Source: Bacillus sp. Marseille-P3661
GTDB lineage: Bacteria; Bacillota; Bacilli; Bacillales; Bacillaceae_J
DNA length: 64,000 nucleotides
Assembly: GCF_900240995.1 (NCBI RefSeq)
Contig: NZ_LT965955.1
Span: forward strand, 124,001-188,000
Direction of reading: 5' to 3'
Part shown: positions 1 to 64,000 of the stretch, one piece after another
How the letters are laid out: each line of letters begins with the position of its first letter
Position numbering within the stretch: the first letter of the stretch is position 1
The notes under the pieces: model-generated
What the model saw: the letters and a program-made list of their open reading frames with translations, nothing else
What the model was told of the DNA's origin: nothing
Databases searched by the model: none
Made by a program: the position numbers and the translations under genes

Positions 1-82
1 AGTTATAACTAAAAAGATTAAAAAAACACCTAAGAAATATCCACGTAAGCCAGGAACGCCCAATAAAAGTCCCTTATGGTAA
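1..82 (+). CDS. rsmG: RsmG (GidB) 16S rRNA m7G methyltransferase, C-terminal end only
   Basis: The first 26 complete codons, read from base 2 to the TAA at 80-82, encode a basic tail with the KKTPKKYPRKPGTPNKSPL-type ending characteristic of Bacillus RsmG, which methylates G527 of 16S rRNA. The rest of the gene lies outside the window. Position directly before noc matches the Bacillus origin region. Identification rests on this short tail plus synteny. Confidence 0.85.
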   Translation, partial: VITKKIKKTPKKYPRKPGTPNKSPLW

Positions 83-99
83 GATAATTTTAGTGTCAA

Positions 100-115
100 A
101 GTTTCACGTGGAACA
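100..115. promoter_or_regulatory. parS-like site upstream of noc
   Basis: On the minus strand this 16-mer reads TGTTCCACGTGAAACT, matching the Spo0J/ParB centromere consensus TGTTNCACGTGAAACA at 15 of 16 positions. It sits in the rsmG-noc gap, in the origin region where parS sites cluster. Similar sites occur in spo0J and walK in this window. Confidence 0.85.
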
Positions 116-206
116 ACTTTAGCAAAAAATGCAGGATTTGTCGTTTTAAACATAGAATATAATCAATTGTATGTATGGGGAGTCTTAAAAGGTGGTGTAT
201 GGGAAG

Positions 207-1058
207 ATGAAACACACTTTTTCACGCTTTTTTAGTATAGGGGATAAAATGGTTGAAGAAGAGGAAGTCATTCAGACAGAAAATGAAGAAGTAAAGAAAA
301 TTCCTATTGATGCAATTGTTCCTAATCGCTTTCAGCCGCGTACTGTATTTGTTGATGAAAAAATAAATGAATTAATGCAAACAATTAGAACGCATGGTAT
401 TATTCAACCAATTGTTGTTCGAGAGTTTGAAAATAATAAGTTTGAAATTATTGCCGGTGAAAGAAGATGGCGTGCTGTAACAAAGCTTGGTTGGGAAACA
501 ATTCCTGCGATTATTAAAGAGTTTAATGATACAGAAACTGCTTCTGTTGCGTTAATTGAAAACCTGCAGCGTGAAGAATTATCACCTCTTGAAGAGGCGA
601 TAGCTTATGCTAGATTGCTGGAATTACATAATTTAACACAGGAAGCACTTGCGCAAAGACTTGGCAAAGGTCAATCAACAGTTGCCAATAAACTACGCCT
701 TTTAAAGCTACCTGAAGTAGTACAAGAGGCGTTGTTACAAAAGCAAATTACAGAAAGACATGCCAGGGCTTTAATTGCTCTTAAGGAACCAGAGCTCCAA
801 GAAAAACTATTAACTGAAATTATTGACAGACATTTAAATGTGAAACAAACTGAGGAACGAGTAGTTAAACTTCTTGAAGTTAAGGAAAAAAAGCCTAAAC
901 CAAAAAGGCGTGCCTTTAGTAAGGATACACGAATTGCAATGAATACAATCCGTCAATCATTAGATATGGTTGCCAGCAGTGGTTTAAAGGTTGATAGTCA
1001 AGAAGAAGAATATGAGGATTATATTCAATTTACAATTAAAATACCAAAAAAGAAATAA
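207..1058 (+). CDS. noc: Nucleoid occlusion protein Noc
   Basis: ParB-family CTPase that binds scattered chromosomal sites and the membrane, stopping FtsZ assembly over the nucleoid. The 283-residue protein opens with an amphipathic segment (MKHTFSRFF) of the kind that mediates Noc membrane binding. The CTP-binding GERRWRA motif is at residues 84-90 and a helix-turn-helix at about 142-168. GTG codons at 192 and 195 are possible in-frame starts. ATG 207 was chosen because B. subtilis Noc begins at the equivalent MKH, and an AAAGGTGG element lies about 11 nt upstream. Noc is separated from Spo0J by a similar fold but a distinct HTH and by its position before soj. Confidence 0.93.
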
Positions 1059-1070
1059 AATAGATTTTTT

Positions 1071-1103
1071 AATCCCATCTCGATATGTAGATGGGATTTT
1101 GTT
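1071..1103 (+). terminator. Rho-independent terminator after noc
   Basis: A ten-base stem AATCCCATCT/AGATGGGATT with an eight-base loop is followed by a T-rich run, 12 nt after the noc stop codon. Confidence 0.8.
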
Positions 1104-1327
1104 AGTTTAAATTAAATTGTCTAGTATCCATATTCACTATCGAACAAAGGCAAATACAGGTATTCGACATGTTTCTATTATGTATGACTTCGATATTTTG
1201 ACGAAAAACGGATTTTTATATTTTTTTAGAACGAAATTAATTTAGATTCATGATAAAATAGTTAAGAATATAAAATCCAATTTTACTAGTTTTCTAAATT
1301 TCTAACTAAAATCGGGGTCAAACATAA

Positions 1328-1385
1328 AGCAAGGTTTTTAGATTTGAGTAAAAGCTTTCTAAATCCTGAAAACTGCTTTTTTTGT
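1328..1385 (+). terminator. Terminator-like hairpin in the leader upstream of soj
   Basis: The 421-bp noc-soj gap holds a long imperfect hairpin: AGCA, GTTTT and AGATTT pair with AAATC, AAAAC and TGCT. Seven or eight T residues follow. It lies about 95 nt before the soj start and after any likely upstream promoter, so it could attenuate soj-spo0J transcription or end a short upstream transcript. Nothing else recognisable was seen in the gap. Confidence 0.5.
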
Positions 1386-1479
1386 CTCGGAATTGAATCG
1401 ACTTTCGTACTTTCTAAAGTAAAAAAATATTTAACAACAACTAGGTTGTAATTTAACCTCTAGAAAGGTAGGTGACAGC

Positions 1480-2241
1480 ATGGGGAAAATAATTGCAGTA
1501 GCTAACCAAAAAGGTGGAGTTGGTAAAACAACCACATCAGTAAACCTAAGTGCCTGCTTAGCCTATTTAGGTAAAAAAGTATTACTTGTTGATATCGACC
1601 CCCAGGGTAATGCAACAAGTGGTGTTGGTGTAGAAAAGGCTGATGTTGAACAATGTATTTATAATGTTTTAGTTGAGGATGAAGAAGCTAAATCGATCGT
1701 ACGACCAACAAGTGTAGAAAATTTATCAATGCTACCTTCAACTATTCAACTTGCAGGAGCTGAGATAGAATTAGTTCCAACTATATCAAGAGAAGTAAGG
1801 CTGAAAAGAGCATTAGAAACGGTTGCAAATGACTATGACTACATAATCATAGATTGTCCGCCATCACTTGGATTATTAACGATTAATGCCTTAACAGCAG
1901 CTGATTCAGTTATTATTCCGGTTCAATGTGAATATTACGCCCTTGAAGGACTTAGTCAATTATTAAATACGGTCCGGCTAGTTCAAAAACATTTGAACCA
2001 GTCGTTAAAAATAGATGGTGTCCTTTTAACGATGTTGGATGCTAGAACAAACCTTGGAATCCAGGTAATTGATGAGGTCAAAAAGTATTTTCAGGATAAA
2101 GTCTATCAGTCTATTATTCCAAGAAATGTGAGACTGAGTGAGGCGCCAAGCCACGGAAGGCCCATTATTCTTTATGATCCAAAATCAAGAGGAGCAGAAG
2201 TATATTTAGACTTCGCAAAGGAAGTGATAGCAAATGGCTAA
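1480..2241 (+). CDS. soj: Soj/ParA chromosome partition and replication-control ATPase
   Basis: Walker-type ATPase that works with Spo0J in origin segregation and regulates DnaA. The deviant Walker A box KGGVGKTTT is at residues 11-19. The switch-region IDPQGNATSG and IIDCPPSLG motifs follow in the usual ParA order. The length of 253 residues is normal for chromosomal ParA. It overlaps spo0J by 8 nt, as expected for the co-transcribed pair. A ribosome-binding sequence GAAAGGTAGGTG precedes the ATG. Confidence 0.96.
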   Translation: MGKIIAVANQKGGVGKTTTSVNLSACLAYLGKKVLLVDIDPQGNATSGVGVEKADVEQCIYNVLVEDEEAKSIVRPTSVENLSMLPSTIQLAGAEIELVPTISREVRLKRALETVANDYDYIIIDCPPSLGLLTINALTAADSVIIPVQCEYYALEGLSQLLNTVRLVQKHLNQSLKIDGVLLTMLDARTNLGIQVIDEVKKYFQDKVYQSIIPRNVRLSEAPSHGRPIILYDPKSRGAEVYLDFAKEVIANG

Positions 2242-3088
2242 AGGATTAGGAAAAGGGATAGGTGCATTTTTTTCAGATGTAGGTGATGTATTAGATCAGC
2301 AGGATAAAATCCAAGAGGTCAAAGTCAAAGAATGTCGTCCTAATCCCTATCAACCTCGGAAAACATTTGATGATGATTCTATCCAAGAATTAAAAGAATC
2401 GATTGAAAACCACGGTATTCTTCAGCCAATTGTTGTTCGTAAGAGCATCAAAGGCTTTGATATTGTTGTGGGTGAGCGTCGCTATCGTGCAGCTAAAGCT
2501 GCGGGGCTAGATACGATTCCAGTGATCGTCAGGGATTATACAGAGCAGCAGATGATGGAGTTAGCATTGATTGAAAATCTCCAACGGGAGGATTTAAATC
2601 CAGTTGAAGAGGCGCAAGCCTATCAAACCCTGATAGAACAATTAAAGCTTACCCAGGAAGAGCTATCGAAACGTTTAGGAAAAAGCCGCCCACACATAGC
2701 TAATCATATACGTTTATTAACATTACCAGCCCCTGTCCAAACTCTTATCTCAAAAGGTGAGTTAACAATGGGACATGGTAGAACACTGTTAGGACTGAAA
2801 AATAAAGAAAACATCGTACCTTTAGCAGAAAAGATTAAAAAAGAAAACTTAAATGTGCGACAGGTTGAACAGCTAGTACAGCGGTTAAATGAAACAGTTC
2901 CACGTGAAACAAAGAAACCGCAAAAGGATGTATTTATTAAGCAACAAGAGTCTAGACTTCGTGATCGTTTTGGCACATCAGTCGCCATAAAACAAAATAA
3001 AAATAAGGGTAAAATTGAAATAGAATTTTATTCACCTGAAGATTTAAATAGAATTCTAGAATTGTTGGAGGATGAGCAGCTTAATTAA
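2234..3088 (+). CDS. spo0J: Spo0J/ParB parS-binding CTPase clamp
   Basis: Binds parS, loads CTP, slides as a clamp on DNA and recruits SMC; also stimulates the Soj ATPase. The 284-residue protein has the N-terminal Soj-stimulating segment (MAKGLGKGIGAFF) and the CTP-binding GERRYR motif at residues 80-85. A central helix-turn-helix (LTQEELSKRLGKSRPHIANHIR) and a C-terminal dimerisation domain follow. A parS-like site lies inside the gene, as in B. subtilis. Confidence 0.96.
   Translation: MAKGLGKGIGAFFSDVGDVLDQQDKIQEVKVKECRPNPYQPRKTFDDDSIQELKESIENHGILQPIVVRKSIKGFDIVVGERRYRAAKAAGLDTIPVIVRDYTEQQMMELALIENLQREDLNPVEEAQAYQTLIEQLKLTQEELSKRLGKSRPHIANHIRLLTLPAPVQTLISKGELTMGHGRTLLGLKNKENIVPLAEKIKKENLNVRQVEQLVQRLNETVPRETKKPQKDVFIKQQESRLRDRFGTSVAIKQNKNKGKIEIEFYSPEDLNRILELLEDEQLN
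2896..2911. promoter_or_regulatory. parS-like site inside spo0J
   Basis: The 16-mer AGTTCCACGTGAAACA matches the parS consensus TGTTNCACGTGAAACA except at the first base. A parS site inside spo0J is a known feature of Bacillus chromosomes. Confidence 0.9.
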
Positions 3089-3127
3089 TGCTTTGCACAT
3101 CAAAATAAATAAGAATATAATGTTGTA

Positions 3128-3158
3128 TAAGCCATCCGTAAGGTGGTTTATTTTTTTA
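3128..3158 (+). terminator. Terminator after spo0J
   Basis: A short stem (AAGCCATCC with GGTGGTTT, loop GTAA) is followed by a run of seven T residues about 40 nt after the spo0J stop. Confidence 0.7.
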
Positions 3159-3283
3159 TTTCAATAGTGCAGCTGGTGCTTCTATTAAATTCAGAGAAGT
3201 TAATTCGGCATTGTCCGTGTGAATTATTAAGAAAATATAGCGAAAAACTGTGGCTATCTTTATAAAATAGGAGGTTACTAGGG

Positions 3284-4441
3284 ATGATATATTTTGATCA
3301 AGCAGCTTCATCATTTCCTAAACCAAAGGAGGTAACCAATGCTGTTATCGAAGTACTAACAGAATATGGTGCTAACCCTGGTAGAGGAGGACATCAGCTC
3401 GCGAGTAAAGCAGCAGCGAAGATTTACGAAACAAGGGTTGAGTTGGCAACTTTGTTTGGATTAAAAGATCCACGAAGAGTGGTGTTTACCCAAAACGCAA
3501 CAGGTGCATTAAACCAAGCAATATTTGGATTATCACTAAAGGCTGGCGACCATGTTATTACAACATCATATGAGCATAATTCAGTACGTCGACCGTTGGA
3601 GGCTCTAAAGAAAAAGATTGGAATTGAAATTACATATATTCAACCGGACGTAAATGGAGATTTCAATTCTATAAAACTTGAAAATGCAATTCAAGCAAAT
3701 ACAAAATTATTAGTTGTGACACATGGATCCAATTTAACAGGAATTATTATGCCTATTGAGAAACTTGCGGATATTGCTAAAAGGAATAATATTATTTTTA
3801 TGGTTGATGCATCGCAAACAGCAGGGATTCTGCCGATTTATATGGATGAAATTGGAATTGATTTGTTAGCGTTTGCTGGCCATAAAGGGCTTATGGGGCC
3901 ACAAGGGACAGGAGCCTTATTGATTAATAAAAATATTGAGCTAACACCTATGTTAACCGGTGGGACTGGGCATTCGTCAGAAATGGTTGAGCAGCCGGAC
4001 GAGCTACCTGATCGCCTGGAAAGTGGTACTTTAAATACACCTGGAATAGCTGGATTATTAGAAGGTGTTCGTTTTGTAAAGAATAAAGGATTGGATAAAA
4101 TATTTGAGCATGAGAAAGAACTGACAAATGCATGTATAAAGGGCTTGCAATCTATCGATAAAGTGCATGTCTTTGGGCCTGATCTATACGAAAAAAGGTT
4201 GGCTGTTGTACCTTTTATAATTGAGGGAATTGATAGTCAAGAGGTTGCAATGATCCTTGACCAGCATTATCAAATTGCAGTGCGTGCCGGCTTGCATTGT
4301 TCGCCATTAGCTCATGAATCGATAGGTACAATTGCTATTGGGGGAACACTTAGAGCTAGTTTCGGGGTATATAATACATTAGATGAAGTTGAGAAATTAA
4401 TTACAGCTGTTGAAGAAATAAAACAAGGGTATTTTGGTTAG
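3284..4441 (+). CDS. PLP-dependent class V aminotransferase, cysteine desulfurase family
   Basis: A 385-residue fold-type I PLP enzyme. The cofactor lysine is K201 in GHKGLMGPQG, preceded by the DASQTAG aspartate (about residue 176). NATGAL at 71-76 and HGSNLTG at 147-153 are other PLP-pocket motifs. A cysteine in RAGLHCSPLAH (C339) sits where the sulfur-accepting cysteine lies in the cysteine desulfurase-like family often annotated EF2568-like. The physiological sulfur acceptor is unknown; it is not near isc/suf genes. It overlaps or abuts the following DUF554 gene. A GGAGGT ribosome-binding site precedes the ATG. Confidence 0.85.
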   Translation: MIYFDQAASSFPKPKEVTNAVIEVLTEYGANPGRGGHQLASKAAAKIYETRVELATLFGLKDPRRVVFTQNATGALNQAIFGLSLKAGDHVITTSYEHNSVRRPLEALKKKIGIEITYIQPDVNGDFNSIKLENAIQANTKLLVVTHGSNLTGIIMPIEKLADIAKRNNIIFMVDASQTAGILPIYMDEIGIDLLAFAGHKGLMGPQGTGALLINKNIELTPMLTGGTGHSSEMVEQPDELPDRLESGTLNTPGIAGLLEGVRFVKNKGLDKIFEHEKELTNACIKGLQSIDKVHVFGPDLYEKRLAVVPFIIEGIDSQEVAMILDQHYQIAVRAGLHCSPLAHESIGTIAIGGTLRASFGVYNTLDEVEKLITAVEEIKQGYFG

Positions 4442-4454
4442 GAGTAGAGGATGC

Positions 4455-5177
4455 ATGGTTTTACTGGGGACAATCGTAAATGGAATTGCGATTATATTAG
4501 GAACTTTTCTTGGGAAAATACTTAATCGTATTCCTGATAAAATAAAAGGGTTAGTATTACAATCAATAGGTTTGTCAGTTGTAATTCTAGGTATTCAAAT
4601 GGGGTTAAAAAGCGAACAGTTTTTAATTGTTATTTTAGGTCTTGTATTTGGTAGTATATGGGGTGAAATTATCGACTTAGATTCAAAACTTAATACTTTA
4701 GGTCGCTGGATTGAAAGGAAGCTAGGGGCTAAGGAAGAAGGCGGAATTGCAAAAGGGTTTGTGACGGCAACGCTTATCTTTGTCATTGGTGCGATGGCCA
4801 TTATCGGATCATTGGATAGCGGTTTAAGAGGAGACCACCGTGTACTTTACACAAAATCATTGTTAGACGGGTTCACTAGTCTTGTGTTAGCAACAACATT
4901 GGGAATTGGTGTATTATTTTCAGCAGTTCCTGTTATGTTGTATCAAGGAAGTATAGCCCTGTTGGCAACGAAAATTGAAAAATGGGTACCCCCGCAAATT
5001 ATGGATTCCTTTATTGTTGAAATGACTGCAGCAGGAGGTATCATGATTTTAGCCATCGGTTTAAATATGCTAGAGATCACTAAAATTCGTGTTGCAAATA
5101 TGCTGCCTGGAATTATTGTAGTTGCTCTGATCGTTTCAGGTCTTTATGTTTGGAATGAAGTATTAATGTTTTCATAA
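4455..5177 (+). CDS. DUF554 family membrane protein
   Basis: A 240-residue polytopic membrane protein beginning MVLLGTIVNGIAIILGTFLGK, the typical opening of DUF554 (B. subtilis YdfK-like). Several hydrophobic segments and the conserved GAMAIIGSLDSGLRGD stretch are visible. The ATG at 4455 was chosen because an AGAGG element lies just upstream and the family starts at this residue. An in-frame upstream ATG at 4434 would add seven poorly conserved residues. Function is unknown; transport has been proposed for the family. It directly follows the aminotransferase gene. Confidence 0.8.
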   Translation: MVLLGTIVNGIAIILGTFLGKILNRIPDKIKGLVLQSIGLSVVILGIQMGLKSEQFLIVILGLVFGSIWGEIIDLDSKLNTLGRWIERKLGAKEEGGIAKGFVTATLIFVIGAMAIIGSLDSGLRGDHRVLYTKSLLDGFTSLVLATTLGIGVLFSAVPVMLYQGSIALLATKIEKWVPPQIMDSFIVEMTAAGGIMILAIGLNMLEITKIRVANMLPGIIVVALIVSGLYVWNEVLMFS

Positions 5178-5276
5178 ACATGTTGATTAAAGGTACATTT
5201 TTTCGAAACCTTTAAAGAGTTAATTAAGTCATTTGTTAATATTCCTTTAATGAAGTTAAACTTTCTAAAGGAAAAC

Positions 5277-5311
5277 AAAAAACCTCTTCTAATGATTAGA
5301 AGGGGTTTTAA
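5277..5311. terminator. Bidirectional terminator between DUF554 gene and yyaC
   Basis: A stem AAAACCTCTTCTAA/TTAGAAGGGGTTTT with a four-base loop has A-runs on the left and T-runs on the right. It lies between convergent genes and can serve both. Confidence 0.85.
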
Positions 5312-5348
5312 TTTGCAGATAATATTAAGTAAGGACAATCTCTGAGAT

Positions 5349-5966
5349 TTATTTAACTGTCCATGTCATTTTTTGTAATTTATTGTTTGGCTGTTGTTTT
5401 AGTAAAACATCAGCTACTAAAATACCGTTTGCAATGGTTTTAGCCATTTTCATTACAAGGTTAAGTCTTGTATTTTGTAACACAAAAAACTCCATAAACC
5501 CACTAACATTAACAACACCGGTAATATGAATTTCACCTACAGAAGGCAATTGTTTATTCACACCGGCTCCTGGTTTTAGAGCTCCTTCATTAAGGGTAAT
5601 ATCTCCAACACTTTTTAATCTCCCTAAACATGCATCAACCCCAATTATATAGGGGTTAGCATGCTGTTTATTGATTTGAGCTAATTGCTCCTCAAGATTA
5701 ACAGCATGAATAGGATTCTCAAGAGTACCGTATACATGGAAGTGAGCAGGTTTTTTTTCTAGAAGTGTACTTCCTATTAATGGACCCAATGCATCACCAG
5801 TTGAACGATCTGTACCAATACATGCAATAACAATAGGCTGCTTAATTGAATCAGGTAAAAGATTAATAAGGTTTTGACCTATAAATGAAATTGCATTTTC
5901 ATCTTCATAAGGAATACGGTAGGAGGAGCTTTCTTTTTTTTCAAAAAATTTCGGTTTTAGATTCAT
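5349..5966 (-). CDS. yyaC: YyaC-type putative spore protease/sporulation protein
   Basis: A 205-residue protein of the YyaC family, annotated as spore protease YyaC because of resemblance to the germination protease GPR. The conserved CIGTDRSTGDALGPLIG and VDACLGR motifs are present. The ATG at 5966 lies about 7 nt after AAAGAGGAG; a GTG nine bases further upstream sits too close to that ribosome-binding site. Its location opposite to spo0J and near ychF matches B. subtilis. The biochemical activity is not established, but presence of the gene supports a spore-forming host. Confidence 0.88.
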   Translation of the reverse strand: MNLKPKFFEKKESSSYRIPYEDENAISFIGQNLINLLPDSIKQPIVIACIGTDRSTGDALGPLIGSTLLEKKPAHFHVYGTLENPIHAVNLEEQLAQINKQHANPYIIGVDACLGRLKSVGDITLNEGALKPGAGVNKQLPSVGEIHITGVVNVSGFMEFFVLQNTRLNLVMKMAKTIANGILVADVLLKQQPNNKLQKMTWTVK

Positions 5967-6062
5967 AGGATCCACTCCTCTTTAATAGTAGTAACAGTAT
6001 ACGGAAAAAAATTAAATCCTATACATATATTGCCAATAAAAACTTAAAAAGGAGAATTAATT

Positions 6063-7082
6063 ATGATAAGAGCTGGTCTTAAATGGATGTTTTTAATAAT
6101 GGGGACTATGATAGGAGCTGGATATGCATCAGGAAGAGAACTATGGCAATTTTTTGGCTATGAAAGTGTACTGGCTATTATTCTATTTACAGTATTGTTT
6201 TCAATATGTTGTATAGTCATAATGAAATTAAGCTATAAGAAAAAAAGTGTTCATTATCTTCCAATTTTAGAAGATCTGCTTGGAAAGAGGTTAGCGAGTA
6301 TATATGACCTACTTGTTATTTTGTATTTATTTACAGTTACTGTGGTCATGCTAGCCGGTGGTGGTGCTACCCTTGAAATGTTTTATCTACCTTACTGGAC
6401 AGGAATTGCTGTTATGGTGGTTGTCTTAGTATTGCTATTCTTCTGGGATGTCAAAGGAATGGTGTCAATAAATGTTATTATTCTTCCTTTTCTAATTATT
6501 GGACTAGTTTCAGTGCTTATCTTTTTTTCTAAAGAAAATGGACAGCCATGGGTTATAGATTGGACACAGCAAACGAATTGGCCAGCTGCATTTACGTTTA
6601 CAGCTTTGAATATCCTTCCGTTAGTTGCAGTTCTAGCTGCAATAGGTAAAGAAATAAAGAATGAAGGAGAAATTTGGATTGCGAGCATTGGAAGTGGTAT
6701 TTTGTTAGGCAGTATATCCCTCTTATATAATGAGTCGCTTTTAATAATAGCATCGGACATCGTTTTATATGAAATTCCACTATTTGCAATAATGAAAAAT
6801 TACCCTTATATTATGTTAATCTTCATGTCGCTTGTTCTATGGGGTGCAATTTATACGACAGCAGCATCTGGAGTGTTTGGGTTGGCCACGCGTTTCCGTG
6901 AGCGCACATCGCTGCCTTTATGGGCTATTGCATTAATCTTACTAGCGGTTATGGTGCCATTAACGACATTTGGATTTTCAACGTTAATTGCAGTATTATA
7001 TCCTTTGTACGGTTTATTAAATTTATACCTACTTGCTTCAATATTGCTTTATCCAATTGCAAACCGTTATAAGTGGGATTAA
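6063..7082 (+). CDS. YkvI family membrane protein
   Basis: A 339-residue hydrophobic protein with about ten membrane segments. It begins MIRAGLKWMFLIMGTMIGAGYASGRE, the N-terminal glycine-rich helix typical of YkvI-like proteins, distantly related to amino-acid/APC-fold transporters. No substrate can be deduced. A GGAG ribosome-binding site lies before the ATG. An inverted repeat (GGCATGGTG/CACCATGCC, 7090-7124) follows the stop and may end the transcript. Confidence 0.75.
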   Translation: MIRAGLKWMFLIMGTMIGAGYASGRELWQFFGYESVLAIILFTVLFSICCIVIMKLSYKKKSVHYLPILEDLLGKRLASIYDLLVILYLFTVTVVMLAGGGATLEMFYLPYWTGIAVMVVVLVLLFFWDVKGMVSINVIILPFLIIGLVSVLIFFSKENGQPWVIDWTQQTNWPAAFTFTALNILPLVAVLAAIGKEIKNEGEIWIASIGSGILLGSISLLYNESLLIIASDIVLYEIPLFAIMKNYPYIMLIFMSLVLWGAIYTTAASGVFGLATRFRERTSLPLWAIALILLAVMVPLTTFGFSTLIAVLYPLYGLLNLYLLASILLYPIANRYKWD

Positions 7083-7152
7083 TTTTCACGGCATGGTGTA
7101 GTTCATAATTCTCCTCACCATGCCTAATTTTTAATATGAGAGAGGTTTAGGG

Positions 7153-8037
7153 ATGGAATGGATAAACAGCATTTGGATCATTGTTTACAATTATCTTATA
7201 AATGATGAGATTTTAGAAACAGTTGGACGTTCTGCATTGAAAATTATACTGATCATAATCTTCTCGAGCATTATTATTCGTATAGGTAAGAAGATTATCC
7301 GGAACATATTTACTCTGAGAACAAAAGGTCCTGTTCAGCTATCAGCTCGTAGGCAGGCAACATTAGTAAAATTGTTGGAGAATGTGTTAACTTATGTAAT
7401 TTACTTTATTGTTTTATTGATGGTTTTTGAAACATTCGGGGTCGACATAAGGGCGTTATTAGCCGGTGCAGGTATTGTCGGTTTAGCCGTCGGGTTCGGT
7501 GCGCAAAATCTTGTTCGTGATATTATTACAGGCTTTTTTATTATATTTGAAGATCAATTCTCGGTTGGTGATTATATCCGCATTGGAAACAACGAAGGTG
7601 TAGTTGAGGAAATAGGTTTACGCACTACTAAAATTAAAGGCATTACGGGTGAACTTCATATTTATCCAAATGGCAACATCCTAGAGGTTACGAACTTTTC
7701 AATTCATAATAGCATTGCTATTGTCGATATAAATGTTGCGTATGAAGAAAATATAATAGAAGTAGAAACTGCAATAGAGGAGCTTTTGAAGGTGTTACCT
7801 GAAAAGTATCCGGAAATGGTTGCAACACCAACATTACTCGGTGTACAAAATATAGCAGCACCAGATATTACAATGCGCATTACTGCAGAAGTTCAACCGA
7901 TGCAGCATTGGAAAATTGGACGAGCTCTGCGCAAGGAAATTAAAATGTTATTAGATCAAAAAGGAATTGATATCGCATATCCTCGAATGGTTATGTACTC
8001 TCGGAACGAGAAACAAGAGGTGCGCGATAAGGGCTAA
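7153..8037 (+). CDS. MscS-family mechanosensitive channel
   Basis: A 294-residue small-conductance mechanosensitive channel homologue. Hydrophobic segments at roughly residues 23-43, 72-95 and 97-115 precede the MscS signature AGAGIVGLAVGFGAQNLV, which is the pore-lining third helix. The cytoplasmic beta domain (DQFSVGDYIRIGNNEG) follows. Such channels release solutes on hypo-osmotic shock. A GAGAGAGG ribosome-binding region precedes the ATG. This gene is common at this place, before the DUF951 gene and ychF, in Bacillus relatives. Confidence 0.9.
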   Translation: MEWINSIWIIVYNYLINDEILETVGRSALKIILIIIFSSIIIRIGKKIIRNIFTLRTKGPVQLSARRQATLVKLLENVLTYVIYFIVLLMVFETFGVDIRALLAGAGIVGLAVGFGAQNLVRDIITGFFIIFEDQFSVGDYIRIGNNEGVVEEIGLRTTKIKGITGELHIYPNGNILEVTNFSIHNSIAIVDINVAYEENIIEVETAIEELLKVLPEKYPEMVATPTLLGVQNIAAPDITMRITAEVQPMQHWKIGRALRKEIKMLLDQKGIDIAYPRMVMYSRNEKQEVRDKG

Positions 8038-8077
8038 GTTATGCGGTGTCTGTTAAAATAACCATTATCCAACTGAA

Positions 8078-8125
8078 TGATCAAGTATCGGCAGGTGTCC
8101 TAGACAGCCCCAATTACTTGATTTA
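8078..8125. other. Inverted repeat between mscS and the DUF951 gene
   Basis: ATCAAGTA near 8080 and TACTTGAT near 8115 are inverted copies flanking about 27 nt. No T-run follows, so this is a weak terminator candidate or a structured leader of the DUF951 gene. Confidence 0.3.
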
Positions 8126-8211
8126 CATATAAACCAGTTAGTATTTAATAGTTGAAGTTATAAGTTTAGCTAGTTAAAATGAGAGAAAGATTCGGATTAA
8201 GGGGGATGCAA

Positions 8212-8412
8212 ATGGTTGATAAAGACTTTGGATTAAATGATATTGTTGAAATGAAAAAACAACATCCTTGTGGAACGAACCGTTGGAAAATAATACGATT
8301 AGGGATGGATATTCGAATTAAATGCGAGGGCTGTAACCATAGTGTATTAATACCCCGAAAAGAATTTACTAGAAAACTAAAAAAAGTCCTTGTAAAACAT
8401 GAGGAAGAATAA
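8212..8412 (+). CDS. DUF951 small zinc-ribbon-like protein
   Basis: A 66-residue protein of the DUF951 family, always found next to ychF in Bacilli. It carries the family motif HPCGTNRWKI and a CEGC pair that, with the upstream cysteine, could bind a metal. ATG 8212 was chosen over upstream starts because AAGGGGG at 8199-8205 lies six bases before it and overlaps the next upstream ATG. Function is unknown. Confidence 0.85.
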   Translation: MVDKDFGLNDIVEMKKQHPCGTNRWKIIRLGMDIRIKCEGCNHSVLIPRKEFTRKLKKVLVKHEEE

Positions 8413-8487
8413 GGTTATCTTATTTACCATTCGATTCAAGCTATCTGGGCGGCAAAAAATGCTAAAATATATAAATCTGATCGGAAT

Positions 8488-8571
8488 TAAAAAAGCGCAA
8501 ATTAGCGTTTTTTTTTTGGGAAAAAAAAATAACTAATTGAGATCGATCAGTAAATGGAGGTTATTTTTTTA
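8488..8571 (+). terminator. Two terminator-like hairpins between DUF951 gene and ychF
   Basis: Within the 316-bp gap, AAAA-CGC/GCG-TTTT with a long T-run ends near 8517. A second inverted pair, AAATAAC and GGTTATTTTTTT, spans about 8528-8571. No other feature was seen in this gap apart from ychF upstream sequence. Confidence 0.55.
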
Positions 8572-8728
8572 TTCTAAATACTATTGATGAAAACTTATTA
8601 TTTTAAGATGCTTTTCGCTAATTTAATGTTTCATCATAAATATGTCACTCTTGCGCTTTTGGAAATGTGTTTCTATAATATGTAAGAATGGTTAGAACGA
8701 GAATATCTCTTTAAGGAGTTGTAGTTAA

Positions 8729-9829
8729 ATGGGTTTAACAGCTGGAATCGTTGGTCTTCCTAATGTTGGGAAATCAACGCTTTTTAACGCGATTACACAA
8801 GCAGGTGCAGAATCAGCAAACTATCCTTTCTGTACGATTGATCCTAATGTTGGAATTGTTGAAGTACCAGATGAGCGCTTAATTAAATTAACAGAATTAG
8901 TGCAACCGAAGAAAGTGGTACCGACAGCATTTGAATTTACAGATATAGCTGGAATTGTTAAAGGCGCAAGTAAAGGCGAAGGATTAGGTAATAAATTTCT
9001 ATCCCATATTCGTCAAGTTGATGCAATTTGTCAGGTTGTTCGTTGTTTTGCGGATGATGATATTACACATGTAGCGGGTCGAGTAGATCCAATTTCAGAT
9101 ATTGAAACGATTAATTTAGAATTAATTCTGGCTGATTTAGAATCAGTGGACAAGCGTATTGATCGCGTTGGTAAAATGGCAAAGCAAAAAGATAAAGATG
9201 CAGTGGCTGAACATGAGGTTTTAGTAATGCTTAAAGAAGCATTTGAACAAGGGAAGATGGCTCGCACTGTTGAGTTTACGGAAGAGCAAATGAAGGTCGT
9301 AAAGCATCTTCACTTGTTAACTATTAAACCAATGCTTTATGTTGCTAATGTTGGTGAAGACGAAGTAGCGGATCCATCGGGTAATGAGTATGTACAACAA
9401 GTACGGGAGTTTGCTGCCGCTGAGGGCGCGGAAGTCATTGTGATCTGTGCGAAAATTGAATCAGAGATTGCAGAGCTTGAAGGCGACGAGAAACAAATGT
9501 TTCTTGAAGAGTTAGGTATTCCGGAATCTGGTTTAGACCAGCTTATTAAAGCTGCATATTCTTTACTTGGACTTGCTACTTATTTTACAGCGGGTGTACA
9601 GGAAGTTCGGGCGTGGACATTTAAAAAAGGTATGAAAGCACCGCAATGTGCCGGAATTATCCATACAGATTTTGAACGTGGCTTTATCCGAGCGGAAACT
9701 GTTTCTTATGAAGATTTAGTAGCAGCGGGTTCAATGGCTGTGGCTAGAGAAAACGGTAAGGTACGACTTGAAGGAAAAGAGTATATTGTTCAAGATGGCG
9801 ATGTAATTCACTTCCGCTTTAATGTGTAG
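8729..9829 (+). CDS. ychF: YchF/OLA1-type ribosome-associated P-loop ATPase/GTPase
   Basis: A 366-residue protein of the universally conserved YchF family. The G1 box GLPNVGKST is at residues 9-17. The G4 position reads NVGE rather than NKxD, the family trait that explains preference for ATP. A central coiled-coil region and a C-terminal TGS domain (about residues 283-366) follow. It associates with ribosomes and affects translation and stress responses. A strong AAGGAG ribosome-binding site precedes the ATG. Confidence 0.96.
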   Translation: MGLTAGIVGLPNVGKSTLFNAITQAGAESANYPFCTIDPNVGIVEVPDERLIKLTELVQPKKVVPTAFEFTDIAGIVKGASKGEGLGNKFLSHIRQVDAICQVVRCFADDDITHVAGRVDPISDIETINLELILADLESVDKRIDRVGKMAKQKDKDAVAEHEVLVMLKEAFEQGKMARTVEFTEEQMKVVKHLHLLTIKPMLYVANVGEDEVADPSGNEYVQQVREFAAAEGAEVIVICAKIESEIAELEGDEKQMFLEELGIPESGLDQLIKAAYSLLGLATYFTAGVQEVRAWTFKKGMKAPQCAGIIHTDFERGFIRAETVSYEDLVAAGSMAVARENGKVRLEGKEYIVQDGDVIHFRFNV

Positions 9830-9952
9830 CTGAACAATAGAAAAGCGGAAGTCGATAGACTAAATAGATTGCAATTATGCACAACTAAATTTTAAAATAT
9901 ACAAAGGTAAAGCGGTCTCTAGTGCACGATAATAAAAAGTTCTGCCATAAAC

Positions 9953-9981
9953 TTGCATGAATTTATTAATGGTGCTATAAT
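9953..9981 (+). promoter_or_regulatory. SigA promoter of rpsF-ssb-rpsR
   Basis: TTGCAT and TATAAT are separated by exactly 17 bp, giving a start near 9988 and a leader of about 80 nt before rpsF. The surrounding 9830-9952 stretch shows no gene. Confidence 0.85.
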
Positions 9982-10019
9982 TTTATTTCGTGAGTAATTA
10001 TTTTAAATAATGCTCCTTG

Positions 10020-10045
10020 CTCCTTTTATCATAAAGGGGCCGCTT
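10020..10045 (+). promoter_or_regulatory. Candidate S6:S18 autoregulatory leader of rpsF
   Basis: A hairpin CTCCTTT/AAAGGGG with loop TATCAT is followed on its 3' side by a CCG trinucleotide and CTT. A stem with a conserved unpaired CCG is the known rpsF-leader element that mimics the 16S site bound by the S6:S18 dimer. The hairpin is directly visible; the assignment relies on that known motif and on its place 8 nt before the rpsF ribosome-binding site. Confidence 0.65.
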
Positions 10046-10067
10046 AGTCCAAGAGGAGGTGAAAGAT

Positions 10068-10355
10068 ATGCGTAAATATGAAATTATGTACATCATTCGA
10101 CCTAACGTTGATGAGGATACAAAGAAAGCAGTAATTGAGCGTTTTAGTGGAATATTAGCGAACGAGGGTACTGAAATCGTTAAGGCAACTGAAATGGGTA
10201 AGCGCCGTTTAGCTTACGAAATCAATGATTTCCGTGAAGGTTACTACATGCTTTTAAACGTTATGGCGAAGCCAGAAGCAATCGACGAATTTGATCGTCT
10301 TGCTAAGATCAGCGAAGATGTTATTCGTCACATTGCAGTTCGTGAACAAGAATAA
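10068..10355 (+). CDS. rpsF: 30S ribosomal protein S6
   Basis: A 95-residue protein beginning [13 protein letters not shown], diagnostic for S6, which pairs with S18 on the 30S platform. ATG 10068 follows GAGGAGGTG by six bases. An in-frame GTG at 10059 lies inside that ribosome-binding site and is unlikely to be used. It is the first gene of the rpsF-ssb-rpsR operon, in the order conserved across Bacillus. Confidence 0.97.
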
Positions 10356-10401
10356 TCTAAAGCTAGACAAGCTTTTTGAATACCATTAAGGAGTGTTTCT
10401 G

Positions 10402-10950
10402 ATGTTGAATCGCGTGGTACTCGTTGGAAGATTAACAAAGGATCCAGAGTTGCGCTATACCCCTAACGGAGTTGCAGTTGCCCAATTCACACTAGCTGTA
10501 AATCGAACATTTACAAATCAGCAAGGAGAGCGTGAAGCAGACTTTATTAATTGTGTTGTTTGGCGTAAACCAGCTGAAAATGTTGCGAATTTCCTTAAAA
10601 AGGGGAGTTTGGCGGGTGTAGATGGTCGGATTCAAACTCGTAACTTTGAGGGACAGGATGGCAAACGGGTATATATAACAGAAGTTGTAGCCGATAGCGT
10701 TCAATTCTTAGAGCCTAAAGGCGCATCAGCTGGTGGTGGCCAATCTAACTATGGATTTGGTGGACCAGGACCAGGAGCCGGTGACAACTTTGGATCAGGT
10801 GGTCAAAGACCAATGGGTAACGGCGGTGGTTACGGCCAACAAAATCAGAATCAACGTCCGAATAATAGAGACTTTACTAGAGTGGATGAAGATCCATTTG
10901 CAGATGATGGCCAACCGATTGACATCTCTGATGACGACTTACCATTCTAA
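10402..10950 (+). CDS. ssb: Single-stranded DNA-binding protein SSB
   Basis: A 182-residue essential SSB. The OB-fold occupies about residues 1-106 ([23 protein letters not shown]). A glycine-, proline- and asparagine-rich linker leads to the acidic tip ending DDDLPF, which recruits partner proteins. ATG 10402 lies eight bases after AAGGAG. Its place between rpsF and rpsR is the Bacillus arrangement. Confidence 0.97.
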
Positions 10951-10984
10951 TAAAACTATACTAATTTAAAAGGAGGCAAAAACC

Positions 10985-11227
10985 ATGGCAGTAGGCGGAG
11001 GAAACCGTAGAGGTCGTGCTAAACGTCGTAAAGTGTGTTTCTTTACATCGAACGGTATTACACACATCGACTATAAAGATGTTGATCTTTTAAAACGTTT
11101 CATTTCAGAGCGTGGAAAGATTTTACCTCGTCGTGTGACAGGTACATCTTCAAAATACCAACGCAAATTAACAATCGCTATCAAACGTGCAAGACAAATG
11201 GCATTGTTACCATATGTTAGCGAATAA
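10985..11227 (+). CDS. rpsR: 30S ribosomal protein S18
   Basis: An 80-residue basic protein with a [13 protein letters not shown] opening and the [18 protein letters not shown] core typical of bacterial S18. It retains a single cysteine rather than the CXXC zinc form. It follows ssb after a strong AAAGGAGG site and ends the operon. Confidence 0.97.
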
Positions 11228-11235
11228 TATTAAAA

Positions 11236-11267
11236 AGGCAGCAGGCTTAACTTGCTGTCTTTTTTTA
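11236..11267 (+). terminator. Terminator after rpsR
   Basis: GGCAGCA pairs with TGCTGTC around a short loop and is followed by seven T residues, ten bases after the rpsR stop. The rest of the 343-bp gap up to yybS holds no gene; a promoter lies at its right end. Confidence 0.9.
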
Positions 11268-11531
11268 CACTTTATTTTTTGTACTATTCAATTCATGTAA
11301 ATAAAGCCGATAATATAAGGTAAATATAGGAGTTTGTCATTATTGGCAAAGTTTATGATTTCGTTAAATACTTTATCTTATGTTACATAAGGATATAGAA
11401 GGTAGTACTAAATAAATATAAGAACAAAGATTGGCAATTTATTTGCTAATCTAAGTAAGTATTTCTTAATAATTGGAAAAATAACAAAAGCAGTATTCAT
11501 TGGGATAAACTGCATGTTTCACATAAATTAT

Positions 11532-11540
11532 TGTTATAAT
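11532..11540 (+). promoter_or_regulatory. Extended -10 promoter element upstream of yybS
   Basis: TGTTATAAT is a perfect TATAAT with an upstream TGN extension, about 30 nt before the yybS start codon. No good -35 hexamer was recognised. Confidence 0.6.
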
Positions 11541-11570
11541 GGAATTATTAAGTTTTGATGAGGTGAAGAT

Positions 11571-12503
11571 GTGAACCAGATTCGGGCTATAACAGAAGGA
11601 TCAATATTAATTGCATTATATTCTATCTTTCTTTTGGCTGTTTTATATTTACCGTTATTAGGGACCTTTTTTATTTTCGCTTTACCCTTGCCTTTTATTA
11701 TCTACGTTGTCCGCCATTCACTAAAAAAGGCATTTCTTATTTTAATAGTTGCTCTATTTATTACATACATAATTGGGACGGTTGCATCATTACCCATGAC
11801 ATTTATGTTTGGTACAACAGGAATGGTAATGGGCTATATTTATTCCTTAAAAAAAGGTGCATTTCCCATCTTAATCGGTGGAACGTTAAGTTATATTTTT
11901 AATCTTATTTTAGTTTTTATTGTAACAGTTTTGATTTTTGATATTAACTTTATTGAAGACACTAAAAAAATGTTAACTGAATCGATTAAAACAGCTGAAA
12001 GCATATTATCAGCTACAGGTCAACCAAATGGCCAAACACAGTTACTATACGAATCAATTGAAATGGTATCATATATGATACCTAGTGCGATTGTAATTAC
12101 AAGTATTGTTTTGGCATTTGTAACCCAATTAATCGCAAATCGGGTTTTAAAAAGGTTGAAGTTTGATTTAAAGGCTTTCCCACCTTTAAGGGATTGGCAA
12201 TTTCCTAAAAGTTTATTATGGTATTATTTAATTGTTACTCTTCTTTTTATGATTGGTATAGAAGAAGGAACAACCTTATTTATGATTGTAATGAATTTAT
12301 TTATGGTACTGGAGTTATTTATGATGCTCCAGGGATTTGTATTAATTTATTATTTTTGTCATATGAAAGGTTACTCAGTAGGAATACCAATCACCATTAT
12401 GATAATCTCTTTCTTGATACCTTTTCTACTTTCTATCATAAGAATATTAGGTATAATTGATTTAGGGTTTGATTTGCGAAAGCGAATGAAAAATCCACAA
12501 TGA
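11571..12503 (+). CDS. yybS: YybS, DUF2232 membrane protein
   Basis: A 310-residue protein with eight or so hydrophobic segments and the DUF2232 architecture of YybS, which lies before gdpP in Bacillus. The family resembles S components of ECF transporters; no substrate is known. Translation appears to begin at GTG after TGAGGTG. It is followed by gdpP after 16 nt and is probably co-transcribed with it. Confidence 0.88.
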   Translation: MNQIRAITEGSILIALYSIFLLAVLYLPLLGTFFIFALPLPFIIYVVRHSLKKAFLILIVALFITYIIGTVASLPMTFMFGTTGMVMGYIYSLKKGAFPILIGGTLSYIFNLILVFIVTVLIFDINFIEDTKKMLTESIKTAESILSATGQPNGQTQLLYESIEMVSYMIPSAIVITSIVLAFVTQLIANRVLKRLKFDLKAFPPLRDWQFPKSLLWYYLIVTLLFMIGIEEGTTLFMIVMNLFMVLELFMMLQGFVLIYYFCHMKGYSVGIPITIMIISFLIPFLLSIIRILGIIDLGFDLRKRMKNPQ

Positions 12504-12519
12504 TGGAGGAGCTGAAAGT

Positions 12520-14487
12520 ATGCCAAATTCAATAAAAAAACGATGGCGCAGCTACCCGTTTATTATTTTATTACTATTAGTATTAGTGATGGTTGCGGTT
12601 ATTGGATATTACCAGTGGATCATAGGGGTGGTAACGCTACTTCTTTTGGGTATTATTCTATTTTATTTATTTCGTTATGAACTGGCTTTATATGATGAAA
12701 TGGAGCAATATATATCAACCTTATCTTACCGTGTAAAGAAGGTAGGCGAAGAAGCTCTAATGGAAATGCCTATCGGTATTCTTTTATTTAATGATGAGTA
12801 TCAAATTGAATGGGCAAATCCGTATTTAGCATCAAGCTTTAATGAAGATACTTTGGTAGGTCGTCATTTAAATGTAATATCAGAATCGATCATCACCTTG
12901 TTAAAAGGGGAAGTTGATGTTGAAGTACTAGAACTAAATGAGCGCACGTTTCGACTCCATTTGAATCGTGAAGACCGTTTAATTTATTTCTTTGACATTA
13001 CTGAGCAGATGGAAATTGAGAATTTATATGAAGAAGAAAGAAGTATTATTGGAGTTGTTTTCTTAGATAATTATGACGAAGTAACTCAGGGCATGGACGA
13101 TCAATCTAAAAGTTCAATTAACAATAAAGTAACATCAATATTAAATAGCTGGGCAAGCGAATTTGGTATTTTTCTTAAAAGAACATCTTCGGACCGCTTT
13201 ATTGCATTAATGAACCAACAAATTTTAGACCAGCTTGAGAAAACTAAATTTGATATTTTGGATGAAGTTCGCGAGTCATCAAAACAAAGTGTTCCATTAA
13301 CACTTAGTATCGGAATCGGAAGTGGTTCTGCATCATTGCCTGAGATCGGTGCCTTAGCTCAGTCAAGCTTGGATTTAGCTTTAGGTAGAGGTGGAGACCA
13401 GGTTGCAATCAAAAATACAAGCGGTAAGGTAAAATTTTATGGCGGCAAGACAAACCCAATGGAAAAGCGCACTCGTGTACGTGCAAGGGTGATTTCGCAT
13501 GCCTTAAGGGAATGGGTATTGGCTAGCGATAGGGTCATCATTATGGGGCATAAGGCGCCTGATATGGACGCAATTGGAGCATCAATAGGGATCTTAAAGG
13601 TTGCTGAGGCAAATCAACGAGATGGATATATTGTCATTAATGAGCAAGAAGTTGATTCAGGTATTCAAAGGTTATTATCGGAGATCAAACTTAAAAAAGA
13701 GTTATGGCAAAAGTTTATAACCCCAGAGCAAGCTTTAGAGATGGTTACCGACCATTCTTTACTTGTAGTTGTTGATACGCATAAACCGTCACTTGTGATT
13801 GATTCTCGTATTCTAAATAAAATTGATAATGTAGTTGTAATTGATCATCATCGGCGTGGAGAAGAATTTATTGAAAATCCTGTATTAGTTTATATGGAGC
13901 CCTATGCTTCTTCCACAGCCGAGCTCGTAACTGAACTGTTGGAGTACCAACCTAAAACATTGAAAATTGATATGCTTGAGTCTACTGTATTACTAGCTGG
14001 AATAATAGTCGATACTAAAAGTTTTACTTTGCGTACCGGTTCGCGTACCTTTGATGCTGCATCATATTTGCGGGCACAAGGAGCAGATACAGTTTTAGTT
14101 CAAAAGTTTTTGAAGGAAGACTTGGATCAATTTGTAAAACGTTCTAAACTTATTGAAAATACAAGTATTTATAGAGATGGAATTGCAATTTCTAAAGCTG
14201 ATCAGGATGATGTATTTGGGCAGGTGTTAATTGCCCAGGCAGCTGATACTTTACTTTCAATGAATGGTATTAGTGCTTCGTTTGTGATTTCAAAACGCCC
14301 AGATGGTAAAATAAGCATTAGCGCACGATCATTAGGTGATGTCAATGTACAAATTATTATGGAAAGCTTAAACGGCGGTGGACATTTAACAAATGCCGCT
14401 ACACAGTTTGAAGATGCAACCATAGACGAGGTTGAAGAACAGTTAAAAGAAGTTATCGACCAATATTTAGAGGGAGGAAAAGAATAA
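12520..14487 (+). CDS. gdpP: GdpP cyclic-di-AMP phosphodiesterase
   Basis: Membrane-anchored enzyme that cleaves c-di-AMP to pApA, affecting osmotic and cell-wall homeostasis. The 655 residues contain two membrane helices (about 12-53), a haem-binding-type PAS domain (about 80-160) and a degenerate GGDEF domain (about 172-300). The DHH/DHHA1 catalytic module follows, with [11 protein letters not shown] (H344, D348, D350) and the VIDHH motif, so metal ligands are intact. The -HKAP- variant replaces the more usual -HKNP-. It overlaps rplI by one base. Confidence 0.95.
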
Positions 14488-14933
14488 TGAAAGTTATTTT
14501 CTTGGCAGATGTAAAGGGAAAAGGTAAAAAAGGTGAAACAAAGAATGTTGCAGACGGATATGCCCATAATTTCCTTTTAAAGAATAATTTAGCCGTTGAA
14601 GCAACACCGGCAAATATGAAATCATTAGAGCAGCAAAATAAAAAACAACAGCGTGAAGCTGCTGAAGAATTAGAGGATGCAAAGAAATTAAAAGAAACGC
14701 TGGAAAAGATCACTGTTCAACTTTCAGCTAAATCAGGTGAAGGTGGACGATTATTCGGTTCAATAACTTCAAAACAAATTGCTGAAGAGCTTAATAAGGT
14801 TAATAAAATTAAGTTAGATAAGCGGAAAATTGAGCTTGAGGATCCGATCCGCTCACTAGGTGTAACAAATGTTCCTGTTAAGTTGCATCATGAAGTTACT
14901 GCTACATTAAAAGTACATGTAAAAGAAGTTTAA
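14487..14933 (+). CDS. rplI: 50S ribosomal protein L9
   Basis: A 148-residue L9 with the N-terminal [17 protein letters not shown] domain bound to 23S rRNA, a long connecting helix and the C-terminal domain ending in HVKEV. Its ATG overlaps the gdpP TAA (TAATG), consistent with translational coupling; GGAGGAAAAG lies just upstream. Confidence 0.96.
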
Positions 14934-14971
14934 TATAGAGAATTCCCTAAGAACTTTTTTATATCTCCATA

Positions 14972-15005
14972 GCCTCCCGTTATTACGGGAGGCGGTTTGT
15001 ATTTT
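14972..15005 (+). terminator. Terminator after rplI
   Basis: A nine-base GC-rich stem GCCTCCCGT/ACGGGAGGC with a TATT loop is followed by a T-rich stretch. A TATAAT hexamer at 15064-15069 further on is the likely -10 element for dnaC. Confidence 0.75.
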
Positions 15006-15123
15006 AGCTAGCTATTTATAATTGGAAACAATGTTTACTTGTAAAACCTGGCTAATACGTTAGTATAATGTAAGTGTCTTTTAAAAATATATGCTAGTTT
15101 AGTAGGAAGAGGGGGAATTGTGA

Positions 15124-16482
15124 ATGAATGATCTTTATACTGATCGTACGCCTCCACAAAATATAGAAGCTGAACAAGCAATAATTGGGGCAATTTTTTT
15201 AGAACCATCAACTTTAACGACTGCATCAGAATTATTGTTGCCAGATGATTTTTATAAATCTTCGCACTCTAAAATATTCACGGTGATGTTAGATCTTTCT
15301 GAACGAGGAGAACCTGTCGATATTGTGACAGTAACAGCAGAGCTCGCGGATCGAAATCAACTTGAAGATATTGGTGGGGTATCCTACCTTAGTGATTTAG
15401 CAAATGCTGTGCCTACAGCTGCAAATATAGAATACTATGCACGAATTGTTGAGGAAAAATCAATCCTAAGAAGATTAATTCGGGCAGCTACAACTATTGC
15501 GACGGACGGATATAATACTGAAGAGGATGTAGAGGCACTTTTAAATGATGCTGAAAAAACAATCTTGGAAGTGGCAAGCCGTAAAAATACAAGCGGATTT
15601 AGAAATATACAGGATGTATTAGTAAATGTATATGATAATATTGAAGTTTTGCATAACCGTAAAGGCGATGTGACAGGTATTCCTACTGGGTTTACTGATC
15701 TTGATAAAATGACAGCAGGTTTCCAACGGAATGACTTAATTATTGTGGCTGCGCGACCCTCAGTAGGTAAAACAGCCTTTGCGTTAAATATTGCTCAAAG
15801 TGTTGCGACTAAAACGGATGAAAATGTTGCGATATTTAGTTTGGAGATGGGTGCTGAACAGCTCGTCATGCGTTTGCTCTGTGCAGAAGGGAACATCGAT
15901 GCGCAAGCTTTAAGAACCGGGAAAATGTCGGAAGATGACTGGAAAAAGCTAACGATGGCGATGGGTAGCTTATCTAATGCTGGTATATATATCGATGATA
16001 CACCAGGTGTTCGTGTAGGTGAAATTCGCTCAAAGTGTCGCCGTTTACAACAAGAACATGGCCTGGGCATGATCTTAATCGATTACTTACAATTAATTCA
16101 AGGTAATGGACGCTCAGGGGAAAATCGCCAACAGGAAGTTTCAGAGATTTCAAGATCCCTGAAAGCACTGGCACGTGAACTAAATGTCCCTGTAATTGCC
16201 CTTTCACAGTTATCACGTGGTGTGGAACAAAGACAAGATAAACGACCTATGATGTCAGATATTCGTGAATCGGGAAGTATTGAGCAGGATGCCGATATTG
16301 TTGCATTCTTGTATCGTGATGACTACTATGATAAGGAGTCAGAGAACAAGAATATTATTGAAATTATTATTGCAAAGCAACGTAACGGCCCAGTTGGTAC
16401 GGTAGAGTTAGCGTTTGTTAAAGAGTTTAATAAGTTTGTAAATTTAGAACGACATAGAGATGAAATGCAACCTGGTGCTTAA
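15124..16482 (+). CDS. dnaC: Replicative DNA helicase (DnaB family; DnaC in Bacillus)
   Basis: Hexameric helicase of the replication fork. The N-terminal DnaB domain (about residues 1-110) is followed by a RecA-like motor with Walker A ARPSVGKTA (about 210-218) and Walker B MILIDYLQLI. The ALSQLSRGVEQR arginine-finger region and a QRNGPVG loop follow. The length of 452 residues is standard. The position after rplI and before purA matches Bacillus. Confidence 0.97.
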   Translation: MNDLYTDRTPPQNIEAEQAIIGAIFLEPSTLTTASELLLPDDFYKSSHSKIFTVMLDLSERGEPVDIVTVTAELADRNQLEDIGGVSYLSDLANAVPTAANIEYYARIVEEKSILRRLIRAATTIATDGYNTEEDVEALLNDAEKTILEVASRKNTSGFRNIQDVLVNVYDNIEVLHNRKGDVTGIPTGFTDLDKMTAGFQRNDLIIVAARPSVGKTAFALNIAQSVATKTDENVAIFSLEMGAEQLVMRLLCAEGNIDAQALRTGKMSEDDWKKLTMAMGSLSNAGIYIDDTPGVRVGEIRSKCRRLQQEHGLGMILIDYLQLIQGNGRSGENRQQEVSEISRSLKALARELNVPVIALSQLSRGVEQRQDKRPMMSDIRESGSIEQDADIVAFLYRDDYYDKESENKNIIEIIIAKQRNGPVGTVELAFVKEFNKFVNLERHRDEMQPGA

Positions 16483-16502
16483 ATAGCATCAGGTTTTTAT
16501 TT
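16470..16502 (+). terminator. Terminator overlapping the dnaC stop codon
   Basis: CCTG-GCT pairs with AGC-CAGG across the stop region and is followed by TTTTTATTT. The hairpin uses the last codons of dnaC. Confidence 0.65.
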
Positions 16503-16608
16503 GCTTAAACTAATAATTACTATGTACATAGTTTAGACCCTAACCCATTAGGTTAAGGTGTACAGGTAGTCGGTTATAAATTCAGGAAATGTAGGGCTTC
16601 CGCTCGAC

Positions 16609-16642
16609 GTAATTTGCCATTACGGGCAAATTACTGTTTTTC
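16609..16642 (+). terminator. Second terminator in the dnaC-purA gap
   Basis: A perfect ten-base stem GTAATTTGCC/GGCAAATTAC with a short loop is followed by TGTTTTTC. It lies upstream of the purA promoter, so it insulates purA rather than attenuating it. Confidence 0.8.
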
Positions 16643-16704
16643 TACTATTGCTAGATATTATTATTTTAAGAAATTTACAATTAAAATACTTATTAATCTC
16701 ACAT

Positions 16705-16746
16705 TTAACGAACAAAAGGAAAGTGTTAATATTAAATGTTCGTGTT
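16705..16746. promoter_or_regulatory. PurR operator (paired PurBoxes) upstream of purA
   Basis: ACGAACA at 16708-16714 and TGTTCGT at 16737-16743 form an inverted pair with 24 nt between the CGAAC and GTTCG cores. This is the geometry of Bacillus PurR boxes, and purA is a known PurR target. The right arm ends seven bases before the -35 hexamer. The same spacing recurs upstream of the nucleosidase gene at 31.7 kb. Confidence 0.75.
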
Positions 16747-16749
16747 TCA

Positions 16750-16778
16750 TTGACTTTGCTATTTTAAATTGATACACT
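16750..16778 (+). promoter_or_regulatory. SigA promoter of purA
   Basis: TTGACT and TACACT are separated by 17 bp, giving a start near 16785 and a leader of about 50 nt. Confidence 0.75.
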
Positions 16779-16796
16779 TAGTTTTGGATATTTTAA

Positions 16797-18128
<1,332 letters not shown>

Positions 18129-18145
18129 ATGAATACTAATCAGTA

Positions 18146-18173
18146 GAGGAGCTCCTAATATAGGTAGCTCCTC
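18146..18173 (+). terminator. Possible terminator after purA
   Basis: GAGGAGCT and AGCTCCTC form a perfect eight-base stem 17 nt after the purA stop. The following sequence is not T-rich, so termination efficiency is uncertain. Confidence 0.5.
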
Positions 18174-18410
18174 ACTTGCTGTAGGTCAGTTGGTTTACCA
18201 TTAACTAGAAGATATGTAGATATTATGTTACAAGTTTTATATTTTGGTAGATTTTTTACGTTGTATTGTGGTAAAGTAAAAAAGGTGATTTAGCAAGAAA
18301 TTAGCACTTCTGCAATTTAACTTCATTCAAACGAATGTATTTAGATTTAAAAATAATTAATAAATCTAATATGATATGGAGTGAGAAGAAGAGTTATAGG
18401 AGGAAGAATT

Positions 18411-19868
18411 GTGAGGCAATCGTTACATAAGTTTTCGACAAAAGTGACAGGTTTTTTTCAACCGTTGGATTCTAAATCCACTGTATTGAAAAGAGCCATG
18501 GTGGCATCTGCTGCGATTGTTACATTATCAATCGGCTCAGTATATGCTTCAAACGAGATTAATGCAAATGATGTAGATACTGTTTATCATATATATCATA
18601 AAGGTGAAAGACTAGGTGTAGTAAGTGACAAATCAATTGTAGAAGAAATTGTCCAGGAAAAAGTTGAAGATGCAAAACAGGTTTATCATGATTATGAAAT
18701 TTCTGTTAAGGACCAAATTTCTTATATCCCCGAAAAGGTGTTTCGAGCTGTTTACAACAATGAAGAGACAGTTGAGAAATTAAACAGTAAATTAAGTATA
18801 TTAGCAAAGGCTGAAGCAATTGTTGTCAATGGCAAGCCGGCAGCCTTTGTAACTGATAAAGCTGAAGCTGAACAGGTTTTAAATCAAATAAAGATGAAAT
18901 ATGTTCCAGAAGAAATTCTAGCACAATTGGAAACTAGTCCAGATGGAGTCGATTATAACGATTACATTATTAAGGACGTACACTTAGGAGAAAATGTTAC
19001 ATCTTCTGAAGAGAAAGTTTTTCCGGAAGATATTTTATCTGTTGATGATGCTGTAGAGCTCTTATTAAAAGGAACGCTACAACCTAAGATTCACGTTGTT
19101 AAAGAAGGGGAAGTATTAGGTAGCATCGCTGGTCAATACGATTTGAAGTTAAAACAATTGCTTGAACTAAATCCTAGTTTAAATGAAGATTCACTCATAC
19201 ATATTGGTGATGAGTTAAATGTTACAGCCTATAAACCATTGGTTACGGTTGTAGTAGAGATGGAGGCAATTCGTAAGGAGATTATTCCATTCGAAATTGA
19301 AGTTGAAGAAGACAACACTATGTTTAAAGGTTTGACTAAGACGAAACAAGAAGGTATAAATGGTGAGAAGAACGTAAGACATTCAATTATTAAAGAAAAT
19401 GGTCAAATAACTTATAAAACAGTAATTGATAGTCAAACTATAAAAGAACCAACAAAGAAGATAATGGTTAAGGGTACAAAGGTAGTTCCTTCTCGTGGTA
19501 CAGGTGATTTAGCTTGGCCAACCGTTGGCGGGTACATTTCGAGCAATATGGGATATCGTTGGGGAAGACAACATAAAGGTATTGATATAGCTAGACCAAG
19601 CAACCGTAATATTTTGGCAGCCGATAATGGAACTGTTGAATCAGCGGGTTATGATGGTGGTTATGGTAATAAGATTATTATTAATCACAATAATGGGTTA
19701 AAAACTGTATACGCCCACTTATCTAGCATAGATGTTAAGGTAGGGCAGACTGTTTCGCGTGGCACGAAAATAGGTGTAATGGGATCTACAGGTAATTCTA
19801 CTGGTGTACATTTACACTTCGAAGTTTATGAAAATGGTAAATTAGTAAATCCTAAGCAAAAGTTATAA
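18411..19868 (+). CDS. LysM-G5-M23 cell-wall metalloendopeptidase
   Basis: A 485-residue secreted or membrane-tethered peptidoglycan hydrolase. One hydrophobic segment (about residues 28-47) is followed by an uncharacterised region. A LysM domain (HVVKEGEVLGSIAGQYD onward) and a G5 domain (about 270-350) follow. The C-terminal peptidase M23 has the zinc motifs HKGID and HLHFE, so it looks active. GTG 18411 lies seven bases after AGGAGG; a further GTG at 18381 has no spaced ribosome-binding site. Position next to walRK, which controls autolysins, suggests a place in wall turnover. Confidence 0.88.
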   Translation: MRQSLHKFSTKVTGFFQPLDSKSTVLKRAMVASAAIVTLSIGSVYASNEINANDVDTVYHIYHKGERLGVVSDKSIVEEIVQEKVEDAKQVYHDYEISVKDQISYIPEKVFRAVYNNEETVEKLNSKLSILAKAEAIVVNGKPAAFVTDKAEAEQVLNQIKMKYVPEEILAQLETSPDGVDYNDYIIKDVHLGENVTSSEEKVFPEDILSVDDAVELLLKGTLQPKIHVVKEGEVLGSIAGQYDLKLKQLLELNPSLNEDSLIHIGDELNVTAYKPLVTVVVEMEAIRKEIIPFEIEVEEDNTMFKGLTKTKQEGINGEKNVRHSIIKENGQITYKTVIDSQTIKEPTKKIMVKGTKVVPSRGTGDLAWPTVGGYISSNMGYRWGRQHKGIDIARPSNRNILAADNGTVESAGYDGGYGNKIIINHNNGLKTVYAHLSSIDVKVGQTVSRGTKIGVMGSTGNSTGVHLHFEVYENGKLVNPKQKL

Positions 19869-19895
19869 TTTATATAAGTGCAAGCGATTAGAAAC

Positions 19896-19931
19896 GGCCC
19901 CTCAGTGTACTGAGGGGCTTTTGCATTTTTT
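19896..19931 (+). terminator. Terminator after the M23 peptidase gene
   Basis: GCCCCTCAGT/ACTGAGGGGC with a two-base loop is followed by TTTTGCATTTTTT. Confidence 0.85.
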
Positions 19932-20042
19932 GGATGATAATAGCAATATCTAACAAACGATACGTCAATAGGTGCTTTAAAACCCAAGACATGATAAAGT
20001 AAAATAGATAACCTATGTAAAAAGGCTAGAGGAGTGATCAAT

Positions 20043-20747
20043 GTGGAAAAGCACATTCTAGTAGTAGATGATGAACAGCCGATTGCAGATATACTTCAAT
20101 TTAATTTAGAAAAAGAAGGATATAGGGTAACTTGTGCTTATGATGGGGTAGAAGCTCTTCGTAAGGTAGACGAAATTAAACCTGATCTTATTTTATTAGA
20201 TATAATGTTGCCGCAAAGAGACGGTATGGAAGTATGTCGTGAAATTAGAAAGAAATTCGATATGCCGATTATTATGTTAACGGCAAAGGATTCAGAGATT
20301 GATAAAGTGCTCGGTTTAGAATTAGGTGCGGATGACTATGTAACAAAGCCATTTAGTACGAGAGAACTAATCGCCAGGGTAAAAGCAAACTTGCGAAGGC
20401 AATCTAGTGATTTAGAAAACGTCCAAGGGGAATCCAATGAAATTCATATTGGAACATTAACGATTCACCCAGATTCCTATATGGTTTCAAAACGCGGCGA
20501 AACGATAGAATTAACACACCGAGAGTTTGAATTGGTACATTATTTAGCTAAACATATTGGACAAGTAATGACGCGTGAACACCTGCTACAAACGGTATGG
20601 GGCTATGATTACTTTGGTGACGTTCGAACAGTAGATGTAACGGTTCGACGTTTGCGTGAAAAAATTGAAGATCGTCCAAGCCATCCAACTTGGATTGTAA
20701 CACGCCGTGGAGTTGGTTATTACTTAAGAAATCCAGAGCAGGAGTAA
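20043..20747 (+). CDS. walR: WalR (YycF) essential response regulator
   Basis: OmpR-type regulator of cell-wall metabolism. The 234-residue protein has the receiver motifs VVDDE, phospho-acceptor D in LILLDIMLP, and LTAKD/K-P at TKPFSTRE, followed by a winged-helix DNA-binding domain. The start was placed at GTG 20043, equivalent to the B. subtilis start. GTG 20034 sits against the GAGGAG ribosome-binding site. It is the first gene of walRK-yycHIJ. Confidence 0.96.
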
Positions 20748-20752
20748 CTAAA

Positions 20753-22576
20753 ATGAAGAAAGTCGGTTTTTCGAAATCGATCCATTTTAAGTTTATATTA
20801 ATTTACGTATTGCTAATTTTGATTGCAATGCAGGTGATCGGTGTTTACTTTGTAAGAGAGCTTGAGCAACAGCTCGTTACTAATTTTACAGAATCATTAA
20901 ACGAGCGTGTGCGCTTACTAGTTTACAACATTGAACAGGAAATGAAAGAGGAGCGTAATGAGAGTTCATTGAATCTTGAAGAGGAAGTTAATACTATACT
21001 TCAAGACTTTTTATCTGATGATATTACCGAAGTCCAGGTAGCTGATGAAAAATTTAGAGTCATAGGAACCTCTAATCCTAACGATCAAGGTATAATTGGC
21101 CGTAGAACAACCGAGGTTCGGGTAAAAAAAGCAATTATCGGTGAAATAGAGTCTGAAAACATCATGGTTGATTCTAGAACAGGAAATAGGGTATTTGTAC
21201 GTGCAATTCCGATTAAATCTAGCAATGAGGTAATAGGGGCTATTTACTTAATCGCATCTATGGAAAGAGTATATGATCAGATGAAGGTAATCAATGGAAT
21301 TCTCATATCAGGTACTGTAATTGCCCTGGCAATAACTGCGTTTCTCGGTGTGTTTGTAGCCCGGACCATTACAAGGCCTATTGCAGATATGAGAAAGCAG
21401 GCGCTTGTTCTTGCAGAAGGTGACTTCTCAAGAAAGGTTACTGTGTATGGTGATGATGAAATTGGTCAGCTTGCAGAAACATTTAATGATCTGACCGACA
21501 AGCTTCAAAGAGCACAGGAAACAACAGAAGGGGAACGGCGAAAGTTAAGTTCAGTTTTAGCAAACATGTCTGATGGAGTTATTGCCACAGATAACCGAGG
21601 TCAAATTATTCTCATGAATGAACCTGCCAAAAATATGCTTAATGTTTCACGTGAAACGTTACATAGCCGGTCCATTTTCTCTGTTTTAAATTACAGGGAG
21701 GCTCAAACACTTGAAGAGCTATATGAGGGTAAGGAATCCATTTTACTAGATTTTAGTGACCACCGTCGAAAATATATTTTACGTGCAAACTTCTCAATTA
21801 TTTTAGGTGATGATAATAAGCCAAATGGATTAATAACAGTTTTACAAGATGTAACGGAGCAAGAAGTTATTGAACAGGAACGTCGTGAGTTTGTTGCAAA
21901 TGTTTCTCATGAGTTAAGAACACCACTTACAACGATGAGAAGTTATTTAGAAGCGTTAGCTGACGGGGCTTGGCAAAATGAAGAACTGGCTCCACGTTTT
22001 TTAAATGTAACACAGACGGAAACAGAACGAATGATTAGATTAGTTAATGATCTCCTGCAGCTGTCAAGGCTGGATAGTAAAGATTATAAAATGCTAAAAC
22101 AAAGTGTTAATTTCACGGAGTTTTTCCATCATGTTATCGATCGCTTTGAAATGAGTAAAGAATCTGAATTTGTTTTTAAAAGAGCTTTTTCTAATCGTGA
22201 AAGACGAGTAGAAATCGATAAAGATAAAATTACCCAGGTACTTGATAATATCATTTCTAATGCATTGAAGTACTCACCAGAAGGTGGAACAGTTCGTTTT
22301 GAATTATTACAAAAAGGTCAGATGCTTCTTGTAAGAGTTTCAGATGAAGGAGTAGGTATTCCTAAAGAATATCTGCCAAAAGTATTTGAACGTTTTTATC
22401 GGGTTGATAAAGCACGCTCAAGAAAAATGGGCGGTACTGGCCTTGGTCTAGCAATAGCTAGAGAAATCATTCAAGTACATGGTGGAGAGGTTTGGGCAGA
22501 TAGTGAAGAAGGTAAAGGCACAACGATTACCTTTACACTTCCTCTTGAACAGCAACGAGAGGATGATCAGTCATGA
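20753..22576 (+). CDS. walK: WalK (YycG) sensor histidine kinase
   Basis: Membrane kinase partner of WalR. The 607 residues comprise two transmembrane helices (about 10-30 and 180-203) around an extracellular sensor domain, HAMP, PAS and HisKA with the phospho-accepting histidine in VSHELRTPL. The HATPase domain has DNIISNALKYSPEGG and the GTGLGLA box. ATG 20753 follows the walR stop by five bases. A parS-like site is embedded in the coding sequence. The last bases overlap yycH (ATGA). Confidence 0.96.
   Translation: MKKVGFSKSIHFKFILIYVLLILIAMQVIGVYFVRELEQQLVTNFTESLNERVRLLVYNIEQEMKEERNESSLNLEEEVNTILQDFLSDDITEVQVADEKFRVIGTSNPNDQGIIGRRTTEVRVKKAIIGEIESENIMVDSRTGNRVFVRAIPIKSSNEVIGAIYLIASMERVYDQMKVINGILISGTVIALAITAFLGVFVARTITRPIADMRKQALVLAEGDFSRKVTVYGDDEIGQLAETFNDLTDKLQRAQETTEGERRKLSSVLANMSDGVIATDNRGQIILMNEPAKNMLNVSRETLHSRSIFSVLNYREAQTLEELYEGKESILLDFSDHRRKYILRANFSIILGDDNKPNGLITVLQDVTEQEVIEQERREFVANVSHELRTPLTTMRSYLEALADGAWQNEELAPRFLNVTQTETERMIRLVNDLLQLSRLDSKDYKMLKQSVNFTEFFHHVIDRFEMSKESEFVFKRAFSNRERRVEIDKDKITQVLDNIISNALKYSPEGGTVRFELLQKGQMLLVRVSDEGVGIPKEYLPKVFERFYRVDKARSRKMGGTGLGLAIAREIIQVHGGEVWADSEEGKGTTITFTLPLEQQREDDQS
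21643..21658. promoter_or_regulatory. parS-like site inside walK
   Basis: TGTTTCACGTGAAACG matches the parS consensus at 15 of 16 positions and is nearly a perfect palindrome. Confidence 0.85.
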
Positions 22577-23901
22577 ATCTAGAGAAAACAAAATCTATCG
22601 TATTAACGATACTAGTCTCATTAAGTTTACTATTAACATGGGGCCTTTGGACATATCAACCGCAATATGATTTTATCCAAAGTACAAATTATATAAAAAA
22701 TGTTTCGATCGGTGAAAGACGGGAGTACTTGGATATTATTAAGCCTACACAGTTTATTTACCACGAAAATGATAAGCACTATGGGATCACGGAAAGGTCC
22801 CTAAGTAATGATCTTTATAAAGCCGTTATGGAATTAAATACATCTGATATAGAAGATATTCACTCGCTGTCAGGTGATCAATTATATAACTCTTTGCAAG
22901 CTGAAGAAACTCTAGAAATGGTATTTCCTGTTGAGCTACCGATAGGAATCTTGAATTATCTGTTAGCACCAGTCAACGAAGAGTTAAATGCACGGGTATT
23001 TGATCGAATAATGGTCAGTTTCAGTGAAGACCCGGTACTTTACTTTGTTTCACCTAAAAGCAACCAGTATGTCAAGGTAGAAATTGAAGATAGTCTGGTT
23101 GATTCAATTAAGGATAAAATTACAGAGGGTAATCGACAATATCCCGCATATTTCAGCTTACATGCAGGAAAAAGAAATATTATTTATTTGCCTGAGGAAC
23201 AAATGGCATTAAGTCAGTTAACCTATTCATCGCAAAATATTTCGACGATTGAATTAAAAAATGCACTTTTTAGTGATCCAAGTAAAGTTAAGCAATATAG
23301 CACTATAAATGGTGAAGAGTCGTATACAGATGGTTCAAGAGCATTAGAAATCTCTCAAGCCCAAAATATTATGAGATTTATTAATCCAACCAATCAGGAA
23401 ATTGCTAATATGAGTTCCGCTGAAATGATCGTTAAATCCATTGACTTTATTAATGATCACTCGGGCTGGACGGACTCATACTCACTTATGGGACTCAATA
23501 AAAAACAGCAATCGTTAAACTATCAACTGAAGATTGAGGGCTATCCTGTTTTTGATCCTAATCAGTTCATTTCTATCTATCAATCTTGGAGAGGAAATGA
23601 AGTTTATGAGTATCAACGAACATTGACTAACTTGCGATTCAGTATTGATAGTGAGAAAAAGCAAGTGTTTATTCCTTCTGGGAGAGAGTTATTGAATGGG
23701 TTAACAGAGAATAAAACCGATTTTAAACTGGAGTTATTAGAAAATGCACTGATTGGTTTTGAAATCAGCAGGGAAAATTTAAACCCATCAGTTATTAAAG
23801 CAAAGCCTAAGTGGTTTATCAAATACGACGGGAATTGGGAGACTGTTGATTTACCAACTACAATAATAGATCAAGGAGGAAATAGTAGTGGACTGGAGTA
23901 G
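22573..23901 (+). CDS. yycH: YycH, WalK regulatory membrane protein
   Basis: A 442-residue protein with a single N-terminal membrane anchor (SIVLTILVSLSLLLTWGLW) and a large extracytoplasmic domain. YycH and YycI bind WalK and inhibit it in Bacillus. The start overlaps the walK stop by four bases, and the gene overlaps yycI by 14 bases. Identity rests on these features and on gene order, since YycH proteins are poorly conserved. Confidence 0.9.
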   Translation: MNLEKTKSIVLTILVSLSLLLTWGLWTYQPQYDFIQSTNYIKNVSIGERREYLDIIKPTQFIYHENDKHYGITERSLSNDLYKAVMELNTSDIEDIHSLSGDQLYNSLQAEETLEMVFPVELPIGILNYLLAPVNEELNARVFDRIMVSFSEDPVLYFVSPKSNQYVKVEIEDSLVDSIKDKITEGNRQYPAYFSLHAGKRNIIYLPEEQMALSQLTYSSQNISTIELKNALFSDPSKVKQYSTINGEESYTDGSRALEISQAQNIMRFINPTNQEIANMSSAEMIVKSIDFINDHSGWTDSYSLMGLNKKQQSLNYQLKIEGYPVFDPNQFISIYQSWRGNEVYEYQRTLTNLRFSIDSEKKQVFIPSGRELLNGLTENKTDFKLELLENALIGFEISRENLNPSVIKAKPKWFIKYDGNWETVDLPTTIIDQGGNSSGLE

Positions 23902-24703
23902 AACAAAGACCATTTTCATTCTAATATTTCTAATCCTTGATTTATTTTTGGTTTTTCAATTTATTGAAAAAAGATCTAGCGGACAACTTGATTATATTAC
24001 TGAATCAACTATTGAAGAACAGCTAGAAGCGGATGATATTACGTATGTGGAGCTCCCTAAGGCTGATATTAGTGAGAGCTATATAACTGGTAAACGAAAA
24101 AAGTTTACAGAAGCAGAAGTAGCCAATCTAACCAATCAAAACATTTCTTTCTTATCCGATGAGTGGATTATTTCACACTTTGATGAACCGATTCAATTAC
24201 GAGAAAACAATTTAGATACACAGTTTAAGCAAATTTTAGAGGAGAACGTTCTTTTCGGTGATTCTTATGTATTTTGGGGATGGAATAAAGTAACCAATAA
24301 GCTATTATTTTTCCAGACATATAATGGCAGACCGTTGTATTTCAATGAAAATGCGATGTTATCGTTGCAGTTAAACGGTGAAAATCAATTGATTAGCTAT
24401 GAACAAACCTTTTTAACTGATCTTACAGAAATTATTGAAGAAGGTACAAATCATGAGATTTTACCTGTTCTAAAGGCAATAGAAAACCTCTATAAAAAGA
24501 ATTATTTAACCTCTGGAAGTCATGTTACAAACGTGGAATTGGGTTACTACAAAAATGTACCGATTTCAGGTGATATGCAATTCTTCGCACCTACATGGCA
24601 CATTGTTGTTGATAATCAACATAATTATTTTGTAAACGCGATTGAAGGACAGGTAATGGAATTAATCCAAGATGGAGTGGAGAAATATGAGTTTGCATTT
24701 TAG
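23888..24703 (+). CDS. yycI: YycI, WalK regulatory membrane protein
   Basis: A 271-residue protein with the characteristic [21 protein letters not shown] membrane anchor followed by an extracytoplasmic YycI domain. It acts with YycH to restrain WalK. Translation likely begins at GTG after AAGGAGGAAA. It overlaps yycJ by 17 nt. Confidence 0.92.
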
Positions 24704-25481
24704 CGTTTTAGCAAGTGGCAGCACGGGTAACGCATTTTATATAGCTACAGAAAAAGCAAAGCTACTTGTTGATGCAGGATTTAGTGGAAAACAGATGGAG
24801 CAATTAATGCATTCTGTCGATGTTAATCCTAAAGATTTAGATGGTATTTTAGTAACACATGAACATAGTGATCATATTAAAGGATTAGGGATTTTAGCAA
24901 GGCGATATAAGCTGCCTATTTATGCAAATGAAAAAACGTGGAAAGCAATGGAGGGATTAATCGGGGAAGTTCCATTAGAACAAAAGTTTACATTTGAAAT
25001 AGGTACTATTAAAGGGTTTGCTGATATAGATGTTGAATCATTTGGTGTTTCACATGATGCAGCAGAACCAATGTTTTACGTGTTCCATCATAACGGAAAA
25101 AAGGTAGCATTAGTTACAGATCTTGGCTACGTAAGTGATCGGATTAAAGGTGTAATTGAAAATGCAGATGTTTATATTTTTGAATCGAATCATGATGTGG
25201 AAATGTTAAGAATGGGACATTACCCATGGAATATTAAACGACGAATTCTTAGCGATGTTGGTCATGTATCAAATGAAGATGCGGGGTTAGCATTAGCTGA
25301 TTGCATTGGTGATAAAACTAAGCGTATTTATTTAGCACATTTAAGTAAAGATAATAACATAAAAGATTTGGCTAAGATGTCTGTATCTCAAACATTGGAG
25401 CAAAAAGGATTCGTGGTAGGAGATGGATTTCAATTGTATGATACAGATCCAAAAGTGCCTACAAAGCTTACGTACGTATAA
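24687..25481 (+). CDS. yycJ: YycJ (WalJ) metallo-beta-lactamase-fold exonuclease-like protein
   Basis: A 264-residue metallo-beta-lactamase-fold protein with the metal motif THEHSDH. Later DLGY and HLSKDN motifs complete the hydrolase site. Homologues act as 5'-3' exonucleases in mismatch repair and are encoded in wal operons. ATG 24687 begins [15 protein letters not shown], the conserved family start, just after GGAGTGGAG. An in-frame ATG 15 nt upstream is less likely. Confidence 0.92.
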
Positions 25482-25520
25482 TGTATTCATGCATCGTATT
25501 GGTAGCTTCAAAATGAAGAA

Positions 25521-25529
25521 TGGTATAAT
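25521..25529 (+). promoter_or_regulatory. Extended -10 promoter upstream of the HtrA gene
   Basis: TGGTATAAT is a perfect -10 hexamer with a TG extension. It implies that the protease gene has its own promoter separate from the wal operon, with a leader of about 120 nt. Confidence 0.55.
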
Positions 25530-25654
25530 ATGCTTGAAAGCATCTACGAACCGACATCCTAGATAAGTTTTTTGTCATGTCTTTGAAATGACAATTAATA
25601 ATTGCCAATGAACGAGACTTCTTATTTTCTAATCAACGAAAGGGTGAATCATAA

Positions 25655-26884
25655 GTGGGGTATTATGATCAGGATTATGAAGAGAAAAATCGTAGGCAAA
25701 AGGGAAATCGCGGTGGTTGGTTTTTATCAACGATAGTTGGAGCGATATTAGGTGCATTAATTGTAGTTTTTACTATTCCTACTTTGCTAGAATATGATGT
25801 TCTCCCTTATAATTTAGAACCAAAAAGTAATATGAATGAGCAAGCTGCAAATGGGCAGGAACAGCTTGGTACAGGAAATGCCACAATGGTCAATGTAAAT
25901 ATTGTATCAGGTGTAACTGAGGCTGTGGATAAAGTATCGGATGCAGTTGTAGGTGTTATAAACATACAGCAAACTGGATTTTGGTCAAATACAACTGGTG
26001 AAGCGGGTACAGGCTCAGGTGTAATATACAAAAAAGAAGGTGGTAAAGCTTTCATAGCAACGAATCATCATGTTATTGAAGGTGCGACTGAACTAGAGGT
26101 AAGCTTAAATGATGGCACTCGTGTTCCAGCAAAAATTTTAGGATCTGATCAGCTAATGGACTTAGCGGTGATTCAAATTGATGCTGAACCAGTAAAGGTT
26201 GTTGCGGAAATAGGAAGCTCTGCAACTGTTAAAGCAGGAGAACCTGTTCTTGCAATTGGTAATCCACTAGGACTTCAATTCTCAGGTTCCGTTACCCAAG
26301 GTATAATAAGTGGAATTGAAAGAACAATTCCAGTTGATATTGATCAAGATGGCAGAACAGATTGGCAAGCAGAGGTTCTACAAACCGATGCAGCAATTAA
26401 TCCAGGTAATAGTGGTGGAGCACTTGTTAATATTAAAGGGCAGTTAATTGGAATTAATTCTATGAAAATTGCTCAGGAGTCTGTTGAGGGAATCGGATTA
26501 GCTATCCCGATTGACAGTGCTTTACCGATTATTCATGACTTAGAGCAATACGGAGAAGTTCGTCGACCATTTATGGGAGTAGGTCTCCGTTCACTAAATG
26601 AAATACCAAGTTATCATTGGCAAGAAACTTTAAAATTACCTCGCGAAGTTGACCAAGGCGTATTTCTTGTAAGTATCATGCCAGTTTCTCCAGCTGCACA
26701 AGCAGGATTAAAGGAATTAGATGTTATTGTTGAATTGGATGGGGAACCTATTAGAGATGCATTTGATTTACGGAGACATCTATACAAAGATAAACAGATT
26801 GGCGATATGATGGAAATAACATATTATCGTGAAGGTAAAAGATATACAACCCAAATGAAATTAGTCGAAGAAAATACGTACTAA
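25655..26884 (+). CDS. HtrA-family membrane-anchored serine protease
   Basis: A 409-residue DegP/HtrA protease with an N-terminal membrane anchor (about residues 18-42) and a trypsin-like domain. The catalytic triad is visible: H in ATNHHVIEG, D in DLAVIQID and S in NPGNSGGAL. A single PDZ domain lies at about 310-400. Such proteins degrade misfolded exported proteins. Position after yycJ corresponds to the yycK/htrC locus of B. subtilis. The GTG start follows AAAGGGTGA. Confidence 0.92.
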   Translation: MGYYDQDYEEKNRRQKGNRGGWFLSTIVGAILGALIVVFTIPTLLEYDVLPYNLEPKSNMNEQAANGQEQLGTGNATMVNVNIVSGVTEAVDKVSDAVVGVINIQQTGFWSNTTGEAGTGSGVIYKKEGGKAFIATNHHVIEGATELEVSLNDGTRVPAKILGSDQLMDLAVIQIDAEPVKVVAEIGSSATVKAGEPVLAIGNPLGLQFSGSVTQGIISGIERTIPVDIDQDGRTDWQAEVLQTDAAINPGNSGGALVNIKGQLIGINSMKIAQESVEGIGLAIPIDSALPIIHDLEQYGEVRRPFMGVGLRSLNEIPSYHWQETLKLPREVDQGVFLVSIMPVSPAAQAGLKELDVIVELDGEPIRDAFDLRRHLYKDKQIGDMMEITYYREGKRYTTQMKLVEENTY

Positions 26885-26950
26885 TATCTTCTGGGAAATG
26901 GTGTATATAAGTGATTCAAGCATTTTTTAAAGGATAATTGAACAATCTAT

Positions 26951-27005
26951 AGGAGAACCCTATCCACATGTAGTGATGTGGAAAAGTGGTTCTCCTTTTT
27001 ATATT
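26951..27005 (+). terminator. Terminator after the HtrA gene
   Basis: GGAGAACC and GGTTCTCC enclose an inner CCACAT/ATGTGG hairpin and are followed by TTTTTATATTTTT. Confidence 0.85.
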
Positions 27006-27032
27006 TTTAGTTAAGCCCACGAAAAAAAGGAT

Positions 27033-27041
27033 TGTGGATAA
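27033..27041. promoter_or_regulatory. DnaA box
   Basis: TGTGGATAA is the reverse complement of the perfect consensus TTATCCACA. It lies about 300 bp from two further copies, forming a loose cluster upstream of rlmH. Confidence 0.65.
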
Positions 27042-27145
27042 GTTATTTGAATTTTTATTGTAAGAGATCGTCCATTTTTTTGTCTAATCATGTAAAATAA
27101 AAGGGTTGAAAATTTTAGATAAATAATAATGATAAAGGAGTTTTT

Positions 27146-27322
27146 ATGATGATAAAATGCTGCCTAGAGCATGTAGATATAGCGTTAGACACAATAGTAG
27201 ATGATTATGAAACAGCACCAATTATAGAGAAGGTAGATGAAAGTGAGTTATCAACAACCTGTGAATATTGTCAAAATAGCGCAGTATATGTTGTGTCGAA
27301 CGAATATTCGTCCACAACATAA
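27146..27322 (+). CDS. Small CxxH/CxxC zinc-binding-type protein
   Basis: A 58-residue protein with a short CCLEH motif near the N-terminus and CEYCQN near the C-terminus, spaced as in the CxxH/CxxC (BA_5709-like, YyzF-like) family found beside rlmH in Bacillus. AAAGGAG lies upstream; either of two adjacent ATG codons (27146 or 27149) may be used, the second having the better spacing. Function is unknown. Confidence 0.8.
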   Translation: MMIKCCLEHVDIALDTIVDDYETAPIIEKVDESELSTTCEYCQNSAVYVVSNEYSSTT

Positions 27323-27341
27323 AGTGGTGCTGTTGTGAATA

Positions 27342-27363
27342 TGTGGATAACTTTTGTGGATAA
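27342..27363. promoter_or_regulatory. Two tandem DnaA boxes upstream of rlmH
   Basis: TGTGGATAA occurs at 27342-27350 and again at 27355-27363, same orientation, 13 bp apart. Both are perfect DnaA-box matches. DnaA-box clusters outside the origin titrate DnaA in Bacillus; from memory, one lies near rlmH (yydA) in B. subtilis. Confidence 0.75.
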
Positions 27364-27387
27364 GTTGTTTATAGTAGGGGGATTAGT

Positions 27388-27867
27388 GTGAATATCTCAA
27401 TATTCAGTGTTGGCAAGCTTAAAGAGAAATATTTAAAACAAGGAATAGATGAATACTTAAAAAGATTGAGCTCTTATGCGAAAGTGGAGGTAATCGAGGT
27501 GCCAGACGAAAAGGCACCTGAACATTTAAGTGAAGCTGACATGGTGCAGGTAAAAAATAAAGAAGGTGAACGAATACTTGCTAAACTTTCCGATGATACA
27601 TATGTAATTATTTTAGCAATCAAAGGTAAGATGCTGTCTTCAGAGGAGTTAGCTATGGAGCTTGACCAACTAGCGATTCACGGCAAAAGTAAAGTAGCCT
27701 TTGTAATTGGCGGTTCATTAGGGTTAAGTACAGCTGTGGAAAATAGAGCTGATTTTGCATTGTCGTTTTCTAAGATGACTTTCCCTCACCAGTTAATGAA
27801 ACTGGTTTTAGTTGAACAAATTTATCGTGCATTTCGGATAAATCGGAATGAACCGTACCATAAATAG
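27388..27867 (+). CDS. rlmH: RlmH 23S rRNA pseudouridine-1915 N3-methyltransferase
   Basis: A 159-residue SPOUT-fold methyltransferase. The SAM-binding knot region [10 protein letters not shown] and the C-terminal [14 protein letters not shown] are diagnostic. It modifies helix 69 of 23S rRNA after 70S assembly. The GTG start follows TAGGGGG. This is the last gene of the conserved origin-proximal block; accessory DNA follows. Confidence 0.96.
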
Positions 27868-27876
27868 GTGCGGTTA

Positions 27877-27899
27877 TTTAGCCAAATGCCCCTCCTTAA
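27877..27899 (+). repeat. Direct repeat, left copy, just after rlmH
   Basis: TTTAGCCAAATGCCCCTCCTTA recurs with one mismatch at 28493-28514. The pair flanks about 600 bp that contains the decayed DUF559-gene tail. Confidence 0.7.
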
Positions 27900-27917
27900 G
27901 AATGGGGAGGCAAAAAT

Positions 27918-28190
27918 GTTTCCGCATCTGGGATCTTATCAGATGGGGGATGAGGTTAAGCCCCGACTCGATAAATAGCCGGATAAATTTCGCTTATTTG
28001 GTAAATTGCATTGATAATAGCTTAAATAGACGGAGAGATTCCGCCTATTGGCTCAAAAAGTGTGAAAATGGAGGATTTCGATTTGCATAATCGGAAAATC
28101 TCCGCTTAACCCCCCTAAAATGGGCCCAAATCTCCATCAAATCGGAAAAACTCCGTCTATTTTAGTTTCTTCGCTTGGTACTCAATTAAG
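27918..28190 (+). pseudogene. Decayed copy of the DUF559-gene 3' end and its hairpin-rich tail
   Basis: The stretch aligns with 30141-30432, that is the last 20 or so codons and the downstream tail of the intact gene, at roughly 75-80% identity by eye. A gap corresponds to about 14 bases of the coding part. Shared landmarks are CCGCATCTGGGATC, TAAATAGACGGAGAGATTCCG and repeated CGGAAAAACTCCG hairpins. It has no start or frame of its own and is read as a remnant. Confidence 0.7.
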
Positions 28191-28787
28191 GAAATATATC
28201 TTGAAGGTATTTCTATGTGAGCCTAAGCGAGATATGCTCAACTTCCAGGTTTTCTAAATATTTTAGGGATTTAAAGCATATTTAGGATAGCTGTTTGATC
28301 CAAATATGTAGGGTATTTCCCAGTTGTTATTTGTTTAATAGCTTTTAAAGGATTAAGTCAATCCTTCTACAGTCAGACTATAGTGTAGTCGGTATATTTA
28401 AAGTTTAAGAAAAACTTTATTTGGTGGAGATTTCCCCATAAATCCCTGTTAAACAAGTAAGGTTAATCATACATACCACAGTAAATGAGTTTTTTAGCCA
28501 AATGCCTCTCCTTAGTAAAAATGATTGATGAGAAATTTAAAAATTTATGATAAATAGGTTGACAAATTTAACAACTCTTTTAAACTAAAAATAACTCTAT
28601 TCTCAAATTCTTCTGCAATAACACAATCTCCCCTTTATTTGTATAGTATCTTTTATAATTAGTCTTAATTTACCTTTTTCTTTCTCCAATCGAAACCACA
28701 CTAAACATCTTTTTACTTCACATTATTACCTGCTAGTTTTAAAAATTTGTTCAAAGTTAACTGAAAAATAAAGGAGATGATCCCATC
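28191..28787. other. About 600 bp with no recognisable gene
   Basis: AT-rich sequence in which no credible coding frame was seen on either strand. It contains the right copy of the direct repeat (28493-28514). The ribosome-binding site of the following interrupted gene is near its end. Confidence 0.5.
28493..28514 (+). repeat. Direct repeat, right copy
   Basis: TTTAGCCAAATGCCTCTCCTTA matches 27877-27898 at 21 of 22 positions. See the left copy. Confidence 0.7.
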
Positions 28788-29249
28788 GTGGCATCGAATA
28801 TGTATGCTAATAAATGTCCATGTTGTGGGCGTTCTGCCATTGAAGATTATTATTACAAAACTCATTAGCAGTACACCTTTTGTATGAGATGCGGTTATTA
28901 TTACACTATAACAATTAAAAAATATACCAAGGGTGATATTGAATACAAGGAAGAGAAGAGTGAAGGGCACGGAATGTTTGTATTGGAAAATAAAGATGGA
29001 ATTCGAAAAAAGGTGATTTTGAACTGTAGTCTAATAAACGCACAATTAGAAGGATTTAAAGCAAATATTATGGACAACAATGTTAACCAAGAAAAAAGTT
29101 ATTTAGTTACTTACGAGAATGGTGTATTCACCATATTATTTGGCAACCCACCTGAAAATTTTTATTTGTCATTTGAACAGTATCGAGAAAAGATGGTTGC
29201 GAAGTATGGAGCTCCCGATTATGACTTTATGGTTCCGATTGAGGAATAG
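28788..29249 (+). pseudogene. Zinc-ribbon protein gene interrupted by an in-frame TAG
   Basis: From GTG 28788, eight bases after AAGGAGATGA, the frame reads VASNMYANKCPCCGRSAI and stops at TAG 28866-28868. It then continues in the same frame with QYTFCMRCGYYYTI to 29249. Joined, it would be 153 residues with paired CPCC and CMRC motifs, a plausible zinc ribbon split by the stop. The 121-residue frame from ATG 28884 has no ribosome-binding site and would lack half the metal site. The function is not recognised. A nonsense mutation is the simplest reading. Confidence 0.7.
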
Positions 29250-29546
29250 GTATTAGTGATAGGATAATTAGCAAAAGATTTTGGGATGGAAGGGCTTTTA
29301 AATTAGTTATATCACTTGATTATTGTAGATTGTCTACTAAATTTCGATTAATTGAAAATTTATGATAGTTCCTCCTTTGTCGGCAGTACAGATTTTTTGG
29401 ACAGGTTGTTTCCGAATCAATTCTTATGCCATAGCTTGTTAGAACAATTTTAGAAATGGATGATTTATAGAGCGTATTCTCCTGCTCTCTAGGTACCGAT
29501 CATTTAAGTAAGAAATGAATTATCATTGTGAAGGAGGAAGAATGTT

Positions 29547-30209
29547 TTGGGGTTTGAAGAAGAATACCAAGCATTTTTGAATGCTCATTTGCAGGCTAGA
29601 AATGGTGAACGGTTACGGCGATTACAAGATGGTCACAACCAGGCTGAAATGTTGTTTTTGAAGCAAGTATGGTGGCCCTTATTTTACAATTTTCGATACC
29701 TCCATCCTGAATATGAAATCAATGATTTCAAGGATGGCACAAGATATTTGGATTTTGCTTATATTCGTCCTGCCATCCGGATTTGTATTGAGGTCGACGG
29801 GTATGGCCCTCACTTAAAAAACATAAGCAGATGGCAATTTTCCGACAGCCTGGAACGCCAAAACCAGTTGGTGATTGACGGATGGACTGTGATCCGCTTT
29901 TCTTATGACCAAGTTAAAGAGAGGCCGCGTCTATGCCAACAGATTGTTCAGCAAGTGATTGGCCGATGGCTGGGTGATGTACTGGACCAGACTTCTTTAT
30001 CCTTTAGAGAAAAGGAAGTGCTGCGGCTAGCGATTCGAAAAGGAGAAGACATATCTCCCATAGAAGTCCAGAAGTATTTAAAGCTAAGTGACAAGACGGT
30101 AAGAAAGGTGCTTTCTCAACTAGTCGATAAAAAGATGCTTATTCCCGCATCTGGGATCACGAGGATTCGTTCTTATCAGTTGGCGGATCAGGTTAAGCGC
30201 CCGATCTGA
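29547..30209 (+). CDS. DUF559/Vsr-like nuclease fused to a winged-helix domain
   Basis: A 220-residue protein. Residues about 55-135 carry a PD-(D/E)XK-type signature of the DUF559 family: D in RYLDFAYI, then ICIEVDGYGPH. A C-terminal winged helix follows (FREKEVLRLAIRKGEDISPIEVQKYL). Start TTG 29547 lies nine bases after AAGGAGG; a nearby ATG is out of frame. Nothing next to it looks like a methylase or toxin partner. The 3' end and following 220 bp are duplicated in decayed form after rlmH, suggesting a mobile or recombining unit. Its role is unknown. Confidence 0.65.
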   Translation: MGFEEEYQAFLNAHLQARNGERLRRLQDGHNQAEMLFLKQVWWPLFYNFRYLHPEYEINDFKDGTRYLDFAYIRPAIRICIEVDGYGPHLKNISRWQFSDSLERQNQLVIDGWTVIRFSYDQVKERPRLCQQIVQQVIGRWLGDVLDQTSLSFREKEVLRLAIRKGEDISPIEVQKYLKLSDKTVRKVLSQLVDKKMLIPASGITRIRSYQLADQVKRPI

Positions 30210-30432
30210 TAAATAGGCGGACAAATTTCGCTTAAGTGCTAAACTGCACGGAAAATAACTTAAATAGACGGAGAGATTCCGCCTATTGACTCAAAAAATT
30301 TGAAAATGGGGGATTTTGACTTACATAACCGGAAAAACTCCACTTAAATCCCCCCCAAATGGTCCCAAGTCTGCATCTAACCGGAAAAACTCCGCTTATT
30401 TTAGTATTGGGGATCACTTGTTCTCAATGAAG
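30190..30432 (+). repeat. Hairpin-rich tail element following the DUF559 gene
   Basis: Sequence after the stop contains repeated short palindromes of the form CGGA-N4/5-TCCG (for example near 30273, 30331 and 30383). It is shared with 27980-28190. It resembles repeat arrays tied to a coding gene more than a terminator. Confidence 0.6.
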
Positions 30433-30812
30433 GGCATGCCTTCTTATTTAAGAAAGTGAGCAAAGGTTTTATGCAATTTACTATCATATCATGATTTGAT
30501 ATTCAAAACTTATAAGAACTTCAAATTAAGCAAAGGGTGAAATCGAACGGCATGATTCGGTTGGGAATGAAATACAACGAATACGTTAAAACCGCCAGTT
30601 AACTTGATGCGGTGGACCGTATCATAAGTAGCTAATGAACTTGATCTTTATTAGAGGGGGAGCCGATTTTCTTATGCAATTCAAAGGGTAGAATCAAAAC
30701 GAATTGATGATACTGTGGGAGGAGTCCTAGCTATATATTAGAACATGAGTTTTATAGTTATGAAAATCATTTTTAGATTTTAGTATTAATAAATGGTTTG
30801 CTTTGAAGTCAA
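30433..30812. other. About 380 bp with no recognisable gene
   Basis: No coding frame with a start and ribosome-binding site was seen on either strand. The stretch separates the DUF559 unit from the polyamine/nucleosidase region. Confidence 0.5.
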
Positions 30813-30872
30813 AAAGTCACTCCTCATTATAAAATGATCCTTTGTAAGGAATTTTATTAATGGAAGTGACTT
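30813..30872 (-). terminator. Terminator of the nucleosidase gene
   Basis: On the minus strand AAGTCACTTCC and GGAGTGACTT pair around a roughly 38-nt interior and are followed by TTTTTGA. It lies 12 nt after the stop codon. Confidence 0.6.
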
Positions 30873-30883
30873 AATCATTTTTT

Positions 30884-31696
30884 TTATTCCATATTTTCTA
30901 GCATATTTTCAATAATTGATGACGAGTTGTTTACAGCCATTTGTTTGAAATCTTCCCATTTCATAACAGCTTCTTCACCAGCATCATCTGAAGCGGAGCG
31001 GATTACAAGATATGGAATCTCGTTTAAATGAGCTACTTGTCCAACTGCGCCGCCTTCCATTTCAACTACGTAAGCATTGAATGTATTAAGAATCCATTCA
31101 CTTTTTTCAGCACTTGCGATAAATTGATCACCTGTTGCGATTCTTCCTTTAAAAACATTTGTACCTTCTGGTAAATTCTTAGCTGCTTCTTCTGCTAGAG
31201 CAATCAGCTCTTCATCAGCATTAAAGTAGCCAATGTCCATTCGAGGAATAATGCCAGGCTCGTAACCTTTGGCCGTTTCATCCATGTCATGTTGAACTGT
31301 ATCAGTTGAAATAACGATATCTCCGAGGTTTACGTCAGGATGAATAGCACCAGCAATCCCTGAATTAATAAGTTTGTCTACATTAAAATGACTAACTAAA
31401 AGTTGTGCAGCCATCGTAGCGTTTACTTTACCAATCCCAGATTGAACAAGGACGATATTCTGTCCTTTTAATGTACCTTTATAAAATGTCATTCCGGCGA
31501 TATCCTCTGTTTCTTCTACTTCCATATGAGAATGTAGAATTTCAATTTCTTCTGCCATAGGACCGATAATTCCAACTATATTAGCATCTTTCGGTTCAGG
31601 GGGTGCATTTTCTACACCTTGTTGTGAGCATCCGATTAGTAAACTACCGCATAATAAAATCAAGAGCAGATGTTTAGTGTTTTTCAAAATGTTCAT
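30884..31696 (-). CDS. MTA/SAH nucleosidase exported as a lipoprotein
   Basis: A 270-residue protein of the 5'-methylthioadenosine/S-adenosylhomocysteine nucleosidase family, which releases adenine from MTA and SAH. Family landmarks are VGIIGPMAEEIE at the start of the domain, SGIGKVNA, NSGIAGAI, the VVEMEGGAVGQVA substrate loop and RSASDDAG with the catalytic aspartate. It carries a lipoprotein signal peptide with lipobox LLIGC (cysteine about 23), so it should be anchored outside the cell, unlike the usual cytosolic enzyme. A paired PurR box covers its promoter region. It lies near polyamine genes, whose aminopropyl reactions make MTA. Confidence 0.88.
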   Translation of the reverse strand: MNILKNTKHLLLILLCGSLLIGCSQQGVENAPPEPKDANIVGIIGPMAEEIEILHSHMEVEETEDIAGMTFYKGTLKGQNIVLVQSGIGKVNATMAAQLLVSHFNVDKLINSGIAGAIHPDVNLGDIVISTDTVQHDMDETAKGYEPGIIPRMDIGYFNADEELIALAEEAAKNLPEGTNVFKGRIATGDQFIASAEKSEWILNTFNAYVVEMEGGAVGQVAHLNEIPYLVIRSASDDAGEEAVMKWEDFKQMAVNNSSSIIENMLENME

Positions 31697-31751
31697 GTTT
31701 AGTTTCTCCTTATGATGTGATTTTTATTATTTTAGATCTAAAACAATAATT

Positions 31752-31793
31752 TAGGCGAACGTTTTAAAAAAATATAAATATAATGTTCGGTTT
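31752..31793. promoter_or_regulatory. Candidate PurR operator upstream of the nucleosidase gene
   Basis: GCGAACG (CGAAC core 31756-31760) and TGTTCGG (GTTCG core 31785-31789) form an inverted pair with 24 nt between cores, identical to the purA spacing. Read on the minus strand, the second arm AAAACCGAACATT fits the PurBox consensus WAWWCCGAACWWT at every position; the first arm is weaker. It overlaps the predicted transcription start. Confidence 0.65.
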
Positions 31794-31795
31794 TT

Positions 31796-31823
31796 ATTGT
31801 ACTATAAACAAAAAAAATTTCAA
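31796..31823 (-). promoter_or_regulatory. Promoter of the nucleosidase gene
   Basis: On the minus strand TTGAAA and TACAAT are separated by 16 bp, with the predicted start near 31789, inside the PurR operator. Confidence 0.6.
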
Positions 31824-31913
31824 TTATTTTTATGAAATTTATAATATTCAGGATAAAATACCTATGGTATAAGTAAAAATTACCTTAAGGTATTCACCGG
31901 CACTATAATGAGT

Positions 31914-31957
31914 AAAAAAAGCACTGCTCCTATGCATAAGGAACAATGCTTTTTTCT
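31914..31957 (-). terminator. Terminator of the BCCT transporter gene
   Basis: Read on the minus strand, AAAAAAGCA and TGCTTTTTTT enclose an inner TCC/GGA pairing, with a T-run on the distal side. It is nine bases from the stop. Confidence 0.85.
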
Positions 31958-31966
31958 ATCTTCTTG

Positions 31967-33466
31967 TTATATATCTTTTGAATAGCGAGGATGAGTTTCT
32001 GACTGTATGCTCTTAAAAAAGGACATCCCCATTAGAATAATGACAATGGCAAAAGGCAGCGCTGCTATGATCAGCATATTTTGTAAGCCTTGTGTTCCAC
32101 CAAAGTAAACGACAATTGCTGCTATCGTTGATTGAATCAACCCCCATGTAATTTTCACCGAATTACCAGGATTTAAAAGACCGTTTGTACTTAACATCCC
32201 TAGTACGAATGTGGCCGAATCTGCAGAAGTAATAAAGAAAATTGCAATGACGATAATCGTCAACATTGACATTAACGTTCCTAGGGGATACTCAGTCAGT
32301 ACCCCGAATGTGGATGTCTCTAATGTAAATTTTGAAATAGTTTGGATCCCAAGCTGTTCCAATCGTAATGCAGAAACCCCGAAGACCGCGAAAAATATGA
32401 AACATACCAATGATGGTAAGAGTAGAACACCAAATAGGAACTCTTTTACTGTTCGTCCTTTTGAAATTCTGGCAATGAAAATTCCAACGAATGGTGCCCA
32501 AGAGATCCACCATGCCCAGTAAAAAATCGTCCAATTATTGATCCAAGTTCGATTTTCTTCATTTAAGGGAGCAAGCCTTAAACTCATTTCGAAGAAGTCA
32601 GAGATATAGCTGCCAAGCGTGTGTGTAAACATATTAAGGATATACATTGATGGACCCATAAGGAACAGAAGAATTAGTAGCAGTATGGCTAATGCCATAT
32701 TCATATTACTTAAGTATTTGATTCCTCGTCCAACCCCGGACCATGCTGACCAGATGAACAAGATGGTTGCAATAGCGAGAACAATTAATTGGGTAGTAAA
32801 ACTATTTGGGATGGCAAACAAAAAGGATAGTCCGCCAGTAATTTGTGCGGAACCAAAACCGAGTGTTGCAGCTACACCTACTATAGTCGCGAATACGGCT
32901 AACACATCAATCCATTTTCCGAATGCCCCTCTCATGCGTTTCTCACCAAATATAGGCGTGAGCGTTGCACTAATTAGACCAGGAGCTCCGCGATTAAATT
33001 TGAAGTAGGCTAGTACTAATCCGACAATTCCGTAGACTGCCCAGGCATGTATACCCCAGTGAAAAAATGAATACTTAAGTGCTTCTTTTATAGCCGTATT
33101 GGATCCTTCTTCATTTAATGGACTGTTGACAAATGCATGTGATATCGGTTCAGCAGTTGTCCAGAAGACTAATCCCATCCCCATACCAGCACTAAATAGC
33201 ATTGCAAACCAAGAAGGCCTGCTAAATTCGGGCTCGTCATCCTTCTTTCCTAGTTTCAAATTACCGAAACGAGAGAACATCAAGTAAACACAGAAAAGAA
33301 GAATGGCGATAACAACTAATAAATAAAACCAACCAAAATCATTTAAGATTCGACTCGTTAAGTTTGCTGTCAACGAGTTTAAATTTTTTGGAGCAATGGC
33401 TCCCCATATGACAACTATTAATGAAATAGCTGTAGCATACCAAAATACTTTTGTTGTTTTTTTCAT
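31967..33466 (-). CDS. BCCT-family betaine/choline/carnitine transporter
   Basis: A 499-residue, twelve-helix secondary transporter. It has the glycine-rich SAGMGMGLVFWTTAEP segment and the aromatic substrate box WAWWISWAPFVGIFIARISKGRTV typical of BCCT carriers such as OpuD and BetL. The GMGMG version favours betaine-type rather than choline substrates in some members, but specificity cannot be settled here. The C-terminal regulatory tail is short. AAGAGGTGAAG precedes the ATG. Confidence 0.9.
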   Translation of the reverse strand: MKKTTKVFWYATAISLIVVIWGAIAPKNLNSLTANLTSRILNDFGWFYLLVVIAILLFCVYLMFSRFGNLKLGKKDDEPEFSRPSWFAMLFSAGMGMGLVFWTTAEPISHAFVNSPLNEEGSNTAIKEALKYSFFHWGIHAWAVYGIVGLVLAYFKFNRGAPGLISATLTPIFGEKRMRGAFGKWIDVLAVFATIVGVAATLGFGSAQITGGLSFLFAIPNSFTTQLIVLAIATILFIWSAWSGVGRGIKYLSNMNMALAILLLILLFLMGPSMYILNMFTHTLGSYISDFFEMSLRLAPLNEENRTWINNWTIFYWAWWISWAPFVGIFIARISKGRTVKEFLFGVLLLPSLVCFIFFAVFGVSALRLEQLGIQTISKFTLETSTFGVLTEYPLGTLMSMLTIIVIAIFFITSADSATFVLGMLSTNGLLNPGNSVKITWGLIQSTIAAIVVYFGGTQGLQNMLIIAALPFAIVIILMGMSFFKSIQSETHPRYSKDI

Positions 33467-33663
33467 GCTTCACCTCTTAATAATAAATATCAGTTTTGGG
33501 CAGTATGGAACCTTATATATAGTACCATAAATTTAATTGTTATGTTGATATAGCATTAGACTAGTTTTGAATGGAGCAAAAGTTAATATAGTTAAAATCA
33601 TAGCAGTCTTAGAAATATTGCTTAAAATAGAGAAGCCAGTTAAGGTTAACAAAACTGATGGCA

Positions 33664-33703
33664 TAAAAAAAGCCCAGGTTCTTTTTCAGAATCTGGGCTT
33701 TTA
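33664..33703 (-). terminator. Terminator of the carboxy(nor)spermidine operon
   Basis: AAAAAAGCCCAG and CTGGGCTTTT form a strong stem with inner TTCT/AGAA pairing. A-run and T-run on either side allow use on the minus strand 35 nt after the stop. Confidence 0.85.
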
Positions 33704-33737
33704 AGAGCTATTATGTTTACAGAGTAACAAAAAATTT

Positions 33738-34865
33738 TTACGAAAGTCTCATCTTAAAGTCTTGATAGCTAAATTGACGTACAACATTACAATCGCCATC
33801 TTTCTTTTTCACAGCAATAGCTGGTAATGACATACCGTTGAAGGTTGTGTTTTTGACCATTGTGTAAATTGCCATATCACCGAATACTAAGCGATCGCCA
33901 CTCTTTAATGGTTGATCAAAAGAGTAGTCACCAATTACATCACCAGTAAGGCAAGTTTGCCCGCCAAGACGGTAAGAGTATGATTTTTCGCCGACTTCAC
34001 CTGATCCAAATAGAGGAGGACGATACGGCATTTCTAACACATCGGGCATATGGCATGATGCTGATGTGTCAAGAATAGCAATCTCCATTCCGTTTTGAAT
34101 CGTATCAAGAACTGTTGTAACTAGATAACCTGCATTAAGCGCTACGGCTTCACCTGGCTCAAGATAAACTTCCAAACCATACTTATCTTGCATTTTCTTA
34201 ATACATGCTTCTAATCGTGGAATATCATAATCTTCTCTTGTTATATGATGGCCACCACCGAAGTTAATCCACTTCATTTGAGGTAGCCACTCGCCAAATT
34301 TTTCTTCTACTGCATTAAGAGTTGTTTCTAAATCGTCTGAGTTCTGCTGACAAAGTGTGTGGAAGTGTAATCCATCAACACCATCAAGTAAATCAGGACG
34401 AAAGTATTCTCTTATAACACCAAATCTTGAACCTGGCGTACATGGATCATAGATTGCATGCCCAATTTGAGTCGAGCATTCTGGGTTAATACGCAAGCCG
34501 ACACTTCTGCCAGCTGCAAGTGCTTTATCTTTAAACTTTTCTAATTGCGAAAAGGAATTAAAAATAATATGATCGCATATTGAAATGATTTCATCTATTT
34601 CATCTTCACGATAGGCAGGGGAAAAGACATGATTTTCTTTCCCCATTTCTTCATACCCTAGGCGGGCTTCGAGTAAGCCGCTCGCTGTCGTACCACTTAA
34701 ATACTCTCCAATGAGAGGATACATTGAATACATTGAAAATGCTTTTTGAGCTAAAACAATCTTACATCCTGTACGTTTCATTACCCCGTTTAGGATCTTT
34801 AAATTTTTTTCCAGAAGACCTTCATCGACTACATAACATGGTGTTGGTAATTCTTCAAACCGCAT
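33738..34865 (-). CDS. nspC: Carboxynorspermidine/carboxyspermidine decarboxylase
   Basis: A 375-residue fold-type III PLP decarboxylase that converts carboxynorspermidine or carboxyspermidine to norspermidine or spermidine. The opening ELPTPCYVVDE and the cofactor lysine K41 in LAQKAFS are characteristic. HFHTLCQQ, NFGGGHH, LEPGEAV and the active-site DTSASCHMPDVLEMPYRP complete the site. The start lies one base after the stop of the partner dehydrogenase, so the genes form a tight operon. Together they replace the decarboxylated-SAM route with one using aspartate semialdehyde. Confidence 0.93.
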   Translation of the reverse strand: MRFEELPTPCYVVDEGLLEKNLKILNGVMKRTGCKIVLAQKAFSMYSMYPLIGEYLSGTTASGLLEARLGYEEMGKENHVFSPAYREDEIDEIISICDHIIFNSFSQLEKFKDKALAAGRSVGLRINPECSTQIGHAIYDPCTPGSRFGVIREYFRPDLLDGVDGLHFHTLCQQNSDDLETTLNAVEEKFGEWLPQMKWINFGGGHHITREDYDIPRLEACIKKMQDKYGLEVYLEPGEAVALNAGYLVTTVLDTIQNGMEIAILDTSASCHMPDVLEMPYRPPLFGSGEVGEKSYSYRLGGQTCLTGDVIGDYSFDQPLKSGDRLVFGDMAIYTMVKNTTFNGMSLPAIAVKKKDGDCNVVRQFSYQDFKMRLS

Positions 34866-34866
34866 C

Positions 34867-36105
34867 TTAATAAACGAGCTCCGGCTCTTTATCTTTTATA
34901 GGTTCTGAATCGACAAGCTCTGGATTAAAGTCTTCTTGCCATGGAAGTCCCCATTTGTTTAAAGCTTCCATGAATGGATCTGGATCAAATTCTTCGATAT
35001 TGTAAACGCCCGGTTTATTCCACTTACCAGTCAAGATCATAGCTGCACCAATCATTGCAGGTACACCTGTAGTATAAGAGATTGCTTGTGAGCCTACTTC
35101 TTTATAGCATTCTTGATGGTCACAAACATTATATACATAATAAGTTTTTTCTTTTCCATCTTTTTTACCTTTAAAGATACAACCGATATTTGTTTTCCCA
35201 ACTGTTCTTGGACCAAGGGAAGCTGGATCTGGTAGTACTGCTTTTAAGAATTGAAGCGGAATAATTTGCTTTCCTTCAAATTCAATTGGCTCGATTGAAG
35301 TCATTCCCACATTCTCTAGGCACTTTAAGTGTGTAAGGTAGCTTTGGCCAAATGTCATGAAGAAACGGATACGCTTAAGTCCTGGGATGTTTTGCGCAAG
35401 AGATTCAAGCTCTTCATGGTATAATAAATACATATCTTTCTCGCCAACTTCAGCGAAGTTATAAGTTCTTTTAATCTCCATTGGTTTAGTTTCGATCCAT
35501 TCACCATTTTCCCAATATCTTCCGTTAGCTGATACTTCACGAATATTGATTTCAGGATTGAAATTTGTTGCAAACGGATAACCATGGTCTCCGCCATTAC
35601 AATCAAGGATATCGATGTACTCGATTTCATCAAAATGATGTTTAAGTGCATAAGCAGAGAATACACCTGTTACGCCTGGGTCAAAGCCACTTCCTAAAAG
35701 AGCTGTAATTCCAGCTTGTTCAAAACGTTCGCGATATTCCCATTGCCATTTGTATTCGAACTTTGCTGTATCTTCTGGCTCGTAGTTTGCTGTATCCATA
35801 TAATGCGTTTTTGTTGCAAGGCAAGCATCCATGATTGTTAAATCTTGATACGGTAATGCTAAATTCATTACGATATCAGGCTTTACTTCCTCAATTAAAG
35901 CAATTAACTCATCTACATTGTTTGCATCGACTTGTGCAGTTGTAATTTTTGTCTTGCCACCATCTAATTTAGCTTTTAACTCATCACATTTAGATTTTGT
36001 ACGACTTGCGATACAAATCTCTTCAAATACTTCACTGTTTTGAACACATTTGTGAATAGCTACTGATGCTACTCCACCACAACCAATAATAAGTGCTTTT
36101 CCCAT
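34867..36105 (-). CDS. Carboxynorspermidine/carboxyspermidine dehydrogenase (synthase)
   Basis: A 412-residue saccharopine-dehydrogenase-like enzyme that reductively condenses a diamine (diaminopropane or putrescine) with aspartate beta-semialdehyde. The N-terminal Rossmann motif GCGGVA is at residues 9-14; GSGFDPGVT and the NFNPEINIREVSANGRYWE region follow as in CANSDH/CASDH. Generic annotation as saccharopine dehydrogenase would be misleading given the adjacent nspC. Whether the product is norspermidine or spermidine cannot be told from sequence. A structured leader RNA with a terminator precedes the gene. Confidence 0.9.
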   Translation of the reverse strand: MGKALIIGCGGVASVAIHKCVQNSEVFEEICIASRTKSKCDELKAKLDGGKTKITTAQVDANNVDELIALIEEVKPDIVMNLALPYQDLTIMDACLATKTHYMDTANYEPEDTAKFEYKWQWEYRERFEQAGITALLGSGFDPGVTGVFSAYALKHHFDEIEYIDILDCNGGDHGYPFATNFNPEINIREVSANGRYWENGEWIETKPMEIKRTYNFAEVGEKDMYLLYHEELESLAQNIPGLKRIRFFMTFGQSYLTHLKCLENVGMTSIEPIEFEGKQIIPLQFLKAVLPDPASLGPRTVGKTNIGCIFKGKKDGKEKTYYVYNVCDHQECYKEVGSQAISYTTGVPAMIGAAMILTGKWNKPGVYNIEEFDPDPFMEALNKWGLPWQEDFNPELVDSEPIKDKEPELVY

Positions 36106-36229
36106 TTTCTAGTCTCCTCACTAAATAGATTTTCAAATAAAAGAGGTAGTCGATAACAACGAAACTAGTAAAACAACAATTCGTTGGGAAAAAGATCGTT
36201 ATCATAACCCCTCAATAATTTCTCAAAAC

Positions 36230-36665
36230 ACAAAAAGCAAGTGTGAAACGCATGACCGCGCACAACACTTGCTTTAGATATAATCATCAATATTAAAAAG
36301 ACATAAGTTAACTATGACAGAGTCATATGTAATCGTCTATCATAAAAGTTCAACAATATTATGATAGGAAGCTCTTTAATATTCAAAATATATCATAATA
36401 GGGATCAGAGTCTATATAGCAAATAATTTACTTTTACTACTCTTATTGACCGTTTCACAAGTTGTTGTGCTAACGCACTGGTTGTAAAGTAACCAACTTA
36501 TAAAATTTGAGCTTTTAACTCAATCAATAAGGCAACTAAAGTTGCCAATCGGCATTTGACCCGGCTGTCCGTATGGCCTTAACTTCGAATAGAAGTGGTC
36601 AAAATTATCTGCTTGGAAAGATCTGATGTATATATTGAATATTCGCTTTCCAATTAACGCTACTC
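36230..36665 (-). promoter_or_regulatory. Candidate riboswitch/attenuator leader of the carboxy(nor)spermidine operon
   Basis: Read on the minus strand, a promoter-like TTGATA-16-TAAGCT near 36690-36663 starts a leader of about 550 nt. It contains several helices. TTGGAAAG pairs with CTTTCCAA, and TTTGACC pairs with GGTCAAA around an inner ACTTC/GAAGT hairpin. GGCAAC/GTTGCC has a TTTA loop. Downstream, the segment at 36458-36470 (GCACAACAACTTG) can pair with one arm of the terminator at 36260-36271 (CAAGTGTTGTGC) with a one-base bulge. That would be a switch between anti-terminator and terminator. No riboswitch class I know matches. A T-box was considered and rejected. Confidence 0.6.
36234..36275 (-). 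terminator. Leader terminator upstream of the carboxy(nor)spermidine operon
   Basis: On the minus strand, AAAGCAAGTGT and ACACTTGCTTT form a perfect 11-base stem followed by TTGTGTTTT. It lies about 130 nt before the dehydrogenase start codon, not after a gene, which suggests attenuation. Confidence 0.8.
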
Positions 36666-36728
36666 TAGCTTAACACATTTCATTCAAATATCAAGAGGTA
36701 AATTAATAAAAATTTTATAAAAGATTTC

Positions 36729-36786
36729 TTGTTCGAACAAAAAAAGGAAATTAGCTTCGAATAGTATATATAATAGTATTTTCGAA
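36729..36786. promoter_or_regulatory. TTCGAA-containing inverted repeats and -10 element before the second ftsZ
   Basis: The palindrome TTGTTCGAACAA (36729-36740) and two further TTCGAA cores, near 36756 and 36783, surround a TATAAT at 36769-36774. The latter two are arranged as an inverted repeat around that -10. This looks like an operator for a dimeric repressor, but no known consensus fits. Confidence 0.45.
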
Positions 36787-36838
36787 TATTCCTTGAATTG
36801 TGTTAACATATGGTTTTTGATAGTTAGGAGGAATTATC

Positions 36839-37792
36839 ATGTATGAGTTTGATACAAATATAGATCAGTTCGCTAAAATTAAGGTTATTGGTGTTGGCGG
36901 TGGCGGTAATAATGCCGTAAATAGAATGATTGAAGCTGGAGTAGAGGGTGTAGAGTTTATTGCAGTTAATACAGATGGACAAGCTCTAAATCAATCAAAA
37001 GCAGAAACAACAATCCAAATAGGTGCCACGTTGACAAGGGGCTTAGGTGCAGGTGCAAATCCAGAAGTAGGTAGAAAAGCTGTAGAAGAAAGTAAACAGG
37101 ATATTGAAAGGGTTTTAGCAGGTGCTGATATGGTATTTGTTACAGCCGGAATGGGCGGTGGTACAGGAACAGGTGCAGCGCCGGCAATAGCTGATATTGC
37201 AAGAAGTTTAGGTTCTCTAACGATTGGGGTAGTGACGCGCCCGTTCAAATTCGAAGGTCCTAAGCGAGCTGCAAATGCGGAATTTGGAATTGAAGAAATG
37301 AGGGAAGCAGTAGATACGTTAATCATTATTCCAAATGAACGTTTATTGGAAATCGTAGATAAAAAAACGCCAATGATTGAAGCGTTTCGAGAAGCGGATA
37401 ATGTCCTGCTAAGGGGTGTCCAAGGTATATCAGATCTAATAGCAGTGCCAGGATTAATAAATCTTGATTTTGCGGATGTAAAAACAGTAATGTCACATAA
37501 AGGAACAGCCTTAATGGGAATTGGTATCGCTAAAGGTGCAGACCGTGCGATTGATGCTGCACAAAAAGCGATAAACAGTCCGTTGCTTGAAACATCTATT
37601 AGTGGGGCACGTGGTGTGATTATGAATATCACTGGTGGGCGTAATTTAAGTCTGTTTGAGGTGCAGGAAGCAGCTGACATTATTGCATCGACTACACATG
37701 AAGACTTAAATATGATCTTTGGTTCAGTTATTAATGAAAATTTGGATGAGGAAATCATTGTAACAGTAATAGCAACTGGATTTGCCAAGTAA
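36839..37792 (+). CDS. FtsZ paralogue lacking the C-terminal tail
   Basis: A 317-residue FtsZ-family GTPase. The tubulin signature [12 protein letters not shown], the nucleotide-binding [15 protein letters not shown] and NTDGQAL, and the T7 loop [14 protein letters not shown] with the catalytic aspartates are intact. Polymerisation and GTP hydrolysis should therefore be possible. It ends at VIATGFAK, exactly where the globular core of B. subtilis FtsZ ends. The flexible linker and the conserved C-terminal peptide (DIPTFLRNR in B. subtilis) that binds FtsA, SepF and ZapA are absent. It is not next to ftsA or the division cluster, so it is an extra copy. A terminator follows. GGAGGAATT precedes the ATG. 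Confidence 0.9.
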
Positions 37793-37854
37793 ACAATAAA
37801 AAATTTTAGCCAACTAATCTCTAAAAATAGTTTAATAGGTTATGAAATATAATG

Positions 37855-37881
37855 GGGTGCCTGTATGGGGCACTCTTTTTG
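37855..37881 (+). terminator. Terminator after the tail-less ftsZ
   Basis: GTGCC and GGCAC flank a short loop and are followed by TCTTTTTG, about 65 nt after the stop. This makes the ftsZ paralogue a separate transcription unit from the actin cassette. Confidence 0.7.
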
Positions 37882-38043
37882 TATTTAGGCTAAGTATCTT
37901 TTGAGCTGTTTAAGAATTATCTATTGCATCAGGAGATTAGGTCAAACAAATAGTCCCAATGATACAGTATGATGGGTAGAGTTTTTGAAACAGTATAGTA
38001 AATAATTTTAAATATTTATGTAATATTATTGAGTAAACAATTT

Positions 38044-38150
38044 GTATACATATGTTTACAAAGTTGAATACACGTATACAAACTAGTACACATGCGATTA
38101 TATCAATATGTTTACATTATTGTCCTGTTGTATACATTTCGTATACTTGT
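38044..38150. repeat. Centromere-like (parC) iterated repeats before the ParM gene
   Basis: GTATACA or GTTTACA-like heptamers begin at 38044, 38054, 38074, 38110, 38130 and 38141, with degenerate copies near 38066 and 38084. Most intervals are about 10, 11 or 20 bp, so the copies lie on one face of the helix. That is the layout of ParR-binding centromeres of type II partition systems. They sit directly upstream of parM-parR, where parC usually lies and also acts as the operator. Confidence 0.7.
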
Positions 38151-38173
38151 ATTCTATTTAGAACACAACTTTA

Positions 38174-38193
38174 GATAGATTGTACAATCTATC
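38174..38193. promoter_or_regulatory. Perfect 20-bp palindrome upstream of the ParM gene
   Basis: GATAGATTGT is followed immediately by its inverse ACAATCTATC. It lies between the repeats and the gene, and may be an operator or part of the centromere. Confidence 0.55.
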
Positions 38194-38264
38194 CTACTCC
38201 TATACCATTTAATGTAAGGTGGAAATACCTTTTGTATTTAGCTTAATTGGAAGGGATGATTAAT

Positions 38265-39437
38265 ATGAATAAAACAAGAATTGCAGCAATTGATGTAGGG
38301 AATGATTCTATAAAAGCAATTTTTGGAAAGTCTGCAGAGTATGAGCTTAATATACCCAATGTAATTGCAAGAGATACAGAAGATAGACCTGTAATTGGTA
38401 TAGAAGAATTGAATGATAAAGATCCTCTAGAAGGTATTCATATTAGAGTCCATTCTCCCGCATTGAAAGAAAATAATGCTATATATCGTGTAGGCAATTT
38501 GGCAACTAAAAGTGCCAATGCAACCGAATTAGATCAAGGAAGCAGCAAGTCTGAAGAAGATCAGACACTTATCATGCTCTTCGCTACTTTGGCATTAGAT
38601 GCTGCCAGAGAACAAAATGATGATACTTTCAAAAAGAAAGATAATGTTATCGACTGCTTGTATACACTTGGTACAGGACTCCCTCTCCGTGAGGTAAAAG
38701 AAGGTAAGGACGTTGGCTATCGTTCACGACTATTAAGCGCAGTCCACCAAGTTGAATTTTTAGTAACTCCTAAATATCAAGGACTAAAGGTCAATCTTAA
38801 ATTCGATCAAGTAAAAGTATATCCAGAGGGATTTGCGGCCTATATAAATCTAGTAATGGACAAAAATCTAAATATAATAAATAGGGATTTAGTAGATAAA
38901 CGGATTTTAATTCAAGATATTGGTGGATTATCAACTGACATTGCTGTTATAAAAAATAGAAATGTAGACGATGACAAGGCACAGGGCTTTAATATTGGTG
39001 TATCTGAATCATTGGAGGCTATAAGAGAAGAAGTTAGAACGAAACATAGTGTGGAATTGGATAGTCGCAGAGACGTAGTTGAAATTATAACAAAAAAACA
39101 AGATCGGAATCACATTATGGTTAAGGGTAGTCGAACTAGTATACATGATATTACTGATAGAATTCTATTCGAATTGGCAAAGAAACAATATCGCCTTTTA
39201 CGTAATATTTGGCAAAAAAACTCCCAAACAGAAATTTGCTATTTTGTTGGTGGGGGTTCAATTGTTTTAAAGGATTATCTAAAAGCAATTAATAATAGCT
39301 TAGATGGTTATAATATTGGGTTCTTTGAGGATGAAAAAGAAAGTATTTGGATGATGGCGAATGCTTATCATAAATTAATTTCAGACTTTGTAAGGAAATC
39401 CAATCTAGGAAAAGAGAAACAGACTGCAGAGAAGTAA
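38265..39437 (+). CDS. ParM/Alp-type actin-like DNA segregation ATPase
   Basis: A 390-residue actin-family protein. The phosphate-1 motif AAIDVGNDSIKAIFG, the phosphate-2 motif IQDIGGLSTDIAV and the adenosine motif CYFVGGGSIVLKDYL occur in actin order. It resembles plasmid ParM/Alp filaments of Bacillus rather than MreB or FtsA. ATG 38265 lies nine bases after GGAAGGG; upstream in-frame starts lack spacing. It is followed by an RHH protein and preceded by phased repeats, which together make a complete type II partition cassette. Confidence 0.87.
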   Translation: MNKTRIAAIDVGNDSIKAIFGKSAEYELNIPNVIARDTEDRPVIGIEELNDKDPLEGIHIRVHSPALKENNAIYRVGNLATKSANATELDQGSSKSEEDQTLIMLFATLALDAAREQNDDTFKKKDNVIDCLYTLGTGLPLREVKEGKDVGYRSRLLSAVHQVEFLVTPKYQGLKVNLKFDQVKVYPEGFAAYINLVMDKNLNIINRDLVDKRILIQDIGGLSTDIAVIKNRNVDDDKAQGFNIGVSESLEAIREEVRTKHSVELDSRRDVVEIITKKQDRNHIMVKGSRTSIHDITDRILFELAKKQYRLLRNIWQKNSQTEICYFVGGGSIVLKDYLKAINNSLDGYNIGFFEDEKESIWMMANAYHKLISDFVRKSNLGKEKQTAEK

Positions 39438-39448
39438 GGGTGATTTTC

Positions 39449-40078
39449 ATGACAGACAAGGAAATGAATAGAATACAGAGGGGACAGGCAATTACCTTTC
39501 GGCTCCCTTCTGATACACCTGACCACATCATTAAGAGGTTACAAAAGTTAAAGAAATCGGAGCGTAGAAACTTTTCTAGTAAAATTGCAGAGTTTGTTTT
39601 GCAGGGTGTAGGCAACTCCCTATCTCAAGAAAGAGAAACAATCAACATTCCTCTTCCTAAGCCTTTGAGTAATGAACAACGGAATTGGCTGAAACATTCA
39701 CATTCCGAAGCTCTTTTAGGAAGTCTTGTTTATCAATTATTGATAGACCCAATTCGTGCCACTTCGGTATTGGCCTCTCTAAATAGCGGTGCATTGGACA
39801 TAGATGAAGCACTATATTTACAAGAGGAAGAACCATTTGCATCAAATGAATCATATGTTGAGAAAGAACTTTATCCAAGTTTAGATAGAAAGATAGAGGA
39901 GTCTAAAGAATATCCAGTATCAAATCATTTAGAACATGGTGAAGATGACTTGATGAATTTTGACTTGGATAGTGTAAGACAAGAATTGGCGTCCCCTTCG
40001 GAAAAAGACCAAGGAGTAGTAGAAGTGGAAAGTGCTGAAGATTTACTTGGTGACTTCTTAGCAAAAATGAACAGTTAA
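39449..40078 (+). CDS. ParR-like ribbon-helix-helix adaptor of the ParM cassette
   Basis: A 209-residue protein starting 11 nt after the ParM stop. The N-terminal region (ITFRLPSDTPDHIIKRLQKLKKSERRNFSSKIAEFV) looks like a ribbon-helix-helix DNA-binding fold. A long acidic middle and a short amphipathic C-terminus (EDLLGDFLAKMNS) follow, as in ParR, where the tail captures ParM filament ends. Identification rests on layout and position because ParR proteins diverge quickly. Confidence 0.75.
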   Translation: MTDKEMNRIQRGQAITFRLPSDTPDHIIKRLQKLKKSERRNFSSKIAEFVLQGVGNSLSQERETINIPLPKPLSNEQRNWLKHSHSEALLGSLVYQLLIDPIRATSVLASLNSGALDIDEALYLQEEEPFASNESYVEKELYPSLDRKIEESKEYPVSNHLEHGEDDLMNFDLDSVRQELASPSEKDQGVVEVESAEDLLGDFLAKMNS

Positions 40079-40145
40079 GTACCATTCACCCGGGCTAAAA
40101 GACCTCAATGGTAGAAGTTTCATTTCAAAATACGGAATTAGCAGG

Positions 40146-40176
40146 ACCATTCGTAAAGCTGAATGGTTTTTTTTTA
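40146..40176 (+). terminator. Terminator after the ParM/ParR cassette
   Basis: ACCATTC/GAATGGT with an eight-base loop is followed by nine or more T residues. Confidence 0.9.
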
Positions 40177-40334
40177 TGTCCAAAATAGTCTGAATGCTTT
40201 ATTAAGCCTTTATAACCTTTTATTATATTACCATTTTTTGTATAATAAACGACAGCAAACCTTTTTTAAATGGAACATTTTCCTCAAGAGATTCGTAACA
40301 ATAATATAAATTTTAAATATAAGGATGTGCTGTA

Positions 40335-40841
40335 ATGAGCTTTCTTAAACGGCTTTTTGGTCAAAAAGAAGAGGTTCGGGAGGTAAAGGAACGAACTGTT
40401 CTTTCGATTGAAGTGGGGGATATCGTTGTTTATGACCTTGAGGATTATCAAGTAGTTGGCAAGTTAACTTATCATGATCATGGATTTGAATGGATAGCTT
40501 ATCAGCTAAACAGCCCTAATAAAACAGTTTGGTTAAGTGCTGAAATGGATGATGAGTTGTACGTAGGTATATATGAAAAAATCACATTAAAACTTCATGA
40601 GCCTTTACCAAAGGAGGTTACATATGACAACACCAAATATTACCTTGATGAGTCAGGGATAGCAACGGTTACTGGTGAAGGCAGAGGTCGTAACGTCAAT
40701 AATATGAAATGTAAGTATTTTGATTATTGTGATGACGAGAGAGAACATTTTTTGTCTGTTGAAATATGGGGTTCGGAAGTTGAAGTTAGCTATGGATATG
40801 AAATTGAGGAATTTGAAATTAAGATTATTGCAGGCCAATAA
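40335..40841 (+). CDS. DUF4178 family protein
   Basis: A 168-residue soluble protein with the beta-rich pattern of DUF4178 (VEVGDIVVYDLEDYQVVGKLTYHDHGFEWIAYQL). Its N-terminus MSFLKRLFG resembles the amphipathic start of the adjacent PspA. In many Bacilli DUF4178, PspA, DUF4247, DUF350 and a membrane-linked aminopropyltransferase form one operon, as here. Role unknown; probably a partner in membrane-stress response. It ends 18 nt before pspA. Confidence 0.8.
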   Translation: MSFLKRLFGQKEEVREVKERTVLSIEVGDIVVYDLEDYQVVGKLTYHDHGFEWIAYQLNSPNKTVWLSAEMDDELYVGIYEKITLKLHEPLPKEVTYDNTKYYLDESGIATVTGEGRGRNVNNMKCKYFDYCDDEREHFLSVEIWGSEVEVSYGYEIEEFEIKIIAGQ

Positions 40842-40859
40842 TCTACAGGAGGATGAGTT

Positions 40860-41531
40860 ATGTTTTCATTTTTTAAACGTGTAAAAACTGTAGTTGAGTC
40901 TGAGTTAAATGCAATGCTAGATAAGGCGGAAGATCCAATAAAGATGCTCGATCAATTTATGCGCGAAATGGAAGCGGATATCCGTGATGCTGAAACAGCA
41001 GTAGCGAAGCAAATTGCGAACGAAAAAATGCTACAAAAAAAGTATGAAGATGCTGAAAGAATGGTCGAAAAACGTGAAAGTCAGGCAATTAAAGCATTAG
41101 AATCTGGTAATGAGGATCTTGCTAGAAGAGCTTTAGAGGATAAAAAAATACATCAATCCACTGCAAACTCACTTAAAGAATCATATACAAGAGCGAAACA
41201 AGATGCAGATACTTTAAGAGTCAAATTGGATGAAATGAAAAGTGAATATAATGAAATGAAATTGAAGAAGGATGCTTTAAAAGCAAGAGCAGAATCTGCT
41301 AAAACAAGAACAAAAATGAATCGTGCTATGTCGAGCATAGGTGGGGATGAGGGAAGAAGAGGTTTTGAGCGTATGAAGGAGAAAGTTTTGCGCTATGAAG
41401 CCGAAGCAGAAACGAGTGACGAGCAGCGGTTTTCAAGTCGCAGCTTAGATGATGAACTAGAAGCGCTAGATAAAGGTAATGGCGTAGATGATGAGCTAGC
41501 AGCATTGAAAAAAAAGCTTGGTAAGGAATAA
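40860..41531 (+). CDS. PspA/IM30 family membrane-stress protein
   Basis: A 223-residue, almost fully helical protein with the N-terminal amphipathic helix MFSFFKRVKTVVESELNAMLDKAEDP that binds lipids, followed by long coiled coils. PspA/IM30/Vipp1 proteins are ESCRT-III-like and polymerise on damaged membranes. A GGAGG site precedes the ATG. It is the second gene of the five-gene operon. Confidence 0.92.
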   Translation: MFSFFKRVKTVVESELNAMLDKAEDPIKMLDQFMREMEADIRDAETAVAKQIANEKMLQKKYEDAERMVEKRESQAIKALESGNEDLARRALEDKKIHQSTANSLKESYTRAKQDADTLRVKLDEMKSEYNEMKLKKDALKARAESAKTRTKMNRAMSSIGGDEGRRGFERMKEKVLRYEAEAETSDEQRFSSRSLDDELEALDKGNGVDDELAALKKKLGKE

Positions 41532-41648
41532 TCATTTATAGACACCATATGAATAGTTGGGAGATATGATGCATCCCCAAAATTGAAGGGATGTTTACCA
41601 CCTGAGCAATTTTAGCTCGCTAAGTTGGAATAGAAAGCGGGGGAATCT

Positions 41649-42245
41649 ATGAAAAAGCCACTTCTTGCCCTCATTCTCACTTTCACATTATTATTGGCTG
41701 CATGCTCATCAGAGAATGGTGGGTTATTTAAAGAAGGCATTGTTGAATTTATCAGCAATGAATATACGATTTATGATACAGTGTCTAGTGCAACAGATTC
41801 TGCAAATTTTTCAGAAATATATATAGCAGAAAATCAAACAGTTGATGCGGTTGCAGCAAACATAATTTCCCATCAACAGCCAATTGAAATGAGTGAGATG
41901 AAGGAAGGAAAGCAGGTACTTATATATGAAAATCTTTTCGTCATTTTAACAGCGGATGATGAGAATCAAGGAAATACCTATATTGAGGTAGCAAACAATC
42001 AGTTTATAAGGGATAACTATAGTTATGATTTTTTTGACGGTTTATTTCTGGCCTGGGTATTAGATGATGTATTGGATGTTGATGATTGGGGTAAAAAGCG
42101 GCAAATGAAATGTAAGCAGTATCCTGAAAATTGTTACGATGGCTATGGCCACTCGGGAGGCAGTTTTAAAGGGCTTAATAAAACACCAACGATCCGTAAT
42201 GGAAGTTCATCTGTACGTGGCGGTGGGCCTGGTGCTGGGAAATAG
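41649..42245 (+). CDS. DUF4247 family lipoprotein
   Basis: A 198-residue protein with a lipoprotein signal (LLLAAC lipobox, cysteine about 19), so anchored on the outer face of the membrane. The mature part matches DUF4247 in length and in a cysteine pair (MKCKQYPENC). The C-terminus is glycine/serine rich (GSSSVRGGGPGAGK). It lies in the PspA operon and is likely an extracytoplasmic component. AGCGGGGGAA precedes the ATG. Confidence 0.78.
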   Translation: MKKPLLALILTFTLLLAACSSENGGLFKEGIVEFISNEYTIYDTVSSATDSANFSEIYIAENQTVDAVAANIISHQQPIEMSEMKEGKQVLIYENLFVILTADDENQGNTYIEVANNQFIRDNYSYDFFDGLFLAWVLDDVLDVDDWGKKRQMKCKQYPENCYDGYGHSGGSFKGLNKTPTIRNGSSSVRGGGPGAGK

Positions 42246-42262
42246 GAGAAGGAGGCGGTATT

Positions 42263-42658
42263 ATGCAAGCAATTTTATTAACAGTAATGTATTTTGTTCT
42301 GGCTATTATCATTGTAATTATCGGTTTAACTATTTTTGAAGTACTGACAAGGCAATATAAGGATTGGGATGAAATCCGCAATGGAAACAAGGCGGTTGCT
42401 CTTTCAATTACAGGAAAAATTATTGGTATATGTATTGTCCTAGCTTTTTCTATCTATCATAGCTCACAGTTAACCGATACATTAATATGGGGTGCAATCG
42501 GTGTGGTTCTTCAATTGGCAGCCTATTTGTTATTTGAGTTATTTACCAGGAAATTTTCTGTTGAGGAAGAGTTAAAAAAAGAAAACGTTTCTGTTGGGAT
42601 TATAAGTTTAGGAGTTTCAATTGGCTTAGCGCTAGTTATCGGGGCATCAATTACGTAA
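42263..42658 (+). CDS. DUF350 family membrane protein
   Basis: A 131-residue protein with four hydrophobic segments, the size and pattern of DUF350. The conserved polar pair sits in the segment after NKAVALSITGK. DUF350 proteins recur beside PspA and spermidine-synthase-like genes. AGGAGGCGG precedes the ATG, and the next gene starts 26 nt after its stop. Confidence 0.8.
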   Translation: MQAILLTVMYFVLAIIIVIIGLTIFEVLTRQYKDWDEIRNGNKAVALSITGKIIGICIVLAFSIYHSSQLTDTLIWGAIGVVLQLAAYLLFELFTRKFSVEEELKKENVSVGIISLGVSIGLALVIGASIT

Positions 42659-42684
42659 AAAACTCCCTAGAAGGGACTTGAAAT

Positions 42685-44232
42685 ATGAAAGATAGTCTTA
42701 AACAAACCAATGCAATTTACTGGTCTTCAGGGATAGTATCTATTTGTGGCATCATATATGAGGTGTTATTTGGAGCAGCGGGCTCTTATATTTTGGGAGA
42801 TGGGATTAAGCAATATACGTTGACCATTTCCCTTTTTCTTACGGGTATGGGGGTTGGTGCATACATAAGTGAAAAGGTAACGCGACATTTAATTATTTAT
42901 TTTGTGTGGATAGAATTTCTAATAGCGATAATTGGCGGTTTTTCCACTTTCCTTCTTTTTGGTATAACAGCCTTTTTAAGTGATGGTACGGATGCATTTT
43001 TCCTATATTTTATAACAGTTGTAGTTGGGACCTTGACCGGTGTTGAATTGCCGATCCTAATTCGTAAAGCTAATGAGATTGGAGAAACACTAAATAGAAG
43101 TGCTGCAAGAGTTCTTCTTTCCGATTATGCAGGCGGGTTAATAGGCGGATTATTATTTTTATATTTACTTCGCCCACAATTAGGATTGGTAAAAACCGCA
43201 TTTGTTGTGGCTTTTATAAATGCTTGTGTGGCACTTTGGCTACTGTATTATTTTAAAAAGGATATTAAGAGAGTGAAAATGCATGGGTTTGCAGGTATTT
43301 TCATTATCATACTTCTGCTAGGTGGGATTTTTTTTGGTGAGGAAACAGCTTTTACATTTGAGCAAAAGTTGTATCGTGACCCAATTATCTATAATCAGCA
43401 AACGCCTTATCAACAGATTATTTTAACTAAAGAGCAAGGTGATTTAAGGCTGTTTTTAGATGGACAGCTTCAATTTAGTTCAGCAGATGAATACCGTTAT
43501 CATGAGACACTAGTACATCCAGCAATGGCTCTTAGTGGGAATAAACAAAGTGTATTAATCTTAGGTGGTGGTGATGGTTTAGCAGTACGGGAGTTACTAA
43601 AATATGATGCTATTGAATCCATCACACTTGTTGATCTTGATCCTAAGGTTGTTGAGCTAGCAAAAACACATCATGATCTTGTGCAGCTTAATCAACATTC
43701 ACTTAAAGATGTAAGAGTCAAAGTTGTTCACCAAGATGCATTTAAGTTTCTAGAAAAGACATCCGATTATTATGGTGTAATATTGGTCGATTTACCGGAC
43801 CCCAATAATGAATCATTAAATAAACTGTATACGCAAGAGTTTTATCAATTAATTCGTAATCATTTACTTCCTGGAGGAAGTGTTATGATTCAAGCAACAA
43901 GTCCAACCTTTGCAACGGAAGTATATTGGGGAATCAATAAAACGGTTCAGGCGGCTGGGCTAGAAACTGCTAATTTACATGTTGATATTCCTAGCTTTGG
44001 AGATTGGGGATTCGTAATAGCAAAACGCGAACAAATATCTTGGGATGGCATTACAATTCCAGTAGATACACAGTTTTTAACGACAGAGGTTCTACATGGG
44101 TTACGATCGTTTGGTAAAGATATTGACGAAAATATCGTTAATAATCAAGGGGAAAAGATTCAAATTGAGGTAAATACTTTATTAGATCCTATATTACTTC
44201 AAAAGTATTTAGAAGCATGGCGGTACTATTAG
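42685..44232 (+). CDS. Membrane-bound aminopropyltransferase (spermidine-synthase-like)
   Basis: A 515-residue protein. The first 215 residues form about seven membrane helices. The C-terminal half is a spermidine-synthase domain: DGQLQFSSADEYRYHETLVHP, the SAM-type loop ILGGGDGLAVRELL and catalytic VILVDLPDPNNE. Such fused enzymes sit in PspA/DUF350 operons. The acceptor amine is unknown, and a membrane-linked substrate is possible. If it transfers aminopropyl groups it would release MTA, the substrate of the secreted nucleosidase at 31 kb. Confidence 0.85.
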   Translation: MKDSLKQTNAIYWSSGIVSICGIIYEVLFGAAGSYILGDGIKQYTLTISLFLTGMGVGAYISEKVTRHLIIYFVWIEFLIAIIGGFSTFLLFGITAFLSDGTDAFFLYFITVVVGTLTGVELPILIRKANEIGETLNRSAARVLLSDYAGGLIGGLLFLYLLRPQLGLVKTAFVVAFINACVALWLLYYFKKDIKRVKMHGFAGIFIIILLLGGIFFGEETAFTFEQKLYRDPIIYNQQTPYQQIILTKEQGDLRLFLDGQLQFSSADEYRYHETLVHPAMALSGNKQSVLILGGGDGLAVRELLKYDAIESITLVDLDPKVVELAKTHHDLVQLNQHSLKDVRVKVVHQDAFKFLEKTSDYYGVILVDLPDPNNESLNKLYTQEFYQLIRNHLLPGGSVMIQATSPTFATEVYWGINKTVQAAGLETANLHVDIPSFGDWGFVIAKREQISWDGITIPVDTQFLTTEVLHGLRSFGKDIDENIVNNQGEKIQIEVNTLLDPILLQKYLEAWRYY

Positions 44233-44276
44233 ATGGAACTTACCTACCGGCAGCAAGTTTCATAAGCATTAAATTT

Positions 44277-44318
44277 TAAGGGATAAATGCCTGAAAGTTT
44301 TTCGCATTTATCCCTTAG
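44277..44318. terminator. Bidirectional terminator between convergent operons
   Basis: TAAGGGATAAATGC and GCATTTATCCCTTA form a perfect 14-base stem in the gap between the aminopropyltransferase gene and the convergent Na/Pi transporter gene. Confidence 0.8.
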
Positions 44319-44319
44319 T

Positions 44320-45258
44320 TTATTGAATTTGTGAATTTTTACGATCGTGAATTTTTAGGATTAGTTTTCCGAATGGCTTTGCAAAAGGGAGGACGATTAA
44401 TGAGGTTATGATATTAAAGGTCACGCTGATGTGTGCCAGCTGTACATCCGGGTGTGGCGATAAGATAGTACCCAAACTAGCAAGGAGCTCAATAAATGGG
44501 TAGAATGCAAACACTCCTATCACATTTAGCCATGTATGAGCATAAGCAGTAAGCTTTGCTTCTCTACCAGAGCCAATGGCGGCAATTAATGCGTCCACAC
44601 ATGTTCCGATATTTGCGCCAAGAATGATGGCAATGCCTGTTTCTAAATCCATTGTACCTGCTGAAAGAAACCCCATTATTATTCCTGTAGTGGCTGTACT
44701 TGACTGGATAATAGCAGTAAGAACTATGCCTGCTAAAACTGCGTAAAATCGGTTGCTGTCTAAAGTGAGCAGTAAATTATTAATATACTCCATATCCCTT
44801 AATGGAGCTGCTAAAGTTTCAAACCCCCACATGGCTCCGAAAACTGCAGATAACCCAAGAAGTACTAATCCAGAGTTACGTATATTCTTTCGTTTTATTA
44901 TAAACAAAATGCCACCAACAATCGCAATTGGAATAATATATGATTCTATATTAAATGTAATTAATTCTGTGGTTACAGTTGTTCCTATGTTTGTCCCTAA
45001 AATGATCCCAATGGATTGAGTAAAGGTGAGCATCTTAGCAGCAACTAAACCAATTGTAATAATCATTACAGCTGAACTGCTTTGCAAAATAGAGGTAATA
45101 ACTGTGCCGACAATAATGCCTTTCCATGGGGCATCCGTTAGAGTTACTAGCCAGCTTTTAAGCGAGTCAGCTGAAAGGTTGAAAAGACCTGTTCGTAGAA
45201 AATACATTCCTACTAAAAATAATCCGATCAGAAGAGTAAATAAAAAAAACTCGAGCAT
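44320..45258 (-). CDS. Na/Pi-cotransporter II (NptA) family protein
   Basis: A 312-residue membrane protein with two inverted-type repeats typical of the family. The QSSSAVMIITIGL and QSSTATTGIIMGF motifs, plus GTNIGTTVT and GANIGTCVDA, form the substrate site. It lacks the C-terminal PhoU-like domain present in longer NptA proteins. Phosphate-sodium symport is the family role. AAAGGAGG precedes the ATG. Confidence 0.88.
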   Translation of the reverse strand: MLEFFLFTLLIGLFLVGMYFLRTGLFNLSADSLKSWLVTLTDAPWKGIIVGTVITSILQSSSAVMIITIGLVAAKMLTFTQSIGIILGTNIGTTVTTELITFNIESYIIPIAIVGGILFIIKRKNIRNSGLVLLGLSAVFGAMWGFETLAAPLRDMEYINNLLLTLDSNRFYAVLAGIVLTAIIQSSTATTGIIMGFLSAGTMDLETGIAIILGANIGTCVDALIAAIGSGREAKLTAYAHTWLNVIGVFAFYPFIELLASLGTILSPHPDVQLAHISVTFNIITSLIVLPFAKPFGKLILKIHDRKNSQIQ

Positions 45259-45357
45259 CTTTAAACCTCCTTTCTAAAGTATTAATGTTAAGAAGGGTTC
45301 ATGACTTGTGATATAGAGTAGGGTACGCAAGTGCATACCCAACCTGTGAAGGAATTT

Positions 45358-45555
45358 CTAATGTTTTGTAGATTTTTGTATGATGAGTATTGGATCCGCA
45401 TTTGGGTAATTTGTTGTGCTTTCTTTTTGAGAATCCCAATTTTCTATTATATCTTTAAGTACTTTGTTCATTTGTTGGGCCATTAAAATTCTTAAGAGTA
45501 ACATTCCTGAAAGAAGTAACCCGATAATAAGGGTAAACATAAGTAATTGAACCAA
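45358..45555 (-). CDS. Small single-pass membrane protein resembling the NptA N-terminus
   Basis: A 65-residue protein with one membrane helix followed by a polar tail. Its first 20 residues (MVQLLMFTLIIGLLLSGMLL) resemble the N-terminal helix of the neighbouring NptA protein (MLEFFLFTLLIGLFLVGMYF). AAAGGGGGTGAGG lies before a TTG start, which supports real translation. It could be a small regulator or a duplicated, truncated N-terminus. It lies about 100 nt upstream of the transporter gene in the same direction. Confidence 0.6.
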   Translation of the reverse strand: MVQLLMFTLIIGLLLSGMLLLRILMAQQMNKVLKDIIENWDSQKESTTNYPNADPILIIQKSTKH

Positions 45556-45663
45556 GACCTCACCCCCTTTCTTAAGTTAATATATGTATTCTAGGTAGGA
45601 CATGCGTGGGCAAAGGATAAGAATAGAATAAAATGTGTAGAAATACTATGTTAAGCCAAATAA

Positions 45664-45682
45664 CCCTACAAAAACAGTAGGG
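45664..45682 (-). terminator. Terminator of the glycosyltransferase-kinase operon
   Basis: CCCTAC/GTAGGG with a loop of seven is followed on the minus strand by TTATTT, about 35 nt after the kinase stop. Confidence 0.6.
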
Positions 45683-45718
45683 CTTTTAGGCACATTGTTG
45701 CTCTTCTTTATTTATTTG

Positions 45719-47047
45719 TTAAGATGCTTTTTTAATTTTTTGCTTACGATTTTTTTCCGCTTTCTTTCGATCCAATTTACTTTCTTTCTTTTTCCTGCCT
45801 TTCTTTTTATCTTTCTTCTTATCTTTCTTTTTATCTTTTTTCCTTTTTTCCTCTTTTGGACTATTATTTTCTACCTGTGCCATTTCTTCATTTGTAAGTG
45901 GAATCGGCGTTTTTGTCCATTCAGCATGTGTGGCAGGATCCATTACTTTAACTTGTTCAAGGAAGGTATCTAAGAACCCTCTTTCGTGAAGATTTTGAAA
46001 CAGCTCAAGCGGTCTATCTTGTTCCCGAGTGAATGAAAACACATGATCAACCATTTTAAAGCCAGCTTTTGTTACAAAGATATGCCTTAATGGAGTATCA
46101 ATTTGTTTAAACCCAGATTTTTTCATAGTCGTTAAAATTTCAAGTAAACGTCTTGTAACATCCTCGGATAGTTCAGATTGCTTTTTAAGGTAGGAGTTTA
46201 AATCAGGACCTAATAAATATTCCATGACAACATAATTGGGCCCAGTTTCATAGACCTTTGGAATAAATGATAACTTTTGGTTAGATGTGAGAACTTTACT
46301 TTCTTGCTTACAATTTTCTACTTTTGGGTAGATCTTAACACATCGATCTTCAGCTATTCGATAAACAGCCCCTTGATGGCCTTTCCCAATTAGTGGTTGG
46401 GACACTGAGCTGTCAACCTTTACACCTTCTCCAGATTCGCCAGAAGTAACAGGGATATTTTTATAGTCTAATTTATTTTCATTGAAGTAGTCTTCCCACT
46501 TTTTAAAGGTATTAGGTTCTAGTTTCTTTACTCGAGATAAAAAGGAGTCTTTTAATAAAATAATATTTAAGTCCCTTAGTAATTTTAGTGGTACTGGGTG
46601 CATCCTTTTAAAGGCGTTTACATGGTCTACTATTTTTAATTCCTCATTTTCTAAAACAAAAATATGTCGCAATGGGGCATCAATCATTGTAAATTTTGCT
46701 TTTTCCAATTCCTTTAAGATGGTTAGAAGCTTTATGGTGATCGATTCAGGGATATATGTGCAATTTCGGAGGTATTCTTTTAATGTCGGGGCATTAAAAT
46801 ATTCCATAACGATATAGTTTGGGCCTGATTTATATAATTTAGGAAAGAAGGGAAGCTTTTGTCCGGCCTTCAGAGCTTCTGTTTCCATTTTTGCTTGAAG
46901 TGGGTCTGTGTAAATTTTTACACACTTTTCTTCTGAAAGTTTAAAGACAGCTCCTTGCGATCCCATACCAATGAGTGGATAGTTTGTAGGATTATCAATT
47001 AGTAGGGTTTTTACGCCTTTAGTTACTTTAATTGCTTTAAAGTCCAC
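45719..47047 (-). CDS. Tandem protein-kinase-like protein with lysine-rich tail
   Basis: A 442-residue protein with two similar kinase-like domains (about residues 20-190 and 215-390). Each has a glycine loop (GMGSQGAVF, GKGHQGAVY), a CVKIY lysine and a VMEY hinge. The usual HRD motif is replaced by DAPLRHIF or DTPLRHIF and DFG by VDHV, so catalysis may be altered or absent. The last 45 residues are dense in lysine (repeats of KKDKK), suggesting binding to nucleic acid, polyphosphate or acidic membranes. It starts two bases after the glycosyltransferase stop, with a GTG after TAGGAGG. Distantly like YrzF-type Bacillus kinases, by inference. Confidence 0.65.
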   Translation of the reverse strand: MDFKAIKVTKGVKTLLIDNPTNYPLIGMGSQGAVFKLSEEKCVKIYTDPLQAKMETEALKAGQKLPFFPKLYKSGPNYIVMEYFNAPTLKEYLRNCTYIPESITIKLLTILKELEKAKFTMIDAPLRHIFVLENEELKIVDHVNAFKRMHPVPLKLLRDLNIILLKDSFLSRVKKLEPNTFKKWEDYFNENKLDYKNIPVTSGESGEGVKVDSSVSQPLIGKGHQGAVYRIAEDRCVKIYPKVENCKQESKVLTSNQKLSFIPKVYETGPNYVVMEYLLGPDLNSYLKKQSELSEDVTRRLLEILTTMKKSGFKQIDTPLRHIFVTKAGFKMVDHVFSFTREQDRPLELFQNLHERGFLDTFLEQVKVMDPATHAEWTKTPIPLTNEEMAQVENNSPKEEKRKKDKKKDKKKDKKKGRKKKESKLDRKKAEKNRKQKIKKAS

Positions 47048-47049
47048 GA

Positions 47050-48111
47050 TTATTTACCTCCTAACAATTGATCATAATAGTGCGCTTGTAATTGAAGTTG
47101 TTGTTTAGCATCAAACATTGTTTCAACTTTATCCCGTGCAGCAACGGTGTATGTTTCCCACATTGACCTTTGGTTCAACATAAACTCAAGAGCATCAGCA
47201 AGTTGATCTACATTGTTTTCTTGTACTAAAAAACCTTCGCGATTATGAGTGATCAATTCAGGAATACCTGCATGGTCTGTTGAAATAACTGGTACACCAA
47301 GCGCCATTGCTTCTTTCAGTGTATTTGGAATTCCTTCTACGTCACCGTTGGATGCTACCATGCTTGCCGCACAAAATAAATCAGCGTTAGCCATATGCAC
47401 GCGAACTTTGTCTTTATGAAGACGGTTTAATAACCGAAAAGAGTCGCCTAAATTTAGTTGGGACGCCAAAGTTGAAATATACTCGTGAAGCTCGCCACCG
47501 CCAATAATAGTTAATGTAGCTTTAGGAAATTTATCTTTTATTTTTTTAAACGCCTGCATTAAGATATGGTGTCCTTTTTTCTCTACCAATCTACCTACTG
47601 AAAGAATGTTTTGAGATCCCTCTATACTTGGTGCGCGATATTGGTATTTACTTAAATCAACTCCGCCATATAAGACCTTGATTTTTTCGGGGGGACAGCC
47701 CCAATCATTTATCCTCTCGCCTAAATATTTACAAACAGGGTAAAACTCTTCTCCTTGTTCAAAAAGCATTTTCATGTTATCCAAATAACCAACAGGTTGG
47801 TCAGCCATCGTGGCATCTCTACCCCGAATACTTGTTACAAGCGGGAGCTTTGTTTTTTCTTTAAATGGGAGTAGTAATATACCTAATTGGCCGTGATGGG
47901 CATGTAGAAGAGAGACCTTATTTTTCTTTATAAATTCAACTGGTGAAAATATTTCGTTGAGATAATGAACCTTTTCATTAAGTAATGACATGTCTGTCAT
48001 ATACTTTGGTTGTCGTACCAGATGAATATAATCATAACCCGGTACTTCGCGAATCTGGGGAATATATTGGGTGGGGTCTACTCTTAAGTTTAAATGCATA
48101 GCTTTCGGCAA
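47050..48111 (-). CDS. GT4-family glycosyltransferase
   Basis: A 353-residue GT-B-fold glycosyltransferase. The C-terminal half has ILSVGRLVEKKGHHILMQAF, TIIGGGELH, and the nucleotide-sugar motif EGIPNTLKEAMALGVPVISTDHAGIPELI. The N-terminal acceptor domain carries HAHHGQLG. A TTG start nine bases after AAAGGAG is more likely than the internal ATG at residue 5. Acceptor and sugar are unknown. Coupled to the kinase-like gene that follows it. Confidence 0.82.
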   Translation of the reverse strand: MPKAMHLNLRVDPTQYIPQIREVPGYDYIHLVRQPKYMTDMSLLNEKVHYLNEIFSPVEFIKKNKVSLLHAHHGQLGILLLPFKEKTKLPLVTSIRGRDATMADQPVGYLDNMKMLFEQGEEFYPVCKYLGERINDWGCPPEKIKVLYGGVDLSKYQYRAPSIEGSQNILSVGRLVEKKGHHILMQAFKKIKDKFPKATLTIIGGGELHEYISTLASQLNLGDSFRLLNRLHKDKVRVHMANADLFCAASMVASNGDVEGIPNTLKEAMALGVPVISTDHAGIPELITHNREGFLVQENNVDQLADALEFMLNQRSMWETYTVAARDKVETMFDAKQQLQLQAHYYDQLLGGK

Positions 48112-48308
48112 AAAAATCTTCTCCTTTCAACCTAATGTTCTGGTTATAGGATAAATTATGCATAAAAAAATAGAGGGGCATGGATAAATGACCATAAAAT
48201 GTATAGGTTTTCGTGTTTAGGAGCCCTTTTTTTGAAGAGGAGCAATATTAAATTAATAAATTCATTTATTAAGAGCCTTTGCAGTACTAAATTAGTCCCA
48301 ATAATTTA

Positions 48309-48352
48309 TGGGGTTTGTACGATACATTTAATGTGTGTTGAGCCCCTTTTTT
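48309..48352 (+). terminator. Terminator-like hairpin upstream of aprX
   Basis: GGGG and CCCC enclose an inner ACAT/ATGT pairing and are followed by six T residues. It lies about 80 nt before the aprX start with no gene before it on this strand, so it may attenuate aprX or end a small RNA. The rest of the gap is featureless. Confidence 0.5.
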
Positions 48353-48430
48353 ATTAATAGGTATCTACCGTTTCAAGTTCTATCACTACTTCATAGTCTA
48401 TTTCTAAAGGTATAGAAGGGGGTGATAAAT

Positions 48431-49756
48431 TTGTTTGGTTTTTCAATGGTTCAAATGGTAAGGTCAAATGCTGAAAAATTAGATCGACCATTACGCGATA
48501 AAATATTAAACTTATATAAGCCGTTTAAATGGACTCCTTGTTTTTTGCACAAATTTTTTGAAGGCACTTTAAAAAATACTAAAAAACTATCAGTTATTAT
48601 CGAGTTTAATAAGGGCTGTTATGATGTTGGCTGCGAAGAGATAAATGGAATTATGAAAAATCACTTCCGTAATAGAATTTCCCACCACTTTTCAAGGATT
48701 TCCTGCTGTAGTGCAGACGTAACCCCTAATAGTTTAGAGGAGATTCTTTCTAATTGTAAGCATATAAAAAGGGTTCACCTAAATAGAGAAGTTAAAGCCT
48801 TTCTGGATGTTGCAGTGCCTTCAGCAAATGCAGCCAATGTAGTTAGAAATGACGTTAAGCTAACAGGTAAAGGTGTAAAAATAGCCATAATAGATACAGG
48901 GATTTATCCGCATCAGGATCTTTCAGGGAGAATTACTGATTTTGTTGATTTTATAAATAATAGAACAGAGCCGTATGATGATAACGGACATGGAACACAT
49001 TGCGCTGGAGATGCAGCAGGAAACGGCATGGCTTCTTCATTTAAATATGTGGGACCAGCTCCAGAAGCGAATCTAGTAGGAGTAAAAGTTTTGGATAAAA
49101 TGGGATCAGGCTCATTAGAAACAGTTATGCAAGGAGTAGAGTGGTGTATCCAATATAATGAAAATAACCCTACTAGTAAAATTGACATTATTAGCATGTC
49201 GTTAGGAAGTACAGCTCAGACTTTTGCTAATGAAGATGCCGATCCAATGGTTCAAATTGTTGAGGAAGCATGGGGATCTGGTATTATCGTGTGTGTTGCA
49301 GCTGGAAATGAAGGACCAAGAAGCAGTTCGATAGCTAGCCCGGGTCTTAGTGACAAAGTAATAACTGTTGGTGCTCTTGATGATAGGGATACAATGGAAA
49401 CAAAGACTGATGATGATGTTGCTAACTTCTCTAGTAGAGGGCCGACCATCTATGGGGTAACCAAGCCAGATATTTTGGCGCCTGGTGTTAATATTGTTTC
49501 ATTACGATCACCTAACTCTTACTTGGATAAATTACAAAAATCTAGTCGAGTAGATAGTGATTACTTTGTATTATCAGGTACATCGATGGCTACACCAATA
49601 TGTGCTGGAATTGCTGCCTTAATTAAACAAAATAACCCTAACATACAACCATATCAAGTTAAAAACGCTTTGAAGCAGGGAGCAGACTACTGGAGTGGTA
49701 AAGATCCTAACATATACGGCGCGGGTTATATAAATGCGGAGAACTCCATTTATTAA
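48431..49756 (+). CDS. aprX: AprX, intracellular-type subtilisin-family serine protease
   Basis: A 441-residue S8 peptidase closely matching B. subtilis AprX in layout. The catalytic aspartate is in IAIIDTGIYPH, histidine in DDNGHGTHCAG and serine in SGTSMATPICAG, with the oxyanion asparagine in AAGNEGP. The N-terminus MFGFSMVQMV corresponds to a TTG start seven bases after AAGGGGGTGA; the upstream in-frame GTG overlaps that site. The protein has no signal peptide. A role in late growth protein turnover is known for the family only in outline. Confidence 0.93.
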   Translation: MFGFSMVQMVRSNAEKLDRPLRDKILNLYKPFKWTPCFLHKFFEGTLKNTKKLSVIIEFNKGCYDVGCEEINGIMKNHFRNRISHHFSRISCCSADVTPNSLEEILSNCKHIKRVHLNREVKAFLDVAVPSANAANVVRNDVKLTGKGVKIAIIDTGIYPHQDLSGRITDFVDFINNRTEPYDDNGHGTHCAGDAAGNGMASSFKYVGPAPEANLVGVKVLDKMGSGSLETVMQGVEWCIQYNENNPTSKIDIISMSLGSTAQTFANEDADPMVQIVEEAWGSGIIVCVAAGNEGPRSSSIASPGLSDKVITVGALDDRDTMETKTDDDVANFSSRGPTIYGVTKPDILAPGVNIVSLRSPNSYLDKLQKSSRVDSDYFVLSGTSMATPICAGIAALIKQNNPNIQPYQVKNALKQGADYWSGKDPNIYGAGYINAENSIY

Positions 49757-49796
49757 GAGTAGATAGGCAGATGTTTTTATATTAACTGAATTTCGT

Positions 49797-49838
49797 TAAA
49801 AAAGGTTCCCCTTCCAAGCTGAAAGGGAACCTTTTTTC
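49797..49838 (+). terminator. Terminator after aprX
   Basis: AAAAAAGGTTCCC/GGGAACCTTTTTT with a short loop, 40 nt after the stop. Its position argues against an upstream start for the next gene. Confidence 0.92.
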
Positions 49839-49946
49839 ATGATTTTGGTGAAGGTTGTGGAAAATAAAATAATATTGTGGGAAATAGTTAACTATGAGAT
49901 ACTACACAAGAATAAATTAATGTTACTTTTATGGAGGACTTCTAAG

Positions 49947-51167
49947 TTGTATCAGACAGTTGCAAATAAGTTAGGACATGGACTTTATATGAGACAGAAC
50001 AACAAGTTTTTATGGGTAAATGAAAGCTTTGCTGAAATATTTGGATATTCAAAGGTAGATGTTCAAAAATTAAATTATCTTGATCTTATTTATCCAGACG
50101 ACCGCAACAAGCTGTTACAATTAGTACTGAAATCTTATGCACGTGAAATAGAACAGTATGAAATAGAAATAAGAGGTATCAAAAAAGACGGGACAATAAT
50201 TGATATTTCTGTAACGAATAAGAGAATAGAATATGAAGGCCAATCTGCTTCGATAGGTTCAGTTATCGATATAAGTGGTCGTAAGAAGATTGAATTGCAA
50301 TTAAAAAAGAGCCAAGAACGTTATCAAAATCTTGTAGAAAATGCTCCTGTAGGAATAATCGTACATCAGAAAGGCATAATTGAATATGCTAACCCAATGG
50401 CGCTTAATTTACTAGGGGCCAATGTTAAAAGCGACATAATTGGGCAATCAATTTATACAATCGTTCACTTTAATTTTAAAGAAATTGTAACTAAACGAAT
50501 TGAGAGTATAGAAAATTTGGGGCAATCTGTTCCACCCATGCATCAAAAATTTATCCGGTTGGATGGTAGAGAAATAGATGTGGAGGTAAGTGGAATACCT
50601 ATTTTGTTAAATGATTTCCCTGCAATTGAAATCATGTTTTGGGACGTTACTGTTAAGAAAAAAGAAGAGGAATTGATCAAATATCGTGCTTATTATGATA
50701 CACTTACAGATTTACCAAACCGCAACAAATTCCAATTAGACTTTGCAGAGGAAATTAACAAGTATCAAACATTCACAGTTATGTATATAGATTTGGAAGG
50801 CCTTAAGGAAATAAATGATTACTATGGTTCCCAAGCGGGTGATATAGTACTTATCAAAATTGCAGCGCGATTATCAGGAACAATCGGCCAAAAAGGATTA
50901 GTATATCGAATGAATGGCGATGAATTTTCAGTCGTGTTTCCAGGGCAACTTTCGTCTAAAGAATTAGATGAAATTTCCAAGACGACCCATCGAATATTAA
51001 AGCAACCAATTTATACTTGTAATACTACTGTTAATGTTTCTTTAAATATAGGTGTAGTTTATTACCCAAATGATGGTGGAGAAATGGATATGCTTCTTCG
51101 CCACGCAAATATGGCAATGAACTATGCGAAGAAAACCAATTCATTCTATAAGAAATATGATTTTTAA
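49947..51167 (+). CDS. PAS-PAS-GGDEF sensor protein
   Basis: About 406 residues: two PAS domains (first with RQNNKFLWVNESFAEIFGYS, second with GIIVHQKGIIEYANPMALNLLG) and a C-terminal GGDEF domain. The signature reads NGDEF instead of GGDEF (YRMNGDEFSVVF), and the metal aspartate is in MYIDLEGLKEIND. Diguanylate cyclase activity is possible but not assured. TTG 49947 lies eight bases after TGGAGGA. Longer in-frame starts (for example ATG 49920 or ATG 49839) lack a ribosome-binding site, and the last one abuts the aprX terminator. It begins a c-di-GMP gene group. Confidence 0.78.
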   Translation: MYQTVANKLGHGLYMRQNNKFLWVNESFAEIFGYSKVDVQKLNYLDLIYPDDRNKLLQLVLKSYAREIEQYEIEIRGIKKDGTIIDISVTNKRIEYEGQSASIGSVIDISGRKKIELQLKKSQERYQNLVENAPVGIIVHQKGIIEYANPMALNLLGANVKSDIIGQSIYTIVHFNFKEIVTKRIESIENLGQSVPPMHQKFIRLDGREIDVEVSGIPILLNDFPAIEIMFWDVTVKKKEEELIKYRAYYDTLTDLPNRNKFQLDFAEEINKYQTFTVMYIDLEGLKEINDYYGSQAGDIVLIKIAARLSGTIGQKGLVYRMNGDEFSVVFPGQLSSKELDEISKTTHRILKQPIYTCNTTVNVSLNIGVVYYPNDGGEMDMLLRHANMAMNYAKKTNSFYKKYDF

Positions 51168-51309
51168 TAAATTTAAATAATATGATAGGTGAAAGTGGTG
51201 TCTTCCGGATACATTATTAAAAATATGAGCCGGTGAGATAGACACTTTTTTCTTTGATAAATATATCTATAATGTGGAATAATCGTGAACTTTAAGTGAA
51301 ATTTAAGGA

Positions 51310-52088
51310 AAAAAAGCCCGGTTGAATTGCTCAACCGGGCTTTCAATCGTTAACACCACAGGAGACCCAACCATGCCAAATCCTATTTGGGAATGTACCC
51401 TTTTTAGGTTACATTTGAACCATAATGGACTTAGATTTCACTTCTGTTTCAAAATCAAGTGTGCAGCCCAGCTAAGGGACTGCCAAAAGAAGTGAAGAAT
51501 TTAAGCTTAATCAGGATTGTGATAGCTCCGTGAACAGGAGACTCATGCTCCTGCAAGATAGGTTTTATTAAATTTTAGACTCAATCTTATACTTTTTCCT
51601 ATACTTGATAGTTACAGTTCCAAACTTTTCTGCAGAATATTTCATTGAATTACATCTAGTAGATAAGATCTAGATCGTGTGTGAATTAGGGTTTTTGGTC
51701 AAAATTAAAGTCAATGGGGGTTGAATTCTAGTTAACTAGTTACTCGACGGTAACTTAGTTTAAGCTAGTTATTGACTTCCTTACATAATGTAAGGATTGA
51801 CTATTAACTCTATCAACTATTACTGATTAAAATCTTATCGGTGATTTTTTTCAAATCACTTGGATCATACAGAAAGATTGTGTTCTGATTTTACCGTTAT
51901 ATAGGGCACTCACTGGGTAAATCAGAAAGAATTGTTGGTGGATTCACCTGCTTTCTAGATTTCCAAAGTGATAATACTTACTCCTAGTTTTATTTTATTA
52001 CCGTTTAAAATAACGGAACTAACTAGGATGGTTGAGTCTCCTGAGATGTTAACTTGTAAGATAATTTTTGTTTTCTGTTTATCTTACA
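51310..52088 (-). ncRNA. Candidate large structured non-coding RNA (about 780 nt)
   Basis: No coding frame exists here, yet the minus strand reads as one structured transcript. It begins just after an extended -10 promoter with a 5' hairpin of ten perfect pairs (52079-52088 with 52055-52064). A 26-nt closing helix joins 52028-52053 to 51349-51374 (23 Watson-Crick pairs, two G-U, one mismatch). Inside are many local hairpins: 51983-51989 with 52021-52027 around 52001-52016, CAGGAG/CTCCTG at 51535-51553, and TTCACTTC/GAAGTGAA at 51437-51496. The RNA ends at a strong terminator. Size and density of helices resemble ornate large bacterial RNAs (OLE, GOLLD, ROOL), but I cannot assign it to any class. 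A mobile element with inverted ends is the main alternative. Confidence 0.65.
51313..51344 (-). terminator. Terminator of the candidate large RNA
   Basis: On the minus strand AAGCCCGGTTGA and TCAACCGGGCTT form a long stem with a five-base loop, followed directly by TTTTTCC. The T-run exists only in this direction, so it does not serve the upstream GGDEF gene. Confidence 0.85.
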
Positions 52089-52093
52089 TTTTT

Positions 52094-52102
52094 AGTATAC
52101 CA
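52094..52102 (-). promoter_or_regulatory. Extended -10 promoter of the candidate large RNA
   Basis: The minus strand reads TGGTATACT, a TGN-extended -10 hexamer. Transcription would start near 52087, exactly at the 5' hairpin. No clear -35 was seen, which extended -10 promoters often do without. Confidence 0.6.
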
Positions 52103-52276
52103 CCAGTCGCTGGAAAATAATGTGCATATTATGTGAACATTGAAGACTTGAAGTTCTTTTTTAAGGAATTTTTGTTAGTGAAATAAAGTAATTTACAAAA
52201 ATTCATGTCCTCTTAACCGTGCGTTAACAATTGAAAGTTAAACTAAACCTATCATTACTTAAAGAAGGTGCAGCAC

Positions 52277-53128
52277 TTGAATAGCCAGTTAGTAACAGTC
52301 TCGAGATTAGATAAAGTCTATTCATATTTAAAGTCACTAAATAATAAAAGGAAGCGTGAGATTTTCTACTTTAAAGGTTTTATGGAACTACAGCGAATCA
52401 TAAAAAATAATTCTTTAGCTACGTACTTTCAACCCATTCTTAATTTGGAATCTGGAGATACGTTAGGTTACGAGGCATTGAATCGTCCTGTGTCGAAGTT
52501 TTTTTGTAATACAGAAAGTTTTTATGATTTTGTTGGGCAAACTGATCAGGTTTTTTTATTTGAGTGTTTTTGTAGAAATGTTTCAATGAAACGTTTTATT
52601 GATAGATATAAAGATGAAAAACTTAAGAGAAACTCCCTTCTTTTTATCAATATCCATCCACATGTTTTGCTGGATACTAATTACCATAGTGGTGAAACCT
52701 TACAATTACTTTGTGATCTGGGAATTGAGCCAAATCAGATTGTCTTTGAATTAACAGAAAAGAGTGCTGTAACTGACTTTGGTCAGTTTGAAAAAGTCCT
52801 TTCTAATTATCGTTCGCAAGGTTTCCGGATTGCTATTGATGATGTAGGCTCTGGCTATAATAGTCTAAAAACATTAGTGTACTTAAAACCGGAATTTATT
52901 AAATTAGATAAATCAATTATTCAGCATATTGATCGCAATAGTGAACAACAAAAGTTAGTTACTTTGTTAATTGAGTACGCTAATCAATCTGATACAAAAA
53001 TTATCGCTGAAGGAATTGAACGGCTAGAGGAGCTTTCCTATATAAGAGAAAAAGGAGTACATTATGGTCAAGGATATGCATTAGGCAGACCTAAGGAGAA
53101 TTTAGTGCCTGGGTATGTCCCACTCTAA
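52277..53128 (+). CDS. EAL-domain c-di-GMP phosphodiesterase
   Basis: A 283-residue single-domain EAL protein. Catalytic and metal-binding motifs are all present: YEALNRP, the asparagine in FINIHP, the glutamate in FELTEKS, IAIDDVGSGY, KLDKSII and the glutamate in IAEGIERLEEL. It should be an active phosphodiesterase that makes pGpG. TTG 52277 lies seven bases after AAGAAGGTG; the GTG at 52268 is part of that site. No membrane segment. Confidence 0.88.
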   Translation: MNSQLVTVSRLDKVYSYLKSLNNKRKREIFYFKGFMELQRIIKNNSLATYFQPILNLESGDTLGYEALNRPVSKFFCNTESFYDFVGQTDQVFLFECFCRNVSMKRFIDRYKDEKLKRNSLLFINIHPHVLLDTNYHSGETLQLLCDLGIEPNQIVFELTEKSAVTDFGQFEKVLSNYRSQGFRIAIDDVGSGYNSLKTLVYLKPEFIKLDKSIIQHIDRNSEQQKLVTLLIEYANQSDTKIIAEGIERLEELSYIREKGVHYGQGYALGRPKENLVPGYVPL

Positions 53129-53190
53129 TCAATTTATGATTTATAAGTATTAGTGGTTAAAAGTATGAGATAGCTAGAAGGTGAACTTAA

Positions 53191-54132
53191 ATGACAACAC
53201 ATGTTGGCGAAATTGTTGATTCAGTACCATGTATTCCCCAATATGTAGTAAACAAAGTAGTAAATAAGGTATTTAGTGAGAATACTAAATTACAAGGCAT
53301 AGTTGTCGTAAATAATAATATACCAATATCACTCATCACTAGATCACACTTTTATCAAAAGATTGGTACGCAATATGGTTATAATTTGTATATGGGTCGA
53401 ACGATCGATTTAACGGCTAAAAAAAATCCACTCATAGTAGATTATTTCCAACCTATTACAGAAGTAAGTAAATTGGCAATGGAAAGAAAAGAAGAGGATC
53501 TTTATGATTACGTTATTGTGACCAAAGAGGGTAGCTTTGCTGGAATTGTGAGCATTCAAAAACTATTAATGAAATTAGTAGAAATCCAAGTCGAAGTGGC
53601 AAGTTTTTTAAATCCGCTTACTGGCTTACCAGGAAATCAGATTATTGACAGAAAATTAACTGAGGTTATTCAACAGGAGAAATTCACTATAATATATTTT
53701 GACTTGGATAAATTTAAAGAATATAACGATACATATGGATTTAAAAAAGGAGATGAACTTCTCCTAGGTACCTCATCATTACTTGAACAAGCTTTTGACA
53801 GTACAGGCGCCTTTTTAGGGCATATTGGTGGCGATGATTTTATTGCTATATTAAATAGTTATGATTTCAATGCAATATGTGAAGGGATTATTAGCGATTT
53901 TGATATGTTTGTTAAACGGTTTTATAAATCTAAGCATCTATTACAACAGTTTGTAGAAACCGAAAACCGTCTTGGTATAAAAGAAAAAATTTCATTAGTT
54001 TCTTTGTCAATTGCGATTGTTACAAATCAGCACACTCAATTTAAAAGTGTAGAGGAACTTGCAGAGTATGCAGCGGTAGTAAAGAAAATGTGTAAAAAAG
54101 TTAAAGGAAGTTGCTGCTTAATAAATCCCTAG
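53191..54132 (+). CDS. CBS-like plus GGDEF domain protein
   Basis: A 313-residue protein. The N-terminal 140 residues look like paired CBS motifs (VVNNNIPISLITRSHFYQKI and VTKEGSFAGIVSIQKLL). The C-terminal GGDEF domain has FDLDKFKEYNDTYGF and a GGDDF signature, a conservative variant that may remain active. No membrane helix. It follows the EAL gene by 62 nt and is probably co-transcribed. It could join an adenylate-type signal to c-di-GMP synthesis. Confidence 0.8.
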   Translation: MTTHVGEIVDSVPCIPQYVVNKVVNKVFSENTKLQGIVVVNNNIPISLITRSHFYQKIGTQYGYNLYMGRTIDLTAKKNPLIVDYFQPITEVSKLAMERKEEDLYDYVIVTKEGSFAGIVSIQKLLMKLVEIQVEVASFLNPLTGLPGNQIIDRKLTEVIQQEKFTIIYFDLDKFKEYNDTYGFKKGDELLLGTSSLLEQAFDSTGAFLGHIGGDDFIAILNSYDFNAICEGIISDFDMFVKRFYKSKHLLQQFVETENRLGIKEKISLVSLSIAIVTNQHTQFKSVEELAEYAAVVKKMCKKVKGSCCLINP

Positions 54133-54199
54133 AGGTTATTTATAAAGAACAAGTGGCGCTTATGGGGTTAATTTGAATATGTAAATTAAATTAGAACTT

Positions 54200-54240
54200 A
54201 AGAACACACGCATTTACATGTAGTGTGTTCTTGTTTTTAT
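54200..54240 (+). terminator. Terminator after the CBS-GGDEF gene
   Basis: AAGAACACAC pairs with GTGTGTTCTT and is followed by GTTTTTA. Confidence 0.85.
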
Positions 54241-54284
54241 AGCAATGTTTTTATTAAATTTTATAAGCTTTTCGGTAAAAGTAA

Positions 54285-54377
54285 TTCTGACAGGAAGAGC
54301 AGAAAAAGTGCATGCTCAGTCAGAAACGGAGGTTGATTCTGACAGATAGAGCTAGAAGTAGCCGCGTTCAGTCGGAA
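54285..54377. repeat. Two copies of a 41-bp palindromic repeat
   Basis: 54285-54325 and 54337-54377 are similar 41-bp units, 52 bp apart. Each opens with TTCTGACAG and closes with GTCAGAA or GTCGGAA, so each can form a hairpin. They lie in a non-coding gap and look like a small interspersed repeat. Confidence 0.55.
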
Positions 54378-54475
54378 TCAAGAAAGATGTTATACCCGCC
54401 CTACGTTTTAAAGTTAACTCCTCACAACTAAACCCGATAAAGCGTTAAATCTCACTTCTATACTATTTAAATGAA

Positions 54476-54531
54476 GGTGCTTGTCCGTTCTTGCAAGTTA
54501 TTAAAAAGTGCAACCGGAAAGCACCTTTTTT
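54476..54531 (+). terminator. Strong terminator upstream of the FixABCX operon
   Basis: AAGGTGCTT, CCG and TTGCA pair with TGCAA, CGG and AAGCACCTT, followed by six T residues. No gene lies between the previous terminator and this one, so a short transcript or an attenuated leader is possible. Confidence 0.8.
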
Positions 54532-54727
54532 CATACTATTTATAATTTAAAAGCATGTAACGAGTAGTCCATTAATATAGTAAAGTAACCAGGCAGAAAT
54601 ATGGAACCAACTTGGACAAATGGTTCATTTCCTTTCAGCCGAGATTGGCATCTACGTATGTCATTTTCGAACTGGTAGTTAAGCCACGGCATTCAATTCA
54701 GTTTCTATTGGTAAAGGAGGCATGAAT

Positions 54728-55555
54728 ATGGTACATGTTGTTGCTTGTATAAAACAAGTACCTGATACGAAGATCATCAAGATGAATCCAAAAACAAATA
54801 CAATGGATCGCAGAACAGCTCCAGCGATTTTAAATCCTTATGATGCACATGCAGTTGAAGAGGCCGTACGAATTACAAAACAGTACGGTGGTACAGTCTC
54901 AGTTTTAACAATGGGTCCTCCGCAGGCAGTTGATGCAATAAAAAAATGTATTGAAATTGGTGCAGATGAAGGGTACATGATCTCAGACCGGAGATTTGCG
55001 GGGGCTGATACGTTGGCAACAAGCTATGCCCTTTCTAAAGCGTTAGAGAAGATAGAGAAAATTCATCCGATTGACTTGATCATCTGTGGGAAAATGACCA
55101 TTGATGGCGATACAGGTCAGGTAGGGCCTGGAATTGCTAGACGATTGGATATTCCCCCACTTACATCGGTGAATAAAGTAGTTGAGTTAAATATGGACGA
55201 GAAATATATGATAGTTCACCGTAAGTTAGAGGATGGATATGAAGTCGTTCAATCTACAGTACCTTGTTTATTGTCTGTTGAGAAAACAATTAATGAGGTA
55301 CCTTATTCGCCTTTTCCAAATATGCTCAAAGCCGCACGATATAACCCAATTATCTGGTCAGTTGATGATTTGGAAGACGTAGATCCTAAGCAACTCGGGT
55401 TAAAGGGATCACCAACAATTGTTTCAAAAGTATGGGCACCACCAAAACCTGAAGGAGGGACTATGCTGGAAGGAAATCCACAAGAACAAGCAAATCAGTT
55501 AATTTCAATTGTTCTTGAAAAAGAGGAATTGTTTAAGGAAAAGGTGGGATATTGA
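54728..55555 (+). CDS. fixA: FixA/EtfB electron-transfer flavoprotein beta subunit
   Basis: A 275-residue beta subunit (MVHVVACIKQVPDTKIIKMNPKTN) with the AMP/FAD-binding region and DGDTGQVGPGIA segment. With FixB it forms an electron-transfer flavoprotein; with FixC and FixX, a flavin-based electron-bifurcating complex. ATG 54728 lies seven bases after AAAGGAGG; the ATG at 54722 is too close. It overlaps fixB. Confidence 0.88.
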   Translation: MVHVVACIKQVPDTKIIKMNPKTNTMDRRTAPAILNPYDAHAVEEAVRITKQYGGTVSVLTMGPPQAVDAIKKCIEIGADEGYMISDRRFAGADTLATSYALSKALEKIEKIHPIDLIICGKMTIDGDTGQVGPGIARRLDIPPLTSVNKVVELNMDEKYMIVHRKLEDGYEVVQSTVPCLLSVEKTINEVPYSPFPNMLKAARYNPIIWSVDDLEDVDPKQLGLKGSPTIVSKVWAPPKPEGGTMLEGNPQEQANQLISIVLEKEELFKEKVGY

Positions 55556-56592
55556 TGGATTTCAGTGAGTACAGTGGTGTTTGGGTTTTTATGGAGGTAA
55601 AGGATGAGAAGATTGCACCTGTTTCACTAGAGCTTTTAGGAGCAGGTAGACGACTCGCTGATAAACGAGGAACCGAATTAGCTGGGGTATTTATTGGTGA
55701 AAATATCAAGCATCTTGCCAAAACGGCTTTTGAGTATGGAGCAGATACTGTATATGTTTATGATCAATCTATTTTTAAAAACTATCGAACGGAATCCTAT
55801 ATGAAGGCGCTTTTAGATTGCAGTGACAAGCATAAACCGGAAATTATTCTTTTTGGTGCAACTTCAACAGGAAAAGACCTTGCTAGTGCAGTTGCAACAG
55901 ACCTGCCGACAGGCCTAACAGCGGATACCACAGAGCTGGATGTTGAAGAAGATACTGGATTATTATTAGCAAGCCGGCCGGCCTTCGGGGGAAATATTAT
56001 GGCAACGATTCTATGTAAAAAGTACCGCCCGCAAATGGCAACAGTACGACCGAAGGTAATGAAGGCATTAGCACCACAACAAGGCCGCACTGGAAAGTTA
56101 GTTGAAGAAACCGTTGCCATTAAGGAATCTGATATCCATACAAAGGTGTTGGAAATTGTCCGCGAAGCAACAAAGAATGTTGGAATTGATGAAGCAGACA
56201 TTATTGTTGCTGGTGGAAAGGGATTAGGCAGTGCAGAAGGCTTTCAACTCGTGCACCAGTTAGCAGATGTTTTAAATGGGGCAGTCGGTGCAAGTCGTGA
56301 TGTTGTCGAAGCGGGATGGATTTCACATCCACACCAAGTTGGTCAAACAGGCTTAACAGTCACACCTAAAATTTATTTTGCAATTGGGATTTCTGGGGCT
56401 ATTCAGCATGTTGTTGGAATGAAAAACTCAGGTTTAATTATTGCTATCAATAAAGATCCGAAAGCACCGATTTTTGAGAGCTGCCATTATGGAATAGTAG
56501 GGGATGCTTTTGAAATTTTGCCAATTCTAATTGAGGGATTCAAACAGGCTTTATCTCAAAAGGAGGTAACATCTAATGCCAGAGAAGTTTGA
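55555..56592 (+). CDS. fixB: FixB/EtfA electron-transfer flavoprotein alpha subunit
   Basis: A 345-residue alpha subunit. The C-terminal FAD-binding domain contains AGGKGLGSAEGFQLVHQLADVLNGAVGASRDVVEAGW, then QVGQTGLTVTPKIYFAIGISGAIQH, both diagnostic. The start codon overlaps the fixA stop (TGATG) after AAGGTGGG. It overlaps fixC by 17 nt, so the four genes are translationally linked. Confidence 0.9.
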   Translation: MDFSEYSGVWVFMEVKDEKIAPVSLELLGAGRRLADKRGTELAGVFIGENIKHLAKTAFEYGADTVYVYDQSIFKNYRTESYMKALLDCSDKHKPEIILFGATSTGKDLASAVATDLPTGLTADTTELDVEEDTGLLLASRPAFGGNIMATILCKKYRPQMATVRPKVMKALAPQQGRTGKLVEETVAIKESDIHTKVLEIVREATKNVGIDEADIIVAGGKGLGSAEGFQLVHQLADVLNGAVGASRDVVEAGWISHPHQVGQTGLTVTPKIYFAIGISGAIQHVVGMKNSGLIIAINKDPKAPIFESCHYGIVGDAFEILPILIEGFKQALSQKEVTSNAREV

Positions 56593-57871
56593 TTGTATTG
56601 TTGTTGGTGCGGGACCAGCCGGGATCTCCTGCGCTTATGAACTAGCAAAAGGAGGCGCAAACGTATTACTGATTGAACGAGGTGAATATCCTGGTTCCAA
56701 AAATGTAATGGGCGGTGTGCTTTACCGGAAAATGATGGAAGATGTTATCCCTGAGTTTTATAAAGAGGCACCGTTGGAACGCCCAATTGTTGAACAAAGA
56801 TTTATGATGATGGATAAAGAATCAGCGGTCACATTTGGTTATAAGGGAATGGAATGGTCAAAAGAGCCATATAACAACTTCACAGTATTGCGAGCAAAAT
56901 TTGATCAATGGTTTGCAAATAAGGCTGTTGAACAAGGTGCCTTGTTAGTTAACGAAACAACAGTTAGAGAATGTATTGTAGAGAATGGCAAAGTTGTTGG
57001 CGTTAGAACTGATCGTCCGGATGGAGATGTATATGCTGATGTTGTTGTTTTAGCAGACGGTGTTAACTCACTGTTGGCAAAATCTCTTGGATTTCATAAA
57101 GAGTACAAACCAGACGAAGTTGCGTTAGCAACAATGGAAATATTGAAACTAGATAGTAAGGTGATTGAAGATCGCTTTAATTTAGAAGAAAATCAAGGAT
57201 GTACAATTGAATTATTCGGCGACGCAACGAAAGGAATTTTAGGTACAGGTTTTCTATACACAAATAAAGACACATTAAGTATCGGGGTTGGGACATTACT
57301 TTCAGGTTTAATTAAGCATAAGATTAGACCGTATGAATTATTAGAGTATGTTAAGAATCACCCAATGATTCGTCCATATATACAAGGTAGTGAACCACAG
57401 GAATATTTAGCCCATCTAATTCCAGAAGGTGGATATAATTCAATGGGCAAAATCGTTGGTGACGGCGTAATTGTCATTGGTGATGCCTCCCAGTTAGTAA
57501 ATGCTATTCACCGTGAGGGATCGAATCTTGCAATGACATCAGGAAGATTGGCAGCTGAAACAGTATTATTAGCAAAGGAAACTGGCGATTTCTCTGAGAA
57601 CTCTCTTAGCTATTATCGTACGAAATTAATGAGTGGATTTGTTGGTCAAGATATGAAGAAATATAAAGACTCTACACATCATTTTGATAAATTCCCACAA
57701 TACTTTGATCAATATATTCCAATGATGAATAAAGCTGCAAGTCAGTTTTTTACTGTTGATGGCAAATCGAAGTGGGAGAAACAAAAATCAATTTTGAGAG
57801 ATATGGGTACATCAAAGGAGAAATTCAAAATTGCTCGTGATGTTTATCGAGCATGGAAGGTGATGAAGTAA
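56576..57871 (+). CDS. fixC: FixC, ETF-quinone oxidoreductase-like flavoprotein
   Basis: A 431-residue FAD-dependent oxidoreductase with the dinucleotide motif VVGAGPAGISCAYELAKGG at the N-terminus and GVIVIGDASQLVNAIHREGSNLAMTSG near residues 295-325. It passes electrons from the FixAB flavoprotein to quinone. AAAGGAGG precedes the ATG. The stop overlaps the fixX start. Confidence 0.9.
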   Translation: MPEKFDCIVVGAGPAGISCAYELAKGGANVLLIERGEYPGSKNVMGGVLYRKMMEDVIPEFYKEAPLERPIVEQRFMMMDKESAVTFGYKGMEWSKEPYNNFTVLRAKFDQWFANKAVEQGALLVNETTVRECIVENGKVVGVRTDRPDGDVYADVVVLADGVNSLLAKSLGFHKEYKPDEVALATMEILKLDSKVIEDRFNLEENQGCTIELFGDATKGILGTGFLYTNKDTLSIGVGTLLSGLIKHKIRPYELLEYVKNHPMIRPYIQGSEPQEYLAHLIPEGGYNSMGKIVGDGVIVIGDASQLVNAIHREGSNLAMTSGRLAAETVLLAKETGDFSENSLSYYRTKLMSGFVGQDMKKYKDSTHHFDKFPQYFDQYIPMMNKAASQFFTVDGKSKWEKQKSILRDMGTSKEKFKIARDVYRAWKVMK

Positions 57872-58167
57872 TGAGTGAACAGAAGAAATATTCAACAGTT
57901 GAGGAGAAACAGTACCTTGTTCGCTTTAAAGCTGATACCAAATCACATCTTCATGTAACAGATCCAGACATTTGTTTAACAAAATGTCCTGATAAAATTT
58001 GCACAATTTTTTGTCCCGCAGAAATTTACAAATGGGAAGATATACGAATGCATATAGGCTATGAAGGTTGTCATGAATGTGGAAGCTGCAGGATTGGTTG
58101 CCCACATCAAAATATTGAATGGGAGTACCCAAAGGGTGGTCATGGAATTATTTTTAGACTAGGATAG
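57871..58167 (+). CDS. fixX: FixX, ferredoxin-like subunit of the FixABCX complex
   Basis: A 98-residue ferredoxin-like protein with cysteine clusters CLTKCPDKICTIFCP and CHECGSCRIGCP, suited to an iron-sulfur cluster. ATG 57871 overlaps the fixC TAA. A start further upstream at 57853 would lie inside fixC. It completes the fixABCX set. No nitrogen-fixation gene is nearby. Confidence 0.88.
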   Translation: MSEQKKYSTVEEKQYLVRFKADTKSHLHVTDPDICLTKCPDKICTIFCPAEIYKWEDIRMHIGYEGCHECGSCRIGCPHQNIEWEYPKGGHGIIFRLG

Positions 58168-58181
58168 TGTTATAGTGGGTA

Positions 58182-58215
58182 GGGCTAACCATATGGGTAG
58201 TCCTTATTTTTTATT
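58182..58215 (+). terminator. Terminator after fixX
   Basis: AGGGCTAACC pairs with GGGTAGTCCT and is followed by TATTTTTTATTT. Confidence 0.7.
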
Positions 58216-58335
58216 TAGGGGTATATTGCTGATAAATTTGTGGAAATAATTAAAAGTCTATGGAGATGCGTATATATATGGAGAGTGGGTTAAGGCCCCA
58301 ATGGTGACAAGTATTAAACGTTGGTTTATGTAAAA

Positions 58336-58351
58336 TGTTTCACATGGAACA
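58336..58351. promoter_or_regulatory. Degenerate parS-like palindrome
   Basis: TGTTTCACATGGAACA agrees with the parS consensus except at two positions, with the central CG changed to CA. It may be a weak Spo0J site or a decayed parS; the central change usually weakens binding. Confidence 0.4.
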
Positions 58352-58401
58352 TTAAAAAGAGAGGAAAGAAATAGCGCTTTATTTTTCTATTTATTAAAAA
58401 A

Positions 58402-58734
58402 TTAGGTATGGATAGCGGCGAGCTGGTCTTGCTTTGCAATGTTTGTCAGTTGTTTCATAAATTCAATGCCTTCATGTATGGACTCGAAAATTGAGGAAAC
58501 AAAATATGGTAGTAGGTAGTCAAATTCGCCATTGGCCCTTAATGGATAAATAACAACCTTCCAGTGAATGGTATTACTGTTATACTCTTCTCCTTCTAAG
58601 GCAATTAACCAGTGTGTGAAACTATCTACAGATTCAAGGGCTGCAGCGGTGTTTCTCATTGCTAATCGATCGTTTTCTCCAATTGATATAGGAGCACTTT
58701 GATAAAATTCTCTGAAATTAGGGGTTTTTGTCAT
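58402..58734 (-). CDS. Uncharacterised 110-residue protein
   Basis: A soluble, mildly acidic protein with no family I can recognise. It has no signal peptide, membrane helix or cysteine cluster. ATG 58734 lies eight bases after AAGGAG; an upstream in-frame GTG overlaps the spacer. A catabolite-response element lies about 25 nt upstream, so expression is probably repressed by CcpA on good sugars. Confidence 0.6.
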   Translation of the reverse strand: MTKTPNFREFYQSAPISIGENDRLAMRNTAAALESVDSFTHWLIALEGEEYNSNTIHWKVVIYPLRANGEFDYLLPYFVSSIFESIHEGIEFMKQLTNIAKQDQLAAIHT

Positions 58735-58758
58735 ACACACATCTCCTTATTGTTATTA

Positions 58759-58774
58759 TTGGAAACGGTTGCAG
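58759..58774. promoter_or_regulatory. Candidate CcpA cre site
   Basis: TTGGAAACGGTTGCAG fits the cre consensus WTGNAANCGNWNNCAW except at the last base. It sits 25 nt before the start of the 110-residue gene, in a position to block transcription. Confidence 0.65.
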
Positions 58775-58947
58775 TAAAGTATTGTTTAAAATAGTATATG
58801 TTGTATAAAATTAAAAGATTAATATTTTTTTAAAATTCAGAAAAAATAACGTTTCGGTATTCCGTGCTTGCCTTTCATTATAATTTAAGTCTAAGTAGTA
58901 TGTTAAGTTTATAAAAAATATGGAAACTACAAATGATATAAAAGATA

Positions 58948-58976
58948 TTGACATTAACTAGTTTTCTTGCAATAAT
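58948..58976 (+). promoter_or_regulatory. Promoter of the cytosine uptake operon
   Basis: TTGACA and AATAAT with a 17-bp spacer; predicted start near 58983, giving a leader of about 225 nt that begins 20 nt before the PyrR site. Confidence 0.75.
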
Positions 58977-59003
58977 AAAGTCAATTAAATACTGGTACCT
59001 TTA

Positions 59004-59030
59004 ATTCAGTCCCGTGAGGCTGACAAGGAC
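59004..59030 (+). promoter_or_regulatory. PyrR-binding RNA element in the cytosine permease leader
   Basis: CAGTCCCGTGAGGCTGACAAGG closely fits the PyrR anti-antiterminator consensus (AGTCC-N-GAGAGGCT-AAGG). A GTATGATA/TATCATAC stem with an inner AAGTATA/TATACTT hairpin follows at 59039-59090, then the terminator. The order of the three elements is that of Bacillus pyr attenuators. Confidence 0.85.
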
Positions 59031-59095
59031 AGCGGAAAGTATGATAGCACTAGGTGAAGTATAGCTTTGTATACTTATTGTTTATCATACATTAA

Positions 59096-59138
59096 ACAGG
59101 CTACTTGTCGGAAAACGGCAAGTAGCCTGTTTTTTTTC
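59096..59138 (+). terminator. PyrR-controlled leader terminator
   Basis: ACAGGCTACTTG and CAAGTAGCCTGT form a strong stem with a short loop, followed by eight T residues. It lies about 70 nt before the permease start. PyrR bound with UMP should favour its formation. Confidence 0.9.
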
Positions 59139-59208
59139 CAAAACGTCTAGAAAAATCGAAGAACACTTCGGTACCAGTTGTAATAATCACAACATTGGAG
59201 GAATTGGT

Positions 59209-60477
59209 ATGAAAAAAGTAGACTTAGATTTTTCGTTAGAAGCGGTGCCACAATCACATCGCCATGGATTTTGGAAAATGCTCGTTGTAATGCTGGGACT
59301 GACATTTTTCTCAGCTAGTATGTTATCAGGCGGAACATTAGGGATGGGATTAACACTTGTTCAATTTATTGGAATTGTGTTAGCAGGAAATTTAATACTA
59401 GGTGCTTATACTGGAGCTTTAGCATATATTGCAGCAAAAACTGGTTTATCAACACATCTCTTAACTCGCTATGCGTTTGGTGAAAAAGGTTCGTACTTAT
59501 CTTCATTTTTATTAGCGGGTACACAGGTAGGTTGGTTTGGAGTCGGTGTAGCGATGTTCGCAGTTCCTGTTCAGAAGGTAACAGGAATGGATATGAATTT
59601 ACTAGTTATTGTGTCCGGGCTTTTAATGACAATCACAGCGATTTATGGAATGAAGGCTTTAGCGATCTTAAGTTTTATAGCAGTACCATTAATTACGGTT
59701 TTAGGAAGTTTTTCAGCTTTTAAAGCAACAGAAACAGTCGGTGGTTTTGAAGGATTATTACAATACCAACCGGCAGAAGCAATTGGCTTAGCTGCAGCGT
59801 TAACAATTTGTGTAGGGTCATTTATTAGTGCAGGAACATTAACACCAGACTTCACAAGATTTGCACATACAAAACGCTCTGCAGTTATTACAACGGTGAT
59901 CGCTTTCTTTATCGGAAATTCATTAATGTTCGTCTTTGGAGCAATTGGTGCGATTGCAACAGGCCAATCAGATATTTCAGAAGTAATGTTTATTCAGAAG
60001 TTAATACTGCCAGCAATCTTAGTGCTTGGATTAAATATTTGGACAACCAATGATAACGCCCTTTACGCATCTGGTTTAGGTTTTTCAAACATTACAAAAA
60101 TCAAGAAAAGTAAGGTTGTTGTGTTTAACGGAATCGTTGGTACAATTGCAGCAATGTGGCTTTATAACAACTTTGTAGGCTGGTTATCTATCCTAGGCGC
60201 AACATTACCGCCAATCGGTGCAATCATTTTAGCAGATTATTTTATCGTAAATCGTGGAAAATATAAAAAGTTTGAGCAAATGAAATTTAAAGCTGTAAAC
60301 TGGATTGCATTAGTAGCTTGGGGTGCGGGAGTGGTAACAGCGAATTTTGTTCCAGGTATCCCACCGGTTAATGCACTTTTAGGCTCAGCAATCACATTTG
60401 TAGTTATTTCGAAGCTTGTAGCACAAACAGAAGGTAAATCAATCGTTATTACTGAAATGGAAAAGGTGAGTTCATAA
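59209..60477 (+). CDS. codB: Cytosine permease (NCS1 family, CodB-like)
   Basis: A 422-residue, twelve-helix nucleobase:cation symporter. The opening FSLEAVPQSHRHGFWKMLVVMLGLTFF matches the CodB group, with the GTQVGWFGVGVAMFAVP and SFISAGTLTPDFTRFA substrate motifs. The next gene encodes a matching deaminase, and PyrR attenuation of the pair fits pyrimidine salvage. TTGGAGG precedes the ATG. The gene ends exactly where the deaminase starts. Confidence 0.9.
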   Translation: MKKVDLDFSLEAVPQSHRHGFWKMLVVMLGLTFFSASMLSGGTLGMGLTLVQFIGIVLAGNLILGAYTGALAYIAAKTGLSTHLLTRYAFGEKGSYLSSFLLAGTQVGWFGVGVAMFAVPVQKVTGMDMNLLVIVSGLLMTITAIYGMKALAILSFIAVPLITVLGSFSAFKATETVGGFEGLLQYQPAEAIGLAAALTICVGSFISAGTLTPDFTRFAHTKRSAVITTVIAFFIGNSLMFVFGAIGAIATGQSDISEVMFIQKLILPAILVLGLNIWTTNDNALYASGLGFSNITKIKKSKVVVFNGIVGTIAAMWLYNNFVGWLSILGATLPPIGAIILADYFIVNRGKYKKFEQMKFKAVNWIALVAWGAGVVTANFVPGIPPVNALLGSAITFVVISKLVAQTEGKSIVITEMEKVSS

Positions 60478-61746
60478 TTGATTATTAAAAATGCAAAGCT
60501 TAGAGGTAAAGATGGGTTATGGAATATAGCGATAAATGCTGGAATCATAACTGAAATTACTCAAGGTAACAACGTGGAAATCGATCAAAAGGTATTGGAT
60601 GTGGAGGGCTCATTAGTCCTTCCGCCCTTTATCGAACCGCATATTCATCTAGACTCAACATTAACAGCCGGTGAGCCAGAGTGGAATATAAGCGGTACAT
60701 TATTTGAAGGTATTCAGCGTTGGTCACAGCGAAAAGAAAGTTTAACCCATTATGATGTGAAAACAAGAGCGAAAAAGGCGCTAAAATGGCAAATTGCCCA
60801 GGGAATACAGCATGTTCGTACACATGTAGATGTAACTGATCCTGAGTTAACAGCATTAAAAGCCTTACTTGAAGTAAAAGAAGAAATGTCAGCATATGTA
60901 GATTTACAGTTGGTCGCGTTCCCACAGGAAGGAATTTTATCATATCCGAACGGAGCAGAGCTGGTAGAGGAAGCATTAAAAATGGGTGCAGATGTTGTAG
61001 GTGGTATTCCTCATTTTGAGTTTACAAGGGAATATGGGGTGCAATCGCTTAAAACAGCTTTTGATTTAGCTGAAAAGTATGACCGTATAGTTGATATTCA
61101 TTGCGATGAAATTGACGACGAGCAATCTCGTTTTGTAGAAGTTGTTGCGACTGAATCTTATGAACGTGGATTTGGCAGCCGCGTAACTGCAAGTCATACA
61201 ACAGCAATGGGTTCATATAATGATGCTTATACATCTAAATTATTTAGATTATTAAAAATGTCTAACATTAACTTTGTCGCCAATCCGCTTGTGAATATCC
61301 ATCTCCAAGGTCGCTTTGACTCTTATCCTAAGCGCAGAGGAATGACAAGAGTTAAGGAATTACTTGAGGCAGGTTTAAACGTTAGTTTTGGACATGACGA
61401 TATTTTTGACCCATGGTACCCGCTTGGAACTGGAAACATGCTGCAGGTGCTACATATGGGAATTCATGTGGCTCAGTTAATGGGCTATGAGCAAATCGTC
61501 GATTCAATTGATTTAATTACGAAGAATAGTGCGAAGACACTACACATTGAAGATCAGTACGGAATTGAAGTAGGGAAAGCAGCTAATTTCATTGTATTAG
61601 ATGCTGGTAATGAATATGAGGCAGTTCGTAAACAAGCAACAGTTCGCTATTCAATCAGAAATGGCAGGGTCATTGCTGAAACGAAACCAAGTGAAACAAA
61701 TGTTATGCTTGGTGAGGTTAGCGAGAAGGTTGATTTTGAAAAATAA
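60478..61746 (+). CDS. codA: Cytosine deaminase (CodA-like amidohydrolase)
   Basis: A 422-residue metal-dependent amidohydrolase that converts cytosine to uracil. Metal ligands are visible in [27 protein letters not shown] and the aspartate in [15 protein letters not shown]. The last motif is typical of bacterial cytosine deaminase. TTG 60478 directly follows the permease TAA, with AAAAGGTGAG seven bases upstream, so translation is coupled. Confidence 0.9.
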
Positions 61747-61761
61747 AGATTTATGAATAGT

Positions 61762-61806
61762 AGCTTAATCTCCTGGAAAAAAGTATGGGGGATTAGGCTT
61801 TTTGTT
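61762..61806 (+). terminator. Terminator after codA
   Basis: AGCTTAATCTCC pairs with GGGGATTAGGCT and is followed by TTTTTG. Confidence 0.8.
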
Positions 61807-61997
61807 TGGTTATATTTTTATATAAAATGAGGATGGCTCGGTGAGAATCGTTATTAGTTGCTGATATTTGGCTGAAATGGATGAAATATTTCAATAGAGG
61901 GTCGATATAATCGTAAAGTGGCAGATTTCTGACTCATAGTGGATGATATATCTTAGTTTGAATACCAACTATTAGTTTTCTGCTAAATTTGAACTGT

Positions 61998-62034
61998 AAA
62001 AATCCCTTAGACGGGAAGTCTAAGGGATTTTAGT
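61998..62034. terminator. Bidirectional terminator between codA and the aldehyde dehydrogenase gene
   Basis: AAAATCCCTTAGAC and GTCTAAGGGATTTT with a five-base loop, five bases from the dehydrogenase stop on the minus strand. The 61807-61997 stretch holds nothing recognisable. Confidence 0.9.
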
Positions 62035-62038
62035 TCTA

Positions 62039-63496
62039 TTAAAAAGGATATTGGCGGTCTTTTGTTTGGATAGATACCCACTTTGTTACAGTGAATTCTT
62101 CAACTACCCAAGGGTTACCAAATCTGCCTAAACCACTTGATTTATTTCCACCAAACGGGATATTCGGAGCATCATTAACCGTTTGATCGTTAATATGCGT
62201 CATCCCGGCATCCACTTGCAGTGCTAGTTCTTCGCCTTTCTTTAAATCACTTGTGAATATTGCAGAGCTTAATCCAGCTTCTGTATCATTGGCGATAGCG
62301 ATGGCTTCTTCATCGGATTCTGCCTTAATGATTGTTGCAATAGGAGCAAATAGCTCTGATTGGGCTAACTTGCTGGAATTATCAACACCAGTGAACACGT
62401 AAGGCGTAAGGACATTGCCAATGCGTTGACCTTCTAAAGCAACTGTTGCTCCTTCAGCCTTAGCATCTTCGATAAATTGCAGTGCTCTATTCATTTGCTT
62501 TTCATTAATTAATGGACCGATAATCGTACTTGGATCGGTTTGGTCACCGTATGGAATCGCTTTCGCGCGTTCTACAAACTTTTCAACAAATTGATCGTAT
62601 TTATCTTTGTGAACAATAATGCGGTTAATAATCATGCAGATTTGACCTTGGTGAATGAACTTTCCAAAGATCGCTGCATTAACAGCTTGATCCACATCTG
62701 CATCTGATAAAACAACAAACGGGCTGTTGCCTCCAAGTTCAAGGGCAACGCGCTTTAAATTTTGACCAGCAATTGCACCAATATGGCGGCCAACTGCAGA
62801 TGAACCAGTAAAGCTAATTAGTTTAGCATGTCGATTTGTTAACATTGCATCGCCAATTTCGTTTATATCAGTTAGGATAACGTTTAATACGCCTTTTGGT
62901 AGACCAGCATATTCAAATGCTTTAGCAATAATAGAGCCGCCAGATAAGCCAACTTGAACATCAGGCTTATGTACAACGCTATTTCCTAAGGCAATCGCTG
63001 GTGCAATTGTCCTCATTGATAGATTCAAAGGAAAATTGAAAGGTGAAATAGAAGAGACAACACCTAACGGTAGACGATGGATATGATTTAATTTATCGCC
63101 GACAGCCGGGACTTCTCTTATCTTGCCAACTTCATCTGCATATTTAATAGATTCCTCTAAAAATTCTAAAGCAAGATGCAATTCTACGTTTGATTTTAAT
63201 ACAGATCCGCCAGTCTCAAGGCCGATTGTCTTAACAATTTCTTCGCGATTATTGTTTAAATACTCGGCTGCCTTATGAAGTACTGCTCTTCTTTCTTCAA
63301 CCGTAGATTTTGCCCACTCTTTTTGGGCTTCGCTTGCAAGTGTAAATGCATCTTCTACTTGCTGCTTTGTTGCTAAGCGAACAGAAGCAATCACTGAACC
63401 ATCATAAGGATTTGTAATCTCAAGCGTGTTTTCGCTTTTTCCCTCTACCCATTCTCCGTTAATATAGCTTTTGTTTAAGACAGATACAGATTGCAT
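62039..63496 (-). CDS. NAD(P)-dependent aldehyde dehydrogenase
   Basis: A 485-residue aldehyde dehydrogenase. The catalytic cysteine is in HQGQICM, the general-base glutamate in ALELGGNSPFVV, and the nucleotide-binding SFTGSSAVGRHIG precedes them. The asparagine is in ISPFNFPLNLS. It is most like the benzaldehyde/vanillin dehydrogenase-type group of Bacillus (YfmT-like), by inference only. ATG 63496 lies six bases after GAAAGGGGA; an in-frame ATG 24 nt upstream precedes that site and is less likely. Confidence 0.85.
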   Translation of the reverse strand: MQSVSVLNKSYINGEWVEGKSENTLEITNPYDGSVIASVRLATKQQVEDAFTLASEAQKEWAKSTVEERRAVLHKAAEYLNNNREEIVKTIGLETGGSVLKSNVELHLALEFLEESIKYADEVGKIREVPAVGDKLNHIHRLPLGVVSSISPFNFPLNLSMRTIAPAIALGNSVVHKPDVQVGLSGGSIIAKAFEYAGLPKGVLNVILTDINEIGDAMLTNRHAKLISFTGSSAVGRHIGAIAGQNLKRVALELGGNSPFVVLSDADVDQAVNAAIFGKFIHQGQICMIINRIIVHKDKYDQFVEKFVERAKAIPYGDQTDPSTIIGPLINEKQMNRALQFIEDAKAEGATVALEGQRIGNVLTPYVFTGVDNSSKLAQSELFAPIATIIKAESDEEAIAIANDTEAGLSSAIFTSDLKKGEELALQVDAGMTHINDQTVNDAPNIPFGGNKSSGLGRFGNPWVVEEFTVTKWVSIQTKDRQYPF

Positions 63497-63520
63497 ATAA
63501 AATCCCCTTTCAATATACAT

Positions 63521-63909
63521 AAATATGGTTGTTTTGTAGGAACCTAAGCTAGTACCATTTTATTATATACTGAATATTCCAAATTATGAAACGTGTTGCT
63601 TAGTAATTGCAAAATTTTATAAAAATATCTGAAACTATTTTTATTTACTAAACTAGAGCTCCAAGAAGAGGGGGCTGGAAAGGGAGTATAAGAGCTATTT
63701 GGAGATGGAGCCTTTATTCGTGTTTTTAAAGTATTTATTGATAACTATTCATTTAACGGCGTAGCAGATAACACAGAATACGAACAATACTTATTGACAA
63801 AAAAATAATATGCGCTTAGTATTAATAACGGAGTTTTTAAGTTTATACATGTTACAGTTGATTCGTATATTCTCGGTGATATGGTCTGAGAGTTTCTACT
63901 AGGAGCCGT
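63521..63909. other. About 390 bp with no recognisable gene
   Basis: Upstream sequence of the minus-strand dehydrogenase followed by non-coding DNA. A frame of about 38 codons ending at TAA 63806-63808 looks codon-like but has no start, and could be the remnant of a lost gene. Confidence 0.4.
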
Positions 63910-63968
63910 AAATTCCTAACTACGAATGGGGGCACAAGTCTACCCATTTTTAGTTAGGGATTTTTTTA
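63910..63968 (+). terminator. Terminator near the window end
   Basis: AAATTCCTAACTA and TAGTTAGGGATTT pair around an inner AATGGG/CCCATT helix, followed by seven T residues. There is no intact gene immediately before it, so it belongs to a short transcript or to a decayed gene. Confidence 0.75.
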
Positions 63969-64000
63969 TTAGTAGAGATTTGTTTTGGATAGATAATGAA

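Follow-up and report, generated by a model that had tools for sequence, protein, structure and literature searches.

The leader and its surroundings

The window analysed here is the whole stretch of 64,000 nt from Bacillus sp. Marseille-P3661 (assembly GCF_900240995.1, contig NZ_LT965955.1, positions 124,001 to 188,000), and its minus strand carries two polyamine genes, CASDH and nspC, behind a 461-nt leader. The question raised by this locus is whether the leader regulates the operon and, if so, in response to which signal. A sequence-only reading of the window had proposed a riboswitch-like leader that attenuates transcription. That proposal is supported here by covarying helices, by a terminator and antiterminator that co-evolve and by a near-exclusive association with polyamine genes. 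Judged from sequence, the leader would be, with a probability of roughly 0.7, a cis-acting, ligand-responsive transcription attenuator (riboswitch) that senses a polyamine, turns its genes OFF and belongs to a class present in Rfam only as a fragment.

The first gene of the operon, CASDH, matched NF043000 with 419 bits (E 2e-125), which is under that model's strict cut-off of 800, and also had Pfam matches (PF03435/PF16653). Since speD and speE are also encoded elsewhere in the host genome, the CASDH-nspC operon is not the sole spermidine route of this host. Downstream of nspC lies a BCCT betaine transporter (31967-33466), and after it an MTA/SAH nucleosidase (30884-31696, minus strand) with a lipoprotein signal peptide (MNILKNTKHLLLILLCGSLLIGCSQQ), which suggests that this enzyme, usually found in the cytoplasm, may here be exported. 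Divergent from the leader, the plus strand encodes a 317-aa FtsZ paralogue (36839-37792; TIGR00065, 436 bits) that has the globular domain without the C-terminal tail, followed by an Alp7A/ParM-like actin (38247-39437; PF22128) and a small unassigned protein (39440-40078). The pairing of FtsZ paralogue and actin is arranged like a plasmid-type segregation or filament module, yet the contig is chromosomal. A polyamine-flavoured cluster of the envelope-stress type lies a few kb from the leader (40335-44232, plus strand) and comprises a DUF4178 protein, a PspA/LiaH-like protein, a lipoprotein, a small membrane protein and a 515-aa membrane-anchored protein with a spermidine-synthase domain. Ordinary Rfam matches on the plus strand were obtained for a PyrR binding site (58994-59134, 61 bits) and a purine riboswitch (63843-63942, 76.4 bits).

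The predicted folding energy of the leader is -120.4 kcal/mol, whereas its shuffled versions average -95.0 kcal/mol (z -4.5), and none of 100 shuffles was equally good. The multi-helix region that had been noted at 36480-36640 is real and larger in extent, with a conserved core at 36405-36617 and a closing helix that reaches 36651 and 36367 (Table 1). This outer helix is present in the MFE structure of the window leader. Among 114 non-redundant loci its own pairing averaged -21.1 kcal/mol, compared with -16.6 kcal/mol for swapped partners (p 4e-13). The promoter-like hexamers fared less evenly: in the window they are not above chance (6 vs 4.5 in shuffles), whereas promoters are enriched upstream of homologous leaders, where matches of at least 10/12 were found for 41 % against 6 % of shuffles, mostly 30-60 nt upstream of P1.

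Table 1. Features of the leader and its operon, in window coordinates
Feature	Position	Strand	Remarks
Weak candidate promoter, TTGATA-16-TAAGCT, 8/12	36667..36694	-	Immediately upstream of conserved RNA; from sequence
P0, 5' hairpin GGAAAGC...CUUUCC	36612..36651	-	5' arm and loop also complementary to distal 3' segment
Conserved structured domain, candidate aptamer, helices P1 to P9	36405..36617	-	Alignment and covariation
P1	36612-36604 with 36427-36419	-	Pseudoknot with P9; 7/9 pairs covary
RF02440 match, optional arm P2/P2a/P2b, invariant ACGGACA loop	36549..36601	-	72.8 bits
P3, hairpin GGCAAC/GUUGCC	36531..36546	-	6/6 pairs covary
P4, 36530-36524 with 36449-36443	36443..36530	-	Encloses P5-P8; nearly invariant
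P6, switch helix, UUUUAUAAGUU (36505-36495) with AACUUGUGAAA (36463-36453)	36453..36505	-	Nearly invariant
Antiterminator segment GCACAACAACUUG, 3' strands of P8 and P6	36458..36470	-	Complementary to terminator 5' arm
P9, GAGU/ACUC, 36442-36439 with 36411-36408	36408..36442	-	Invariant in 69/69
Distal 3' segment AUAUAUUUUGAAUAUUAA..GAGCUUCC	36367..36393	-	Pairs with 36651-36630; long-range outer helix closing the whole domain
Intrinsic terminator, 11-bp outer stem and inner stem, then U5	36232..36275	-	Hairpin -17.3 kcal/mol
CASDH, carboxy(nor)spermidine dehydrogenase/synthase, saccharopine dehydrogenase fold	34867..36105	-	First regulated gene; ATG at 36105
nspC, carboxy(nor)spermidine decarboxylase	33738..34865	-	Second gene of operon; TIGR01047 501 bits, cut-off 409

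A conserved domain larger than RF02440

Rfam was scanned over 36106-36838 with 4227 families, both at gathering level and at E<=1, and RF02440 was the only match in the leader, covering the full 54-position model well above its gathering cut-off of 37.2 bits. Lysine, SAM, TPP, cobalamin, guanidine, ZTP, T-box and other Rfam leaders gave no match in this interval at E<=1, which agrees with the earlier statement that known riboswitch cores do not fit, and assignment to a known riboswitch class was rejected. The leader had also been called unassigned. This holds with respect to riboswitch classes but not for the arm covered by RF02440, which is filed as an sRNA (SpF59_sRNA, 'Streptococcus sRNA SpF59 (ldcC RNA)', 54 nt, type 'Gene; sRNA'). 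Its name traces the family to pneumococcal F59, an 82-nt small transcript between SP0915 and SP0916 (PMC3395615). SP0916 is the arginine (formerly lysine) decarboxylase of a polyamine operon, and its expression is raised in a delta-speE pneumococcus (PMC7990898); a rise on loss of spermidine synthase fits the spermidine feedback that would be expected. A search of the open literature for 'SpF59' or 'ldcC RNA' found no relevant paper, and no leader of this kind before polyamine or decarboxylase genes is mentioned in the structured-RNA discovery papers; two motifs in PMC8632094, odc1 and potE, concern other bacteria and other genes. The 'ldcC' in Rfam's label shows that someone had noticed the RNA earlier.

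RF02440 was searched at four taxonomic levels and was present in 6 of 7 genomes from the family, 35 of 299 from the order, 31 of 398 from the class and 18 of 398 from the phylum, with one copy per genome. Conservation of the leaders extended well past the 54 nt held in Rfam. A pattern for the 3' core (CTTGTGAAACNRTCAATAAGAGT) detected at least 119 further loci in GTDB genomes, and the matches listed included Paenibacillus, Neobacillus, Heyndrickxia coagulans, Faecalibacterium prausnitzii, Roseburia inulinivorans, Blautia, Acetobacterium, Acidaminococcus and Phascolarctobacterium. The distribution of the RNA spans Bacilli, Clostridia and Negativicutes. The core pattern had no match in 2.9 million viral contigs, and a phage origin was rejected on this basis. 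Among the loci detected with the pattern, some have the core but no RF02440 arm at all, and Rfam detected no family in the leaders of 20 such armless loci. A core model was then built without the RF02440 arm. On the window it scored 166.8 bits (36406-36550, E 7.3e-29), the sole copy in the host genome, and in the 398-genome Bacillota sample it identified 24 genomes against 18 with RF02440, recovering all 18; in all six additional genomes the RNA lies upstream of LDC or SpeD-LDC. Because the core is present where RF02440 is absent, RF02440 represents an optional arm and not the core, and as an Rfam entry it is a truncated sRNA family that misses members. In eight loci from some Bacillaceae the loop CAUACGGACA of this arm is swapped for a shorter one, for example GGCAACGGUGUGCC, with the CGG and the P2b pairing retained.

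The secondary structure was assessed on an alignment of 69 divergent sequences with 60 proposed pairs in 12 helices, over which 94.5 % of cells were paired. Double changes occurred at 32 pairs (225 cells), compared with 16.4 pairs (57.9 cells) in shuffles, and partners slid by 1-3 columns gave at most 74 double-changed cells. As a further control, an APC-corrected mutual-information scan of a separate alignment independently ranked columns of P1, P2, P2a, P3 and P7 high; its top column pairs fell mostly in proposed helices, some being due to chance or phylogeny. Covariation was good for P1, P2a, P2b, P3, P7 and P8. P4, P6, P9 and a loop contact, in which the CGG of the RF02440 arm is able to pair with the CCG of UGCCGA, are nearly invariant and thus beyond the reach of covariation testing. 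Structure prediction from the alignment, not given the proposed pairs, recovered most helices and lengthened P6 to 11 pairs (UUUUAUAAGUU/AACUUGUGAAA). As P9 crosses P1, the domain is a pseudoknot. Comparative alignment of leaders had been named as a check on the sequence-only reading, and the helices proved to be conserved in orthologues. Two much reduced copies upstream of speD (L213 and L215) retain P1, ACUUGUGAA..GGU.AAUAAGAGUAGUAAAAGU and UUUGCUAUAUAGACUCU and are without the 5' strand of P4 and the P5/P7 hairpins, which hints that the essential core may consist of the P1/P9 pseudoknot and an invariant linker, about 90 nt in all.

The conserved P4-P6 stretch also contains a frame of nine codons (TTG ATT GAG TTA AAA GCT CAA ATT TTA TAA), and arrest peptides are known for other polyamine genes, so ribosome-mediated attenuation by a leader peptide or an arrest peptide was weighed as an explanation. 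It is very improbable: the frame appears to be a by-product of RNA conservation, P5 within it covaries as a helix, and P5 is deleted in five loci, L213 and L215 among them, in which the switch and the genes are retained.

Associated genes and the proposed terminator switch

The first downstream gene at 191 homologous loci encoded CASDH (85 loci), an Orn/Lys/Arg decarboxylase (55) or SpeD (37). The other 14 loci comprised six potABCD operons and one M28-type peptidase, both identified by reading the sequences with no family scan, and seven cut off by the end of the contig or locus. Polyamine synthesis or uptake genes followed on the same strand after 183 of 184 assessable leaders, which are not 183 independent events, many loci being related (those of Paenibacillus especially), though four unrelated gene families are represented. 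The lone exception, the peptidase locus, has a degenerate copy of the RNA. All 72 of the RF02440 loci that were fetched lie upstream of polyamine genes. In the order sample, the RNA was found in 34 of 46 genomes with nspC and in one of 253 without an nspC match (Fisher p 2e-33), and this sole discordant genome has CASDH downstream of the RNA, on a 16-kb contig that ends nearby. The gene association of the RNA is close to exclusive for polyamine synthesis and import. As a separate observation, two tandem Clostridiales-1 RNAs (RF01699) occur near a polyamine-leader locus in a Lachnospiraceae MAG (L094:3206-3555).

A terminator is present before the gene in 177 of 183 leaders; a first pass had counted 148 of 177, compared with 33 expected from shuffles. 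The typical terminator 5' arm, CAAGU/CACAAGC plus UGUGC, complements the 3' strands of P6 and P8. Complementarity between core and terminator arm was above that of shuffled arms at p<=0.05 in 151 of 177 homologous leaders, matched core and arm partners exceeded swapped ones (p 5e-17), and compensation is visible in two loci where a core GCUUG accompanies an arm CAAGC. This indicates that terminator and antiterminator are conserved and co-evolving.

Such an arrangement is hard to reconcile with a trans-acting small RNA whose position before polyamine genes is incidental, as could be read from the 'Gene; sRNA' type in Rfam and from the short pneumococcal transcript (PMC3395615). At 183 of 184 loci the RNA is a same-strand leader of polyamine genes with a co-evolving terminator before the gene, and a prematurely terminated leader would likewise leave a short transcript; a stand-alone sRNA is hardly credible.

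Both elements of the proposed switch had been described in the window and were confirmed exactly. The outer stem of the terminator is a perfect 11-bp helix, AAAGCAAGUGU/ACACUUGCUUU (36275-36265/36244-36234), that runs into U5; the ATG at 36105 lies about 130 nt further downstream. A standard terminator scan missed this terminator because of the scan's loop-length limit. The upstream segment at 36470-36458 (GCACAACAACUUG) forms 12 pairs with 36271-36260 (CAAGUGUUGUGC), with one bulged A, and RNAduplex gave -20.1 kcal/mol for a slightly larger antiterminator segment against the terminator arm. In the full window leader the state with P6 and the terminator is favoured by 17 kcal/mol, so that any switching has to be under kinetic control or driven by a ligand. 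As long as the 3' arm of the terminator has yet to be transcribed, only 3.8 kcal/mol separate the P6 state from the antiterminator state, and in these folding models such near-equal states would amount to a poised switch.

P6 or the antiterminator might also be stabilised by a polyamine-sensing RNA-binding protein or a general factor. The leader is long, and protein-dependent attenuators have precedent in other Bacillota leaders, for example at the PyrR site in the window. The size of the domain, its pseudoknots and its invariant unpaired residues are, however, more like metabolite aptamers than protein sites, and no regulator gene was consistently adjacent within the locus neighbourhoods read, which makes a protein-dependent attenuator quite unlikely.

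Candidate ligand and relation to known systems

In the mechanism proposed for a riboswitch, the pseudoknotted domain of about 210 nt (P1-P9), closed by the outer helix, would have as its ligand an end-product polyamine, most likely spermidine or a triamine close to it. Once this is bound, P6 would hold the strand AACUUGUGAAA, the terminator would form and transcription would stop before CASDH-nspC (OFF). When the ligand is absent, the 3' strands of P6 and P8 (GCACAACAACUUG) would pair with the terminator 5' arm as an antiterminator and the operon would be transcribed. Three parts of this mechanism are inferred: a polyamine as the signal, its direct binding to the RNA, and shut-off of the genes as the outcome.

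CASDH and nspC form the spermidine route from aspartate semialdehyde, SpeD belongs to the route from SAM, the decarboxylases form diamines, and potABCD imports polyamines; SAM is unused by CASDH/nspC and aspartate semialdehyde is unused by SpeD. Because the regulated genes share only the polyamine theme, the economical choice of a ligand common to all would be a triamine end product, and gene content points to spermidine or a close triamine as what would most likely be bound. Of the ligands suggested earlier, a polyamine is therefore favoured, while an aspartate-semialdehyde-related compound is disfavoured, as are SAM and lysine, because the RNA also precedes speD, lysine/arginine decarboxylase genes and potABCD. 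Polyamines bind RNA non-specifically, which calls for caution over a selective pocket.

A riboswitch of the same architecture might instead read polyamine status indirectly, by sensing putrescine, agmatine, cadaverine, SAM/MTA, lysine or aspartate semialdehyde. Each of these metabolites adjoins some regulated enzyme, and a decarboxylase gene comes first in 55 loci. This is unlikely, as SAM and aspartate semialdehyde are each foreign to one of the regulated routes, potABCD uses no biosynthetic precursor and the polyamine product is the common denominator. With a triamine as ligand, it seems fairly probable that these leaders form a second class of polyamine (spermidine/triamine) riboswitch, one that is widespread and has no structural relation to the rare SAM-I variant, with an aptamer of about 210 nt that is pseudoknotted, has near-invariant core residues and controls both synthesis and uptake. 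The class would be the main feedback sensor in many Bacillota, among them Clostridia of the gut and lactic cocci. If so, a common dedicated RNA would explain how many Bacillota set their polyamine levels, and structural biologists would have a natural pocket for a small flexible polycation.

Salvail et al. (2023, PMC10853860) note that polyamine riboswitches had long been expected; the only one they found is a rare derivative of the SAM aptamer, a SAM-I variant whose consensus was drawn from 13 representatives. The spermidine riboswitch described there is likewise a termination OFF switch of Bacillota that precedes polyamine genes, including ldcC and speE (PMC10853860). It is built on the SAM-I four-way junction, whereas the leader RNA described here has the P1/P9 pseudoknot and another secondary structure, and is far commoner. 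The leader had no match to RF00162 or a related SAM family even at E<=1, and membership of the same family was rejected, the helices being different. By score the window is a member of RF02440, passing its gathering cut-off, but that family is a 54-nt Streptococcus sRNA gene and corresponds here to one optional arm of a cis-regulatory domain of about 210 nt. The lysine riboswitch and other large terminating riboswitches of Bacillota share with the leader the opposition of an aptamer helix and an antiterminator, with a terminator before the gene; they differ in helices, conserved residues and genes, and the leader has no Rfam match to them. Two features of a terminating OFF riboswitch in general are found in the leader, a conserved, covarying, aptamer-like domain in the 5' leader and a terminator with a mutually exclusive antiterminator that includes an aptamer strand.

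Follow-up and report, generated by a model that had tools for sequence, protein, structure and literature searches.

Type II partition is typical of plasmids, and a complete cassette of this type on a bacterial chromosome raises the question of which DNA it might act on. Such a locus lies in Bacillus sp. Marseille-P3661, in a stretch of 64,000 nucleotides analysed here as a whole (the window). An initial annotation, made from the letters alone, had described it as a ParM-ParR-parC system, either domesticated or integrated, that might serve the chromosome or a co-resident element. The cassette is real and its ends had been placed correctly. Below we examine its parts, its surroundings, its distribution among relatives and its position with respect to oriC, before weighing what it may do.

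The centromere-like array, parC (38033 to 38146, no strand assigned), consists of ParR-type sites with TGTWTACA cores at one- or two-turn spacing. Cores of the form GTAAAC, GTATAC or GTTTAC start at 38033, 38044, 38054, 38074, 38110, 38130 and 38141, i.e. with spacings of 11, 10, 20, 36, 20 and 11 bp. The phased repeats reported earlier thus stand as seven cores within 130 bp, a density far above that of the remaining window (at most two) or of shuffled sequence (never more than three in 60 order-1 shuffles). A dense triple-core cluster occurs at one place in the entire genome. Upstream of parM in the orthologous loci described below, GTATACA was observed 366 times versus 12.5 expected; the motif is enriched in 68 of 68 genomes, each of which holds at least four cores, with spacing peaks at 8, 12 and 20 bp. 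In ten genomes added later the motif is likewise enriched upstream of parM, and parC was found beside parM on the chromosome in all 78 loci checked. At the level of sequence, iterated candidate adaptor sites next to the operon are what is expected of a type II centromere.

A perfect 20-bp palindrome, GATAGATTGTACAATCTATC (38174 to 38193, no strand), overlaps the putative promoter of parMR, a weak TTGTAC / TACCAT pair at 38180 to 38208 on the forward strand. The initial annotation had listed the palindrome among the parts of the cassette. It is indeed perfect, but among the 68 orthologous loci the present genome is alone in having it ahead of parM, and it is therefore no core part; as an operator it was rejected on the same grounds. 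A promoter pattern (TTG[AT][CA]N-16..18-TANNNT, up to 140 bp upstream of parM) is present in 49 of the 68 orthologues and absent from the downstream control. Behind the genes, a terminator-like hairpin at 40143 to 40170 is followed by a T run, the whole ending at 40178 on the forward strand. Hairpin and T run are present as annotated, but the assignment is a consensus match only and such matches are common by chance (2 found vs. 1.3 expected).

The parM gene (38265 to 39437, forward strand; likely start at the ATG at 38265) encodes a 390-residue actin-like ATPase of the Alp7A-like group. Its attribution to the actin superfamily, already proposed, is supported by Pfam (Alp7A_like_C, 2e-36; ALP_N, 8e-10). 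The nucleotide-site motifs DVGND, QDIGGLSTD and GGG are invariant, so that the protein has the intact nucleotide site expected of a type II actin-like ATPase. When a profile of the family was compared with solved structures, plasmid ParM was matched at E of about 1e-11, and Dh-cParM1 (8x1i) was matched as well. AlphaFold modelled ParM poorly (mean pLDDT 47, pTM 0.44), a shallow and overly uniform alignment being the probable reason, and structure models of ParM and ParR are not treated as main evidence. In a Foldseek search with this poor model the seven best matches (E < 0.001) were without exception ParM/Alp proteins from bacteria or an archaeal homologue of actin. Dh-cParM1 was again among the matches, and R1 ParM (1mwm) was reached only at E 0.76. 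The gene is under strong purifying selection: dN/dS is 0–0.04 for ParM pairs and 0.05–0.17 for ParR pairs (pairwise NG86, dS being saturated in some pairs). On average, conservation of ParM equals that of DnaA, with mean pairwise identities of 0.814 and 0.818.

The parR gene (39449 to 40078, forward strand) most likely starts with the ATG at 39449, a GTG at 39440 being the alternative. Its product had been annotated as a ribbon-helix-helix (RHH) adaptor with a ParR-like tail. The tail, DDLLGDFLxxMNK, is near-invariant in the family alignment and follows a variable, acidic linker. The RHH assignment is less direct, as no Pfam family, RHH included, matched the protein. Still, the N-terminal part shows GQAITFRLPSDTPDH followed by two helices, a strand-helix-helix pattern consistent with RHH, and the ParR model places helices at residues 25–37 and 42–60, likewise consistent with this fold. 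ParR is homologous to the gene that follows parM on plasmids (38–45% over the N-terminus). Judged from sequence, this layout fits a ParR whose tail captures filaments.

The window belongs to a 513-kb contig in a genome of 5.37 Mb and 11 contigs that contains a single ParM gene. The same contig carries dnaA, 47 kb from parM, which points away from it. A noc-like ParB paralogue (192 to 1058, forward strand; Pfam ParB_N and HTH_ParB) lies at the start of the window and adjoins soj (ParA) and spo0J (ParB) at 1480 to 3088 on the forward strand, identified by Pfam as the genome's own ParABS genes. These genes stand outside the cassette, about 35 kb from parC. Since dnaA shares the contig and noc-soj-spo0J the window, the cassette is chromosomal and sits beside the replication origin of a chromosome that also has ParABS. 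The assembly therefore bears out the chromosomal location stated initially; the proximity of noc-soj-spo0J and oriC is the key fact that had been overlooked. Carriage of parMR by the chromosome agrees with the published chromosomal ParMs (cParMs, see below) and separates the pair from the Alp7A cassettes, which are carried by plasmids. No plasmid genes were found among the annotated neighbours.

Several further features of the surroundings were recorded. Sites resembling parS (TGTTNCACGTGAAACA, at most two mismatches, 0.11 expected in the window) are located at 100, 2896, 21643 and 58336; one of them is inside spo0J, and the one at 58336 lies 20 kb past parC. A gene for a second FtsZ (317 residues; 36839 to 37792) stops 240 bp short of parC. 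The protein has the GTPase and FtsZ_C domains in full, lacks the C-terminal linker and peptide, and is 77% identical to the full-length FtsZ of the genome. Among 61 relatives a second FtsZ was found only in genomes G024 and G027, 84–86% identical to the window copy. The tail-less FtsZ was rejected as a functional partner of the cassette, since it adjoins parM at no other locus, and it is regarded as a local feature. Positions 33738 to 36105 encode a carboxynorspermidine decarboxylase (nspC) and a saccharopine-dehydrogenase-like partner, i.e. a norspermidine-type polyamine pathway; the partner gene was present in 3 of 44 genomes checked. In another genome, a single in-frame TGA interrupts the norspermidine dehydrogenase copy (G046:C17:8670-9875). 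The cassette is followed by one run of DUF4178, PspA/IM30, DUF4247, DUF350 and spermidine-synthase-like genes (40335 to 44232) that resembles a membrane-stress cluster.

Of 150 genomes from the order, the present one among them, 68 carry a parM orthologue, one copy each, the relatives being 72–90% identical, while other ParMs in these genomes are about 21–32% identical to the cassette protein. A class-wide scan revealed further families with orthologues at 76–83% and a separate second level at or below 45%. The gap between 45% and 72% sets the clade apart. Named hosts are Alkalihalophilus, Halalkalibacter, Evansella, Metabacillus, Psychrobacillus, Paenisporosarcina, Mesobacillus, Jeotgalibacillus and Oceanobacillus. 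The cassette is missing from roughly half of the order's genera and is thus dispensable in these, ParABS being sufficient. The best plasmid ParM match reaches 44% identity, and no phage matches of note were obtained. Some of the same genomes carry a second ParM family of about 30% identity (G145:C9, G118:C1:2497190, G105:C1:3324447, G057:C1:2540118 and others); wherever the position of a member could be determined, it is distant from dnaA.

The position of the cassette is a fixed link to oriC, within about 300 kb and on one side. In 51 of the 51 genomes with parM and dnaA on one contig, parM is found 32–297 kb to one and the same side of dnaA (“left”) and is oriented away from it. This set comprises 44 genomes of the order (38–297 kb) and seven from the class-wide scan (32–128 kb); in three of the 44 the interval spans the start coordinate of a circular contig, and the distances were computed accordingly. 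Homologues of lower identity (30–45%) behave differently: those of G118, G105, G057, G010, G313, G352 and G368 are either distant from dnaA or located on its opposite side, and a 32% homologue in G340 is found 131 kb from dnaA, on the same side but in opposite orientation. The BCCT transporter gene next door served as position control and had its best match inside the zone in 6 of 39 genomes (best match per genome, not always a strict orthologue). The norspermidine-pathway gene was discarded for this purpose, being too rare (3 of 44 genomes). One BCCT transporter copy (G044:C8:146806-148287) is interrupted by an in-frame TGA.

A stable address of this kind may in part reflect common descent. 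Distances between ParM proteins correlate with those between DnaA proteins (Mantel r 0.50; none of 2000 permutations reaches this value). Conversely, AU tests rejected monophyly of ParM for one genus and two families (p-AU 0.0008, 0.0006 and 0.002), the tested groups having been picked after sight of the first ParM tree. As the ParM tree rejects genus and family clades, transfer of the cassette from one family to another is most likely. The travelling unit appears as a compact parC-parM-parR block of about 2 kb in many gene contexts. The search for the cassette at the same locus in relatives, suggested in the initial annotation, thus has a divided outcome: the side of oriC is shared in 51 of 51, but the neighbouring genes are common mainly to close relatives and differ between genera. 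Even within a genus the context can change. In genus g12, the ParM lineage and context of G095 differ from those of G059 and G014, with G095 at 40 kb and G059 at 63 kb from dnaA on the same side; in genus g39, G080 and G111 differ in context and in distance (130 vs. 42 kb), again on the same side. These cases suggest that the cassette was repeatedly inserted or retained in a single zone left of oriC. Shared ancestry may account for part of the fixed position, and tolerance of insertions left of oriC is a possible part cause; we infer that selection for position contributes to the one-sided, near-origin placement.

The most serious competitor, though an unlikely one, is that the position has no function at all and merely follows from vertical inheritance or an insertion-tolerant zone, the role of the proteins being unrelated to the origin (e.g. 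cytoskeletal, regulatory or phage-related). Large-scale gene order near oriC is generally conserved in Bacillales, so that a stable distance can stem from ancestry; the correlation of ParM and DnaA distances fits this explanation, and the majority of genes face away from oriC anyway. Yet simple inheritance conflicts with a ParM tree that contradicts genus and family, and with the changing contexts in genera g12 and g39. An accessory gene from the immediate neighbourhood is scattered, whereas the cassette keeps side and distance in 51 of 51 genomes from several families of the class. Less probable is action in trans, with the chromosome only storing genes that serve another element, such as a plasmid, with the same ParR sites. 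Plasmids are the usual carriers of type II systems, and related parMR pairs are indeed on plasmids: Alp7A-Alp7R-alp7C of B. subtilis pLS20 and the ParM/StbA cassettes of Bacillaceae and Paenibacillus plasmids (e.g. pBM69) share Alp7A_like_C and the parM-parR order, at 41–44% identity for ParM and 38–45% over the N-terminus for ParR. The four plasmid relatives checked agree in gene order but hold hardly any parC-type cores or none at all, and by eye most of them carry different, shorter repeats of the GCATGC/GTATGC type. A BLAST search with the parC array matched no PLSDB plasmid (a weak test for short repeats), parC lies beside parM on the chromosome in 78 of 78 loci, and action in trans leaves the link to oriC unexplained. 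Because its link to oriC is fixed, the cassette is best taken to act on the chromosome; a co-resident element as target, the other option named initially, is less likely.

Origin anchoring in sporulation is the job of RacA in B. subtilis, and the cassette might be a sporulation-specific anchor of this kind instead of a vegetative segregation machine. A centromere-like array near the origin in mostly spore-forming families would fit, but this explanation is improbable: the presence of the cassette is unlinked to RacA-like genes (31/67 vs. 37/82 genomes, Fisher p 1.0; the RacA model NF009646 is weak and stays below cut-off everywhere, B. subtilis included), and no sigma-factor evidence accompanies it. 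Replacement of RacA was rejected for the same lack of association, within the limits of that model. Least credible is a decaying remnant of an integrated plasmid, to which the plasmid habit of type II systems and the patchy distribution might point. An open parM and a parC are present in 68 of 68 genomes, dN/dS of parM does not exceed 0.04, and strong selection together with DnaA-like conservation excludes decay. An integrated plasmid remnant accordingly finds no support, with no plasmid genes around, the nearest plasmid proteins at 44% and many different contexts, while domestication is upheld by chromosomal carriage in dozens of genera under strong purifying selection.

Chromosomal ParMs were published in 2025, with Bacillus examples among them (PMC12270681, J Biol Chem). 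The cParMs comprise Dh-cParM1 and Cb-cParM plus listed Bt-, Mt-, Nt- and Cs-cParMs, Bt-cParM1/2 being from B. tropicus; filaments were shown for two, parC on the chromosome was shown for Cb, Dh and others are conserved within their genus, and a role in chromosome segregation was concluded to be unproven (PMC12270681). The main text does not report position relative to oriC, a term that occurs once, in a reference title (PMC12270681). The present cassette is likewise a chromosomal parM-parR pair with an intact actin-like protein. Unlike the cParMs as described, its clade spans many genera and families at 72–90% identity, stays on a single side of oriC and shares a conserved array of parC sites. 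A literature search, with most subscription journals outside its scope, returned no report of an order-spanning, oriC-linked ParM family. As far as could be checked, the parts are those of type II systems, and the chromosomal address and order-wide conservation are new. ParM-ParR-parC of plasmid R1 has the same parC-parM-parR layout and an actin-like NTPase, and its RHH-type adaptor with a C-terminal tail has a probable counterpart here, but it is plasmid-borne and very distant in sequence, whereas the present cassette is chromosomal. Soj-Spo0J-parS is also an origin-proximal centromere system, 35 kb away on the same chromosome; it is built on a Walker ATPase and a CTPase clamp, with proteins and sites unrelated to ParMRC, and the two coexist.

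In summary, we favour, at a probability of roughly 60%, a chromosomally resident, domesticated type II system whose cargo is the chromosome's own origin region and which works beside ParABS. The cargo is deduced from the fixed position beside oriC, and the biochemistry is likely on account of the protein families. As the array of sites and the RHH-like character of the adaptor suggest, ParR dimers would load on parC about 47 kb from oriC, and by analogy to R1 ParMRC the conserved tail would capture the ends of polymerising ParM filaments. These filaments could then push sister origins apart, or cluster and hold them apart, soon after replication, in parallel to Soj/Spo0J-parS 35 kb away. On a wider scale, it is plausible at slightly less than even odds that much of the Bacillaceae and of neighbouring families segregates or anchors the chromosome, alongside ParABS, by means of a second, actin-driven centromere next to oriC. 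In that case a horizontally spread cassette would persist only on one side of the origin, and its place would for this reason be under selection. Such a combination of transfer and fixed chromosomal address is unusual for a mobile cassette. As cultured members exist (Alkalihalophilus pseudofirmus OF4, Psychrobacillus, Jeotgalibacillus), knockout and imaging work can be planned. With DnaA-like conservation, a kept array and a one-sided address at oriC, the family is the best kind of candidate for the missing role of chromosomal ParMs, and it suggests that actin-like filaments may help some bacteria to move their own chromosomes.

Follow-up and report, generated by a model that had tools for sequence, protein, structure and literature searches.

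A conserved structured RNA family absent from Rfam 15, predicted to be separately transcribed, in relatives of Bacillus

What lies in the non-coding stretch of about 780 nt between a PAS-GGDEF gene and an EAL gene on the chromosome of Bacillus sp. Marseille-P3661? To our knowledge, only a handful of bacterial RNAs of such size and complexity have been found, and the three best studied, OLE, GOLLD and ROOL, have all been structurally surprising. An earlier note on the 64,000 nucleotides analysed here, which we call the window, proposed that this site encodes a large RNA, transcribed independently and belonging to a rare or undescribed class. The proposal is supported by Rfam, by homologues and by base changes in the closing helix, with transcription predicted from sequence, and we put at roughly 95% the probability that the locus belongs to a structured RNA family that is conserved, is transcribed separately and is missing from Rfam 15.

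The locus is a predicted non-coding RNA gene on the minus strand with transcription of its own, which would start at about 52087 and end at about 51305. Its outer features are as follows.

51305..52087, minus strand: predicted transcript of ~780 nt, a non-coding structured RNA (promoter and terminator positions, folding z = -9.9, no conserved open reading frame)
52094..52102, minus strand: extended -10 promoter TGGTATACT, hexamer at 52099-52094 (sequence; a -10 is recognisable in 90 of 97 homologues)
51305..51344, minus strand: intrinsic terminator, made of a GC-rich stem with 15 pairs (51344-51312) and the U-tract after it, on the promoter's strand

The promoter, the terminator and the reading frames all agree with the earlier description of a non-coding stretch bounded by an extended -10 element and a same-strand terminator. 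The 97 homologues were collected by having at least 20 of the 26 pairs of the end helix, P1; the internal helices P2 and P3, the promoter and the terminator played no part in their selection. In 90 of them, a terminator follows P1 at a distance of no more than 75 nt. The internal open frames of the window copy reach at most 57 amino acids and overlap the ends of the RNA, and across the 97 homologues open frames are no longer than in shuffled sequences, with no coding signal. A short peptide downstream of an AGGAGG sequence was considered and rejected, as its frame is not conserved.

The RNA of the window has a minimum free energy of -226.4 kcal/mol, compared with -152.3 ± 7.5 kcal/mol for dinucleotide shuffles, which is 74 kcal/mol better (z = -9.9). 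Because the opposite strand folds equally well (z = -9.7), folding energy cannot pick the strand, and the promoter, the terminator and conserved G-U pairs were used instead. In 36 diverse copies, P1 carries U-G at position 19 in 28 and G-U at position 17 in 18. Since these wobbles become A-C mismatches on the other strand, the minus strand is read as the sense strand. As a counterweight, position 15 is non-standard in 19 of the 36 cells (mostly A-C) in the minus-strand orientation.

The two ends of the RNA are joined by P1, which is preceded in the window subtype by a leader hairpin, P0.

52056..52087, minus strand: P0, 5' leader hairpin GUAAGAUAA/UUAUCUUAC, window subtype only (seen in the sequence)
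52028..52053, minus strand: P1 5' strand GUUAACAUCUCAGGAGACUCAACCAU (covariation)
51349..51374, minus strand: P1 3' strand AUGGUUGGGUCUCCUGUGGUGUUAAC (covariation)

Positions 52053-52028 pair with 51374-51349 through 23 Watson-Crick pairs, two G-U pairs and one mismatch, exactly as first described, and among homologues the helix is kept by compensatory changes. P1 pairing was the selection criterion for the 97-copy set and is thus present in all of its members by construction. Evidence free of this bias comes from 65 copies identified through sequence motifs of the two ends, with pairing not required, from 18 window-type copies and from profile hits found by the 5' end alone. In the 65 copies, 84.8% of cells are paired in register, against 30-45% when the strands are slid. 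Among the 36 diverse copies, changes on both sides occur in 14 of the 26 pairs, with 98 double-changed cells compared with 26.7 after shuffling (0/500).

The interior-side half of P1 is almost invariant (CUCAACCAU/AUGGUUGRG). An irregular pair within the helix is usual: either A.C at position 15 with A-U at position 17 (26/65 copies), or A-U at 15 with G.U at 17 (26/65). Standard A-U pairs at both positions are seen in only two of the 65 copies, and the window copy is of this rare kind. Additionally, most copies have AGGAGR/YCUCCU-like strands within P1, and several have AAGAGG, AGGUGG or CAGAGA in place of the AGGAG-type strand; the resemblance to a Shine-Dalgarno/anti-Shine-Dalgarno duplex may be coincidental. 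P0-like hairpins (GUAAGG.../CCUUAC) are found in type A relatives and none in the Neobacillus type.

Inside P1, comparison of the homologues points to two further helices, a probable pseudoknot and a short repeated motif.

52021..52027, minus strand: P2 hairpin, 5' strand CCUAGUU (matched-pairing score)
51983..51989, minus strand: P2 hairpin, 3' strand AACUAGG (matched-pairing score)
52013..52020, minus strand: pseudoknot strand AGUUCCGU in the P2 loop, with near-invariant GUUCCG (homologue comparison)
51524..51531, minus strand: distal pseudoknot partner ACGGAGCU (homologue comparison, fold of a Neobacillus copy)
51513..51519, minus strand: P3 5' strand CAAUCCU (pairing score against shuffled partners)
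51377..51384, minus strand: P3 3' strand AGGAUUUG, with one bulged U (pairing score against shuffled partners)
51539..51545, minus strand: UGAGUCU motif, a perfect complement of the P1 5' strand, with a second copy at 51577-51583 (GAGUC conservation)

P2 is a hairpin that starts directly after P1, and its sequence varies with lineage: CCUAGUU/AACUAGG in the window type, UUCGUUC/GAACGAR in Neobacillus and GUUGGUU/AACCAAU in alkaliphiles. P3 closes the 3' domain as CAUCCU/AGGAUG, CAUCAGC/GCUGAUG or CAUCAC/GUGAUG, again depending on lineage. The pairing score of P2 is 16.2 against 13.8 ± 0.23 for shuffled partners (95 copies, +10 sd), and that of P3 is 18.7 against 14.5 ± 0.34 (74 copies, +12 sd); these standard deviations are not probabilities and are uncorrected for relatedness.

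The P2-loop sequence GUUCCGU is complementary to ACGGARC just 5' of P3 in 74 of the 97 copies, where this CGGARC-like strand lies at a comparable distance from the 3' end. The unconstrained minimum-energy fold of a Neobacillus copy forms this pairing. Covariation in the flanks is weak (10.16 against 9.60 ± 0.17 shuffled, 3.4 sd, uncorrected for relatedness), and the test has little power because the pseudoknot core is near-invariant. We regard a pseudoknot joining the P2 loop to the strand beside P3 as probable on these grounds. In Neobacillus-type copies, the local and long-range pairings may alternate, since both use the GUUC bases. Most type A/B copies keep GAGUC, which is usually 30-100 nt 5' of the distal pseudoknot strand. 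UGAGUCU, conserved in many relatives, could displace the P1 3' strand.

The rest of the interior is less uniform. The earlier note counted more than ten local hairpins; they do appear in the single-sequence fold, but comparative support extends only to P1, P2, P3, the 5' leader hairpin in the window subtype and one hairpin of the 3' domain. RNAalifold on 18 window-type sequences recovered P1 and one 3'-domain hairpin and not the interior, so the interior hairpins are unproven. Much of this region is lineage-specific, and the drawn hairpins are therefore not all trustworthy. The distance from P1 strand to P1 strand runs from 295 to 954 nt, with a median of 563 nt (97 copies). Because the interior is so variable in length, a single precise large tertiary structure common to all members, as in ROOL or GOLLD, is unlikely.

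None of the 4227 models of Rfam 15 matches the window copy when searched with Infernal at gathering thresholds, the models of OLE (RF01071), ROOL, GOLLD and raiA included; permissive thresholds gave weak chance matches around the terminator hairpin only. On 20 homologous loci no Rfam 15 family matches the RNA, the sole hit being a 5S rRNA, and the ROOL, GOLLD and raiA models find nothing there either. The host genome has a separate, complete OLE RNA (G000 C1:1102553-1103178, L206; 512 bits), which also served as a positive control for the search. As this OLE RNA is intact and lies elsewhere, the RNA of the locus is not OLE. An earlier description was not found in the literature by name or sequence, in a search whose coverage left out preprint servers and most subscription journals. 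The sequence and structure family is thus new relative to Rfam 15 and searchable papers.

The same Rfam scan recorded other RNAs in the window. A match to SpF59_sRNA (RF02440), a family named from Streptococcus, lies at 36549-36601 on the minus strand (72.8 bits, above the cut-off). A purine riboswitch (63843-63942, plus strand) and a PyrR-binding leader (58994-59134, plus strand) are both ordinary.

Nucleotide searches for relatives, which the earlier note had suggested, found homologues across Bacilli. A DNA search of 397 genomes of the order gave 21 with a match; typically the two ends aligned and the middle varied. A few of the weakest matches, which align elsewhere in the RNA, are probably chance. 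A pattern drawn from the conserved 5' end matched 61 loci among GTDB contigs, spread over Neobacillus, Mesobacillus, Robertmurraya, Caldibacillus, Aquibacillus, Oceanobacillus, Heyndrickxia coagulans, Salipaludibacillus, Texcoconibacillus, Halalkalibacter, Litchfieldia and others. R1, a profile built on the 5' end, detected the RNA in 51 of the 397 genomes and 25 of the 135 genera of the order, as well as in one family elsewhere in the class (f64), and a broader profile (R2) added a second such family (f58). The weaker R1 hits, on inspection, have the P1 3' strand 270-920 nt downstream, nearly all with a -10-like box and a terminator. Two hits in f58 have P1-partner scores of 19 and 21, above the null maximum of 17. 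Another three hits, with E > 0.005, do not exceed it and were treated as chance. By these profile and pattern matches, more than 25 genera related to Bacillus carry the RNA. In 384 sampled genomes of the wider phylum there were zero hits outside the class; besides the window's own genome, this sample gave one weak unconfirmed match, within the order. RNA copies were not found in IMG/VR viral contigs (three patterns), phages or plasmids.

The flanking genes raise the possibility that the RNA is a cis-regulatory, riboswitch-like leader of a neighbour, for example of c-di-GMP genes. The identities of the PAS-GGDEF and EAL flanks were confirmed, and in three lineages the RNA has an EAL gene beside it: the window, G037 (a YkuI-like protein) and G433 (a GGDEF-EAL protein). 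This recurrence is perhaps more than chance, but it is not a defining context. The 81 neighbouring proteins surveyed have matches to 128 Pfam families, the commonest of which (EAL and GNAT) occur in only three each. The locus is syntenic within Neobacillus, but its neighbours change from genus to genus; the c-di-GMP genes beside it are therefore mostly chance. The earlier note had left open whether this placement was meaningful; it is not a feature of the class, and a c-di-GMP link was rejected since the survey showed no general association. A leader is also hard to reconcile with the strong terminator directly after P1 (90/97 copies), with the orientation in the window, where RNA and EAL gene form a divergent pair and RNA and GGDEF gene a convergent one, with the unrelated neighbours of other lineages, where no downstream gene is conserved between genera, and with the Rfam scan, which lists no c-di-GMP riboswitch in the window. 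We consider this explanation very improbable. The changing neighbours, together with a terminator before the downstream gene, point to a trans-acting RNA.

Differing flanks between genera, along with palindromic 26-bp ends and an ISL3 transposase gene adjoining one copy (L155), could also suggest a mobile DNA element such as a MITE, whose terminal inverted repeats would mimic a helix. However, 90 of 97 copies have their promoter and terminator beyond the inverted ends, the arms of P1 covary between species and the internal P2 and P3 helices are conserved. Copies within a genome are few (one to three, with two in some genomes) and diverged, not many and near-identical, and the Neobacillus locus is syntenic across species, with no shared transposase. 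These sequence comparisons leave the mobile-element reading disfavoured, and we give it hardly any credence.

Two genomes (L149 in G329 and L150 in G267) have three copies of the RNA clustered within ~2.5 kb; in the former, a PPK2 polyphosphate kinase gene separates the second copy from the third, which is followed by a Na/Ca exchanger gene. In a genome of another order (L143, G413), a copy has a baeRF release-factor-like gene on one side and a DEAD-box helicase gene on the other.

Upstream of the -10 element, the promoter region contains a further conserved feature.

52121..52137, minus strand: upstream promoter box TTCACA-N5-TGCACA (its position upstream of the -10 is conserved in homologues)

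In the form TTCACA-N5-NNCACA, the box lies ~35-50 nt upstream of the start, and its combination with the -10 has one match in the whole host genome, namely the promoter of the RNA. Of the 97 promoters, 47 contain the direct repeat, 23 a cre consensus and seven a Rex-type palindrome, each compared with at most 0.3% of mononucleotide shuffles. The same box layout also precedes two other genes in a relative (G067), which we take to be hemA-like and adhE-like. PhoP was considered as the regulator because of the TTHACA repeats, but these same-layout sites precede the hemA-like and adhE-like genes and not phosphate genes. From these promoter motifs, we infer that the RNA gene is under carbon or redox control and that the regulator may differ between lineages.

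How might such an RNA work? We lean, with some reserve, towards a structural or ribonucleoprotein scaffold acting in trans, and not a leader of a neighbouring gene. Comparison of the homologues gives its layout: the 26-bp P1 zips the ends together, P2 comes next, followed by a long lineage-variable domain, and a 3' domain closed by P3 sits beside P1. The probable pseudoknot between the P2 loop (GUUCCGU) and the strand next to P3 (ACGGARC) would form a compact core where P1 begins to open into the interior. In the scaffold model, the near-invariant half of this helix, which adjoins an AGGAG/CUCCU-like duplex, would be a docking site for a partner protein or a second RNA copy, and the amount of RNA would be set by an activator-type promoter answering the carbon or redox state. 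The scaffold role is modelled on OLE RNA, whose ribonucleoprotein is a precedent for a scaffold of such size (PMC12054373).

A large base-pairing regulatory RNA, whose conserved unpaired segments (for example GUUCCGU and UGAGUCU) would pair with mRNAs in trans, would share the stand-alone, apparently regulated promoter, the near-invariant short motifs and the one to three copies per genome that some sRNA paralogues show. However, the most conserved segment is the double-stranded P1 and not a loop, GUUCCGU has an internal partner, and the size and elaborate fold would be unusual for an antisense regulator, so that this alternative appears unlikely. That the RNA forms a homo-oligomer or cage from RNA alone, as ROOL and GOLLD do, is doubtful. 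The size is similar, the architecture is helix-closed and probably pseudoknotted, and three unrelated large RNAs are known to form homo-oligomers (PMC12286853); against this, the RNA is chromosomal and not found in phages or plasmids, and an interior that varies more than threefold in length is hard to fit into one symmetric assembly.

Returning to the scaffold, a bolder version is speculative, and we would not expect it to hold in full: the RNA would make up a large bacterial particle of a new class, separate from those of OLE, ROOL and GOLLD and coexisting with OLE in one cell. It would dock to ribosomal components through the Shine-Dalgarno/anti-Shine-Dalgarno-like duplex of P1 and be controlled by carbon or redox regulators, and UGAGUCU could invade P1 and so render the particle bistable.

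Rfam 15 can thus lack a conserved RNA family of considerable size even where the host bacteria are well sequenced. The wide spread of this family, including the industrially used Heyndrickxia coagulans and culturable Neobacillus and Mesobacillus, offers a tractable system for the study of large-RNA function, and the presence of OLE and the new RNA in one genome makes a direct comparison possible.

Among known systems, the raiA motif RNA (ModT) is likewise a large conserved structured RNA of Bacillota, but the RNA described here has no Rfam match to it and no recurrent neighbour gene beside it. ROOL and GOLLD belong to the same size class and contain pseudoknots, which are probable here; they form cages and are found in phages and prophages close to tRNA islands (PMC12286853), in contrast to an RNA that is chromosomal, with no phage, plasmid or viral-contig copies found and no Rfam match. 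OLE RNA (RF01071) is the closest known in size and host range: ~600 nt, stand-alone and elaborate, in Bacillaceae that include alkaliphiles. It differs in that the locus has no sequence or structure match to it and has another core. Its colocalised gene, oapA, is absent beside the locus, where EAL and PAS-GGDEF genes lie, and the most frequent family in the neighbour survey reached only 3 of 81 proteins. P6 of OLE mimics a Shine-Dalgarno/anti-Shine-Dalgarno duplex and binds the ribosomal protein bS21 (PMC12054373); AGGAG/CUCCU in P1 faintly recalls this duplex, as a lead and not as evidence of membership. As a kind, that of the large stand-alone structured bacterial RNAs, the new family joins OLE, GOLLD and ROOL.
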